From Utricularia gibba (taxonomy: Eukaryota; Streptophyta; Magnoliopsida; Lamiales; Lentibulariaceae), in contig NEEC01000010.1 of assembly GCA_002189035.1 (NCBI GenBank), forward strand, positions 1 to 64,000: 64,000 nucleotides of DNA. The letters run 5' to 3'. Position 1 is the first letter of the stretch; the number at the start of each line of letters is the position of its first letter. Below are positions 1 to 64,000 of this stretch, one piece after another. The notes under the pieces were generated by a model. The model was not told the DNA's origin. It saw only the letters and a program-made list of their open reading frames with translations, and ran no database searches. A program made the position numbers and the translations under genes.

Positions 1-2094
1 GCAAGCCTTCCGGTGAATCTACGTGACGATATTCATTCCAAGCTCCGTTGGATAGTGCCACCCTCGATAGCCAGCATATCAATGCTATCTTGACAGGCTG
101 CTGACGGGAATCGACAGTCCCGAGCTCACTTTTTGCTACATGGATTTAAAGAAGTTGAGTAGCTTATGTTGTATGCAGAACACGAGAAGTCCCCATCCGT
201 CGCAGAAAAGGGGCGTGGATAGATGTGAGTGTTGCCACTCCCTTCTCTGTGACCTTAAAATCCTATATTTTGTGTGCTTCTTGTGGTTTGTCTTCAGACC
301 GGAATGTCCTTCTTCGAGGTTCACTTCATTGTGGTGCACTCGGGTTGTTCCGCTTGTATTTCCTAACGAGAGGATATACGTTCGTGTCCTCCTTCACTTC
401 ATGGAAAGATGTGGGAGCACGCAGCAGATTATGGAGATTTGAAACAGAACACACATCACGAGGCAACCTAACGACGCAGCAACCAGCCCGACCTCGGTCT
501 ACCTGGAGCACCATCAATGAGCATGGCGTTGGAAGTGGCATACTCTACATGCAAAACGTAACCACCACCTCCTCTGACGTATGCTCGGTTCTCCTTGTAG
601 GTGGAGTGGATGGTGGTCCCGATGACGCGCCTCCTACATGCACCTCGAACCACGCAGGTAATGCAAGCACACGCAACATCATGCGTCTTCACTCCACAGC
701 AGGAGGCTCCATGCATGTTTCTAACAGCATCGATCATTCGCTCCCCTTCATTTCGAGCTTCACGAGATGGCTGGAATACCATCGAAACCCTGCATATCTT
801 TCCTGGAGCACCCGCCCAAGTGCGACAAAGCTCCTATTTTCTTAGGACATCCGCGTCATGGCCATTCTTCGTCTCAACTTGTTTTCCCAGAGTGGGCTCG
901 AAGGCGACGATCCGTTAACATGCAGCAAAGGAAGCCAACGCTCGCCAACAGAAGGTCACGCTTTGCGGAAACCATGCTCTCTAAAAGGCATTGCATAACA
1001 ATCCGAACGAGCTCACCAGCAGGAACTCAGGGAACGTGAGTGGGACATGATGAAAGGGAAGTATGAGGCGAATTCGCATTCCAATGTTATCACTATTTGC
1101 GATCCCAAAATTGAATCCAAAAGTTCGTAGCAGAGAGGCTGCAAAAAAACTACAGAAATCGGTTCTCGAAGGCCGTACCAGCATTCCAACATGAGGGGCA
1201 CATGCAAAGGGATCCTTTGGAGCAACAAACGGTGGTACGCATACGCGACCAGGGTTGCGCCCAAAGTCATCGATCCTGGATCGCGGCGTTGTGAACGTCG
1301 TTTTTCACAATCGTGTAGCTTTGTAGAACCATTCAAGCTGTAGAATGCAAGGTGCGCCTACATGTCCGGTGGTTCGAAGGAGCGTTCATCCGCATGAGGT
1401 TTCTGCGAGTCCAAGGGTTGGAATGCAGTCAATTAGCCATGGGAGTAAGAAAAAAAGACGAACAAGTCGAGAAACCCTCCAAAAAGGCGCGGTGTCTAGA
1501 ACACCTCCTTTGAGAATGGAGGGCGGATGGAACTTGCTCCGCATGCCGCGAATGGAGATATGCATACGAAAAAACACCAACATCGGGTCACCGACGTCGT
1601 TGCCAAGGAACTCTCTACAAGCACCGTGTGACGACCTCCTTTGCAGCTATTGGATCCCCCTGCGGAGTGTCTCCGTACCTCGAAAAAACGAGCTTTCTAC
1701 GGTAGCTCGTTTTCAGGAGCGCATGGCTCTTAAAACTCAGCACGTGGATTCGCAATGATGGCAAGGGAGAGCACGTCCAATGGCGTAGTTACCGCGCCGC
1801 AATCGCATTCGAGGAGAAAAGAAGTTGTTTGGAAAAGAATTGGGCATCAAGGAAGACCGTTCAAATAGGCTCACGAAATTTGGAATTGGAGCAGCTGTAC
1901 GTGTGACTTGCGTTGCTCCACCATTATGTGCGTCGATGGGTGTAGCGTGTTTGCGCAGTTTCACAAGGATACAGGGTGGCGAACAGTAGTTTGCAATAAG
2001 CATGAAGCGGGGGGTACCGCTTGTGCACAAAAAGCTATAAAAGCTGTCCTTTGTGTAATTTCCCATGGGTATGAACCAGGTGCCGGGTTCACAC
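1..2094. repeat. Macrosatellite unit 1
   Basis: Full-length unit (2094 bp, counted from GCAAGCCTTCC). Diagnostic variants: GAAGTCCCCATCC near 189, AACGCTCGCC near 937, CACATGCAAAGG near 1199, TGTAGCTTTGTAG near 1314, and GACCGTTC near 1855. Confidence 0.93.
1685..1713. other. Conserved 10-bp stem hairpin in the macrosatellite unit
   Basis: AAAACGAGCT and AGCTCGTTTT flank the 9-base loop TTCTACGGT, a perfect inverted repeat. The same hairpin occurs in every unit at 3774-3802, 5865-5893, 7953-7981 and 10,040-10,068, unchanged although nearby homopolymers vary. Role unknown. Confidence 0.85.
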
Positions 2095-2187
2095 GCAAGC
2101 CTTCCGGTGAATCTACGTGACGATATTCATTCCAAGCTCCGTTGGATAGTGCCACCCTCGATAGCCAGCATATCAATGCTATCTTGA
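2036..2187 (+). other. TATA-like box and 40-codon open frame in the macrosatellite unit
   Basis: TATAAAAG (2036-2043) precedes an ATG at 2065. The frame runs across the unit boundary to TGA at 2185-2187 and encodes 40 residues starting MGMNQVPGSH. The same arrangement recurs at each unit junction. The TATA-like box lies only 29 bp before the ATG, which leaves almost no 5' UTR. There is no recognisable domain. I list it as a possible transcribed site, not as a gene. Confidence 0.2.
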
Positions 2188-4184
2188 CAGGCTGCTGACG
2201 GGAATCGACAGTCCCCGAGCTCACTTTTTGCTACATGGATTTAAAGAAGTTGAGTAGCTTATGTTTGTATGCAGAACACGAGAAGTCCCCATCCGTCGCA
2301 GAAAAGGGGCGTGGATAGATGTGAGTGTTGCCACTCCCTTCTCTGTGACCTTAAAATCCTATATTTTGTGTGCTTCTTGGTTTGTCTTCAGACCGAATGT
2401 CCTTCTTCGAGGTTCACTTCATTGTGGTGCACTCGGGTTGTTCCGCTTGTATTTCCTAACGAGAGGATATACGTTGTGTCCTCCTTCACTTCATGGAAAG
2501 ATGTGGGAGCACGCAGCAGATTATGGAGATTTGAAACAGAACACACATCACGAGGCAACCTAACGACGCAGCAACCAGCCCGACCTCGGTCTACCTGGAG
2601 CACCATCAATGAGCATGGCGTTGGAAGTGGCATACTCTACATGCAAAACGTAACCACCACCTCCTCTGACGTATGCTCGGTTCTCCTTGTAGGTGGAGTG
2701 GATGGTGGTCCCGATGACGCGCCTCCTACATGCACTCGAACCACGCAGGTAATGCAAGCACACGCAACATCATGCGTCTTCACTCCACAGCAGGAGGCTC
2801 CATGCATGTTTTCTAACAGCATCGATCATTCGCTCCCCTTCATTTCGAGCTTCACGAGATGGCTGGAATACCATCGAAACCCTGCATATCTTTCCTGGAG
2901 CACCCGCCCAAGTGCGACAAAGCTCCTATTTTCTTAGGACATCCGCGTCATGGCCATTCTTCGTCTCAACTTGTTTTCCCAGAGTGGGCTCGAAGGCGAC
3001 GATCCGTTAACATGCAGCAAAGGAAGCCAACGCTCGCCAACAGAAGGTCACGCTTTGCGGAAACCATGCTCTCTAAAAGGCATTGCATAACAATCCGAAC
3101 GAGCTCACCAGCAGGAACTCAGGGAACGTGAGTTGGGACATGATGAAAGGGAAGTATGAGGCGAATTCGCATTCCAATGTTATCACTATTTGCGATCCCA
3201 AAATTGAATCCAAAAGTTCGTAGCAGAGAGGCTGCAAAAAACTACAGAAATCGGTTCTCGAAGGCCGTACCAGCATTCCAACATGAGGGGCACACGCAAA
3301 GGGATCCTTGGAGCAACAAACGGTGGTACGCATACGCGACCAGGGTTGCGCCCAAAGTCATCGATCCTGGATCGCGGCGTTGTGAACGTCGTTTTCACAA
3401 TCGTGTAGCTTTGTAGAACCATTCAAGCTGTAGAATGCAAGGTGCGCCTACATGTCCGTGGTTCGAAGGAGCGTTCATCCGCATGAGGTTTCTGCGAGTC
3501 CAAGGGTTGGAATGCAGTCAATTAGCCATGGGAGTAAGAAAAAAAGACGAACAAGTCGAGAAACCCTCCAAAAAGGCGCGGTGTCTAGAACACCTCCTTT
3601 GAGAATGGAGGGCGGATGGAACTTGCTCCGCATGCCGCGAATGGAGATATGCATACGAAAAAACACCAACATCGGGTCACCGACGTCGTTGCCAAGGAAC
3701 TCTCTACAAGCACCGTGTGACGACCTCCTTTGCAGCTATTGGATCCCCCTGCGGAGTGTCTCCGTACCTCGAAAAAACGAGCTTTCTACGGTAGCTCGTT
3801 TTCAGGAGCGCATGGCTCTTAAAACTCAGCACATGGATTCGCAATGATGGCAAGGGAGAGCACGTCCAATGGCGTAGTTACCGCGCCGCAATCGCATTCG
3901 AGGAGAAAAGAAGTTGTTTGGAAAAGAATTGGGCATCAAGGAAGACCGTTCAAATAGGCTCACGAAATTTGGAATTGGAGCAGCTGTACGTGTGACTTGC
4001 GTTGCTCCACCATTATGTGCGTCGATGGGGGTGTAGCGTGTTTGCGCAGTTTCACAAGGATACAGGGTGGCGAACAGTAGTTTGCAATAAGCATGAAGCG
4101 GGGGGTACCGCTTGTGCACAAAAAGCTATAAAAGCTGTCCTTGTGTAATTTCCCATGGGTATGAACCAGGTGCCGGGTTCACAC
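2095..4184. repeat. Macrosatellite unit 2
   Basis: Full-length unit (2090 bp). It shares most variants with unit 1 but has CACACGCAAAGG near 3291, like units 4 and 5. It also carries one-base losses (for example one G in GTCCGTGGTTCG near 3452) and a GGGG run near 4026. Confidence 0.93.
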
Positions 4185-6270
4185 GCAAGCCTTCCGGTGA
4201 ATCTACGTGACGATATTCATTCCAAGCTCCGTTGGATAGTGCCACCCTCGATAGCCAGCATATCAATGCTATCTTGACAGGCTGCTGACGGGAATCGACA
4301 GTCCCCGAGCTCACTTTTTGCTACATGGATTTAAAGAAGTTGAGTAGCTTATGTTTGTATGCAGAACACGAGAAGTCCCATCCGTCGCAGAAAAGGGGCG
4401 TGGATAGATGTGAGTGTTGCCACTCCCTTCTCTGTGACCTTAAAATCCTATATTTTTGTGCTTCTTGCGGTTTGTCTTCAGACCGGAATGTCCTTCTTCG
4501 AGGTTCACTTCATTGTGGTGCACTCGGGTTGTTCCGCTTGTATTTCCTAACGAGAGGATATACGTTTCGTGTCCTCCTTCACTTCATGGAAAGATGTGGG
4601 AGCACGCAGCAGATTATGGAGATTTGAAACAGAACACACATCACGAGGCAACCTAACGACGCAGCAACCAGCCCGACCTCGGTCTACCTGGAGCACCATC
4701 AATGAGCATGGCGTTGGAAGTGGCATACTCTACATGCAAAACGTAACCACCACCTCCTCTGACGTATGCTCGGTTCTCCTTGTAGGTGGAGTGGATGGTG
4801 GTCCGATGACGCGCCTCCTACATGCACCTCGAACCACGCAGGTAATGCAAGCACACGCAACATCATGCGTCTTCACTCCACAGCAGGAGGCTCCATGCAT
4901 GTTTCTAACAGCATCGATCATTCGCTCCCCTTCATTTCGAGCTTCACGAGATGGCTGGAATACCATCGAAACCCTGCATATCTTTCCTGGAGCACCCGCC
5001 CAAGTGCGACAAAGCTCCTATTTTCTTAGGACATCCGCGTCATGGCCATTCTTCGTCTCAACTTGTTTTCCCAGAGTGGGCTCGAAGGCGACGATCCGTT
5101 AACATGCAGCAAAGGAAGCCAACGCTCGCCAACAGAAGGTCACGCTTTGCGGAAACCATGCTCTCTAAAAGGCATTGCATAACAATCCGAACGAGCTCAC
5201 CAGCAGGAACTCAGGGAACGTGAGTTGGGACATGATGAAAGGGAAGTATGAGGCGAATTCGCATTCCAATGTTATCACTATTTGCGATCCCAAAATTGAA
5301 TCCAAAAGTTCGTAGCAGAGAGGCTGCAAAAAACTACAGAAATCGGTTCTCGAAGGCCGTACCAGCATTCCAACATGAGGGGCACATGCAAAGGGATCCT
5401 TGGAGCAACAAACGGTGGTACGCATACGCGACCAGGGTTGCGCCCAAAGTCATCGATCCTGGATCGCGGCGTTGTGAACGTCGTTTTCACAATCGTGTAG
5501 CTTTGTAGAACCATTCAAGCTGTAGAATGCAAGGTGCGCCTACATGTCCGGTGGTTCGAAGGAGCGTTCATCCGCATGAGGTTTCTGCGAGTCCAAGGGT
5601 TGGAATGCAGTCAATTAGCCATGGGAGTAAGAAAAAAAGACGAACAAGTCGAGAAACCCTCCAAAAAGGCGCGGTGTCTAGAACACCTCCTTTGAGAATG
5701 GAGGCGGATGGAACTTGCTCCGCATGCCGCGAATGGAGATATGCATACGAAAAAACACCAACATCGGGTCACCGACGTCGTTGCCAAGGAACTCTCTACA
5801 AACCGTGTGACGACCTCCTTTGCAGCTATTGGATCCCCCTGCGGAGTGTCTCCGTACCTCGAAAAAAACGAGCTTTCTACGGTAGCTCGTTTTCAGGAGC
5901 GCATGGCTCTTAAAACTCAGCACGTGGATTCGCAATGATGGCAAGGGAGAGCACGTCCAATGGCGTAGTTACCGCGCCGCAATCGCATTCGAGGAGAAAA
6001 GAAGTTGTTTGGAAAAGAATTGGGCATCAAGGAAGACTGTTCAAATAGGCTCACGAAATTTGGAATTGGAGCAGTACGTGTGACTTGTGTTGCTCCACCA
6101 TTATGTGCGTCGATGGGTGTAGCGTGTTTGCGCAGTTTCACAAGGATACAGGGTGGCGAACAGTAGTTTGCAATAAGCATGAAGCGGGGGGTACCGCTTG
6201 TGCACAAAAAGCTATAAAAGCTGTCCTTGTGTAATTTCCCATGGGTATGAACCAGGTGCCGGGTTCACAC
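4185..6270. repeat. Macrosatellite unit 3
   Basis: Full-length unit (2086 bp). It is intermediate in its variants. It has CACATGCAAAGG and AACGCTCGCC like unit 1, but GACTGTTC and TTGTGTTGCTCC like unit 4. It has small private deletions near 5803 and 6074. Confidence 0.93.
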
Positions 6271-8358
6271 GCAAGCCTTCCGGTGAATCTACGTGACGAT
6301 ATTCATTCCAAGCTCCGTTGGATAGTGCCACCCTCGATAGCCAGCATATCAATGCTATCTTGACAGGCTGCTGACGGGAATCGACAGTCCCCGAGCTCAC
6401 TTTTTGCTACATGGATTTAAAGAAGTTGAGTAGCTTATTTGTATGCAGAACACGAGAAGTCTCCATCCGTCGCAGAAAAGGGGCGTGGATAGATGTGAGT
6501 GTTGCCACTCCCTTCTCTGTGACCTTAAAATCCTATATTTGTGTGCTTCTTGCGGTTTGTCTTCAGACCGGAATGTCCTTCTTCGAGGTTCACTTCATTG
6601 TGGTGCACTCGGGTTGTTCCGCTTGTATTTCCTAACGAGAGGATATACGTTCGTGTCCTCCTTCACTTCATGGAAAGATGTGGAGCACGCAGCAGATTAT
6701 GGAGATTTGAAACAGAACACACATCACGAGGCAACCTAACGACGCAGCAACCAGCCCGACCTCGGTCTACCTGGAGCACCATCAATGAGCATGGCGTTGG
6801 AAGTGGCATACTCTACATGCAAAACGTAACCACCACCTCCTCTGACGTATGCTCGGTTCTCCTTGTAGGTGGAGTGGATGGTGGTCCTGATGACGCGCCT
6901 CCTACATGCACCTCGAACCACGCAGGTAATGCAAGCACACGCAACATCATGCGTCTTCACTCCACAGCAGGAGGCTCCATGCATGTTTCTAACAGCATCG
7001 ATCATTCGCTCCCCTTCATTTCGAGCTTCACGAGATGGCTGGAATACCATCGAAACCCTGCATATCTTTCCTGGAGCACCCGCCCAAGTGCGACAAAGCT
7101 CCTATTTTCTTAGGACATCCGCGTCATGGCCATTCTTCGTCTCAACTTGTTTTCCCAGAGTGGGCTCGAAGGCGACGATCCGTTAACATGCAGCAAAGGA
7201 AGCCAACACTCGCCAACAGAAGGTCACGCTTTGCGGAAACCATGCTCTCTAAAAGGCATTGCATAACAATCCGAACGAGCTCACCAGCAGGAACTCAGGG
7301 AACGTGAGTTGGGACATGATGAAAGGGAAGTATGAGGCGAATTCGCATTCCAATGTTATCACTATTTGCGATCCCAAAATTGAATCCAAAAGTTCGTAGC
7401 AGAGAGGCTGCAAAAAAACTACAGAAATCGGTTCTCGAAGGCCGTACCAGCATTCCAACATGAGGGGCACACGCAAAGGGATCCTTGGAGCAACAAACGG
7501 TGGTACGCATACGCGACCAGGGTTGCGCCCAAAGTCATCGATCCTGGATCGCGGCGTTGTGAACGTCGTTTTCACAATCGTGTAGCTGTGTAGAACCATT
7601 CAAGCTGTAGAATGCAAGGTGCGCCTACATGTCCGGTGGTTCGAAGGAGCGTTCATCCGCATGAGGTTTCTGCGAGTCCAAGGGTTGGAATGCAGTCAAT
7701 TAGCCATGGGAGTAAGAAAAAAAGACGAACAAGTCGAGAAACCCTCCAAAAAGGCGCGGTGTCTAGAACACCTCCTTTGAGAATGGAGGGCGGATGGAAC
7801 TTGCTCCGCATGCCGCGAATGGAGATATGCATACGAAAAAACACCAACATCGGGTCACCGACGTCGTTGCCAAGGAACTCTCTACAAGCACCGTGTGACG
7901 ACCTCCTTTGCAGCTATTGGATCCCCCTGCGGAGTGTCTCCGTACCTCGAAAAAAACGAGCTTTCTACGGTAGCTCGTTTTCAGGAGCGCATGGCTCTTA
8001 AAACTCAGCACGTGGATTCGCAATGATGGCAAGGGAGAGCACGTCCAATGGCGTAGTTACCGCGCCGCAATCGCATTCGAGGAGAAAAGAAGTTGTTTGG
8101 AAAAGAATTGGGCATCAAGGAAGACTGTTCAAATAGGCTCACGAAATTTGGAATTGGAGCAGCTGTACGTGTGACTTGTGTTGCTCCACCATTATGTGCG
8201 TCGATGGGTGTAGCGTGTTTGCGCAGTTTCACAAGGATACAGGGGCGAACAGTAGTTTGCAATAAGCATGAAGCGGGGGTACCGCTTGTGCACAAAAAGC
8301 TATAAAAGCTGTCCTTGTGTAATTTCCCATGGGTATGAACCAGGTGCCGGGTTCACAC
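6271..8358. repeat. Macrosatellite unit 4
   Basis: Full-length unit (2088 bp). It shares GAAGTCTCCATCC, AACACTCGCC and TGTAGCTGTGTAG with unit 5, so these two neighbours look like the closest pair. Confidence 0.93.
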
Positions 8359-10241
8359 GCAAGCCTTCCGGTGAATCTACGTGACGATATTCATTCCAAG
8401 CTCCGTTGGATAGTGCCACCCTCGATAGCCAGCATATCAATGCTATCTTGACAGGCTGCTGACGGGAATCGACAGTCCCCGAGCTCACTTTTTGCTACAT
8501 GGATTTAAAGAAGTTGAGTAGCTTATGTTTGTATGCAGAACACGAGAAGTCTCCATCCGTCGCAGAAAAGGGGCGTGGATAGATGTGAGTGTTGCCACTC
8601 CCTTCTCTGTGACCTTAAAATCCTATATTTGTGTGCTTCTTGCGGTTTGTCTTCAGACCGGAATGTCCTTCTTCGAGGTTCACTTCATTGTGGTGCACTC
8701 GGGTTGTTCCGCTTGTATTTCCTAACGAGAGGATATACGTTCGTGTCCTCCTTCACTTCATGGAAAGATGTGGGAGCACGCAGCAGATTATGAGATTTGA
8801 AACAGAACACACATCACGAGGCAACCTAACGACGCAGCAACCAGCCCGACCTCGGTCTACCTGGAGCACCATCAATGAGCATGGCGTTGGAAGTGGCATA
8901 CTCTACATGCAAAACGTAACCACCACCTCCTCTGACGTATGCTCGGTTCTCCTTGTAGGTGGAGTGGATGGTGGTCCCGATGACGCGCCTCCTACATGCA
9001 CCTCGAACCACGCAGGTAATGCAAGCACACGCAACATCATGCGTCTTCACTCCACAGCAGGAGGCTCCATGCATGTTTCTAACAGCATCGATCATTCGCT
9101 CCCCTTCATTTCGAGCTTCACGAGATGGCTGGAATACCATCGAAACCCTGCATATCTTTCCTGGAGCACCCGCCCAAGTGCGACAAAGCTCCTATTTTCT
9201 TAGGACATCCGCGTCATGGCCATTCTTCGTCTCAACTTGTTTTCCCAGAGTGGGCTCGAAGGCGACGATCCGTTAACATGCAGCAAAGGAAGCCAACACT
9301 CGCCAACAGAAGGTCACGCTTTGCGGAAACCATGCTCTCTAAAAGGCATTGCATAACAATCCGAACGAGCTCACCAGCAGGAACTCAGGGAACGTGAGTT
9401 GGACATGATGAAAGGGAAGTATGAGGCGAATTCGCATTCCAATGTTATCACTATTTGCGATCCCAAAATTGAATCCAAAAGTTCGTAGCAGAGAGGCTGC
9501 AAAAAACTACAGAAATCGGTTCTCGAAGGCCGTACCAGCATTCCAACATGAGGGGCACACGCAAAGGGATCCTTGGAGCAACAAACGGTGGTACGCATAC
9601 GCGACCAGGGTTGCGCCCAAAGTCATCGATCCTGGATCGCGGCGTTGTGAACGTCGTTTTCACAATCGTGTAGCTGTGTAGAACCATTCAAGCTGTAGAA
9701 TGCAAGGTGCGCCTACATGTCCGGTGGTTCGAAGGAGCGTTCATCCGCATGAGGTTTCTGCGAGTCCAAGGGTTGGAATGCAGTCAATTAGCCATGGGAG
9801 TAAGAAAAAAAGACGAACAAGTCGAGAAACCCTCCAAAAAGGCGCGGTGTCTAGAACACCTCCTTTGAGAATGGAGGGCGGATGGAACTTGCTCCGCATG
9901 CCGCGAATGGAGATATGCATACGAAAAAACACCAACATCGGGTCACCGACGTCGTTGCCAAGGAACTCTCTACAAGCACCGTGTGACGACCTCCTTTGCA
10001 GCTATTGGATCCCCCTGCGGAGTGTCTCCGTACCTCGAAAAAACGAGCTTTCTACGGTAGCTCGTTTTCAGGAGCGCATGGCTCTTAAAACTCAGCACGT
10101 GGATTCGCAATGATGGCAAGGGAGAGCACGTCCAATGGCGTAGTTACCGCGCCGCAATCGCATTCGAGGAGAAAAGAAGTTGTTTGGAAAAGAATTGGGC
10201 ATCAAGGAAGACCGTTCAAATAGGCTCACGAAATTTGGAAT
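8359..10241. repeat. Macrosatellite unit 5, truncated at its 3' side
   Basis: The unit follows the others until TTGGAAT at 10,235-10,241. There the expected continuation TGGAGCAGC is replaced by the interior of a copia LTR. About 200 bp of the unit is missing. Confidence 0.93.
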
Positions 10242-10747
10242 GACACAATTATATGAGATGTAATTGGTAAAGTGGATAAATTAAATTGAGAGTTATTTTG
10301 AGATTAATTTTGATTAAACTTAAAATAAAAGATCATATATAGATAAGATTTGGAACATATACATATCTCCACAAATAAGATCTTTACGGAGATATGATTT
10401 GATATGTTACCATATATCTATCAAAAAGATTTAGATCTTGACATATGCTCCATGGGTCTGCGTGCTCTCTGAGACGAATCCACAAGGAGGTGTTTTTCTC
10501 CACTAGTACCTGAGGAATTCAACCAGCATTCAAGAGCCTTGAGAAGGTTATCGACGAAGTGCTCCACGTGTGGATGCCATAGAGGCCATCTCCTATTGGC
10601 GGTTGGTGAACAACGGAGTCATCTGAAAGGTATTTCAGCATCCCTTAGTCTGATGTATACCGTATTCCAAGATCTGCGTTGGGGGTTTCTCAAAATTTTA
10701 AAATTCCGCTGCTTTTGAGAGATACGATGTCTACGAGAAACCCAACA
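10238..10747 (+). mobile_element. Ty1/copia LTR, 3' part (5' LTR of the following element)
   Basis: It begins in mid-LTR at TGACACAATT and ends ACGAGAAACCCAACA at 10,747. It matches the right part of the LTR at 60,740-61,602, and the reverse complement of the left parts of those at 33,085 and 42,732. The typical CA end is followed directly by a primer-binding site, so this was a 5' LTR. About half or more of the LTR is missing on its left, where it abuts the macrosatellite. Confidence 0.88.
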
Positions 10748-10748
10748 G

Positions 10749-10760
10749 TGGTATCAGAGC
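10749..10760 (+). promoter_or_regulatory. Primer-binding site, tRNA-iMet type
   Basis: TGGTATCAGAGC lies one base after the LTR end. It is complementary to the 3' end of plant initiator tRNA-Met, the usual primer of Ty1/copia elements. Confidence 0.93.
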
Positions 10761-11848
10761 GAGGTTGCGGAATACGTGTATACGTTAGAATCTTTGTTGA
10801 TTTTGCGAGATGTTCTCGTATGTCGCCTTGTCGGTGAAAAGTTAAAATCTTTGCTGATTTGCGAGATGTTCTCGTATGTTGCCTTGCCTGCGATTATTGT
10901 GATAGCATGTGATTGCGAGATGTTCTCGTATGTAGCCTTGCTGACGATCATCATAATAGCATGTGATGCACGAAATCTGATTATTTTGGATTGTTTTGCT
11001 GCCTTAGGATGCACAAAATTTGATTCATGATTGATGCTTTCGAGAATCATATCTTACGTGTATATGCGCAGCATGATGATGCTTTATATGTGTGTAGTCG
11101 TGGGGCATGATGGCCTTTGCACGAATTTTGATCATGTTGATCATATTGGTGAATTATCGATGCATATGATGTTTGATAATTTATTTGTGACCAAGGCATC
11201 TAGGGTCAATTAGGATTTTCGAGCTTTATGTGTGAAAATCCAGGGATATGATGCGTTATGAACGAAAGGGCAAGGGTTGTCAAGATGCCTATTTGATAGG
11301 ATATTGATATCCATAATGCAAGAGTTGCATATGGAAAAATCCCCTTCTAAATAATTAAGCTTATTCCTTCCACTAACATAAGGAGAACGAGAGTCATTTT
11401 TAGTGTATAGAGTTGTTGGCTACCGTCAAGCTCTCCACTACACATGACATGTTCGAATTATGGAATTAGATTCACGGTGGGTTGGCTTAACTGATTTTAT
11501 CAACTTGTTGACTAAAGCCAAGGTTGGTAAAATTGGAGGAAAGGTTGAGGTAAATAGTTTTTACATTAAGAGTTGATGACTCAATGATGCAGTGGTTGTA
11601 TGAGAGATACAATTGGCATGAGATGACTACCTGTTTCATTCATTAAAACTTGTTGGCTACAGTCAAGGTGGAGATGAATGAAATGGGACACTATCCCACT
11701 AAGAAAATCTGATTTTCTCATTTTGTCAGTAAGGGGCTGCCATCTCGAAAAACATAGTGGGAGTATATCACATCTAATAAAGACCAATTAAATGTGATTT
11801 AAGGAACACTACATGATGTGTTTGCTTTCTCTTCTTCAGGTTGAAGAT
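10761..11848 (+). mobile_element. Copia leader (5' UTR) with a tripled hairpin repeat
   Basis: No gene is visible here. GCGAGATGTTCTCGTATG occurs at about 10,805, 10,861 and 10,915 (periods 56 and 54 bp). In each copy CGAGA-TGT-TCTCG can fold on itself. Frames such as 10,776-11,030 run through these repeats and resemble no protein. The leader ends at the gag start region. Confidence 0.7.
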
Positions 11849-12861
11849 ATGTCTTCCAGCGTGAATTTGAGATCCATTCTAGAGTCCAACAAGTTGGTTG
11901 GCTCGAATTTTACTGATTGGCACCGCAATCTGAGAATTGTTCTCAAGGCGGAGAAGATTGCTTACATCCTTGAGCAAGATGTTCCTGCACAACCCAGGGC
12001 TAATGCAGCTGAAGATGTTCGGCGTGCATATCAGAAGTATCTAGATGATGCTGAGCTTGTCTCCTGTATCATGCTTGCTTCGATGGCACTTGATCTCCAA
12101 AAACAGCATGAGGCGATGACTTGCCAACAAATGATAACACACCTCAAGGATCTGATTGGTGAGCACACACGACTTGAAAGGTTCAAGACATCAAAGCTGT
12201 TGTTCAATTGTCGCTTGGTAGAAGGATGTTCTGCTGCTGATCATGCGACATTGATATTGAGTTGCATTTAGAAGTTGTCCACTCTTGGTTTTGTGTTGGA
12301 TAAGGACTTGAGTATTGACTTAATCCTTACCCCACTACTTGATAGCTACTCACAGTTTGTGATGAACTATCAGATGAACAAGATGGATCAAACTGTTCCT
12401 CAATTGATTCAGTTACTCAAGTCTGTTGAGACAACTATCACAAAGGAACAAAAGAATGTCATGCTTGTCTCTTCAAGGAAAAAGGTTTCCAAGAAGAAGA
12501 GTCAAGACAAGAAACTCAAAGCTAAAAGTAAGATCAAGAAGAAGAAGCCTGTTGAAAAACCGGCTAAGGGTGAATGCTTTCATTGTGGGAAATCTGGTCA
12601 TTGGAAGAGAAACTGCAAAGCCTATCTAGAGTCAATCAAGGGCAAGAAGCAGAATGAGAATTCAGCTTCAGGTATACACATGATTGAGATTAATACTACT
12701 ATCAAGAATGGTTCTTGGGTGTTAGATTTTGGTTGTGGTGCTCACATTTGCACTAACATGCAGGACCTAATGAGTAGTAGAAACTTGAAGAAAGGCGATG
12801 TTGACCTAAGAGTTGGGAATGGTGCAGGAGTTGCTGCCATGGCAGTTGGGACAAGAAGTAG
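11849..12861 (+). pseudogene. Ty1/copia gag and start of protease, broken
   Basis: I place the start at the ATG at 11,849 (MSSSVNLRSILESN) rather than the ATG at 11,813, because the gag-type sequence begins there. A UBN2-like gag region follows, then an in-frame TAG at 12,269-12,271. The same frame continues through a Lys-rich stretch to a CCHC zinc knuckle (CFHCGKSGHWKRNC, about 12,575-12,616) and the beginning of an aspartic protease. The protease active-site triplet expected as D-S-G reads DFG. At about 12,861 the element stops: the next bases belong to an integrase read from the other strand. The stop, the altered active site and the rearrangement make it non-functional. Confidence 0.88.
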
Positions 12862-14205
12862 TATCCCATGGTTTCTTGTGGATATCCCAGAAAGAGACAC
12901 TTGTCAGATTTGTTCTCCAACTTATCTGACTTCAACCTTCTTACATAAGCAGGGCATCCCCAAGCTTTGAGGTAGGAGAAACTCGGTTTTCTACCAGTCC
13001 AAATCTCATAAGGAGTGGTTTCAACCGATTTCGATGGGGCTTTTTTCAAAACATGAGCTGCTGCCTCTAAAGCATATCCCCACATGGACTTTGGTAGTTC
13101 TGCAAAACTCGTCATGGATCGAACCATGTCAAGCAAAGTTCGATTTCTCCTCTCAGAAACAACATTGTGCTCAGGTGTATTAGGAGGAGTTCTTTCTGAG
13201 ACAATACCATTGTCCTTGAGATGATTCTTGAATTCATTACTCAAGTATTACCCACCACGATCTGATCGAAGTTTCTTGATGGAACGCTCAAGCTGGTTCT
13301 CGACCTCCATCCGAAACTCTTTGAACTTTTCAAAGGCTTCAGATTTTCGTTTCATCAAGTAAATGCGTCCATATCTTGAATGATCATCTGTAAAAGTGAT
13401 GAAATACGAGAAACCCCCTCTAGCAGTGATGCTCATTGGACCGCATACATCAAAATGTATTAAATCCAATAAGTTTTCAGCTCTTGCTCCTTTTCCAAGA
13501 AAAGGTTGCTTTTTCATTTTTCCCAATAAACAAGATTCGCATGTTTCATAAGATTCAAAATCTTCTAAGTCCAAATATGCCAATCGATATAAGTACTCAA
13601 CACGCTTCTTGTTTATATGGCCTAAATGACAATGCCAGAGGTAAGAATTCAAGACATTGTCAATCCTTGGCCTTTTTATGCACATGTTAATCTGTTCCGA
13701 ATCATGATGATCCAAAACATATATTCCGTTTACTATCGTAGCAGTACCAAATGCACATTCCCTCGTCGTATGGAACAACAATTGTTCTTTATAGAAAACT
13801 CGAAACCAATCTTGTCCAAACAAGAAATAGAGACGATGTTCTTAGACAATGAAGGAACACAATAAACAGAATCTAATTCAAGAGATAATCCAGAAGGTAG
13901 GGCGATGTGGCAAGTCCCAACTGCCATGGCAACAACTCGTGCACCATTCCCAACTCTTAGGTCAACATTGCCTTTCTTCAAGATTCTACTACTCATTAGG
14001 TCCTGCATGTTAGTGCAAATGTGAGCACCACAACCAAAATCTAACACCCAAGAACCATTCTTGATAGTAGTGTTAATCTCAATCATGTGTATACCTGAAG
14101 CTGAATTCTCATTCTGCTTCTTGCCCTTGATTGACTCTAGATAGGCTTTGCAGTTTCTCTTCCAATGACCAGATTTCCCACAATGAAAGCATTCACCCTT
14201 AGCTG
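12560..14205. repeat. Inverted repeat, arms 12,560-12,860 and 13,917-14,205
   Basis: The zinc-knuckle/protease segment occurs on + at 12,560-12,860 and as its reverse complement at 13,917-14,205, differing by only a few bases. The loop between them (~1,056 bp) is unique integrase and protease sequence. Confidence 0.88.
12862..14205 (-). pseudogene. Inverted Ty1/copia zinc knuckle-protease-integrase block
   Basis: Reading down from 14,205 on the minus strand gives the CCHC knuckle, a protease (14,086-13,733, again DFG), a GAG-pre-integrase zinc-binding region (HLGH and CESC, about 13,640-13,530), and an integrase core with HFDVCGP, DDHSRYG and the Glu of SERRNRTLLDM. It ends near CLFLGYPQ at 12,862. 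A frameshift lies near 13,775 and an in-frame TAA near 13,245. There is no RT or RNase H. The first ~290 bp duplicate the + strand block ending at 12,861 in opposite orientation. Confidence 0.88.
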
Positions 14206-14477
14206 GTTTTTTGTGGATGAATAGCCTAATCCTATGACATCTTTGTAGTTAAAGATTTTACTCATATTTTTGTTAAAGTGCTAATGACACTTGGTGATGA
14301 AATGTGCAATGGAGTTGCATACATCAATTAAACTTGTTTATTATGAGATATAGCACAAAATGCAAGACCAGCATCTTAAATTAAAATTATGTTTATACAA
14401 ACTACATGATGAAGGTCACCATAAAGCATGTGAATTACTAGAGTCCCCAAGCTTCTCTAGAGTGTCTAGGCATTCTT
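14206..14477. other. No gene seen
   Basis: AT-rich DNA between the inverted copia block and a TRIM LTR. A minus-strand stretch just right of 14,205 may be unrelated retroelement sequence. Nothing else is recognised. Confidence 0.5.
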
Positions 14478-14640
14478 TGTAACGACCTATGCTTACCTTG
14501 CACGATATTGTCTATTTCGAGCATCCCACCCTCACGGCTTTAGGCTCTCCCCTTCCAGGAAAAAGGCCTCATTCAAAAATAGGAAAGGACCCCTCGTATA
14601 AAACTATCTCTCGACCTCGTCCGTAACCGATGTCGGAGCT
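14478..14640 (-). mobile_element. TRIM-type solo LTR (copy 1)
   Basis: It starts TGTAACGACC and contains CTTGCACGATATTGTCT followed by a pyrimidine-rich stretch and GTAACCGATGTCGGA. The same order occurs at 26,084, 28,857 and 61,746. It resembles the short LTRs of TRIM elements that share the ACGATATTGTCCGC motif. The orientation is inferred from the primer site beside copy 4. The right end is approximate. Confidence 0.65.
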
Positions 14641-14644
14641 TATT

Positions 14645-15080
14645 GGTAAATTTTGAATTGTGTTCAAATTTATATGCTGTAGGAATTATGATAAGATTAT
14701 AATGTGAGATTCTTCAAGCATTTATGTTCACGTTAAAAATTTCCTAACTAAAGTATTTGTGAAATGAGGATATTACAAATGCCGATAAATTGACTTATAT
14801 TGAGTTCCCTAAATTGTTTATGTAATGGTTCTCACAATTGATGTAATGAGATTATTAGAAACAATGTGCGGGTGTCGATTAGAGAATCGATTCATTGGAT
14901 GATTCGTCTTTAAAATGGTACTATGGGAAACTAACCAAGTATCAGTAGCAAGATCTCCAATATGATAGCTGTACAATTAAATTTAGACTTGGGTCAATAA
15001 AGTTATCTTGATCTTAAGTTCGCATTTTTGCTCGTTACTAATGGGAGTCTAACTATGGCTTGCCTAGTATTTTCAAATCT
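14645..15080 (+). mobile_element. Copia LTR fragment, 5' portion
   Basis: It matches, in the same orientation, the 58,100-58,560 part of the copia LTR at 58,051. Shared blocks include GAATTATGATAAGATTATAA-like and GATTAGAGAATCGATTCA. It stops at GCTTGCCTAGTAT. Both LTR ends are missing. Confidence 0.8.
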
Positions 15081-15699
15081 TAAAACACTGAAAGCTATAT
15101 ATTATCAATGACGAACACTAAAAGAGGTACAATCATAAAATACGGAGGCAATCATGTAAACATAGATTTGCATGTAAAACATAGAGTAGAAATTCAGAAC
15201 TCATTGTCCTACTTACTTCCAACCAAATCTTCTTCTTCCAAATTTATTAAGTGTCACTTTCTATCCGATTTAGTACGTATTTTTGGTTATTAATTTAGTA
15301 TGAAGGTGCTTAATTGGAAACAAAATTAAGTGTTATTGCATTTTTATTTTAGAAAATACAATTATTTTGCTATTATGTGTTTTTGCATTATATTTTCTTT
15401 TATTATTGTATAAAAAACCAGATCATCTATAAAACATATGGGGAAAACATGACTTCTAAATAAGTTAAATTGACCATGAGTACGATAACACCTCTTGGTC
15501 ATCGTTTATTAGTAGTCGGCTACTAGTAATGTATTTTGACACAGAGGAAGGTGAAGAGCACCACCTCTTACCTCTTGGTTTGAGAGATTTAATTTTGTAT
15601 GATTGGAAGATTTTGTTAATGAATGGATACTCTCATGTCATATCTCATGTCTCTTTTTAAAAGCCAAATCATAAAGTTTTACATGGAGTGCATAAGTTA
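15081..15699. other. No gene seen
   Basis: AT-rich DNA. A short frame at 15,108-15,293 has no recognisable domain. Confidence 0.5.
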
Positions 15700-16490
15700 G
15701 AAGTTTTGGTTGAACTTACTGCAATGAGCAACACTTTGAAATTTGGTTTCCAATCCATCCCACATGAACAAGGAAGATATCATGGAGCTTCAACCTAAGT
15801 CCCCTCTCACATTGATCTAGTATTTATAATTCAAAAAATGTTTAAAGACAATGCATCCCATCATCATTGAAGTGGCATATATAACTATGGAAATTACCAA
15901 ATGCTGAGAAGAGACTACCTTGATTTCTATTTGAGACAACTAGCACCACCTGGACAAGCACCATCATTAGAGGACTCATATATTGTTCCTCAAAAAACAA
16001 TCGCCACCCCATCATTAGGGAACTCCTATATTATTTTTTATCAACCAAACCACAACTTGGAGGCTATGATAAAATCGCTTGCTAAAGCACTGCCAATATG
16101 TATCAGCACAAAAAGACATGAATGAATAAATTAAGAGCATGGAAATGAAAGTCACTCAATTGATACTGGCTATGAATCGATTGAAAACATGAGGACTACC
16201 GTCACAACCAATGAGAAACCCAAAGCAAATTTAACGCAATTTCCTAAAGAAGCGGGAATGATTTGTGGATCCTTATCCAGAGTTTAGGGTTTAGGGTTGA
16301 CAATGATGATGAAGTTAATGAAGACATTATCTTGAAAATCCTGATGGTTCCCTTGTCCACAACATTACAAGAAGTTCATTAAACCAAGTCATTGATTATT
16401 CCATCATCTATCTCTATTAGGCTTTGTAGAAAAAGTAAGGATAAACGTCGATTAAGAGCTTTATGGAGATGATATAGAAGGTTAATGTAA
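15700..16490 (+). pseudogene. Athila-type Ty3/gypsy gag relic
   Basis: It aligns piece by piece with 30,050-30,940. Both have a frame ending RQxxPPGQA-S-E/G-NS (here RQLAPPGQAPSLEDS at about 15,930), then YQPNHNLEAMIKSLAK, then a degenerate acidic stretch (16,300-16,380). Several stops and a short duplication near 15,960-16,030 break it. No LTR or primer site is attached. Confidence 0.7.
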
Positions 16491-19472
16491 CCATTTTTTT
16501 TCTGGATATTTTGATCAAGCAAGTGCCCCATATGCGAAGACATTGAAGAATTTGCCATAACAAAGAGATGCATGTCTTCACCATGTTAAAGTAAATGACA
16601 TTTCCAATTGGTCATTTTCATATGTTCATTTTTCCTCATGTAATTGCTACCCTTTCATTTCTTCTTTGCTTTTATTTTTCTCTTTAAATCAAAGTGCTTA
16701 AAATGAGGTACCTTACAATCTTTCTCCAATAATAGACATTATCTCTTCAAAATAACTTTCAAGCTTCTTAAGGTCCTTGTGATACATTCACAATAAAGAG
16801 GGTTGTGTATTGTTGGTTTAAGAAGATATAGTCAATATAGGTAAATAAGAAGATGTGAGTAAGGGATACAATAGAGTTTGTCAACCAAAAGCAAGAAATA
16901 CAAGCATATAAAGGAGAAAAAACAAGGTTTCAGGGAATTGACTACCGATTGAACATGAAGGATTTTTTGAAGAGTGATCTTGAAACTATCTTCATAATCA
17001 TAGTAGATTTTCTTATGGTATATGGAGCACCTCAGGTTTTTCACATTTTTCCAAGTAACACTTCTGCAAATCTCATTTATTGTTTTTAATTAATAAGTGA
17101 TTTTGTATCACTATAAAACACATATTTGCATTATTCTTTAAGATATTTTTTTATCTATTTTATGTTTCACTTTTTCATTACTTTCTATTTATTTTATATC
17201 TTTTATACCAATTTAATTTTTCTAGGGAGAAAATACATTTTATGCACTTTTGGATTTTTGGGCTAATTTTAGGAAAAAGCTAGACCCAATAATTTATAAG
17301 TTTGATAAAACACTAGAATGAGTACAAGAATGAAGATTTGATCGAACATCCAACACTTAGATAAAGATTTAAGATACTTTTGAAATAGTATGGATAAGAG
17401 ATAAATAGAATATTTAATCTAAGCCCATTAATAAAACCCAATAGAAGATTTAAATTTTTTCTCATATAAATACTCTTTTACTCAACTATCAGAGATATCT
17501 TTTGATCAATTTTTCTCTTACTTTTCATATTTTGGGGTTTTTAATACTTTACAGTCAAGCAGGTGCATGTAAACCATTATGATTAAGGATCCTAGTGAAG
17601 CCATGTTTAAATAAATCTCTACATGTGTGAATTTTTTAATATTTAATTTTAGGTTTTGATTTCATTTCTGTGATATTTTATTTATACTATTATGCTCTTG
17701 ATTACTATAAAATTCAAAGAGTGTGTTTTATTTGTGGTATGAGATATGATGGAATTTATTTTAATTGGGATTTAAAGATTGGATGAGATTTATTTAATTG
17801 GGATTTCATTATATTTATCTGTAGTTGCATAGAAAATAACATGTATTTATGTATTTTTGATTTAAATGACATAATTGCTCTCCTTTGAATTAAAAACTTA
17901 GACATTAATACCTAAGATTTCTTGTTCGTTTCAAAATTCTTTTAGGTTGAAGCATACGGTGATTGATGTTTTTTTTTCTTAAATTTGATTCTTGAAAAAT
18001 ATTTTCAACTTATATATTCCGTTTTTTGAATTTATTTGTTTGGTTTGACGAAAGCCATTTTCCGCATCGAATCATTAATCCATAAATAACTATGCACATT
18101 AAATCATGAGATGCATGAAAACAAAGCATTTCCTAAATGAAATTAAAAACCCAAGCCAGTAAAATATGAAACTAGCGGTGAAAAATAAGATAAATGTGTT
18201 TAACTTACATCAAATTTCGGGATTAACTTACTGTAAAACGTGAAAGTTTTCTCTCTCCAAACCAATCAAACTATATGAAAAGACATCAAGTTTTCCGATC
18301 AATAGTTGCAAATGAGAAGAAAAAATTGATGTGTAATTATGTGCACGAACAAGAAATTTTGGCAGGTCCCTAATAGTCGAGATCTTGAAACCTCAGAATT
18401 TGTTTGTTGATGTGTAATTATGCACACGAAAAAGAATTTGTTTGTTGATGGCACGAAAAAGAAAGGTTTCATTTTATGATAAAAATGAAGGAAATGATGG
18501 TATCTAAAAATAAATGCTCAATCGGATGTTATTGTTATTGGCCAAATTTTCTTGTGAAGGGTGATTTATAGAAGATATGATGGAATATGAGAAAACATGG
18601 ATGATGGTAATTTTACAAGTATATAGAAACTGTCCAGTAATTAAATAAGATAATATCGATATGAAATTGTTATTAGAATTTTCTTTTGAAAACAATGATT
18701 CAACAAGACTAGAAAAAAACAAAAATTTGATTTGAAAAATAATAAGAAAAGTAGCATCCATCTTAATCAAAACTCATTTAAATTTATGTATGCAAACTTT
18801 GAGAATTCACCTATTTGTACAAGTTATGAGGATGCTATTATAAAATAGTACTACTCAATGATCTTTATAATAGCATCCCTTATTTAGTTGAATTATATAA
18901 TTAACCACGCCATCATAATAATTTCACCTATTATGATAACTCATATCTAATCCTTACACCTGTATGAGATTAAGCCTCCTTTATGGGTGTCAACTCAGCT
19001 CGTGGTTCATGCGTGTTAAGGCTCAATTTCTATTTTCACATCTGGGCCTTGTTCATAAGGGAGCATCTTCTTAGGCAATGCGTTTGTAGGTGTTCCACAT
19101 ATAGATGTCTTTTCTCAAATATTTTGTACCGGAGTTTTTGTTATGTGAACATAATTATCTGGCTCCTTTAGGGTGTGTCATACTCGTGTTCTATTTATTA
19201 TTGGGTTCACGAATGTGGCTCCCTCTCTCAGTGCGTATCTTCTGAAATTATGAGTATGTGAAAAGCTAATTGAGGGTTCAAAATCAATTACGATAATTGA
19301 TACCGCATTGAGCATCGAGGATGAGATGTTTGAGCTTTTGTTGCAAAAGTTTCCTTACCTACAACACTGGTTTCACTAAACAACTCAACATTCTCTCAAT
19401 CGTCCCCCCACCCCCCGCGCCCCTACAGCTACTGCTGCGGCGTCAGCGAACGCTCTCCCTATCGACGCTGCA
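16491..19472. other. AT-rich intergenic region, no gene seen
   Basis: Long A/T runs and only short unrelated frames. The last ~120 bp before DEP1 (from about 19,380) turn C-rich (CCCCCCACCCCCCGCGCCCC near 19,410) and probably form the DEP1 5' UTR and core promoter. No clear TATA box was placed. Confidence 0.55.
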
Positions 19473-22257
19473 ATGATTAGTAATACCTCTCAGGCCTACC
19501 TACAAAGTAGATGTGTCTCCGAAACCAAGGCCCTCATCGCGGATCTCTGCCGTCAATTCTATCATCTGGGCTGGGTATCTGGAACTGGCGGCAGCATCAC
19601 CGTCAAAGTTCACGATGATTCCATTCCCAAAGCCCAACAGCTAATTGTCATGTCCCCCTCAGGTTCCTCCTCATCTTTAGGCGATTTTCGGACTTCCCAG
19701 GGTATCAACGATGCGTTTTCTTTCGTCTGTTTTGTAGGTGTGCAGAAGGAAAGGATGGTGGAAGAGGATATGTATGTGCTGTCCTCTGATGGTCACCTGC
19801 TGACTCAGCCTTCATCCAAACCTTGGCCGCATAAGCCACCTAAATGTTCTGATTGCGGACCGCTTTTCATGAAGGTATTAAAATACCTGACTTGAGTCAC
19901 CACCTTCAAGCTTCGTCCATCTTGTTCACTCTTACTGTCGCTATTCATTTAGCACAATATCATTGGATGCTCATCCCCGTGTAAAATCTTCTTGCTTCAA
20001 TACTTTGATTTCGTGGTCATTTGTCTGAACAAGCAGCTCCAGCATCAGTTGAAAAAGAAAGCTGGCGGATAAGTAATGAAATTCATCTTGCTTTGCATGT
20101 TTTTTATCTTGCATTATCTTTGTCCTCATGGTAATGCTGAATGGTTCCTTGAATATGTAATTCAATATTCCAAGCGCTATCATGTACTTTAGGCATACGA
20201 AATGGGTAATGCTGGGGCTGTCATTCACAGCCATGGTATGGAATCTTGCCTTGTCACGATGCTCAATCCATCTTCAAAAGAATTTCGGGTATGGATTTGT
20301 TCTTTAATCATGAAGATGAAAGTTGGCATTATCTATAATCCCTAAGATCCTTCGTTCTTTTTCTTATAGATTACCCACATGGAAATGATAAAAGGAATTC
20401 AAGGCCATGGATATTATGATGAACTTGTTATCCCAATCATAGAGAACACTGCACATGAAAGAGAGCTCACAGATTCTCTTGCAGATGCAGTACACTCGTC
20501 TTTCCTGCCTAGAAACTGTGTATACTTTTGATGTAAAATACAAACTTCATCACTTGATAGAACCATTTTACTAAAACATTGCAGATTATAGCTTACCCAA
20601 AGGCCACGGCTGTGCTGGTCCGCAACCATGGAGTTTATATATGGGGGATTCCTGGATCAGTGCAAAGACACAGGTGGTTTTTCAGGGGTTAATATATGTT
20701 AGGAACACATTTTTATGTGCTTGTCGTCAACTTCTGTGATAGTGATCATTCGTCCAGAACTATCTATCCTGTTCCCATCCTGAGTTTTGTTTTTTTAGAG
20801 GCATGAAATTGGAAAAGTGCTTCTTATGTCATTCCACCTTTTATGTTTGTACATTTTTTCATTTGCAAATTACATGTCCAGGCTGAATGCTATCACTATC
20901 TCTTTGATGCTGCCATTAAACTTCATCAATTAGGATTAGACTGGTCATCACCATCCCATGGTCCGATTGATCACTCAAAGGGGTTCGGAGGAAACAACTG
21001 GAACCCAGAGTGTTTGCAAAAGGAAAGGCTTGTGAGGAAGATAGTCACCCACCTAATGTGAGTACCATAGCCCTTTGATGTTACATAATGAGATATCGGC
21101 CACTACTACTTATTCTTGATTGAATAAAATTGGCCAACTGCAGCGCTGCATTTTGCTGGACATTGAAGGAACTACTACTCCTATTTCATTTGTAACAGAT
21201 GTTCTTTTTCCATATGCTCGTGACAATGCTGGAAAGCATTTGGAATTAACATACGATTCTTCAGAAACACAGGATGATATCAAGATGCTCATTGCTCAAG
21301 TGAGATGGCAATCCGGAATATCACATTTTCCCATTGCATTAAAAGTAATCGTTACACATTTTCTTGGATCAGATACATGAAGATCTTGAGAAGGGAATTG
21401 CTGGAGCAGTTCCCATCCCCTCCAATGGAAAGAAAGAGGATGAAATAGCTGCTTTGGTGGCTAACGTACAGGCTATGATCAAAGCTGATCGGAAGATTAC
21501 TTCACTAAAACAACTGCAGGTTTTATGGAAAATGATCTGGCTTATTATGGCTTTTGAGCTTCTAGTATTCAAATTTTTCTGTTTCATCCTCAGGGTCATA
21601 TATGGAAAACAGGGTTTCAAAGGAAGGAGATTGAGGCAATTGTATTTGATGATGTGCCTGCAGCTCTTGAAAAATGGACTGCTCTTGGAATTAAGGTTAC
21701 TCTTGCGCTCCTTTCTGTGCTCTACTTATAGGAAGCACCATTTTTAGTGAATGTGTTTTCGTTTTAGGTTTATATATACTCCAGTGGTAGCCGGTTGGCC
21801 CAGAGGCTCTTGTTCAGCAACACGAATTTTGGAGATTTGAGAAAACATCTCTCGGGTTTTTTCGACACCACTGTCGGGTAAGCTAGTTCTGACGAGATAG
21901 CAATTATAATTAAAATTTGCTTCCCAACTCTGGGTCCGTTTGCCCTTCTCACTTTTAACAACACGTCTGCTGGTTCAGTAACAAGAGAGAAACAAAAAGC
22001 TACAAAGAAATCACCGAGTCACTTGGGGTGGATAACCCATCCGAAGTTTTATTCATCACCGATGTCTACCAAGAAGCGGCAGCTGCGAGTGCAGCAGGTA
22101 TCCAGGAAGTAGTTTCTCAACTTTTGCTTATTTTGGTGATGATCATCCGCACATATGTGTTTCAGGATTGAATGTCGCAATCACTGTACGACCTGGTAAC
22201 GGACCTCTCCCAGAAAATCATGCATTCAGGACAATAAGGTCCTTCTCTGAAATCTAA
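19473..22257 (+). CDS. DEP1: Methylthioribulose-1-phosphate dehydratase / enolase-phosphatase (DEP1), 12 exons, one-base frameshift in exon 5
   Basis: Bifunctional enzyme of the methionine salvage (Yang) cycle. The N-terminal class-II-aldolase-like domain dehydrates 5-methylthioribulose-1-phosphate. The C-terminal HAD domain is the enolase-phosphatase that forms acireductone. It is expected in the cytosol. Exons by homology and GT/AG sites: 19473-19662, 19738-19874, 20193-20288, 20370-20489, 20585-20673, 20882-21031, 21144-21299, 21373-21519, 21594-21695, 21768-21877, 21979-22097, 22166-22257. Visible motifs are GTGGSI, metal-binding IHSHGMES and NHGVYIWG (dehydratase), then [15 protein letters not shown] and ITDVYQEA (phosphatase). 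The exons total 1,508 nt, one short of 503 codons, which fits the family length (~500). The missing base lies in the G run at 20,643-20,647. As written, the frame ends at TAG 20,931-20,933 and loses the phosphatase. Intron 1 (75 bp) has no stop in frame. A second donor, GTGAGT at 21,058, would break the frame. It is a real gene or a very young pseudogene. Confidence 0.93.
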
Positions 22258-24183
22258 TGTGGAAATGCTGTCTCCTGCACTGCAAGGCTGCCAGTAATGG
22301 AAGGTTTTCTGTCTTTGTCTACTATTTGAGAGAAACTTTGGTGTTGTGTAATACACTATGCTGGCTTAGAATAAGTTGTGTCGATCAAGATCCTTGATGA
22401 TACACGTTTAATATATATGATCCTTTGGATACTCTCACGGATGGAAAACACTGATATTGTCCATATTATTAATATTTCTTTTGATCAAATTATTTAATAA
22501 CCGTCCTATCAAATCTTATAATTTTAGTAGTTAATTTATTTTCTTAATTTTAATATGTAAAATAGATTTAATTATAATATTATTATTTTAGTTTTAATTA
22601 TATTGATTTATCATATATTAGTAATGTCAAATATTTGACGAACATCGTTGGTCAAAATTAAATGTAAACATTGATCATTTTACAAGTTGAGTATGCAGTC
22701 TTAGGTAGCTTTGTTTTGAACATGCCCTCGAAGGCAGCCTTGATGTGCACTTAAAGGTGGTTTTATCTTGAAAACATGCTTGGGGGCAAGTTTGAGTGCC
22801 TAAGAAGGCAAGGCTGTTGCAAATCAAGTGCTTGATGTTTTTTCTATAACTGCATCCAAAAATAAACAAAGAAGATAAGTAAATAGTTACAAAAAAACTA
22901 CATATAATAAAGATGCAATTGAACCACATTCCATGTTCTGGGAAGAGGGTTGCATCCAAGGTCTCTAGGTAAGAACCTTGTTGATTCAACATAATCCTTC
23001 CCATTGCGTCTATGGCTTCCGTAGTTGCTCAGAGGTGAGAATATTCTCTAGGACAAACAATTCTGTTATGTGTTGCTTCCATTATGCACTAGTGTTGCAA
23101 TATTAGCATTTGAACTAGAGTTTGATTACTTTCATGATTGATGCATGAGCCCTTGTGCACATCTTCCATTGTTGTCTGCACTTGTTTTGGTGTGAGACAT
23201 TGAAGTAGATTTTTGTTTAGAGACTTCTAGTAGAGGGTTTTAACAAGTGAGTAGCCGCAAGCCACACCATCTTTATCATTAGGCAGGGCATCTATGGATG
23301 AGTATGCCCAATAATAATCAATCGAAGAAGAGGTAGAAGTTTGTAATTGGAGCAATTGCAATTGAAATTGAGGCTTTACCCATGCATCCCATGTAGATTG
23401 TGGTACCTAGAAAAATTTGAAAATCAAGATGTCCAATTATTCCAAGAAATCCGAAATGCATAGGCTTCATGTTTTGAGTTGTTAATTTTATGTGTGTGGA
23501 TTTAGCTCATCTTCATTCTTATTGATATTTGAGACTTTTGAGATGATTAAAAATGTCTTTTTTCAGCTAAGCCTTGATGGGGGAATCATATCAAAGTGTG
23601 ATGAGTATGAATGAAGAGGAAACTCATTGTGACATTGATGTATGAGGTGATGATGAAGATATATATTTAACTTAAAAAAACGAGATTATTTATCTTTAAA
23701 TTGGCATGAACATTTCAGTCATGATAGAAAAGTGACCAAGTTATATTGTGCTACCATATATGATCATGGCAAGCATGGCTCTACTTCAAATTATATGTGA
23801 TATTAGAAACAAGTATAAAGATAAAAGGACATAGTTCGTTGAGATAGTATTATGTACATCCCTTGAAATCTAGTGAGACCTTTTTCTAGAAGTAAAAAAT
23901 TCATTTATAAGTAATTTTCATCAATTTAGGTTGCAGCCTAGATTCACTTTAATATTAAGAAGAAAAGCGATTTGAAATGTTGAAGAATTCGCAAAAAAGA
24001 AAAGCATGTGTAGTCTATGTTTTTGAATGTATAAAATGCAAATTTGGATTAGTGTGTGATAGTTAGGATAGTATAAATGGGGAGAATTATATGGTTTTGA
24101 CAACTCATTAATCTTGATAATGCGTCTAATATTGCTACTACAACCTTGATATAAGATCTTCAATGAATTCAATTTTCACTGAT
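22258..24183. other. No gene seen
   Basis: DEP1 3' flank followed by AT-rich DNA. No domain was found on either strand; frames such as 23,004-22,675 look like chance. Confidence 0.55.
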
Positions 24184-25492
24184 TATTGTGTGTCATTTAT
24201 TTCATAAATTTTAAATATGAATAACGTAAAATACAATTTAGTATTGTACGAGTGTCGATCTCATGTAATTGAATTTTGTGAAAAGTGTGTTAGCACTAAC
24301 TTATTACAAATTGTCATGAGTTTGTAAGAAAGGTTTTCAAATACCAAAATATGAATACAACGAAAGTAATAGATATTGATTAAAGGAATCAATTCCTAGG
24401 AAAGAGATTCCATTTTTTTCTTTGTCTTTTCTCGCTTAGACTTTCACTAGTTTCTTCCGAATATCTAGTTATTAGAGCAAAAAATAGTTTACTCACCCTT
24501 ACATTCTTTTACAACAAGGCACGAGAATAGCCTCATATGATTTTCTATTGGACGATTGAGAGGATAAAAAGATTGTCATTGATTGCCCTCAAAACGAAAT
24601 TCTGCATGTGTGCTTGGCTATTGCTAATAACCAATGGCTTGAGTATGATGTCACTACCCATTCATTAATGAAGTATTCCGATCATAGACAATTTGCTATC
24701 TTTTTTGAACTAATAGGGTTGGAGATAATGTTCTTCACCTTGTTCTACATCAAAATCCACGAGGAGTAACCGGCTACTCATGGACCATGACAAAGAATCT
24801 TTATAGAAATACTATAACATTACTCGTGGAAATATGTGAAATTAGGAGAAAGTTAATGAAGAACTGAGATTTGTACTCAAGACAATAAAGAAAACTTTAT
24901 CAATGCATAGAAATTAAGAAAGTCTAGCCACAAATGACCATAACAAATAGAAACGAAAATAGAAAAGTAGAAGTCTTCTTTCTTTCTATGGTGAAGAGGA
25001 AAAACAAAAGTTCAAGTGCCAAAAATAAGTTTCAAGTGTGGAAAGAAAAACGTTTTGTATAATGACTTCGAGATCTCCTTTAATTCACATCCCACGTGAA
25101 TTTACTTCTGCTCCCCTTCCTTCATTCTTTCTGTCTTGCACATTTAGTCAGGTTTCTTATTCGTGAAAGTAATCGTCCAATCATTACAACAGACTTTGAC
25201 ATGTCATAAGGCATGGAGCATGCACAACGTGAGTCTTCCACCTATCATGGATCCAAGTCATGTATAAGCTATAAAATGCTAGTGTTTTGTCCCCTACAAA
25301 TATCTTGCGACACTCTAACATTGCTTCCTACAACTTTTGGGTGAAAGTACACAAAAAACAGCATAAAAATATAATACTAACTTTTTTCATATAAAAATAT
25401 AATGTTTATTAATATAACTCCTAATTAGGTAACTTATTCCTAAATTAACATATAACAATATATAATAAACATGTAGAAAATGATGGTTAATA
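24184..25492 (-). mobile_element. Athila-type LTR (solo, diverged)
   Basis: It aligns along its whole length, same orientation, with the LTR at 35,898-37,203. Shared blocks are GTACGAGTGTCGATCTCA (24,247), AAGGCACGAGAATAGCCTCA (24,520), TACTCATGGACCATGAC and GAAAATGATGGTTAATA at the far end. The orientation follows from the primer site beside the 35,898 copy. No matching 5-bp target duplication was found at the approximate ends and no coding region is attached. Confidence 0.8.
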
Positions 25493-26083
25493 TATTCTTT
25501 CATACTTAAATTATGTTTGTCCTCAAGTATGATTTACAAAAATGATAGAACCTAAATCATGACGCATTACTAAAGTACCATCATCCTATTTCGAGTATTT
25601 GCTCCAATTTTTTTCCTATCCTTCCATCAAATTAAGGTTAGCCACACAAATAAGCATAAATCAGATAAAGACTTAGATCGGTGACTACTTAATACACTAG
25701 CATCATTGAGGTAAATAGAAGCAATAAGAAACATACACTATAGAGACTAAAGGACTTCTTTTCTCTCTATTTTTTCTTTGAAAGGAGTCTTTGCTTTGGA
25801 GAAGATTGTTTGGATTAAGAAACTTTATGTGTGGTGATTAATTATGGTTTCACTAAACAATGTTACCTTTGGCACCCCTTATGTCTTTTTTTTTGGTCTA
25901 TTCACTATAGGAACAACATAAATATGTGAAATGAAAGGAAATAGTTAGGCATATTCGTGGTGTGGTCTTTCCCAATAAGAGCTTGATATCTAAAAAGAAA
26001 AAGAATTGAAGTATTTTCTAGCAGCAAGGAAGTAACGAACCTAAATATGATCAATCCTAAAGTCCTAACTTTAATCAAACAAA
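25493..26083. other. No gene seen
   Basis: AT-rich DNA without a recognisable feature. Confidence 0.5.
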
Positions 26084-26260
26084 TGTTGTCACGACCCACC
26101 CTTTTCTTGCACGATATTGTCCGCTTTGGGCACCCAATCCTCGCGGTTTTACATTATCTCCTTTCAGGGAAAAGGCTTCATGCAAGATTCACAAAGTCCC
26201 TCTATTTAAGCACGTCCCTCCCCTGTCCATAACCAATGTAGGATATGTAACTGTCACAAG
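26084..26260 (-). mobile_element. TRIM-type solo LTR (copy 2)
   Basis: TGTTGTCACGACCCACCC, CTTGCACGATATTGTCCGC, TCGCGGTTTTA, TCCTTTCAGGGAAAAGGC and ATAACCAATGTAGGA occur in the same order as in copy 3 at 28,857. The right end is approximate. Confidence 0.72.
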
Positions 26261-26282
26261 GTCCATAGCCTTATAAATGTAG

Positions 26283-26455
26283 CTGAGGAGAAAGATCAAA
26301 CAAACAAACAAGTAATGAATAAAAAAGTAACACATAAGTTTTTTTTACAAACAAACTAAACAAACAAACAAGTAACACATAAATGTAGGATATGTTTTTT
26401 TTACAAACAAACAAGAATAAAAAACGAAGCACAAAAAAAGTAACACATAAGTTCC
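26283..26455. repeat. A-rich local duplications next to the TRIM LTR
   Basis: GTAACACATAA recurs at 26,327, 26,372 and 26,440, with runs of TTTTTTTTACAAACAAAC and CAAACAAACAAG between. AATGTAGGATATG also occurs at both 26,233 and 26,383. It looks like slippage or small tandem duplications. Confidence 0.7.
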
Positions 26456-27090
26456 AATGCTCAGAAAACACTAAAAATAAAAATAACATAAACTGCTCCT
26501 CCACAGATAAGTCATGGGGCAGTCTAGAGTGTGAAGCAACGGCAATGAAGGAGTCCAACTTGTTGGAGAGGGCATAAACCTATTCTTAGAGGCTTCGAAT
26601 GGCCAGGGGAAGAGTATCCTTGGTCAGGTAGGATTGGAAACTGCTCAATGGGATGTCTTGTGGTGCACTATAGGGATTGAAAATGGTTGGAGGCATGGAA
26701 GTAATGAATACGGATTTCAATATATAAATAATCGTTATGTACTTGCATCATAGAGTGCTTCTCGCTTGAGTATAGGACCTTTCACTCCAATGAGATCAAG
26801 TTTAAGAGGGATTATTCTAGAAGAATATGTATGTTTGAGAGATTAGATCACTAATATCAAATGCTACAAAGTAATGTTCCATGAGAATGCGTGATCTTGA
26901 CTTTTTCCTTTACTTTTTTTAATGCAACTAATAAAAAAATAAGTTTCTAACTTGTCAACATTTTGACACAGTCAATCCAATCTTGAATAAAAGGGGAAAG
27001 AAAACTTTTGTATCACGATGTAGCCGTATTTGTAGGGAATCATAGCAATTTGCGGACCCATCAAGCATAGGATTCACATTGTGCGATTCA
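26456..27090. other. No gene seen
   Basis: Moderately AT-rich DNA between the A-rich duplications and the hAT relic. No domain was recognised. Confidence 0.5.
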
Positions 27091-27100
27091 TGTCAATGGT

Positions 27101-27109
27101 GTGGTATAA
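27101..27109 (+). promoter_or_regulatory. TATA box candidate of the hAT relic
   Basis: GGTATAAAAGC at about 27,101 is followed by a pyrimidine-rich leader, a possible 5'-UTR intron (donor TTGTAAGT near 27,220, acceptor TTTTTAG at 27,502) and the ATG at 27,512. The placement is plausible but unproven. Confidence 0.35.
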
Positions 27110-27511
27110 AAGCATGTTTAATGTTAGGGTTACCACTTACCATTAAAACCCTCCTCCTTCTAGCACCACTTCATGAGAGAGAAGAGAATAGACTTCCATT
27201 GGCTCTTTTTCGTTAAATCTTGTAAGTTTCATTAAGTGATGTGTTTCTTTATTCCCCTTACTTCCTTTTCTAGTGGTGATTGATAGATGCCCTATATCTC
27301 GATGGTGATTCATTTGTATATTTCTTCGTGATGCGTGTTTAAAAGATTTGATTCTTCTTTGTTTGACATATTTTCATGCTTCACTAGATTTCTGCTTCAT
27401 AATTATCACATCTTAGTTAGTTGATATGTAGTTAAGCTTTTTTCTGTGGAATATGAATTAGATTTTATGGGGATTCATTGTGTGTTTTTTCGTAATTTTT
27501 AGGAAGTAGCT

Positions 27512-28850
27512 ATGGATGAACAAGAGGAATCCCTAGAAATTGTAGTTGATGAATATCTTGATCCAAGTTTCCATTGTGGCAATTCATGGTCTGCCATAGA
27601 AGGTACCCTGATTTTATAGGAAATAGGATAGTAACTTGTACATTTTGTGAGAAGCAATTCACATCATCTTACTCTAGGGTATGAGTGCATTTGATGAAGA
27701 TGAGATAAAACATTGGAGGATGTCCTAATAACACATATTTTTGAGTGATGGAGTGCATGGAAATTACTCATATTGTGCTACAAAAGTCAGAAAAGTAGTA
27801 CACACAAAATCCAAGGAGGAAAAAGGGAGATTTTGGACAAAAAGGGAGAGAAGATGTGAGAGAAAAAAGATCTCTCTCATTGGAGACTCACGACATTCTT
27901 TCTGGAGAAGGTTTTTTGGGGGGAAGGAGGAGGAAGACGAACAGGAACGAAGCTGAAGTTTCAAGACTATTTTCTGTTTCAAAGGAATATTGTTCTTCGC
28001 TAAGAGTAGCTAGCGATGTTTCTAGTTTTCTGTTGACATTTTACATTCCTTGCTTGTTTATTTCTTGGTAGTTGACTGAGACATGAGTACATTGTGGATG
28101 ATGTTTTCTTTTCTATTTTCGTTTATCTCAAGTATGAGTGGCTAAGTACTTAGGGGTGCCTTGGGGTGGAAGGGGGAAAAACATGCTAATCAATCTTTAG
28201 ACCTAATTAGCCATAAGTCACGCCATTTCCTTAAAACCAGGATAGATCCAGGAGGGGGAAGTAGTGAAACCTAGCTTACACCCTAATTAGAGGTAGACCA
28301 AAGATTAGGGGAAAACAAGAATTCGGGTAGATCTAGATTTTTGTGTGTTAGTTGTATGATTTATGGTTTGTATGAGCTTGTTTAGTAATAAGCATACATC
28401 CCCTAGGAGTTTCAAGACATCACCCATTTCATTCCAAAAACAATCGAGCTCCAAAACTTATTACTTTTCTTTACTATATTCCGTTGTAATTCTGCCTTAA
28501 TCCTAGTTAAGACCAATTCTACAAATGTGATATTGGTTTCATGCATTAACTTTTACATAGCAAACACCTAACTCCTTGTGTTCGACCCTAGTCCACTATA
28601 CTCATATTTTCTATATGATTTGAGGTGAATTAGGTTTATAAATTTTATTTGATAGGAGAAATTTGCAAATTAACGACTTTGCACTAATTTTTCGTTTACC
28701 ATGTCGAAATGCTGAGTCAATTTATCTAGATGAAATGCGAGATTTGGAGACTCAGACTGCAAGTTTAAGAGGAAAACTAAAGGAAAACACCCTTCTAGTC
28801 AAGCTGGATCATCAAGTACCATGATCGCCACAATGACTGCAACTTTAGAA
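27512..28850 (+). pseudogene. hAT-type transposase N-terminus with BED zinc finger, split by a solo LTR
   Basis: An ATG at 27,512 opens an acidic start (MDEQEESLEIVVDEYLD) that ends in a stop. A neighbouring frame holds a BED finger: TCTFC near 27,640, then the VHLMKM His and the C of GGCP at 27,722. At 27,726 an LTR interrupts it, and the frame resumes after 28,701 with CRNAESIYLDEMRDLETQ and a short Lys/Glu-rich tail. A frameshift, two internal stops and the absence of the hAT catalytic core show that it is dead. A domesticated BED protein is a less likely alternative. Confidence 0.62.
27726..28701 (+). mobile_element. Solo LTR, family B (reverse orientation to the other B copies)
   Basis: It is the reverse complement of the LTRs at 38,870, 41,429 and 56,673, with an internal deletion. 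It runs from TAATAACACATATTTTTGAG to TTTTTCGTTTACCA. The flanks TGTCC (27,721-27,725) and TGTCG (28,702-28,706) form a 5-bp target duplication with one mismatch. Orientation is inferred from the U5-like GTTCGACCCTAGTCCACTA near its right end. Confidence 0.83.
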
Positions 28851-28856
28851 ACTAGG

Positions 28857-29030
28857 TGTTATGACCCCCCCTCACCTTGCACGATATTGTCTGCTTCGGG
28901 CACTCAATCTTCACAGTTTTATGTTCTTCCCTTTCAGGGAAAATGCCTTATACAAGATTAGGAGGGTCCCTCTATTTAAGCACATCCTCTCCTCCATTCG
29001 TAACCAATGTGTGAATGTCAAGGCTCAAAT
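28857..29030 (-). mobile_element. TRIM-type solo LTR (copy 3)
   Basis: TGTTATGACCCCCCCTCACC, CTTGCACGATATTGTCTGC, CCTTTCAGGGAAAATGCC and TAACCAATGTGTGAATGTC follow the same order as copy 2. It lies directly after the hAT relic. The right end is approximate. Confidence 0.7.
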
Positions 29031-29089
29031 TCCCGCCTTATGAACTTAGGCCTTGATGCCATTCCAAATGAAGGAACATAAGGCCTTAT

Positions 29090-29330
29090 TATCCTATTGA
29101 ATTGAACTCATAGGGAGATTGGATATAGTTTAGTGAAAATCACATAGGAAGAGGTGATTCGCATTAGCTGGGCACACACCCAGAATTCAGTTTTGAGGGC
29201 AATCAACAACAATCCTCTTATCCTCTTAATCGTTCAATGAGGAATCACATGAGGCTATTCCCGTGCCTCATTGTCAATCAGAGTATAAGGGAGAGTAGAC
29301 TATTTCTTACTCCTATAACCAATTATTCGG
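29090..29330 (+). mobile_element. Athila LTR fragment
   Basis: It is the reverse complement of part of the LTR at 35,898-37,203 (about 36,180-36,400): CGTTCAATGAGGAATCACATG, GAGGCTATTCCCGTGCCTC, ACTCCTATAACCAATTATTCG. At about 29,330 it jumps straight into gag, so the end of the LTR, the primer site and the leader are deleted. Confidence 0.78.
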
Positions 29331-30982
29331 AAGGAATTTTTCCAGTTCTGCAGATGACTAATCAAGAACCAGAACTATGGATGATTAAAGAAGAAATTGC
29401 CACAAACCATGCAGGCTGACAAATTTGCATCATTTTTTTCAGACAAGAGGACTTTAAGATATGCCCATATCTGTTCTAGGCACTTTCAAAGTTAGCTAAG
29501 AGAGAGAATTACGAGCCAAACGATCATCTATGAGAGTTGCACATGGCTTATCCATCAATACGCTCAAAAGATGTAACCGAGAACCAAGTCAAGCTGCTGG
29601 TCTTCCCTTTTAGTCTCACTGAGCAAGCATTGGAGTGGTTGTTTGGACTACCACCTTCCTCTACTGCAACCTGGGAGCAAATGGTTCAAAAGTTTCTATG
29701 CGCCCCTAAGAAGAGCCTTCTCTAGAAGAAGAGCTTTATCCACAATGCAACAAATCACAAGAATATTATGATGGATTCAACTATATGTGCAATACTTGTC
29801 CACAGTATGGATTTACTGAAGGTCAAATCTTGTAGCATGGACTTACTAACCCCATGATTAGAGGACAGATGGATGTAGCTAGTAATGGGTCATCACTAGA
29901 GAACTACCACAACACTCATGCCTAAAGATTGATAGAACAAATGACTGCTAATTCTTACTCTACTTCCAACTGATATGACCAATCATAGCAATAACCTCGA
30001 GGAATTTCCCAGCCAGTAAAAGCAGTGCATGAAGTGGACAACTCTGAAGTTTTAGCTCAACTCGCTACAATGAGAGATACCTTGAAACTTGGCTTTTAAT
30101 CACTTCTTGAACAACAAGGAAGGTATCAATCATCTTCACCTACTTCTCATTCTCATCTAGAACCTATGATACATGAGATGCTAATGGAAGAGCTACATGC
30201 ATTCTATCAAAACCAAGGAGGAACCTACAATTATGGAAACTACTAGATCCCGAGAAGAGATCCCCTTGGTTTTTTCTAGAGACAACAAGTGCCTCCTGGT
30301 CAAGCATCATCACTAGGGAACTCTTCTAGTGTTCCTTAGAAAACTATCAATGCTTTGTCTCAACTTTTGCAAATCACTGGAGTTCTAGATCAAATCTCTT
30401 GTTCCTTATCAGCCAAACCATAATTTGGAGTCAATGGTGAAATCCCTTGCTAAAAGCACCACCAAAATGCATGGTGCTCAAAAGGACATGGATGGAAGAA
30501 TTACAAGCATTCAAACTCAAATCACCCAATTGGTGCAAGCCATGAACCAATTGTATACGTAAGGACTACCATCCCAGCCAATGAAGAACACATAGCACAT
30601 CATCACAACATCTTTGAGAAGTGGGAAGGATCTTCCAGACCCTTACCCAGGGTTCATGACCAAGGTGGGCAGGTCTGAAGAAAATGAATTTGTATTCTTG
30701 GACAGCAATGATGAAGTGGATGAAGAGATTATTTGTGAGAATCCAAATGGTTCTCTAGTCCAAAACATAGATGTGCTAACACCCCTTGAAGATTTGAAGG
30801 AGAGGGAGATGCAAGAAGTTGATCAACCCAAGTTTTTAGTGATTCCGCCACCCTTTCCTATGAGGCTTCGAAGGAAGACTAAGGGCAAACATCGGCTGAA
30901 GGCATTGATGGAGATGATGAAGAAGGTCAACGTGAACATCCTATTGCTGCACTTGATCGATCAAGTGTCCAAATATGCAAAA
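29331..30982 (+). pseudogene. Athila-type Ty3/gypsy gag, first part of the split host element
   Basis: The gag starts near FPVLQMTNQEPELWMIKEE, closely like the gag N-terminus on the minus strand at 35,600-35,480. A retrotransposon gag core follows (LEWLFGLPPSSTATWEQ at about 29,630), then a degenerate middle with many stops and a Pro/Asp-rich tail (30,614-30,960). At 30,982 a MULE interrupts it. The frame resumes at 38,217 on the other side of the MULE. Confidence 0.82.
30974..30982. repeat. Left copy of the 9-bp MULE target site duplication
   Basis: TATGCAAAA, identical to 38,217-38,225. Confidence 0.85.
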
Positions 30983-31210
30983 GTAAAAATTATTATTTGG
31001 ATACATCACATTCGTACAAAGTTGCACATATAATGTATCACATTTACAAAGTTATATATTTGGTGCATCACGATATAAAAATAACGGTATTCATTCATCA
31101 CGTTTACAAAGTTATATATTTTGATACATCATGTTCAAAAAATCACATAGTCTGTACATCGCATTTGAAAAATATACAAAAAAGCATCACATTTCAAAAA
31201 TAAACGATAT
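30983..31210. repeat. MULE left terminal repeat, seven ~30-bp sub-repeats
   Basis: A CATCA/CATCG core recurs at about 31,004, 31,036, 31,066, 31,096, 31,127, 31,156 and 31,185. The best-kept units carry CGTTTACAAAGTTATATATT. The same core appears inverted at the right end of the element. From 31,211 to 31,880 the DNA is AT-rich with no gene seen. Confidence 0.72.
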
Positions 31211-31879
31211 AAAATATCAGATTTCAAATATCAAATATAAAAATGTAGGGTAATGCATCATGCTTCAAAAGTGGCGCTGAAAATGCATCACGTTTCAAAA
31301 GTTTCAGTTTTGGTCTAAAAATTATAAACAATTCATACAATATCCAAAAAATATCAAATTAGTTTCCTTTGAAAGCTATTTGAGAGACACATGTAGGAAA
31401 GAATATACATTAAGTTAATGAGCGTATATATTTTCTATTATTGACGGACACCTAATAATTCACTAGAAATTAAATCTTTTGAGTAAAAAATACAAAATAC
31501 TTTGTGTTTGATAATTAAATTCCATAATACAAAATTATAAAGTAAGTTTCTTATTTATTTAACTAAAAATTCTTTAGAGAATTTCGTTGGATGTTCATTA
31601 AAAGTTTATATAAAATATATAAGTTTATTGAAATAACGTATAATTTTTTTAAAGTTATTTGAATATTTTTTGGACATTGTATGAACCAAATAAACTATTT
31701 TACAATGAAAATTCTTATTGAATATATATTAAAAATTGTAGTTTTCATAAAATATTCTTTATAATTCATTAGATATAACAAAATTGAAAAATAACTATTA
31801 TTTATAGATATTCATTTGTATTATTAAATAATTCGAATTTTATAAAAATATTCTTTAGAATTTTCTCGTTTTTTTTACC

Positions 31880-33084
31880 TTTCGAATTAAAGTCTGCAAA
31901 TCTTCATCCATAGCAAAACATTTCACGTCTTCATAGTCGAACCACGCTGGACTCATCTAGGAAATCAACAGCAATGTTACTAAGACTACAATAGTTTTAC
32001 TAGCATCATTGATATTCAAACATTTACTTACCCATCTTATGTCTGAGGTGTAATGGAAAGTGGCACTTCGATCATAAATCGATGTATGTAGTAAAGAACA
32101 TATATGCCGCATTCACTCAACTCTGGCTCACGTGGTACCTGGAAATAGATCAATAGTTTAGAAACATATTATTCATACTAATTGTCTTGCATTACATACC
32201 TCCACTGGAATAAGGAGAATGTTCGTGAAAGTTTCCTCTTCTAAGTAAGAATTTTCGACCCTAGACTCGTACACATGCCATATGAACCTGGATACGTGTA
32301 AGGCGACTTAAAACTAAATATGTATATTCTTGTAAAGACTCAAAGAGATTCATACATTCATAATTCTTCAGCTTTTGTCTCCATCATATTAGTAGACCCT
32401 ATGGAGTCTAAGTACAAGACACATCGTCTTGCTGGTTCAATGGCAGCAAAGTTGCATAGAATTAACATCCAAAAATGACTGCTAAAATGAAAAAGACAAA
32501 CTGATTAACACAAAAAAAAAGGTTTTGAAAAAGATCAAGCAAACCTTGAAATTGTTGGCACGACAAAGCATGGGGTGGAAAAGTTTTCCTTCCCATGAAT
32601 AGTTTTCCAAGATTCTTGGCTCGACGCTACTTAGTTGCAAGGGGGAATGATTTGGCTATCTTCCTAGATCACATCACTCATGAACGATAATCCAAATATT
32701 CAACCATAACTTTGAAAATAAATTAATACTTACGCCAATGCATAATCGAACATCAGATCATCGAGCATTCCATATGCACGTAAATGCGGAGGGCACCTAA
32801 TTTCTTCCTGCTTACTTGAGCCTTGAGGCCGCATTATCTGCTTTGGGTGTGTGGGAGTGGTTGATATTGTACTTTTTATTTTTATTCCATCTCCTATTGC
32901 AATTTGAACAACAACCTTTGTGCGAGCCTTAACATAAACCTTGAGACCTTCACCCTCAACATTAGTTTGCTGCCTCTTGTTCGACTATACACATAACAAA
33001 TAACGTGCAACGGCGACATAGTAGAATATAATTCAAGCTTATGACAGTGATAACAATCTTTCGGTCATTGATTGCAGTGGAACT
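31880..33084 (-). pseudogene. Ulp1-like (C48 family) cysteine peptidase domain of the MULE
   Basis: Several exon-like blocks are read on the minus strand: a basic N-terminal block (32,985-32,745, including MRPQGSSKQEEIRCPPHLRA), a middle block (32,640-32,545), a block with HFWMLILCN and VLYLDSIGS (32,480-32,360), a block near 32,290-32,200, and a block with SECGIYVLYYIHRFM (32,150-32,045). The His, Asp and Cys positions fit the catalytic triad of Ulp1/SENP-type SUMO proteases. The blocks are separated by AT-rich introns. The 5' side is cut by a copia LTR at 33,085. The role in MULEs is unknown. Whether the open reading would still splice cannot be judged here. Confidence 0.72.
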
Positions 33085-34064
33085 TGTTGGGTTTCTCGTA
33101 GACATCGTATGTCTCAAAAGCAGCGGAATTTTAAAAATTTTGAGAAACCCCCAACGCAGATCTTGGAATACGGTATACATCAGACATAGGGATGTTCAAA
33201 GTACCTTTAAGATAACTCCGTTGTTCACCAACCGCCAATAGATGACGGCCTCTATGGTATCCACACGTGGAGCACTCCATCGATAACCTTCTCAAGGTTC
33301 TTGAATGTTAGTCGAATTTCTCAGGTGCTAGTAGACAAAAACGCCTCCTTGTAGATTAGTCTCAGAGAGCACGAAGACCTTGGAGCAGATCTCAAGATTT
33401 AAATTTTTTTCGATAGATATTTTTGACATATCAAATCATATCTATATGAGATCTTTTATTTTGAGTTTAATCAATATTAATCTCAAAATAATTCTCTATT
33501 TAATTTATCCATTTTACCAATTACATCTCATGTAATTGTGTCATTCTATTTTATATCGATGAGTGACTCCACTATTGTTTGTGACCCTATAGGCTTTCTC
33601 AATCAAGACCGTAATAATAGATTTTGTTGACCTCAAGTCTAAGCTTACTTGCACGGCTGTCATATTCGAGATCTTGCTAATGACACTTGGTTAGCATCCC
33701 ATAGTAGCATCTCGAAGATGAGCCATCCAGTGAATCGATTCTCTAATCAACACCCACACATAGGTTCTAGTAATCTCATTACATCAATTGTGAGAACCAT
33801 TGCCTAAACTATTTAGGGAACTCAATGTGTGCTAGCTTATCCGTATTTGTGATATCCTCATTTCACAAATACTCTAGCTCGGGAGATTTAACTTGATCAT
33901 GAGTGTTTGAAGAATCTCACATTATGATCTCATCATAATTTCTATAGCACATAGATCAAGTAGAGGATTTTATCAATGATATAAATTTGATCACAATTCA
34001 AAGTAAATATCAAAAGATAAGATTTGCCAATGAATTGATTGTCTCTAGAACACATACACTAACA
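33085..34064 (-). mobile_element. Copia solo LTR with internal deletion, inserted in the MULE
   Basis: On + it starts TGTTGGGTTTCTCGTAGACA (the LTR end) and finishes CACATACACTAACA (the LTR start). It matches the LTRs at 42,732-43,904 and 58,051. The middle part present in those is missing: CAATCAAGACCGTAATAATAG runs straight into ATTTTGTTGACCTCAAGTC near 33,622. No clean 5-bp target duplication was found (GAACT / GTTAT). Confidence 0.85.
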
Positions 34065-34199
34065 GTTATTGTGGTGGAAGGCCATCTTAACTGTCCAAGG
34101 ACACGATGTAGCGAGTAATCATATAACGCTCTGTATGAGTCTACATAATAGCAGTTGTCTACATAATTATGCATTGACCTTCCTAAGTAGTCAATGATA

Positions 34200-34610
34200 T
34201 TGATAGCATGACAACATTGTATATCTATTACAATGAATCAGCAATAATATTGTAACTGACATTAAAAAATCAGGCATATTTGTATGATAGAGCTTAAAAA
34301 ATCATGCATAATAGTATTAAAAACACATCCTAGCACAATACTGTAACAGACATTAAATTACTTGTGTAACAACCCACAAAAATCACCTCAATAAATCAGC
34401 AACAATGTTACTATAAAACACTTCAATAATAGAATTACAGACCTAAAAATTCAAGCACAATATTCTCAAAAACCACTTTGATTAGTTATTATAACAGACG
34501 TCCAAAAATACCGGCTCAATGAATCAATTATATTGCTGCAATAAAACACTTCAAGAAAGTATTAATACACTTAAAAATTCAGGCACAATACTATAAAAAA
34601 CTAGTACCTG
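34200..34610. repeat. Degenerate short repeats inside the MULE
   Basis: Variants of AAATTCAGGCACAATACT, GTAACAGACATTAAA and AATGAATCAGCAATAAT recur irregularly. No gene is seen; this is probably an intron or spacer between the transposase and the Ulp1-like exons. Confidence 0.5.
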
Positions 34611-34639
34611 AGCATCAATCAAGAATAATAATTCTTAAT

Positions 34640-35455
34640 ACATAGAATACGCACGTCGAATATGCCAAATGCCGCAACTACATACTCTATTTGCCAAGTC
34701 AACTGTTCCAATGTCTTCGCCTACGAAACACTCCCAACGATCATGGGTGGTGCTATGTATTCGGCCATCTCATCTTTTCTTGGCCCTTTCTATTATCACT
34801 CCCAAAATGTTAAGCCAGATGACGTTTGCCATACATGTGGCCTCGGCACATCTTGTGACAATACACTCACACAATAAAACTCAAATTGCCTCAAACAAGG
34901 GGATTATCGGCTTCGACCTTGCCCTCAAAAGTGCAGCATTGAATGACTTAGTCATGTTATTCAATAGAGCATCAGAATTGCTAGATGGTCTAAAAAAAGC
35001 AATGCACCAATACTTGGGTGGGATACATAACATGTAGAGAAACGTTTTCTTGTTCATCTTCATCAGCGCACGCATCTCAGCCTCCCATCAAGCCCCAATG
35101 CTTGTTCCACAATCTTCCTCATTTGACTACATGCAATCACTTTCCCACCAAGCTTTAAAGATTCTGTTGTATATGGCTAATGCAGTGATGATGCTACATA
35201 AAAGAGGATCAAATTAACATAAAGTTATCTGTAAAAGCAAATGTGATTGTGTTGATTGTAGTTAGAACTACCTCATAGCCCGAAAATAGGTTGGTGACAG
35301 CTTCTCGAATAGATACATCGCGGTCAGACATAATGTGTATTTCATTCAACATCTCAATGTTCAAATAATCACATAACAGATTCAAAAACCACATCCAATT
35401 TCCTTTGTCCTCGCCTAGAACTGTCCAAGAAAATGGATATGTACCATAAAAGATA
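34640..35455 (-). pseudogene. MULE transposase, C-terminal half with SWIM finger
   Basis: On the minus strand, from about 35,455: PFSWTVLGEDKGNWMWFL and MSDRDVSIREAV (the second catalytic-region Asp in MULE transposases), then NNMTKSFNAALLRARSKPII at about 34,970-34,910, and a SWIM-type CSCGIWHIRRA near 34,660. Intervening frames are broken. The first half of the catalytic domain is absent because an Athila piece and a deletion occupy its place. Confidence 0.78.
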
Positions 35456-35655
35456 TGGGCAAAGCTCAAAGTCCTCTTCCGCATCAAAGATGATACAAAG
35501 TGATCGGTCAGAATGGTTGGCAGTGATTTCTTCTTTTATTGTCCTTAGTGGTGGGCCATGATTAGTGATCGGCAGAACTGGAAAAATTTGAGGATGATGT
35601 TGTTGTTGTTCTTCGTGAATTGTGGGGACTCCAGTAGGTGCTTGAGCAGCCATTT
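35455..35655 (-). pseudogene. Athila gag N-terminus, truncated
   Basis: ATG at 35,653 on the minus strand: MAAQAPTGVPTIHEEQQQHH, then FPVLPITNHGPPLRTIKEE, closely like the + strand gag at 29,331. After DFELCPYL at about 35,460 it runs directly into MULE transposase, so the rest of the element is deleted. Confidence 0.78.
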
Positions 35656-35872
35656 CTTCGTCAGTAGATCAACCAGAAATCAATTCTCGCTCAATCTTCG
35701 GATCTAAAGGGCACAAGATGTCTCGATATGATCTCAACCTTCGGTGACCCTTTGGTGGAGCTGAATGCATAAAAACAGAGAAAAACATCAGCAAAACGGA
35801 AACAAAAGAAAAACAAGAAGAAAGGAAGAAAAAGAAAAACTATACACAACAATAAACACAAAAAATACACAA
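35656..35872 (-). mobile_element. Athila leader between primer site and gag
   Basis: About 220 bp without a gene. It is rich in GAAAAACAAGAAGAAAGG-type purine runs on the + strand. Confidence 0.6.
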
Positions 35873-35890
35873 CTCCCCGGTAATGGCGCA
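35873..35890 (-). promoter_or_regulatory. Athila primer-binding site, tRNA-Asp type
   Basis: On the minus strand TGCGCCATTACCGGGGAG lies seven bases after the LTR end. It resembles the tRNA-Asp-complementary site (GGCGCCGTTGCCGGGGA) used by Athila-type elements, with a few changes. Confidence 0.82.
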
Positions 35891-35897
35891 AAAAATT

Positions 35898-37203
35898 TGT
35901 TGCGTGTCGTTTTCTCAACAAATTTCAAATATTTATAAAATGTAAAACACAAAGAGGGTAGTACGAGTGTCGATCTCAGGGAGTTGTTTTTCGTGAAAAG
36001 TATTTTGTAAGGAACTTCTACAAAATGTCATGGTTTTGTAAAAGGGGGGTTTTGAAGTGCAGAAATGAAAGATACAACGTAAGTGATGAGCCTTGACTAT
36101 GAGACGTAGTTCATGGGAATGAGATTCCATCTCCTTCCTTTGTCCATACTTGTCTTTGTTTTCACTGATGTCTTCCAAATAGCTAGTTATAGGAGCAAGG
36201 AATAGCCTACTCTCCCTCACACTCTAATTGAAAGGAGGCACGGGAATAGCCTCATGTGATTCCCCTTTGGACGAATAGGATGACAAGAGGATTGCCTTCG
36301 ATTTCCTTCAAAACCGAATTGCGTGCGTGTTCCCAATTCTTGCCAATGGCCAGTGGCAGGCTCGACGTCACAACCTGTCCACTGTCGTGGAACCTAGGAC
36401 GCAAACTATCCGCTACTTCCCTCGAACCGGTAGGGTTGGAGTTGGTGCTCTTCACCTCGATCTTCACCAAAATCCGTGAGGAGTGGCCTGCTACTCATGG
36501 ACCTTGACTAGTAGTCATTACATAAAGACTGCAACAAGATATGTGGAAGTATGTGAAATTCGAAATGAATTTAGCGAAGAACCAAGTGTATTGCTCAGGA
36601 CTTGGAAGGAAACTTCATCTTTGCCCAGAAACTAAAGGGTTTTAGCCACAAAGGGCCATGAAAATAGAAACGAAATTGGAAGCTAAGTGTTCTTCCTCCT
36701 TGGAGGGGAGAAAGAACTGAAAAGTTCTAAGTACAAAGAGAAAATGTCCAAAGTCCGAAAATAAGTGTTCCAAGTTGCTTTTATATCACTCCCCACGTGC
36801 AGTAATTCCTTCTAGTCCCCTTCCCATCATTCCTTCATCTTTGCGCCAGCAACTTTCCTTTGCGTGCAAGTTAGTGCCCAATCATTTTTGCAGACTCTGG
36901 CATGCAATAAGTCAGGGGTCTTGACCAGTGTTAGTCTTCCGCCCAGAATCATTCCAAGTCATGTACAAGGCATGAAAAGTAAGAGTCTGATCTCCTACAA
37001 TACTCCTACAACACTCCATGACTGCCTTCTGCCATGTCTTGGTCAAAGTGCACGAAAAAGATAGATAAAATATATAGAAAATAGAAAAATAGGATTTTTC
37101 TAGGAAAATCAATTACTTATCAATATAATTCCTAATTGGGCGACTTAATACTAGATTAAGACATAATAATTCCTAATAATAAACTAGAAAATGACACTTA
37201 ACA
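35898..37203 (-). mobile_element. Athila-type 5' LTR (1.3 kb)
   Basis: On the minus strand it starts TGTTAAGTGTCATTTTCTAG (ending at 37,203 on +) and ends ACGACACGCAACA at 35,898, with TG...CA termini. It is followed by the primer site and gag. It is related along its length to 24,184-25,492. It interrupts the MULE N-terminal coding sequence at about 37,204. Confidence 0.87.
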
Positions 37204-37657
37204 ACCACATACAAACTTGAGATATTGTGCATTGTTTTTGGACACATAAAACTCGAATCCTTCTTCAATGCAAAAGTTGGTTAACACAATATTAGCTCCA
37301 TCTTTGATGTATTAAAGCATGAATACAATAAGGATAAGAGGATCATATATACTATGGTTTCAGATTCATACAAATAGAAGTGTTGTACATTAAATCTTCT
37401 TCTATCAAATGTCTATTAGGGTGAAATGTGGGGGAATTCGAATCAAGGAATGAACTTATTTCATCAGCACCTCCCATATATGAAATAATTTGTAGTTCAC
37501 ATGCATTCCAATCTTCCTTTTTGACAAGTGTTTTCTCTTCAAAAGGAAAATTCGAATCTGTATCATCCTCGCTCCAATCGATACCATCATCCATATTTCC
37601 AAAGTCATCATTTTCATCAATAGGAATATCATTGATATCTTCATCTGTTTGAAACAT
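37204..37657 (-). pseudogene. MULE transposase N-terminus, two exons
   Basis: The first exon is a 101-codon acidic frame (37,657-37,352; MFQTDEDINDIPIDENDD...). A second block (about 37,320-37,205) contains CIEEGFEFYVSKNNAQYLK, which fits the start of the MULE DNA-binding region (FAR1/MuDR-like). The Athila LTR cuts it at 37,203. From 37,658 to 37,984 I see only 5'-flanking AT-rich sequence. Confidence 0.58.
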
Positions 37658-37984
37658 TGTCTACAAAGAACCTCCTCATATAAAACATTACAATAATTTC
37701 ATAACCACTATAAATGAAAGTGAAATATCATGAACATTATAACCATCTCACTACTTAGAAAATAGTGTTTTGATAATCAAGCACGAACAATAGGCATAAG
37801 CAAATAAGCAGAAAGAAACATGAAAGAAGTCTAACATAGAACGGGTTGGTTGTATGCAATAGCAGTGGAAAATGAGACTCTATTGCTAGAAAATGAGTTC
37901 CATACCTCAAGTGTGGTACATGACCGAGCAGTGGAATCCGTATTACTAAAAGAAAAAAAAACTGCAATTCATATCTACATAAGG

Positions 37985-38216
37985 CTAATGGATATTTTAA
38001 TTAATTTCAAAACCTGTTGTTTTAGAAATGTAATATTTGAAATGTTTTTGTTGATTAGTTTTCAAAACGTGATGTTTCTGTTGAGTAATTTTCAAAATGT
38101 GATGTTTTGTTTGAGTAACTTTAAAAACATAACAGTTTAATTCTCTAATTTTATCAACGTGATAAACTGGTATCGAAAAAATTTCTAACGTGATGGACTC
38201 AAAGTGAACCTGTCCC
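37985..38216. repeat. MULE right terminal repeat, seven 30-bp sub-repeats
   Basis: Units start at 30-bp steps near 38,011, 38,041, 38,071, 38,101, 38,131, 38,161 and 38,191. The clearest read TTTTCAAAACGTGATG and TTTTCAAAATGTGATG. They are the inverted counterpart of the left end. Confidence 0.72.
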
Positions 38217-38225
38217 TATGCAAAA
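38217..38225. repeat. Right copy of the 9-bp MULE target site duplication
   Basis: TATGCAAAA, identical to 30,974-30,982. Athila gag/protease sequence resumes here. Confidence 0.85.
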
Positions 38226-38869
38226 ATGTTGAAAGACTTGTGAGACCCTAAGAAGAAGGCAAAGATGGAAGAGGTGATTCCTATGATTGAAAATATTTCA
38301 GCAATCATCCAGAGAACAATTCCATGAAAGTGTAAGAATCCTAGTATTTTTCCATACGTATGACTATTGATGATACAAAAATTTTAGTTTCCAGGTGTGA
38401 TTTAGAAGCATCGATTAATGTTATGGCTAGGTCTCTTTATGTTTCTCTTACATCTAAACTAGGTAAACTTGACCCACTAGTATTGTTTGTCAATTAGCTG
38501 ATAGGTCACATGAGAAGCCTAATGGTAGAGTTGATGATGTCTTTGTTCATGTTAAAGATTTGATTTTTCTTACTGAGTTTTTCATTATGGAAATCGAAAA
38601 TCCTATGATTGTGGAGTTGGTCATTTTGGAATGACCGATTATGGCTACCACAAGTACTGAAATTGATGTCCAAGCAGGCACAATCTATCTATAGTTTGAT
38701 GGAAAGGTGCTGCACTTCTGTCTAGACAATCAATCTATCAATGAGATTTGTTCGATTTCTACATCTGATGCAAATGTAGAACACTTAGCAATGGTCCATG
38801 AGCAAGATCTCTTGCTCACATGCATTATTGAAAACTTTGATTTTGACAACATTTCATTTTCTGACCTTG
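38217..38869 (+). pseudogene. Athila gag end and protease, degenerate
   Basis: It continues the gag broken at 30,982 (AKMLKDL start). A protease-like stretch with LEASINVMARSLYVSL near 38,410 follows; its active-site triplet is changed. A short open part is at 38,707-38,869. Multiple stops and frameshifts are present. A solo LTR interrupts it at 38,870. Confidence 0.75.
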
Positions 38870-39928
38870 TGATAAATGAAAAATCTTGCAATGTTGTTAA
38901 TTTGCAAATTTTGTCTATCAAATAAAATTTATAAACCTAATTCACATAAACTAATATGAAAAATATGAGCATAGTAGACTAGAGTCGAATACAAGAAAGC
39001 TTGGCGCTTGCGATATGAAAGTCAATACATGCAATCAATGTCACGTTGATAGATTTGATCTTAATTAGGACTAAGGTAGAGTTGCTATAAAATGCAGTAA
39101 AGAAAAGTAGCAAACTTTTGAACTTGGTTGTTTCTAAGATGAAATGAGTGATGCCTTGGGACTCTTAGGGGATGTATGCTTGTCACTAAGCATGCTCACA
39201 CAAACTATAAATCAAACAACTAACAAACAAAGTCTAGGTCTACATCTAATTAGGGTTGTTAAGATGAGTTTCACTACTTCCCCCTCTTAGATCTATCTTG
39301 ATTTGTTAAGGAAGTGGCATGACTTATAATTAATCAAGTCTAAAGATTGACTAGCATATCTCATCCCATTTTACCCCAAGGCATCCCTCTAAGTACTTAA
39401 CCACTCATGCTTAAGGCAAATGCAAATGGAAAAGAAAACATCATCCACTTTGTACTCAATTCACAGTCGATTACAAGAAAATAAACAAGTAAGGAATTTA
39501 AAAGGTTTAACAGAAAACTAGAAATGTCGCTAGCTATTCTTAGCTAAGAGTAATATTCTTTCGAAACAGAAAATAGTCTTCAAACATCAGTTTCGTTCTT
39601 GCTTTGTCTCCTTTTGTGTCCAAAATCCACCTTTTTCATCTCTTTGGATTTTGTATTCTTCTTTTCAGACTTCTGTCTCATCCTCTGCCACTGCACTGTT
39701 CATATCCGGTTCCTTGAGATTCATGTTGTCGACAAGTGCTGCATTACTCAAAGAGATCTATTAGAACTAAGGGTGGGACTAAATCGTAGATTTAGTCTCA
39801 ACTAAGACTAAAAAAACACAACTACGATATTATTCACCAAAATATAGAACTAGGCAGTAAAGCTTAAGTTTTGTAGCACAATATGAGTCATTTTCCTATT
39901 CTCGATTACTCAAAAATATTTGTTATCA
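38870..39928 (-). mobile_element. Solo LTR, family B, with perfect 5-bp target duplication
   Basis: TGATAAATGAAAAATC to AATATTTGTTATCA, 1,059 bp, flanked by CCTTG at 38,865-38,869 and 39,929-39,933. No coding or primer site is attached. Orientation is inferred from the U5-like end. Confidence 0.93.
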
Positions 39929-41268
39929 CCTTGAGCTTTTGAGTTATCTTGATTACTTTTCAGGAAAATCTGAACTTTCCGACATTGTTTTTCTGAGTAT
40001 GAAAATGTCTGAGACACAATTGATTTCTTTTATTATTCATGCCCCATTACTAGAGTTAAAAACCCTACTTGAGCATTTAAAGTCTTGTTGACAATGAGAC
40101 TTTACCTGTTATTGTCTCTAGTACACTAATCCTTGAATAGGAGAAAAAACTCTAGAGTGTGCTTCAGAAGCACAAACAGGCAACAAAGCCAATTCGCCAG
40201 TCTCAAAGGAGATTGAACCATCCAATGATTGAAGTGGTCAAAAAGGATATTCTTAGGTTGTTGATGGTATGTATAATCTATCCTATTTCGAATAGTAAAT
40301 GGGCTAGCCCTGTGTAGGTTGTCCGAAGGAAAACATGGATCACAGGTATGGCCAATGACTAGGGGTAAATTCTTCCTAAAAGAGTGCATAAAGTTGAACA
40401 CAGCCACCAAGAAGGATCACTACCCACTTCCATTCTTTGACCAGATGCTAGAAATACTTGTTGTAAGGAGCCACTACTGTTGCTTGTATGGTTACTCCAG
40501 TTTCCATCAAATACCCATGACCCTTGAAGACCAAGCAAATGTTGTTTTTGTTTGTCCTTTTGGTACTTTTGCTTACCATAAAATGCCTTTTGGATTGTGC
40601 AATGCACAAGCAACATTTCAACACTATGGGGTTAGTATTTTTTCAGAATATGTTGAAAACATTATTGAGGTTTTTATGGATGACTTCACGGTTTGTGGAA
40701 ACAGTTTTGATGAATATCTTGATAACTTGTCACTACTTTTGAATTGATGTATTGAGACTAACCTTATTTAGAATTATTAGAACAAAGGTATCATTTTAGG
40801 ACATTTTTCTACCAAAGGGGAATTGAGTTTGATAAGACGAAGATTGAGGTAATCCAAAAATTACCTTACCCCATTCTTGTGAGAGGTGTACATTTTTTCC
40901 TTGGACATGTTGGACTTTACTGTAGATTTATTCAGGATTTTTTGAAAATTTCATCTCCTTTGTATACTTTATTGCATAAGGATGTTGAGTTTCATTTTGA
41001 TAGAGATTGCAAAAAAGATTTTGATGTTTTGAAAGAAAGGCTTGTCTCACCTTCCATTATTCATGCTCTAAATTGGAGTCTACTATTTGAACTAATGTGT
41101 GATGCAAGTGATGTAGCTCTAAGTACAGTTTTGGGACAAAAGGTGCAGAAGAAATCTCATGTTATCCACTATGTATCCAAGTGCCTTGATGATGCCCAAA
41201 AGAGCTACACCACAACAGAAATGTTGGAGATTGTGTTTGCCTTGGAGAAATTTAGATCTTATTTCTAG
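39929..41268 (+). pseudogene. Athila reverse transcriptase and RNase H, degenerate
   Basis: After the solo LTR the host element resumes. RT runs from about 40,080 (IYPISNSKWASPV, then KKDHYPLPFFDQML and FAYHKMPFGLCNAQATF) to the catalytic FMDDF at about 40,675. RNase H follows at 40,879-41,268 (ELMCDASDVALSTVLGQK, SYTTTEMLEIVFALEKF). Stops lie at 40,744 and 41,266. The element breaks off at KFRSYF and is joined to a different integrase. Confidence 0.85.
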
Positions 41269-41428
41269 GAGCAAAAGTTATAGTCTAAATCAAAAGCCCG
41301 AGAGCTCGTAACCGATAACGAAACCCAGTTTGCTGAAGGAAAGATTGATGCTTTTCAAGACAAGTTTTAGTCAAGCACAACTTCACTTCGGTTTATCATT
41401 CTTAGAGCAATGGCCTCACAGAGGTAAC

Positions 41429-42600
41429 TGATAAATGAAAAATTATGCAATGTCGTTAAATGCAAATTTCACCTATCAAATAAATTTATAACCTAATATA
41501 CCTTCAAGCATAAACCAATTATGAGCATAGTGATTAGGGTCGAACACGAAGAGCAGGTGCTTGCTATGTGAGTGTTAATGCATGTAATCAGTATCACGTT
41601 GGTAAAATTGGTCTTAGCTAGGAATAAAACAGAACTACGATGGAATGCAGTAAGGAAAAGTAACAAGTTTTGGGCTTCGGTAGTTTCTGGGATGGAATGG
41701 ATGATGCCTTGGGACTCCTAGGGTATGTATGCCTATCACTAAACAAGCTCACATAAATCAAAAATCATACAACTAACTCACAAGATCTAAGTCTACCCGG
41801 ATTCTTGTTTTTCCCCCTAATCTTTGGTCTACCTCTAATTAGGGTTGTTAGTTGGGTTTCACTACCTCCCCTCCTGGATCTATACTAGTTTGCTAAGGAA
41901 GTAGTGTGACTTATGATTTATTAGGTCTAAGAATGGATTAGCATATTTCTCCCCTCTTCACCTCAAGGCACCCCCTCTAAGTGCTTAGGTACTCATGGTA
42001 ATGGAAAGTAAAACATCTTCATAGCAAATACTAAGCAATATCTTGGCTATAAATGCTAAAAAACAACGAGAAATATGAAGTAAAAGTAGGACAGACACTT
42101 CGTTCACACAGGAAATCCAAATCTAGTCTCAACTAGGAAGAGTAAACATGAAGAACGAAAATAATTTCTCAAGAGAAGCTGTGTTCTTCTGGTTCGTCGT
42201 CCCCTCCTTCTTTCTCTAGAAAAATCACTAGAAACTTGTTCATGAGTCTACAAGGGGAGATCTGCCTTCTCTCTCATCCTTCCTCCCTTTTTGTCCAAAA
42301 TCTCCCTTTTTCCTCCTTGGATTTTGTGTGTACCACTTTTCAGACATTTGGACTCATCTTCTGCCACTACAAAGTGCATATTCGGCTCCTTGGGATTCGT
42401 GTTGCGACCTGCATTGCATTGCTCGAGTAAAAATATTAGAAGGTTGAGACTAAATCGTAGATTTAGTCCCAACTAAGACTAAAATAACACAATTGCAGTA
42501 CTTATGCGCAAAAATATAAAACTAGGTAGTAAAACTAAATTTTTGTAGCACAATATGAATCTTTTCCATGCACTCAATCACTTAAAAATTTGTGTTATCA
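41429..42600 (-). mobile_element. Solo LTR, family B, with perfect 5-bp target duplication
   Basis: TGATAAATGAAAAATTATGC to AAAAATTTGTGTTATCA, 1,172 bp, flanked by GTAAC at 41,424-41,428 and 42,601-42,605. It is inserted in the integrase coding region. Confidence 0.93.
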
Positions 42601-42731
42601 GTAACAAACCGAACGCTCAGACAATGTATGAAAACCAAACTTGATGATTTTGGAGGGTCATGGGCGGATCGGTTGGATGAGGTGCTATGGTCATACCAAA
42701 CCACCCCTCAAAACACTACGGAAGAATCCTC

Positions 42732-43904
42732 TGTTGGGTTTCTCGTAGACATCATATGTCTCAAAAGCAGTGGAATTTTAAAATTTTGAGAAACCCCCAA
42801 CGCATATCTTGGAATACGGTATACATTAGACAAAGGGATTATGAAATACCTTTCAGATGACTCCGTTGTTCACGAACCGCCAATAGCAAACAGCCTCTAT
42901 GGTATCCACACATGGAGCACTCCATCGATAACCTTCTTAAGGCTCTTGAATGCTGGTCGAATTTCTGAGGTGCTAGTAGAGAAAAATGCCTCCTTGTGGA
43001 TCAGTCTCAGAGAGCACGAAGACCTTGGAGCAGATCTAAAGATCTAAATCTTTTTGATAGATATATTGTGACATATCAAATCATATCTATATGAGATCTT
43101 TTATTTTGAGTTTAATCAATATTAATCTCAAAATAATTCTCTATTTAATTTATCCACTTTACCAATTACATCTCATGTACGATGAGATCATATCTCAAGT
43201 AATTGCATCAAAACCTAACAGTAAGTCCTGGGCCCAGGGTAATGACACTCAAATTGTTTGAGTAGGTCATTGAGTGTTAGTGCTTGAATGCAATTATAAG
43301 TTCGATACATCTGAAAGACACACACCTATGTTCTGGTACCGAATGAGATATAAGCATGATGAAAGCTGTTCATTGCATGGTGGCTGGTCATGGAAAGGCT
43401 CAATCAGTTCACCTGATTATTCTTTAATCTTGGTGAGCTTAAGATCAAGATAACTTTGTTGACCTCAAGTCTAAGCTTACTTGCACGGCTGTCATATTCG
43501 AGATCTTGCTAATGACACTTGGTTAGCATCCCATAGTAGCATCTCGAAGATGAGCCATCCAGTGAATCGATTCTCTAATCAACACCCACACATAGGTTCT
43601 AGTAATCTCATTACATCAATTGTGAGAACCATTGCCTAAACTATTTAGGGAACTCAATGTGTGCTAGCTTATCCGTATTTGTGATATCCTCATTTCACAA
43701 ATACTCTAATACTCTAGCTAGGGAGATTTAACTTGATCATGAGTGCTTCAAGAATTTTACATTATGATCTCATCATAATTTCTATAGCACATAGATCAAT
43801 TAGCGGATTTTATCAATGATGTAAACTTGATCACAATTCAAGGTAAACATTAAAGGATAAGATTTGCCAATGAGTTGATTGTCTCTAGAACACATACACC
43901 AACA
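42732..43904 (-). mobile_element. Copia solo LTR with an internal inverted segment
   Basis: On + it starts TGTTGGGTTTCTCGTAGACA and ends CACATACACCAACA. The flanks TCCTC (42,727-42,731) and TCCCC (43,905-43,909) form a 5-bp duplication with one change, and integrase coding continues across it. About 43,183-43,440 lies in the opposite orientation to the rest of the LTR, when compared with the LTRs at 58,051 and 60,740. Confidence 0.88.
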
Positions 43905-44430
43905 TCCCCCTTCTTATTGGTTTATGGATCGGAAGCAATATACCCAATCGAATTAACGCTGAAGAGCTACATTGGAGTTGGAGTTGTTGGAGGAAAAAAG
44001 ACAGAGTATTTATAGACGACTAGGGGCTTACCAGAGGAGAACTGAAAAAAATTACTACAAGCCGGTATCCTCAAGGGAATTCTCAGAAGGAGACTTGGTG
44101 CTCTGATGCATTCAGCCACAAAGACATGTGGGAAGGCCCTTATCGGATCTCAAGGGTAATCGGAAAAGGAGCTTATCACCTAGAACAGCTAGATGGCATG
44201 GAATTTCCAAGATCCTGGAATGCCACACATCTAAGGAGATTCTACGTCTAATCGGCTTAATGTCAATCCCTATCACAGGTTCTTGCAGGTTCTGGTATTC
44301 TCTCCGTCAAAACACCCAAGTAGCTATAAATTCCTCTTAAGTGGAGATGAATTGAAAAAATCCTAAGCTCTGGCTAAGTGACGTAAGCCCAGGCAAAACC
44401 TTCTAAGTCTAAATCGAAAGCCCTTGCAGT

Positions 44431-45260
44431 GTCACGTAAGCGCAGGCAAACCTTCTAAGTCTGCATCCCCTGATGGGCACAGCAAACCAACTGAGGGCTT
44501 CCCCCGAATTATATGTTCCTACAAACCTAGGCCCCAATAATAAGGATAAGCCCTGGTACAACTCGGGCACCGGTTCCCCTAAATCGTTCACGTAAAGCCC
44601 TTAAGTACAAACCTTACTGCTTAATCTCTAGACGGCAAGAGCACCAAAAGCAAATCCACCCCTATTTAAAATAATGGGGTTTTGGCCAGAAGAGGGCCCA
44701 ATCGGAATGGGGAAGTTGTTCAGCCCAAGAGAGGTTCCGATCTACTTCCCTAGTAGTGGTTCGGCTCGCGTAAGGAAAGACTAAGGCAAGTAAAAATCAA
44801 AAAGCCCAACCAAATGGTTGGCAAAAAGACGCATGACTTCCGAGTCACGCGAGCCCACACAAACCCTCTAAATCTAAGCTCCGCGATGGGTATAGCGAAC
44901 CGACTTGGGACTCCCCCCAAAGCATGTGGTTTCCAAAACCCAGGCACTAATAACAAGGGCAAGCCCTAGTACAACTCGGGGACCGGTTCCCCTAAACCAT
45001 TAACATAAGCCCCGAAAAAAGCCTTAAGCAGAATTCTTGATGCCGAGTTTCAAAACGGCAGATAAACTCAAAGCAGATCCGACTATATCCCAAAAACATA
45101 GATCTGGACAGGAAAGGGCTTTTTTGGATCGGATATGTAACTCATCCTAAGAGAGGTTCCGAGTTACGTCCTTAGCAGCAATCGCACACAAGCAAGAAAA
45201 CGCTTAGGCGGAAAGCCCAACCAAACGGTTGGAAAAAACACACAACCTTCAAAACAGTTA
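44431..45260. repeat. Two ~410-bp tandem repeats in the Tat 3' region
   Basis: GTCACGTAAGCGCAGGCAAA (44,431) matches GTCACGCGAGCCCACACAAA (about 44,842). GGTACAACTCGGGCACCGGTTCCCC recurs near 44,555 and 44,965 with small changes, as do AAGAGAGGTTCCGA and AAAGCCCAACCAAA. A partial third copy of the start lies at about 44,380. Confidence 0.75.
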
Positions 45261-45451
45261 ATCAAGTAGATACGAAGGGAGAAAGTGCTCCCAAAAAAAA
45301 AATAAAACCAAGTACCCAAACCGGGGAATTACAAGCCGTTTAAACCCCAAATCGGGGACAAAAATATCAATTTCGAAAACTAAAGTTCACAAGGAAGAGG
45401 TGGATCAGTAGGAGGACCGAGAGAAGGGCCAACATGCCCCTCTAGCCTCGT

Positions 45452-46494
45452 TCACAACTTGGCTGCATTTTCACGTTGGATCCTTGCCCGAATCAATGCT
45501 ATTAGACGCTCCCGATCCTCCTCAAATCCGAATTCCAGAGCTTGATATACGTCCACGATAACGTCCAGCATATTCTCGTCCTTCCTCAAGGGATCGACCA
45601 TGTCAAAGTGTGGATTCGTGATCGAGAGGCCGAATTTCCGACTGAATTGGTGTCTTTGCTGATAGAGGAGCAAGCCAATCAGATCTCCTGCGTAGATATC
45701 AGATAGCTCCAACGCACACCGAGTTGCCGAAATTCTCTAGAAGCACCCACCGAGATGCTTCATGATTAAGTAACTCGGCCTCCAATGCTGCGATGCGATC
45801 TTTGGCCTCGTTTAATTCAGCCTCCACCTCCTCAAACCTTACTCGGAAGCCTTCTCTTTCCGATTTAGCGTCGTCAACCGCTTTCCCCATTTCTTCAACT
45901 ATGTTTTGCAACTCTTCCTCTTGGTGATCACGCTTTCCAAGAATGCTCCTCAGTGAACTTCCTTCCTCCGTCAGCAGCTTTATTTTGGAATCTTGAGCCT
46001 CAACATGTTTTTGAAGCCGAAGAACCTCCTCAAGTTGGGAACCGATCTTCTTGGCCATTCCCCACCCGAAAGTTAAGGCCTGGAGAAGGATTATTAAGTT
46101 AAGAGTTGGCTATACATAATGCCGAGAAGGAAGAATATAAATACCTGCCAGATCCCCTTAAGCACCATTTCCGACTGATTCGGCACAGAATCCTCTAGTA
46201 TTCTCCTTAATTCGGTTGGAACCGAAGATGAAGGGAACGCCGAATTGCCCCTTACCTCTATCGGAGCAAGGCCCCTCCCTGCCTCATTTGGGGGAGCCAA
46301 TGTAGAAGCGCCTGCCGAATGGAGCCTCGCACCGAGAACCGGGGCTTCATTAGGATCAAGCGAAGGAGATAGCTTTTCCTTTTCCTTTCCGACTGTGGGA
46401 GGAGCAGTCGGCTCCCGAGTCTCGGAAACCTCAACATCCTGATTCTCTCCTGAACGAAGATCGCCAGCATCAGAGTGAACCTCCAGGGATCCAA
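45452..46494 (-). CDS. Antisense coiled-coil ORF of the Tat element, two exons, one frameshift
   Basis: Minus strand. An exon running down from about 46,494 to 46,146 carries an acidic, Pro/Ser-rich stretch (TREPTAPPTVGKEKEKLSPS) and TELRRILEDSVPNQSEMVLK. A donor follows GGATCTGGCAG|GTATTT at 46,145. An intron of ~65 bp leads to an acceptor near 46,080. The second exon (46,079-45,452) is a long Glu/Lys-rich coiled coil (about 46,040-45,760) followed by a compact C-terminal region (SDIYAGDLIGLLLYQ to the stop at 45,452). A one-base shift near 45,712 separates these two parts. Similar antisense ORFs are known in Tat-lineage elements, with unknown function. The exon start is uncertain. Confidence 0.5.
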
Positions 46495-48131
46495 CCTAGA
46501 AGGGGAAGTAGCAAAGTAAACATCGGGAAATCTATATTTACAGATAACAGAAAATAGACCTGTACAGAAGGTGCCGCCTCGGGCTCCTACATCCTCTACA
46601 TCTCGGCAGAGAAGCGGGCCATGACCGAGTCTTCCAGAGCACTTCTCCGGGCCATCTCTTCAGCTGCAGTCAAAAATCGAGGAAGCAGTTACGATACATT
46701 GCAGATGTTGAAACTTGGGGAAGTAGAATCTAACTACCTCTTTTTTTTTAGAGGATCTATGGGCAAGCGTCTTCACCCTCTTCTCTTTCTTGGTGGCAGC
46801 GGTTTGAGCAGTTGAGGGACGAAGCTGGAATAAGGGGAAGATTCGGAGAAGGACTACAAGGAGGATTTTGTGAATCAGTGCCTTCAGAAGGTACGATATT
46901 GGGCAAGTGGGAGTTGTGAGAACGATTGATAATACCTGACTGATGAACGTTAAGAATGATGTTGCTAAATGTCACGGTCTAGCACATTCAACGCATCAAA
47001 AGAAATTTATAAACCTAGCTATTCTACTACACAAATGAGATCGGCCATCCATAGGGGACTTTGCTTTAAGAACCGCTATCTTGAAAAGGTGAAGAAAAAC
47101 TACCAAAGTCATAGCCGGATCCATACCAGCCAAAAAAAACAAAAAGGTAGTGAAACAAAAGATAGAATTCGGGGCGAGGTAGTAAAGTGGGATGGCAAAA
47201 GTGTGAAGAAATTGGACTATCAAAGGGTGGAGGGGGGAGCGTAAACTGCTTTCAAAATAAGCGAGAGGAATCGGTAGGCTGAAAGGGGAAGGGGGCTTTC
47301 ACCTATCCCCCAAGGGATTTCAGTATCCTGGGCATGAGAAACGATGTACTCCTCGAGAATTGAGTACCGAATACGAAGAGAAGCGATGTTTAAGTAGTTG
47401 GATCTCCTACCCATTTTCAGAAAAAGGAAAGAGGAACCTAACCCAGGAGCCAAGCAAAGCCAAGAATGAGAGAAGAAGTTAGAAGGAGAGAAGGGAGTCT
47501 GGAAGAACCTTAAAGAATCGAATGGAAAAGATGAAAAAACGACTAATACCTGAAAGATTTGCAGTTTCCGACGAGTTTTACGGTGGCGTAGGTGGGGGAT
47601 GAACACGAGGGAGCACAGGTAGTGCGGAAATCAAGTGAACAAAGGGAGCAAAGGGAAGAAATGATGGGAGAAGCACGCATTTACAGAGGAGGTATTCGGG
47701 AGACGAAATGGCACGTTGTTTGGGGTGCCTAGAAGGAGCGGGAAAACGAATTGTGGCGTGGAGGTCGACATAAAATGGGTGGAGATTCACTCACGGGAAA
47801 GCGGCATGCCCGAAATCGGTATAGTAGTAATTCTGATCCACCGACTTGCCCCAAAAGGGCCAATATCGATAAATCAGAGGGGCTGAATGATAGGGTACAA
47901 ATCGAATGAGTATAATCGGCCTCTAAAAAGCTGCCAAAAGGTGCTCTTATGGGATAGCACAAAACAATAGACCGATAATTGTCAGAATCTATCAGCAGCA
48001 GCTGTTTTGCGTAGTTTTAAAAGTGATCGAATTACAGCAGAGCAGATGGCGGTTTTCTGAAAAGTAGGATTACAGCATAGGCGCAGAAAGCGACCAACAA
48101 TCATAGAAATCAGGATTCGGTCAAATCGACC

Positions 48132-48145
48132 TCATCTATAAGTAG
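48132..48145 (+). promoter_or_regulatory. TATA-like box in the Tat LTR
   Basis: TCTATAAGTAGGAG lies about 270 bp before the LTR end, a usual spacing for an LTR promoter. It is supported by context only. Confidence 0.4.
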
Positions 48146-48611
48146 GAGAAGTCCTGAAAGGAAAAGGGTTCAACTCTAAGCCCTGCAACCTGTATTTTTC
48201 CCCACGCCCGTCTAGCAAAGGTATTTTCTGGTGAGTTCCGTTAGTTCCGTGGTTTTTTCGTTCTCCAACGATTTCCACGTAAAAAATCTTTGTCCTTCTT
48301 TGTTTTCGTTAAACGCACTAAGCATAAAACCCATACCTGAGTTCGACGCCTCTGGGCGAACTCCACAACACGAAAATCGGTTCCGACCCCAGTGCTAATT
48401 TTCGCCCTTAACAATGTCAAAACCTAATTGGTTATTAGCATATCTATGTGTGGTACTTGTTCTTGCTCCCTATTTTCTGAGTTATTGTCCCTTTATTTAT
48501 TTATAATTCAGGTGCTAAAAATGAGGTGTCCACATCTAGGAATTTAGGGTAATACTGTCAGATTTTTTTTTCAAAATTCTTTATCAAAATAATTGGGATT
48601 TTTTTTATTGT

Positions 48612-48661
48612 GAAAATATCTGTTATTTTAAAATTAATATTTTAAAATAACAGATATTTTC
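48612..48661. repeat. Perfect 23-bp inverted repeat with 4-base loop
   Basis: GAAAATATCTGTTATTTTAAAAT (48,612-48,634, given here only for its ends) pairs fully with 48,639-48,661 around the loop TAAT. Key ends are GAAAATATCTG and CAGATATTTTC. It may be a snap-back remnant or a hairpin transcript source. Confidence 0.85.
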
Positions 48662-49740
48662 CTTATTTTTTTGTTTTGATGAAATTATTTTTTAATATAT
48701 ATTTTATTTTGAAATATTTCTTTCATATTTTTAATTAAATATTTTAATTCTATCTCCGTTACATATTTTCAGTTAAATATATTATTTAAAAATAAAATTT
48801 TTTCACACCTATAAATATCATTTAAATTTCATTATAAACTAAATATACCTTTAAATGATTATGTTTATAGAATACTATTTCCTTTTATAAATATACCTAA
48901 TATTGAGATTGGGGGAAACAAAATAAATCAACTTATGTAATAGAGTCTACTACCACACTATTGGAGAGACTAGATGAAGTTTTCTTTCACTTTTTTCTTA
49001 ACTCGTTTAAGTAAAAAAATCAGAAAGTTTTTTCTGGCTTCTAAACTTGTTCTAATTTACTAAATCATTATTTTCTTATTCCGAATGTCTAATTACCCAA
49101 CAATACAAAAATCATAAAATCAATGCTTATAATGTGCAAGTGCATTTACAGATTTTTGAAATTCAATTATATTCATATTTGAAAAAAACATTTATTTATT
49201 AAAATCGCATTTAATGCCTAGTAAAATAAAACATCATAATCAATGATGGTGCAAATGGAAAAAATAAGAGCTAACTCGGGGAACAATAAATAAAGCCAAA
49301 TAATTCAATTTAAAAAAATACAAATAGTTAATAAAAAGGAATTTATGTAAAAAAATGAACAAATACAAGTATTTTAACAAAAATACAAGATAAAGCAGGT
49401 GATTTGATTAAAAATTCTACTCACACAGATATTTTAATAAAATAATCGTCCCATAATCACTTTTCTAATTAAATCAGTTAATTCTACAGATTCGATAGTT
49501 AATTAAATTATAATTAATGTATGAGGACGGGAATCATAATCAAATGTATGACATGGGATTTTATTATTAAATTCCTTTGTATTTTTCATATTTTATAGTT
49601 GAGCAGTACAAATATAGTCCAAATAAATCAAATCAGTCTGAGAAATTTCCAGAAAAGAAGTGTGTGCCTAGCAAAAATGGGACGCTTGACTGGAACCGAG
49701 CACTAGACAGACACTCAATCAGTACTGAACGTTGGAGGGT

Positions 49741-49836
49741 CATTCGGTTGTCCGAATGAAGCTCAATTGTCAATCAATCTCTTGATCGATTGAAGGTCAC
49801 TTGGTAGGTAGGAAATCGCTCAATCAGTATTGAGCG
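49741..49836. repeat. Short palindromes
   Basis: CATTCGG-TTGT-CCGAATG (49,741-49,758) and CGCTCAAT-CAGT-ATTGAGCG (49,817-49,836) are perfect hairpins. Variants of CAATCAATnnnTTGATCGATTG surround them up to about 49,900. Confidence 0.75.
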
Positions 49837-51425
49837 AATGGTTGGGTAGAACACACCCAATCAATATGAGATGATGCACAATGCATCGATCGATTGGGCA
49901 ACGCTTACAATGGTTAATGCAATGTCGGTTCAGAGCGTGTTGAGTGTTACCAAGTGTGGGGGAGGTAGAAAGACATACAGAGAGATGCATTCTGATGGGC
50001 CTAACTAATTGGCCCAATTTAATTTCATCTTTTTGGAATATTATTCGTAATGGACAGTGAAAAATGTTGGAAGGAATTTAGAAGGAAAATTCTCCAAATT
50101 CTTTTCAAAAGTCTTTTCGTAATAAAGTGGAGTTTTATAGAGATTTGATCTACCAAATGACTTAAATGCTTATGCACCTCTTTTTTTTTTCTTTTTTCTT
50201 TTTTTTATTTGGCTTCGCTTAACGTGGTATTTGGTTGCTGTCTTCTTCAAGTTTGTTTATCTTTCGAAGCGGTTGATGTCGTTTTGGTAATCTATTTTAG
50301 AGGAGTCCACCGATCTTTCCCAAAAATATCTCCAGGATTTTTTTATAGCCCTCAAAATGTTGGCCATGCATACCCTAAACCATGCACATGATGATCTTTG
50401 CTTGTAGTAGGATCAGATAGATCATTTTACTAAAAAAATATTTTTGATGTATTTTTGTATATGTACTGTTGGTAATTTTTTGTTTTAGAAAAGTGTACAT
50501 TTTGTTATAAGTTTGTTTTCTTTATATATATGATGAATGTTTTTGTATGGTTTAAGTATTTATATCTCAAACATAAAAACAATGTGTGGGTAATTAGCAT
50601 ATTTATGTCGAGGGAAGTTGACTAGAGCTCCAAGTTGTAAAGAATCTATCAGGGTTGACAAACAATAAAGGAGATTAAATAATGTAGTGCGAGTCCGTAT
50701 TTGGTGGAATCGAAATGAATTTAATTTCTTATGAGAAGCAATAAAGATCAACGGCGAAACATGACATTTTCCCACCCTTGATTTACCGTAACAATTTGTC
50801 CTTGTGTTCCTACAATTCATTCTTAATTATGCAGCATGATGATTTTCTGCTCCTTCCCTTCCTGAAGTAGTTGACTAAAATAATAGGGCATATGAACTGA
50901 AATATTCGCATGCTTAAATAATGATAATGCTCACCAAATGCATTAAGAAAAAGGAATCAATTGCTTGCCTCGACTCTAAACAGTAGAGAAATCTAACTTT
51001 TAGTCGTAATTTGTATTCCTAATTTGGATTTGGTGTGCGAGCCACTGATTTATGGGAAATTAAGATGGGTTGCTTCTTATGAAATCACATAAGAAAGAGT
51101 ATGACTAGCTTGTTTGTATGCTTTCCCCTTCATCTAGGGCGAATCGTATGAGAGCGAGTTAATTGTAGTCTATAGGATTTTGATGACTAAAGTGAAAGCA
51201 TCGTGAAGTCGTAATCATCTCTTCGTCATTTTTATTTATTCAAACTTTCTCCTTGTCATAAGTCAAAATCAATTTCCCTCAACTCAAGGGAATAACTGAG
51301 GAGCGTGGCTATGATATGATTTTCAAGAGTTCTCATTCGAGTAGGTTTCAAGTGAAGTTATGTGTAATGTTAATGAGTTTAATTTAAATGCTAAATAGCA
51401 TTCAAACCTGCTCTTGGCAGCCACA

Positions 51426-53423
51426 ATGTTCTCATTTCTTACTAAGAATCTCATACTCCTCTTCATTTTCATGCTTTTGCTCTTTAGCCAACAATTCGAT
51501 GGTGCCCTCTCACATGAACAAGATCCACACGATGATAGCGATCATATGGAATTTTACAAGTTCATCAAATGCCATGTTGGTAAAGGTAATATTTGTCATG
51601 GACTTGTAACATTCCATGGAAAAGAGCGTTTTTATTGTTGTAATTCTCATTGTTGTGATGTGCTTAGTGACACAAACAACTGTGGTGTTTGTGATCATAA
51701 GTGCAAGTCTGGAGAGAAATGTTGCAATGGGATCTGCAAGAACATTAGAAGCGATAGTAACTATTGTGGAAGTTGTTGGAATCGATGCAAGTCAAGTGAG
51801 AGATGCTGTAATGGTAATTGCAAAAGTCTTACACAAGATAAAGATCATTGTGGCACATGTGGCAATAAGTGTATGTTGAATGAAAGATGTTGCAGCGGAA
51901 TTTGCACCAACATTACAAGTAACAAGAATAGTTGTGGTAGTTGTGGTAACAAGTGTGATTCGAATGAAATATGTTGCAGTGGACATTGTAGGAATGTTAA
52001 GAAGCACAACAACCACTGTGGCACTTGTGGGAATGGATGTAAGTCTCCAAATGTATGTTGTGATGGTATTTGTAGAAACTTTAGTATAGATAATGACCAT
52101 TGTGGAAATTGTGGAAATAAATGTGGTCCTGAGCAAAGATGCTGCAATGGACAATGTAGGAAAATAAAAAAGGACAATAAGCACTGTGGAAGTTGTGGGA
52201 ATGGATGTAAGTCTCCAAATGTGTGTTGTGATGGTGTTTGTAGAAATTTTAATATAGATAATGATCATTGTGGAAGTTGTGAAAACAAATGTGGTCCTCA
52301 TAGAAGATGCTGCAATGGACATTGTAGGAATGTTAAGAAGCACAACGACCACTGTGGCACTTGTGGGAATGTATGTAAGTCTCCAAGCATATGTTGCGAT
52401 GGTGTTTGTAGAAACTTCAATATAGATAATGACCATTGTGGAAGTTGTGGAAACAAATGTGGTATTCATAGAAAATGTTGCATTGGACATTGTAGGAATG
52501 TTAAGAAGGACAACGATCACTGCGGCAATTGTGGGAATGGATGTAAGTTTCCAAACGTGTGTTGCAATGGTGTTTGTAGAAATTTTAATATAGATAATGA
52601 CCACTGTGGAAGTTGTGGAAACAAATGTGGTCCTCATAGAAGATGTTGCAATGGCCATTGTAGAAAAATTAAAAATGATGATAAGCATTGTGGAAGTTGT
52701 GGAAATAATTGTGCCTTAGGGTTCAAATGCTGCAGTGGAATTTGCAAGAATGTCAAAAGTGACATCAACCATTGTGGTAATTGTGGCAATAAATGTAAGT
52801 TTAATCAAAGGTGCTGCAATGGAGAGTGTAGGAACATTAACAAGGATAACAAGCATTGTGGAAGTTGTGGGAATGGGTGTGCTTTAGGGTTCAAGTGTTG
52901 CAATAAAGTTTGCAAAAATATTCAAAGCGACAACAATAATTGTGGTCGCTGTAAGCGCAAATGCAAGTTAGATGAGAGATGTTGCAATGGAAAGTGTATG
53001 AAGATTAAATCAGATTGTGGCATATGTGGGAATGGGTGCAAGTCACGAGATGAAATATGTTGTGATGGGGTTTGCAGAGTACCTAAAAAGGACAATAAAC
53101 ATTGTGGTCGTTGCAACAATAAATGTAAGTTGAATGAAAGATGTTGCAATGGACATTGTAGGAATATTAAAAATGATAGCAATCATTGTGGAAGTTGCGG
53201 GAGACGTTGTGCACCAGGTTTCAAGTGTTGCAATGGAGTTTGCATAAATATTAAAAACAATAACAATAATTGCGGTCGTTGTAAGCGGAAATGTAAGTCG
53301 GGGCGCACTTGTTGTGATGGCAGTTGCAAGAATCTCTTTAAGGACAGGAACAATTGCGGGCAGTGCAACAAAAAGTGTAATCCGGGTGAGAAGTGTGAGA
53401 ATGGATTTTGCGGATATGGATGA
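51426..53423 (+). CDS. STIG1-family secreted protein with 21 tandem six-cysteine modules
   Basis: The gene is intronless and encodes 665 residues from the ATG at 51,426 (an upstream in-frame TTG is not a plausible plant start) to the stop at 53,421-53,423. Residues 1 to ~29 form a signal peptide (MFSFLTKNLILLFIFMLLLF). Residues 30-85 carry the usual STIG1 lead-in with CCNSHCCDVLSDTNN. From residue 86 to the end, 21 modules follow the pattern CGxCxxxCxxxxxCCxGxC plus ~9 polar residues. Each is 28 residues long except 16 (25) and 17 (29); the last is partial. Ordinary STIG1 proteins are about 130-160 residues with one such region. STIG1 of tomato and tobacco acts at the pollen tube surface, and Arabidopsis GRI in ROS signalling. 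The role of this long form is unknown. It should be apoplastic and disulfide-rich. There is no stop or frameshift, and A/T-ending codons fit the region. Confidence 0.93.
   Translation: MFSFLTKNLILLFIFMLLLFSQQFDGALSHEQDPHDDSDHMEFYKFIKCHVGKGNICHGLVTFHGKERFYCCNSHCCDVLSDTNNCGVCDHKCKSGEKCCNGICKNIRSDSNYCGSCWNRCKSSERCCNGNCKSLTQDKDHCGTCGNKCMLNERCCSGICTNITSNKNSCGSCGNKCDSNEICCSGHCRNVKKHNNHCGTCGNGCKSPNVCCDGICRNFSIDNDHCGNCGNKCGPEQRCCNGQCRKIKKDNKHCGSCGNGCKSPNVCCDGVCRNFNIDNDHCGSCENKCGPHRRCCNGHCRNVKKHNDHCGTCGNVCKSPSICCDGVCRNFNIDNDHCGSCGNKCGIHRKCCIGHCRNVKKDNDHCGNCGNGCKFPNVCCNGVCRNFNIDNDHCGSCGNKCGPHRRCCNGHCRKIKNDDKHCGSCGNNCALGFKCCSGICKNVKSDINHCGNCGNKCKFNQRCCNGECRNINKDNKHCGSCGNGCALGFKCCNKVCKNIQSDNNNCGRCKRKCKLDERCCNGKCMKIKSDCGICGNGCKSRDEICCDGVCRVPKKDNKHCGRCNNKCKLNERCCNGHCRNIKNDSNHCGSCGRRCAPGFKCCNGVCINIKNNNNNCGRCKRKCKSGRTCCDGSCKNLFKDRNNCGQCNKKCNPGEKCENGFCGYG
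52017..52688 (+). repeat. Alternating A/B modules (168-bp higher-order repeat) in the STIG1-like gene
   Basis: Modules 5-12 occupy exactly 672 bp. Odd modules read KSPNVCCDGVCRNFNIDNDH-like and even ones GPHRRCCNGHCRNVKK-like, repeating as a 56-residue pair four times. They are nearly identical at DNA level, whereas modules 1-4 and 13-21 are diverged. Recent unequal exchange in the centre of the gene is the likely cause. Confidence 0.88.
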
Positions 53424-56400
53424 TTATAATATTCATATTTATCTTTTGATAATGATTGTGAAGGATTATTTATCTTCTTATTCATGTGAACAATGTACTC
53501 GTAGTTACTCCACTCACATAAATGGTTATTTAGTTAGGAAATAATTATAGTAATAGTGCGTATCTTGATTGTATTCTATTGTAATGTCTGATACTTGTTT
53601 CCAATTTATTTGTTAGGGGATGGATTTCATGATCACTAGTTTGGGTTAGTGCATAATTTTTTTATTCTTTATTCTAATTCGACTTCAATAGGTGAGTTAT
53701 TTGTATTAAGTAGAAACATCAGTCTGATTAGTGGTGTATATTATCACCATCCTTTAAATTTGAATAGCTCACCACAACAAGCAACTTTGTAGTTAGCACC
53801 CACTAGTTCAAGGGAACTCTAAAACTCCATAATTTTCCTGAAACCATTATCTACTTGGTCTTTGGTGTTCTTTTTTTTTTTTAGCAGAATTTATCTATTT
53901 TCAGTACTTGTGAGGAACTTAAACGATTAATTGATATAGTGTCATTTTCAAAAAGTTTCTTTTCTTGAATACATTATGAATAATAGTGAAATTGCAATGA
54001 AGAAGGGAAGGTCATCACAATCAACAAGTATCAAAACCCAACTATAGTAGGAAAAATCCGAACCCTTCATGGCTCGACCAATTTCCATTATGGGTTTGTC
54101 AAACATTTTAACACCCACCTCACATCACTGCATGAATTAATCAAGAATATGTTCAATTTCAATTGATAGTAATCACAGGACTATGTTTTCAAATATTTTT
54201 AAGATAATCTAACTTTGCACCTTTAATTGCATTGTATGATATTTCTAGAACATTTTAAATTTAATATGATGCTTCTAGAAAAGGAATTTTATACATAATT
54301 TTTTAGTGCGAGGAGGCTAGCCTATAGCATACATTAATGAAAAGTTTGGTGGAGAGCCACACCCAAATATCCAATATAGGATAATGAACTCCATTTATTT
54401 GACACCTCTTACTCATATTTCAATACATATTATGGTCGAAAAAATTCCATTCTAAAGATGTTCAAATTTTTAAGGTCTTTTAATTTTAAGTATTGTTCAC
54501 ATTCTTGTGAAAAGAAAATTGCACCTATTGGCACTAGATAAAAAGATCCACTAAGAGCAAGAATTTGAGGTGAAGACCTTAGTAAAGTGGTTGCATACTA
54601 TTGTAAGAGTTGCATGAAACTCAACTTGTAGAAAGCTATAGGAAAAGGAGGTTTTTGCATTCTTCTCATGTATTTCTACAAATATGAATATAAACAATAC
54701 GTGAGAATGCAAGTGGGTAATTAGAAAAGAAAGCCCTTTTTAAGTAGAGGTGTTAGAGCTCTCACATAGTTGTTGGAGGATGCCACTTTCCTTCCTGGAA
54801 TCTTATGAATACAAACATCTTTAGCAATTATACGTCGAAGATGATAAGGAAAAAATATCATATAGCATAATTGCAATGCCCAATAACATTGTTAGCCATT
54901 GCAAAAGGAACATAGGAACCATCTTGTTGTGGTTAGGAAATTTCTCTTCCACAAGCATTCAAATTTTTGTAATTTTTCATTTGAGTTCTATGTTTGTGAT
55001 TGTTTCTTTCTTATGATTAAGTAATAACATGAAGAATAGTAACCCTAGTCGATTTTCTTTTCTGGCTGACTGTTCAAGTATATCCTCCGACGGTAACAAT
55101 TTGTAATATCCCTTTTTTGAAAAGATCTCATGGGGATCTCGATACAGTGTGAAGTGTCATGTGGAATACTTGGTTTTTTATTTGGTGACGGTTCATCAAC
55201 ATTTATTGGAATACTTGTTCGTGTAGTGTTGTCATGCTATTCATTAAGAATGCCTGTATTGGGTTTACTTGAAAATAGATATCATGAAACCCCTTAGCAT
55301 AAAGTGCAAAATGCCTAGTTAGAAAGAGCCTAATGATGCAGAGAAATTCTTCCAACTGTCATGGGTCAATAAATCTTTTCTCTTCAAAACATTTACAAAT
55401 AAAGAAAATCAACAAATATTGAACAAAAAAATAAATCAAGTGTAGGTTAATCAAAAGATAGTGTTGTGATTTTGCTGTAAGTTCTATGCATAAGCTAGGT
55501 TAAACAAGGGTTAATTAAAATGTATTGAAGTGCAGGTAATGATGACGTTTATGAAATAAGTCACTTCAAAAATTAATTTCAAAGGAGTAAATACATAAAA
55601 GAAAATAATAATTTGATTGAGTAAAATTACTAAGCAATACTTGCTAACCATTTTTATTGAAAATCACATGTACTCATTTAGAGCTTGTAAACACATGTTG
55701 AATTTAAAAGTTACTACCACTAATACAAAAGTAAATATTTCAACAAAAATAGGAGTTAAGAGACTATTTCAATTCTTTTTCTTCTTCAGATATATCAATG
55801 ATAGAAAAAATCTCCTCATCCTTTTTGTTCCCTAGAATCCTTCTTCTTTCCGTAGGTGCACAGCACCAACACTGTAGTCCTCATCCCTGTTTTCCTTCCC
55901 CCTTAGGTCGCACCCTTTTTTTCACCTGTTTTCTTTTCTCTTTCAGCTTCTTGCCGAATCTTGTTTTTGCTACTGAATTTATTTTCATGTAGTGAATTAC
56001 ATGTTCAGCAAACAAATACTTTTTGATGGGACAAACCTTTAGTTTGCAAAACCTAAAGAAATTACCAACCATCAAGTTCCATTGCTAGGGAGTTAGGTGC
56101 TTTTTAGTTATTGTTGCTATGCGTTCTTTTGCAAGTGAAAGTCTTTTCCCATTTAATCCAAAGATTTAGAAAACCACAAGAGACCAATAGAAAAGTGCAA
56201 AGGAGAAGACGAATCAGGCAACCAAAAAGGGAGCCATTGCACACGAATCAACCGTGGACACAAATGATGTAAGAAAACAGTGTAGGAATATTATTATCTA
56301 GATTATTCTTATCACATAATCTTCATCGATTTTCCAAAAGAAGCAACTACATTTGTTCTCCAACTAGGGATAATCAATCTTTTACCAAAATTTTTGGAAA

Positions 56401-56672
56401 CGTAAAAGCAACAACACTTGAAGCATTTTTGTTAGTGCGGTTCGACCAAATGAAGTGAAAAGACAATATGCTTTGAAGAAATCTTCAGTTTACACATGAA
56501 GGAGATTCAATGGAGTGGTCCAACACATTGAAATCAAGAAACATAATGGCATAGACTAAAATCAAAACGACATAGGAAGTACTTTCCATTCACTAAGGCT
56601 AAAGAGTTGAGGAGAAGAATTCAACTCTTGGGTATGAAAAGCACATCTTGATTAAATTTCTTTTAGAAGAAT
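53424..56672. other. No gene seen
   Basis: 3' flank of the STIG1-like gene, then AT-rich DNA. Short frames (55,617-55,835; 55,798-55,992) have no domain. Confidence 0.55.
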
Positions 56673-57857
56673 TGATGAATGAAAAATTTAGCACATGTCA
56701 AGAATATGCAAATTTTCCAATCAAAGAAAATTTATAACATAATTCACAACCAATCATATGAAAAATATGAGCATAGTGGACTAGAGTCGAACACAAGAAG
56801 CTAGGTGCTTATTAGGTGAAAGTCAATGCATTCAGATTTTGTCACAGTTAAGAGATTTAGTCTAAGCTAATATTAAAGCAGTTCGATGATAATGTGCAGA
56901 AAGATAGTAAACGAGTAAAAGCATATGTTTATGCAAAATAAAAGATATTAATACCTTGGGACACTTAGGGGTAACATGCTAATGACTAAAAATATCGCAC
57001 CCAAACCTAAAATCATTCGCCTAATAAGCAAAGACTCAAGTCTATCCAAACCCATAATTTTCCTGAATTTTTGGTCTACCTCTAATTAGGGCTATTTATG
57101 ATGAAAACCACTACCTCCCTCTCATGTAATGATCCCGGTTTGTTAAGGAAGTATATTGATTAACTGGTAGTGTGGCCTAGTGAACAATAAACATGCTCAT
57201 CCTCCTTTGTCCCAAGGCACCCCCAAGTGCCTCGCCACTCATAACAGAGAAAATGAAAATACTTTCATGACATTTCATAAATATTATCTTGGATCTAAAG
57301 TTCAACAACAACATAAAACACATAACAGAAACATAAATAGCAAATAGTTGTCGTGAAAAAGCTAAAACAACTTCTAGCTAAAAATAGTGTCCTTCATAAG
57401 CAGAAGAACGCTTCAAAAGATGGTTTGGATCATGGGTTCGTCTTCATCATCCTCAATGGTTCTGCTACGACTTTCTAATGTATCTGCCTCCCAAAATTGT
57501 GTGTGGCGTGCTCTTTAATAGGGGATAGTCTTCTCTTTCTTCATTATTCCATAAATCTACTTTTCTTCTTTACATTGGGATTTGGTGTACTTTTTTCAGC
57601 TGTTGTCCCCTTTTCATGATGCCTCCAATGTTCACTTTTCAGCTATTTGGGATTTGGGATGTTAAAATGTATTGCATTGCTCAAAAAAGTGATTAGAACT
57701 AAGGTTGGGGTTAAATCATGATTTAATCCCAATTAGGAATAAAAGGCGCATACGATGCTGATAATCACAAGAATGCAGAAACACACAATATAATCCGAGT
57801 TTTAAAATAAAATATTAATCATTTTCCTACCTTACAACACTGAAAAATGTGTTATCA
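56673..57857 (-). mobile_element. Solo LTR, family B
   Basis: TGATGAATGAAAAATTTAGC to GAAAAATGTGTTATCA. The flanks AGAAT (56,668-56,672) and AGGAT (57,858-57,862) form a 5-bp target duplication with one mismatch. It aligns with 38,870-39,928 and 41,429-42,600. Confidence 0.88.
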
Positions 57858-58050
57858 AGGATTATTGCTACTGATGAGAACTGAATTAGATGTTGTTGCA
57901 ATAGGCAGCATGAGAACACTCATCCCTACCCAATCCTGTACGAAAATTAAAGAGATGATGAAATATTCTCAACATTCCTATTCTAGAAAGAATGTCTACA
58001 GCCTAAATTTTGATAGTAGAGCTCACTGTAATAAGGAAAGATGCACCAAG
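57858..58050 (+). other. Unrecognised open stretch interrupted by LTRs
   Basis: The reading frame across 57,847-58,050 (MRTELDVVAIGSMRTL, YSQHSYSRKNVYSLNF) matches no family I know. A diverged copy of its second half lies at 58,800-58,925. Possibly part of an unknown transposon or gene fragment. Confidence 0.3.
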
Positions 58051-58795
58051 TGTTGGTGTATGTGTTCTAAAGACAATCAACTCATTAGCAAATCTTATCT
58101 TTTGTTGTTTACCTTGAATTGTGATCAAGTTTACATCATTGATAAAATCCTCTACTTGATCTTGGTGTTATAGAAATTATGATGAGATCATAATGTGAGA
58201 TTCTTCAAACATTTATATTTAAGTTAAAAACTCTCTGGCTAGAGTGTTTGTGAAATGAGGATATCATAAATACGGATAAGCTGGCACACATTGAGTTCCC
58301 TAAACAGTTTAGGCAATAGTTCTCACAATTGATGTAATGCGATTACTAGAACCTATGTGTGGGTGTCGATTAGAGAATCGATTCACTGGATGACTCATGT
58401 TCGAGATGCTACTATGGGAAGCTAACCAAGTTTCAGTAGCAAGATTTCAAATATGACAGCCGTGCAAGTAAGCTTAGACTTGAGGTCAACAAAGTTATCT
58501 TGATCTTAAGCTCACATTTTTGCTCATTTCTAATGGGAGTCTAACCATGGCTTGCCTAGTATGGATGAGTAGGGATGTGACTCCTTAAGGTTTGAGATAG
58601 TTGATTGATCAATAAAGTATTCATCACTCATGTTAGCGATGAGATCATATCTCACGTAATTGCATCAAAGCCTAACAGTAAGTCCTAGGCTCAGGGTAAT
58701 GACACTCGAATTGTTTGAGTAGGTCATTGAGTGTTAGTGCTTGAATGCAATTATAAGTTCGATACATTAGAAAGACATACACCCATGTTCTGCTC
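58051..58795 (+). mobile_element. Copia LTR, 5' part
   Basis: It starts TGTTGGTGTATGTGTTCTAA, the true LTR start (compare the reversed ends at 34,064 and 43,904). It runs through GATTAGAGAATCGATTCACT and TTCGATACATTAGAAAGACA, and stops at about 58,795. The 3' part is missing. Confidence 0.85.
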
Positions 58796-58948
58796 CTGCC
58801 TAGGCCTGGGTGAAAATCAAAGAAATGTGGAACATTCTCGTCACTCTTATTTCAGAAATAACATGTATAGCCAAGTGAATTCTATTGGAGGAAGCTCAAT
58901 GCCATATGGAAAGCTGAACAAAAATTTTGAGAATGTGAATGAGATGGA
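58796..58948 (+). other. Unrecognised sequence, diverged copy of 57,930-58,050
   Basis: The frame NVEHSRHSYFRNNMYSQVNS resembles YSQHSYSRKNVYSLNF on the other side of the copia LTR part. No function was recognised. Confidence 0.3.
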
Positions 58949-60337
58949 TGATAAATGAAAATTCCTAATATCGTTGCAATAAAAATAGAAATCCGTATCA
59001 AATAAATTTACAAGCCCGAATCTACACAAAATACAAATTTAAAAAACTTGTATAGTGGATGTCGGGGTCGATCACGAAGAGCTTATGTTTGCTAAGTGTT
59101 TTAGTAAATGCATGATTCGAAATAACAGTAGATCTTAGTCTAAGCTAGGACTAGTAGTGGCAAGTAAGTTCAGTAAATGGAACCAGGTTTCAATGCGAAA
59201 GCTAATGAGTACTGGTTTCAACTCAGAATAACACGAAGATGCCTTAAGGGTCTGCAGGTGGTGCTATGCTAAGGTACCTAATTTAATTTACCATATTCCT
59301 ACACTCACAACTTCAAATAACCAAAGTCTACCAAGGTCATTCATCATATTTTCGGCTAAGGTAGTCCCAAATATCATAACCAATATTTCAATTAGGTATA
59401 CCTGCATACAAAGCATATAGAACTAGATCTATCCGGTTCTACTGGTTCTACCCCAAATCAAGCATCTAAGTTGATTTGTTGGTTTGCCTCTAAATCAAGC
59501 ATCTAAGTTGTGAAGCTACTTATTCCCCTCCTTAGTCTACCATGGATTGATGGAAATAAGAGCTAAGGAACAAACATAAATTTTATTATTAACCCTAAGC
59601 ACACACCACCATACTTTACCTTAAGACATCCCTAAGGCTTTAGCTACTCATATTTTGAAAGTAAAACACAATTTCATTCAGATAAGCTGGCGAAAATAAT
59701 AGGAACATTGTAAGCAAGTCAAATACAGAAACTCGAAATGTTCAGAAAATGAAAGGAAATAAAGATTGTTCTGTCGCCCGATTGCTATTGTTCACGACCC
59801 AGAACAGTAGCGCAAGACTGGGCTCTAGAGCTGCTCTTGACGATGAAGGCCTTCTTCCCCTCTTCTGGTTGGTGTTTTTTGCATTGGGGAAGAAGCCCCC
59901 TTGCATGCGTTCTCTCTCTTCCCTTGCTCTCGTTGCTGTTCTCTGCTGTCATTGCACTCTCTCTCCTTTTCGAAATGAAATATCTCCTCTCCTTCACTCC
60001 ATTGCACTGTTCCTGACACCAACACTGTTCTCGGTCTCAACTTGCAGGCTGCAGGTGGCATAATAGTGCTCTTTGTCCTTCTTAGGCTGCTGGGCCCTTT
60101 CATACTTGTCCCACACGTTTTTGAGTCTGATTTTCTGTTGATCTTCCTGCTGAACTCAGTCAAACATTAGCACAAAGATGGTGGACTAAATCAAAGGATT
60201 TAGTCCACTTTTCAACATAATCACATAAAATTAATATAAACACTGCATAAACATGAAAAACTACATTTACCTAGCCTAAACCACAATAAAATATATCTAT
60301 TTTGTATTATAAAATTCAGACAAAATGTGTGTCATCA
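58949..60337 (-). mobile_element. LTR, family B, diverged subfamily
   Basis: It starts TGATAAATGAAAATTCCTAA and shares the GTCGATCACGAAGAGCT-like block near 59,067 and the GGATTTAGTCC block near 60,195. It probably ends CAAAATGTGTGTCATCA at 60,337. The flanks ATGGA and CACTA do not match, so no target duplication is visible. The open frame 59,749-60,063 inside it has no domain. Confidence 0.68.
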
Positions 60338-60739
60338 CACTATGCTACAACGAAACAAGATTTGTCCCCAAGTCCTAGCTAAGACTAATAGGAAACTAAC
60401 TTCATTAGCGCCAATGGTAAACATAAACAACTTTGATAAAATTCGGATGACTCCGTACCAACAAAAGATTCATTTGTACGCTTGAAAAAGAACCCAATCA
60501 TTCTACTCCAGATAGGTGCATGAGTTGTAGGAGTGCTGGTGTGCATGTCATGTTATCATTCAATTGTGCATGAATGAATTTCTCTTGGAGAGTGTTTTCG
60601 AAGATTACTTCCTCAAGTTGATTCGTTCAAAAACCACTTAGGACTATGGTTGCCAACTCTTTTCTTTCTCTCTTTTTTTTTTCTATTTTTTTCGATAGTG
60701 AAGGGCAGCTTGTTCTGGATTGATCCCGGTATGATTGAT
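60338..60739. other. No gene seen
   Basis: Single-copy-looking DNA with a T-rich run near 60,665. No recognisable feature. Confidence 0.5.
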
Positions 60740-61602
60740 CAATAAAGGATTCATCAGTCATATTAGCTATGAGATCTTATCTCAGTAATTGCATCAAAGC
60801 CTAACAGTAAGTTTTGGCCCTAGGATAATTACACTCAAAGAGTTTGAATGGTTCATTGAGTATGATGAAAACTATTCATTACATGGTGGTTGGTCATAAA
60901 AAGGCTCAATCAGTTCACTTGATTATTTTTACATCCTAGGGATCATGATATGTTGTTAGACATCACTCATGATCGATAATGATAGATTTAATTAATTAAG
61001 AGTTAATTAATAAATTCATTATTACGGCTTTGATTGAAGAAGCCTATAGGGTCATACATAATATTGAAGTCACTCATTGATATAAAATAGAATGACACAA
61101 TTACATGAGATGTAATTGGTAAAGTGGATAAATTAAATTGAAAGTTATATTTGAGATTAATATTGATTAAATTCAAAATAAAAGATTTGATATAGAGAAA
61201 ATTTGGAGCATATATATCTCCACGAGATAAGATCTTTCCGGAGATTTGATTAGATATGTTATCAAATATCTATATAATGTAATAAGAAAGATTTGATCCG
61301 TAGAGATTTTCATATCTTCATTCTCTCTGAGATTTATATACAATGGGCGACTTTCTCTAGCACTTGAGGAGATCGACCATCATTTTGTGGCCTTAAGAAG
61401 GTTATCAATGGAGTGCTTCACTTGTGAATACCATAGAAGCCATCTATTATTGGTGGTGGTGAACAACGAAATCTACTGAAAGGTATTGTCAATATCTTAG
61501 AATTTGATGTATACTGTATTCCAAGATTTGCGTTTGGGGTTTCTAAAAAATTTTTGAATTCAGCTGCTTTTCTGACATGTGATGTCTACAAGAAACTTAA
61601 CA
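60740..61602 (+). mobile_element. Copia LTR, 3' part
   Basis: It begins near GATTGATCAATAAAGGATTC and runs through GCCTAACAGTAAGT, TAATTAATTAAGAGTTAATT and GAATGACACAATTACATGAG to GATGTCTACAAGAAACTTAACA. It overlaps the 58,051 copy by only ~170 bp, so the two are separate truncated copies. No primer site follows. Confidence 0.85.
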
Positions 61603-61735
61603 CCCTCTCGTGCTCTTAACAAATGTGAGATATCGTAACCAGGCCCGTAACCTTACATTCTTCCGCTCGTAAACACTTATCGTCCTCACTAAGTGTCACC
61701 TCATCCCACTATTGGTACAATCTCATGTTTGGATT

Positions 61736-61795
61736 TGATACCAAATGTTACAAACCGCCCTTGCCTTCCACGATATTATCTACTTGAGAACCTGA
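61736..61795 (-). mobile_element. TRIM LTR end (copy 4) with primer-binding site
   Basis: TGTTACAAACCGCCCTTGCC and CCACGATATTATCTACTT (61,746-61,793) match the other TRIM LTRs. Two bases to the left, TGATACCA (61,736-61,743) is the reverse of TGGTATCA, the tRNA-iMet primer site. This fixes the minus orientation of the family here. The rest of the LTR is cut at about 61,794. Confidence 0.68.
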
Positions 61796-62004
61796 GATCT
61801 GATAAGGATGATATCTATACAACTAAGAATGAGAGGACACTAGAGGTTCATGATCTAGAGAGGGATCAACATGATGCACATGTGACTCTACATGATAGAG
61901 TTACATGTCTTACAAAGGAAAATGAAGAGCATCGCTACAAGCTAGAGTGGTATGCAACTCATTGGGCCTTCATTGAACTATTATTCAGTGACATCGAGCC
62001 ATAA
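61796..62004 (+). pseudogene. Short coiled-coil-like coding fragment, unrecognised
   Basis: The frame from about 61,790 to the stop at 62,002-62,004 reads ENLRSDKDDIYTTKNERTLE, then TCLTKENEEHRYKLEWYA. It is charged and could be coiled coil. It starts inside the TRIM junction, so the true 5' end is lost. I do not recognise the family. Confidence 0.3.
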
Positions 62005-62481
62005 TGGAAGCTAATTATCTTGGATGTAAATGATGTGTTCATAGGCATCATGTAAGGGTCTCGACCATCAAGCTCAAGAATCTCTTGGAAAAAAATCATA
62101 TATAGCCAATCAAGTATTCCATTGACCATATTTCTATCTTTTATATGCATTTGTGTATTAACACTTTATAAGAAGTGTTCGCTTTTTTCATTTAATGTAT
62201 ATAGTGTATCTACATCCATATGACCATGAGTTTATTAGATAGTGCTTGGATAACTTTGATGTAGGTATTTGGCCATCTCGTAGTGGATGACATTTTCACA
62301 TCATCTTTTTTCTCATTTAGAATTGCCAAAATGCTTGATGTATGATGTCCTTTGTAGGAATCAATTAGAAGCAATCAATCAATGGGTCTTTCAACCATCA
62401 TTATTCGACACACTAATTTTTGTATGGGACCAATCAATGACTATGGAAACAAGTGCATAGGTTCACACCAATCCTATCATC
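62005..62481. other. No gene seen
   Basis: AT-rich DNA between two unrecognised reading frames. Confidence 0.4.
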
Positions 62482-62867
62482 ATGGTTTATTTGAAGGAAT
62501 TGAGTCACTTATGGTTTGTAAACAATGGGTTGAATACAAGATACAATTATCACAATACCTTCTTGATTGATGACTTACCTCAGAAGTTAATTGGAAATCC
62601 AATAAGTTATTTTTGCTATTCGAAACTAGCATGTGTCATGTTATATATGAAAACTTACCCTACATTTTTCAGGAAAACAATGCTATTTTTCCAGTCTTTT
62701 ATGTGCATACTAATAGGAAGGATGTATCACTAAATAATTGTGACAAGATAGGAATTTTTCTTGAAGGATTGCTTCATGGTAAAGATGTTTCGAGCTTTGT
62801 CAATAACTTCCCATATGTGACGGGCATCCTTTTGCGGGATTGTTATGCATTCCTTGCAAATGATTAA
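62482..62867 (+). pseudogene. Unrecognised coding fragment with one frame change
   Basis: Two overlapping frames look like one broken protein. The first (from 62,482; DDLPQKLIGNPISYF) gives way near 62,613 to the second (ENLPYIFQENNAIFPVFYVH, then GIFLEGLLHGKDVSSFVNNF, stop at 62,865-62,867). The amino-acid texture looks real, but I cannot name a family. It could be a transposon or an old host gene. Confidence 0.35.
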
Positions 62868-62984
62868 AACCTAGTTGATGTTGTTGTGAACAATTATACA
62901 GTAGTTCATGGTTGTTTAGTTTATAGTTTATTAAGATTATTATTGTTTAGAACAAATAAAAACTCAATTTAAAATATTTCAAAT

Positions 62985-63270
62985 GATTAAATGATGTATA
63001 ATATAAATTTAAAATAAAAATATGTATTCGATCTAAATACAATAAATTTAGAATTAAAAAATATACAATCTATTTAAATGACAACTAAAGATCAATTGAT
63101 AATACAAATTTAAAATTAAAAAATATTTACTCAATACAAATAACACGTAAAGATTATTGTTAATATAATTTAAAATTTAAAAAATATGTGCTCGATCCAA
63201 ATAACACATAAGTATCGATTGATAATAGAAACTTATAATAAAAAAATATACATTCAATCCAAATAGTAGA
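62985..63270. repeat. AT-rich minisatellite, ~61-bp unit, four to five copies
   Basis: Variants of CAAATTTAAAATTAAAAAATAT followed by a CTCAATAC/CTCGATCC block and AAATAACAC recur near 63,036, 63,077, 63,138, 63,199 and 63,261. They are strongly diverged. Confidence 0.65.
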
Positions 63271-64000
63271 GAGGATTTTTCAGACTCTTATCATGGCTAT
63301 GAAAGGCACTTGGGACCATTTCTATACATTCATAACTGCCATGAAGGGGGTCTAGAAATGGTCATGGAAAAGAGATAATGTTTATCAAGCAACGTCAACA
63401 TCTTATGTGGGTGCTTGAGATACACAAATGTTTTTCCAAACTCTTGTAACAATTGCTAAGGGCTCATGGAACCACTTCTAAACCCATAGCACATGTTAAA
63501 GGTGTCTACAAACATTTCTAAAAGATATAGAATCTTTTCCGATCACCCCCAAAGTTATTGTGGGTGCCTAGAAGCACAACTAAATAAATTATCATTTATT
63601 TTCGGTTATTGAATATTCATTCAATGCCCAATAGATAAGGGATAAACAAAAGGCTTCAGATGGTGAGCGTCATGGTTTATAGAGGATTAGGGTCACTCAA
63701 TAGAGTTCATTAGGGATGTGTCCATAGTTGCTACATTGTTTGGCTCTCTTTCTATCTCTACCTTTACTTTCATGCTATCTTTTGGAAGAACCCTTTTTCC
63801 AAAATGAGGGAACATATCCCCATGCCAAAGATGTGGTCATAAAAGCACAGCAAAAAAAGAGGAAGTCTTATTTTATCACTTAACTTTATTTAACTATAGA
63901 TTTTTTTGGCGAAGGAGAACATCCACAAGAAGAAAAAAATCACCTCTTGTTCTTGGTACTTTATGGGAATATGTTCATAATGAATTATCTTCTCCTGATG
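63271..64000. other. No gene seen
   Basis: Mixed DNA with weak internal similarity (CTTGGGACCATTTCTA near 63,310 and TCATGGAACCACTTCTA near 63,464). No coding region or known element. Confidence 0.45.

Follow-up and report, generated by a model that had tools for sequence, protein, structure and literature searches.

How a protein of 665 residues arose in a family known for small ligands is the question raised by one gene of Utricularia gibba, carried on the 64,000-nucleotide stretch of contig NEEC01000010.1 analyzed here (the window). In the paper collection that we searched, STIG1 and GRI proteins appear solely as small single-domain ligands, and no description of a multi-module plant STIG1 was found there, which is weak evidence of absence. 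The first-pass annotation, made from the letters of the window, claimed an uninterrupted and intronless frame that encodes a STIG1-type protein, and a single ATG-to-stop frame of 665 codons was indeed found (Table 1). Membership in the family was borne out as well. A profile search returned a single Pfam family, Stig1 (PF04885), which matched 11 stretches far above the gathering score (395.7 bits versus a cut-off of 24.1; E of 6e-121), and the cap and module layout agreed. The family hallmarks, namely an N-terminal cap (N-cap), a CGxC...CCxGxC module and a C-terminal cap (C-cap) with a CGY(A/G) end, were recognized by alignment with paralogues L002 to L005 and by the cap hairpins of a structural model. 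The usual STIG1 protein has one cysteine-rich region with 14 to 16 cysteines, and from that size the window protein departs with 665 residues, 131 cysteines and 20 internal modules. The earlier statement that STIG1 proteins have one cysteine-rich region holds for most paralogues in the genome but fails for L002, which has six modules; small size lies outside the Pfam definition and is typical of the family without being strictly required. We conclude that the window protein is STIG1 by sequence and departs from the usual small form by architecture.

How many modules the protein contains depends on how its ends are counted. There are 21 CGxC modules by sequence count, 18 of which are exactly 28 amino acids long, the others being module 16 (25 amino acids), module 17 (29) and the C-terminal one (22). 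The claim of 21 full-pattern modules was correct for 20, as the C-terminal module reads C-E instead of CC and is a cap; likewise, the cysteine richness first noted was real, but the figure of about 125 was not, and the actual count is 131. When the N-cap, which has six cysteines and precedes module 1, is added to the 21 CGxC units, the structural units number 22. Within a module we name the cysteines C1-G-x-C2-x3-C3-x5-C4-C5-x-G-x-C6, after which comes a 9-residue linker. The whole protein is about 70 kD in size and net basic, with charged modules alternating. Opposite the array, the minus strand carries an open frame at 51795-52715 (307 codons from stop to stop, 298 residues from an ATG), which probably arises as a side effect of the repetitive codons.

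Table 1. Positions of the parts of the 21-module STIG1 gene in the window, and of its six-module paralogue elsewhere in the genome
Feature	Position	Strand	Remarks
Whole STIG1 frame	51426..53423	+	Intronless; 665 aa, 131 Cys; ATG at 51426, stop ends at 53423
Signal-peptide-like N terminus, residues 1-28	51426..51509	+	Hydrophobic core, A-x-S before the likely cut; read by eye
Short acidic stretch, residues 29-48	51510..51569	+	From alignments; paralogues have a longer variable region there
N-terminal cap, residues 49-85	51570..51680	+	Module-like, without the C2 position; 6 Cys
Extra cysteine C77	51654..51656	+	R or V at the same place in paralogues
Twenty internal six-Cys modules with 9-aa linkers	51681..53354	+	Pattern C1-G-x-C2-x3-C3-x5-C4-C5-x-G-x-C6
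Modules 4-12, youngest block	51933..52688	+	A/B alternation, 168-bp period
Modules 16 (25 aa) and 17 (29 aa)	52941..53102	+	Sole internal length variants; every Cys kept
C-terminal cap, residues 644-665	53355..53420	+	5 Cys, without C5; CGYG end as in STIG1 paralogues
Six-module paralogue L002	C411:419362-420180 (L002 1375-2193)	minus	Cap, five modules and cap; 273 aa, 40 Cys

Judged from its N-terminal sequence the protein is likely secreted, and a full-length AlphaFold model places a helix over residues 2 to 25. No dibasic site precedes the first cysteine in residues 29 to 48, and the chain reads DHMEFYKFIKC ahead of the cap. The N-cap has six cysteines compared to five in close paralogues. 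The additional residue, C77, makes the cysteine total odd, and therefore at least one cysteine must be unpaired within the chain.

The gene might be a dispensable duplicate, an array that expanded among abundant transposons and is unexpressed or functionless and free to drift. Copia- and gypsy-like frames are abundant in the neighborhood, the codons are AT rich (GC3 of 0.33), and there is the one unpaired extra cysteine. A drifting gene is, however, difficult to reconcile with 665 codons that contain neither a stop nor a frameshift and with the retention of every module cysteine despite wide divergence at silent sites. Among the 18 modules of 28 residues, all 294 pairwise differences in cysteine codons fall at the third position, and other codons differ at all positions. 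Same-parity comparisons within modules 4 to 12 gave a pooled dN of 0.126 and dS of 0.56, a ratio of approximately 0.23 that rose to 0.30 when the cysteine columns were left out. Moreover, when the gene was simulated to evolve neutrally to 0.05 substitutions per site, a mean of 3.8 stops arose and 15 cysteines were lost, and the real modules have lost none. Because cysteine codons differ only silently, dN/dS is low and neither stops nor lost module cysteines are found, the sequence indicates that the protein is under selection, or was until recently, and we regard drift as improbable. Assembly collapse and damage by unequal exchange, which the first-pass annotation had named as grounds for doubt, were considered separately and rejected: no exact internal repeat in the frame is longer than 34 bp, so that usual read lengths would tell the copies apart and collapse is unlikely, and stops and lost module cysteines both number zero.

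Several other features were noted elsewhere in the window. Five head-to-tail copies of a unit of about 2.09 kb occupy the contig start (1-10100), and all five share an identical stretch of 300 nt; an Rfam search of the unit gave no match. Frames of copia type that encode a CCHC zinc knuckle follow on both strands at 11798-14248; those at 12272-12967 (plus) and 13736-14248 (minus) have near-identical protein sequence and are probably two inverted element remnants. Exon-like frames at 19380-21744 resemble what we take to be a plant bifunctional methylthioribulose-1-phosphate dehydratase/enolase-phosphatase, and frames at 40277-41265, about 10 kb upstream of the STIG1 gene, presumably belong to a gypsy-like reverse transcriptase.

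How the array grew can be read in part from its periodicity. That an intact gene had undergone tandem expansion was claimed from the outset, and the 21 modules in an unbroken frame free of stops agree with it. Tandem Repeats Finder reported periods of 84, 168 and 336 bp. Modules 4 to 12 alternate between an A type, which is basic with linkers of the form RNVKK.. or RKIK.. (KK/KIK), and a B type, which is neutral to acidic with the linker RNFNIDNDH (FNIDNDH). Copies of the same type are 73 to 92% identical in nucleotide sequence, compared to near 60% for A/B pairs, and we infer from the alternation and the closer likeness of same-type copies that the last growth rounds used a two-module unit of 168 bp. 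A single internal STIG1 module would have been amplified by repeated in-frame duplication to give cap, 20 modules and cap, with the latest rounds in two-module steps.

Other members of the family in the same genome provide points of comparison. About 15 other STIG1 loci were found, most of which encode a cap, one six-cysteine module and a C-cap (two modules by CGxC count) with 14 or 16 cysteines in the domain. The paralogue L002 resembles the window gene in its layout of cap, six-cysteine modules and cap, its 28-residue period and its intact frame, but it has five internal modules of older divergence (57 to 70% nucleotide identity between them). Within this one genome, module number therefore steps from 2 to 6 to 21. 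A module tree had too few columns to separate independent from common origin of the six- and 21-module expansions. A third locus with extra modules (L006/L016, G000:C98:361959-362443) consists of two frames of 87 and 129 residues and is possibly a damaged multi-module copy. Finally, a 344-residue STIG1 frame (L012, 697-1728) has a long proline-rich, extensin-like SPPPP stretch ahead of its STIG1 domain, a sequence compatible with a possible wall-anchored form.

Tandem arrays of the module are not restricted to plants. In a scan of 84,980 prokaryotic genomes, many proteins contained arrays of up to 28 modules within the stretches examined, mainly in Myxococcota but also in a Chloroflexi metagenome-assembled genome (L059) and an archaeon (L064), and all five arrays tested scored above the Pfam Stig1 cut-off. 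The module and the linker motif are common to these arrays and the window protein. The prokaryotic units, however, are mostly 41 to 43 residues long with eight cysteines, and some are fused to other domains, whereas the window protein has 28-residue modules with six. Large proteins, apparently extracellular, carry the arrays, and one of these proteins has FG-GAP repeats. In one bacterial protein (L048, 1117-2979), the Stig1-like modules are flanked by dense CNCYNYxCNC repeats. As judged from these sequences, tandem arrays of the STIG1 module are not unique, and an array in a plant STIG1 gene is the unusual part.

How the cysteines pair is constrained by their numbers. In the canonical and six-module paralogues, the caps contain 5+5 or 3+5 cysteines (an odd number in the N-cap, five in the C-cap), for totals of 16, 14 and 40. 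If all cysteines pair, odd caps at both ends of a chain of six-cysteine modules require an odd number of bonds across every linker. The prokaryotic units follow the same arithmetic. The short ones (26 to 31 residues) have six cysteines including CC in 47 of 47 cases, and the long ones (38 to 49 residues) have eight in 990 of 992, equal to the five of a C-cap plus the three of an N-cap. Parity alone was nonetheless rejected as proof of linker-crossing bonds, as one cap-to-cap bond would satisfy it too.

Because a lone end-to-end disulfide is compatible with parity, we looked at which cysteines are lost together. The downstream C2 was missing at 14 of 1,137 prokaryotic junctions, and at 10 of the 14 the upstream C5 was also gone; these ten come from five loci, two each, and may represent few events. 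By comparison, a cysteine near the C5 place was absent from 35 of the 1,123 C2-bearing junctions, many of which had C5 displaced by a longer loop. The association is strong by Fisher's test (p of 3e-12), a value computed from unweighted counts of cases that are possibly few events. The four C2-less junctions that retain C5 mostly appear to have a displaced C2. Outside the junction count, L054 has CD for CC, and its next module reads CGPQGATC. In addition, C3 and C6 were lost together in one module each of L074 and L100, and C1 and C4 are the only pair left by elimination. The simplest scheme from parity and co-loss gives each unit two internal bonds, C3-C6 and C1-C4, and ties C5 of one unit to C2 of the next. 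If so, the first unit needs no C2 and the last needs no C5, and the plant caps fit: in the C-cap, CC gives way to C-E, C-Q or some other single cysteine, and the N-cap lacks the C2 position. In the window protein, two bonds in each of 22 units and one at each of 21 junctions would give 65 disulfides, consume 130 cysteines and leave C77 over. The 22 units would then be joined across their linkers into a single covalently chained rod. That STIG1 modules are links chained by C5-C2 bonds, that plants are able to extend such a chain, and that the window gene encodes a 22-unit disulfide rod of alternating charge and thereby an extracellular matrix or multivalent signaling protein of an undescribed kind, we propose only tentatively.

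Structure prediction was compatible with a repeated unit. The best of five models of modules 10 to 15, built from 16 sequences, had a pLDDT of 84.8 with a pTM of only 0.53 and one beta-hairpin per module. The full-length AlphaFold model, with a mean confidence of 58.4, was good at both ends and low between them, and it was used only for its two ends and for its hairpin count, which was 22 with one in each cap. An alignment that placed the N-cap out of register was left out of the structural reading. A Foldseek search of the PDB gave nothing below an E of 0.001, with weak TNF-receptor and EGF-like rows; VIA-align had no match at a Z of 2, a viral structure library had no significant match, and a sequence search of the PDB had no match to the window protein.

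Whether the array is a store of small peptides turns on the linkers. The first-pass annotation suggested a precursor cut at basic linkers, and plants do make multi-repeat stigma precursors: the potato type II inhibitor (Pot II) of Nicotiana stigmas, NaPI, is a polyprotein from which proteases free cysteine-rich peptides (PMC2259423). The KK or KIK/KIKK linkers of A-type modules also resemble the KIKK/GMRC site (slash at the cut) at which the metacaspase AtMC9 cleaves GRIM REAPER (GRI) of Arabidopsis (PMC13157962). Moreover, the odd cysteine number of both caps would permit one cap-to-cap disulfide, which may close a ring of self-contained modules. Dibasic linkers, however, follow just 6 of the 20 modules (4, 6, 8, 10, 12 and 17). 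Of 1,000 distinct linkers from prokaryotes, 956 are nine residues long, and D at position 6 and N or H at position 9 are usual; among the 19 linkers of nine residues in the window protein, D6 is present in 15 and H or N9 in 17. Because length and motif are common to the prokaryotic arrays, the linkers look like a structural element. NaPI, which is expressed in the stigma, is likewise a plant protein of tandem cysteine-rich repeats, but the sequences are unrelated, and its repeats are closed units of about 50 residues with eight cysteines, joined by hypervariable EEKKN linkers that are cut (PMC2259423). AtMC9 cuts GRI, a secreted protein of the STIG1 family, ahead of the cysteine region, at SKTR/LLVS and KIKK/GMRC, and an 11-residue peptide is released (PMC13157962). 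The upstream region and the sites that flank the peptide are absent from the window protein, whereas L002 keeps a GRI-like R/FLAS...KVKK/GDKC stretch before its first cysteine (TSRFLASQTSKVKKGDKC). Finally, the co-loss of C5 and C2 implies a bond across each linker, and if such bonds span every linker, cuts would nick the chain without freeing modules. We consider a cleaved precursor quite unlikely, and a multivalent STIG1 rod most likely of the two.

What a rod would do may be considered in light of the smaller relatives. STIG1 influences the secretion of exudate, and in tomato it works on pollen tubes via LePRK2 and PI(3)P (PMC7059789, PMC9797866). The mature form of LeSTIG1 is a 7-kD peptide, which binds LePRK1 and LePRK2 (PMC9797866). 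The STIG1 proteins of tobacco, petunia and tomato share with the window protein a signal-peptide-like start, the N-cap, the module and a C-cap that ends in CGY, but they have one internal module where the approximately 70-kD window protein has 20. By extension from the family, the window protein would be secreted and act outside the cell. The rod would display many STIG1-type surfaces at fixed spacing, on the cell wall or membrane, and in its middle block basic modules would recur at every second unit in alternation with neutral ones. Alternatively, the protein might serve structure or defense in the wall or exudate and play no part at receptors; its basic modules might, for example, attach to acidic pectin or microbes. 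The net basic charge and the alternation of charged modules suit such a function, as do the large proteins that carry the prokaryotic arrays. Moreover, an interval associated with rust in Populus contains tandem STIG1 genes, several of which have Ka/Ks of at least 1 (PMC7297788). The known role of STIG1 is nonetheless in receptor and exudate signaling, and we think a purely structural or defensive protein unlikely. On balance, and with modest confidence, we favor an intact, module-amplified STIG1 gene whose product is a secreted, disulfide-chained rod, most likely a multivalent ligand or an adhesive matrix protein, in line with the multivalent ligand or wall protein suggested by the first-pass annotation.

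The 21-module member, the six-module intermediate and the prokaryotic arrays together show that the STIG1 domain is a capped chain of repeats. They also supply a specific proposal for disulfide pairing in a family known to act in pollen-tube growth and cell death. Ultimately, they may provide a natural test of whether STIG1 signaling depends on valency.
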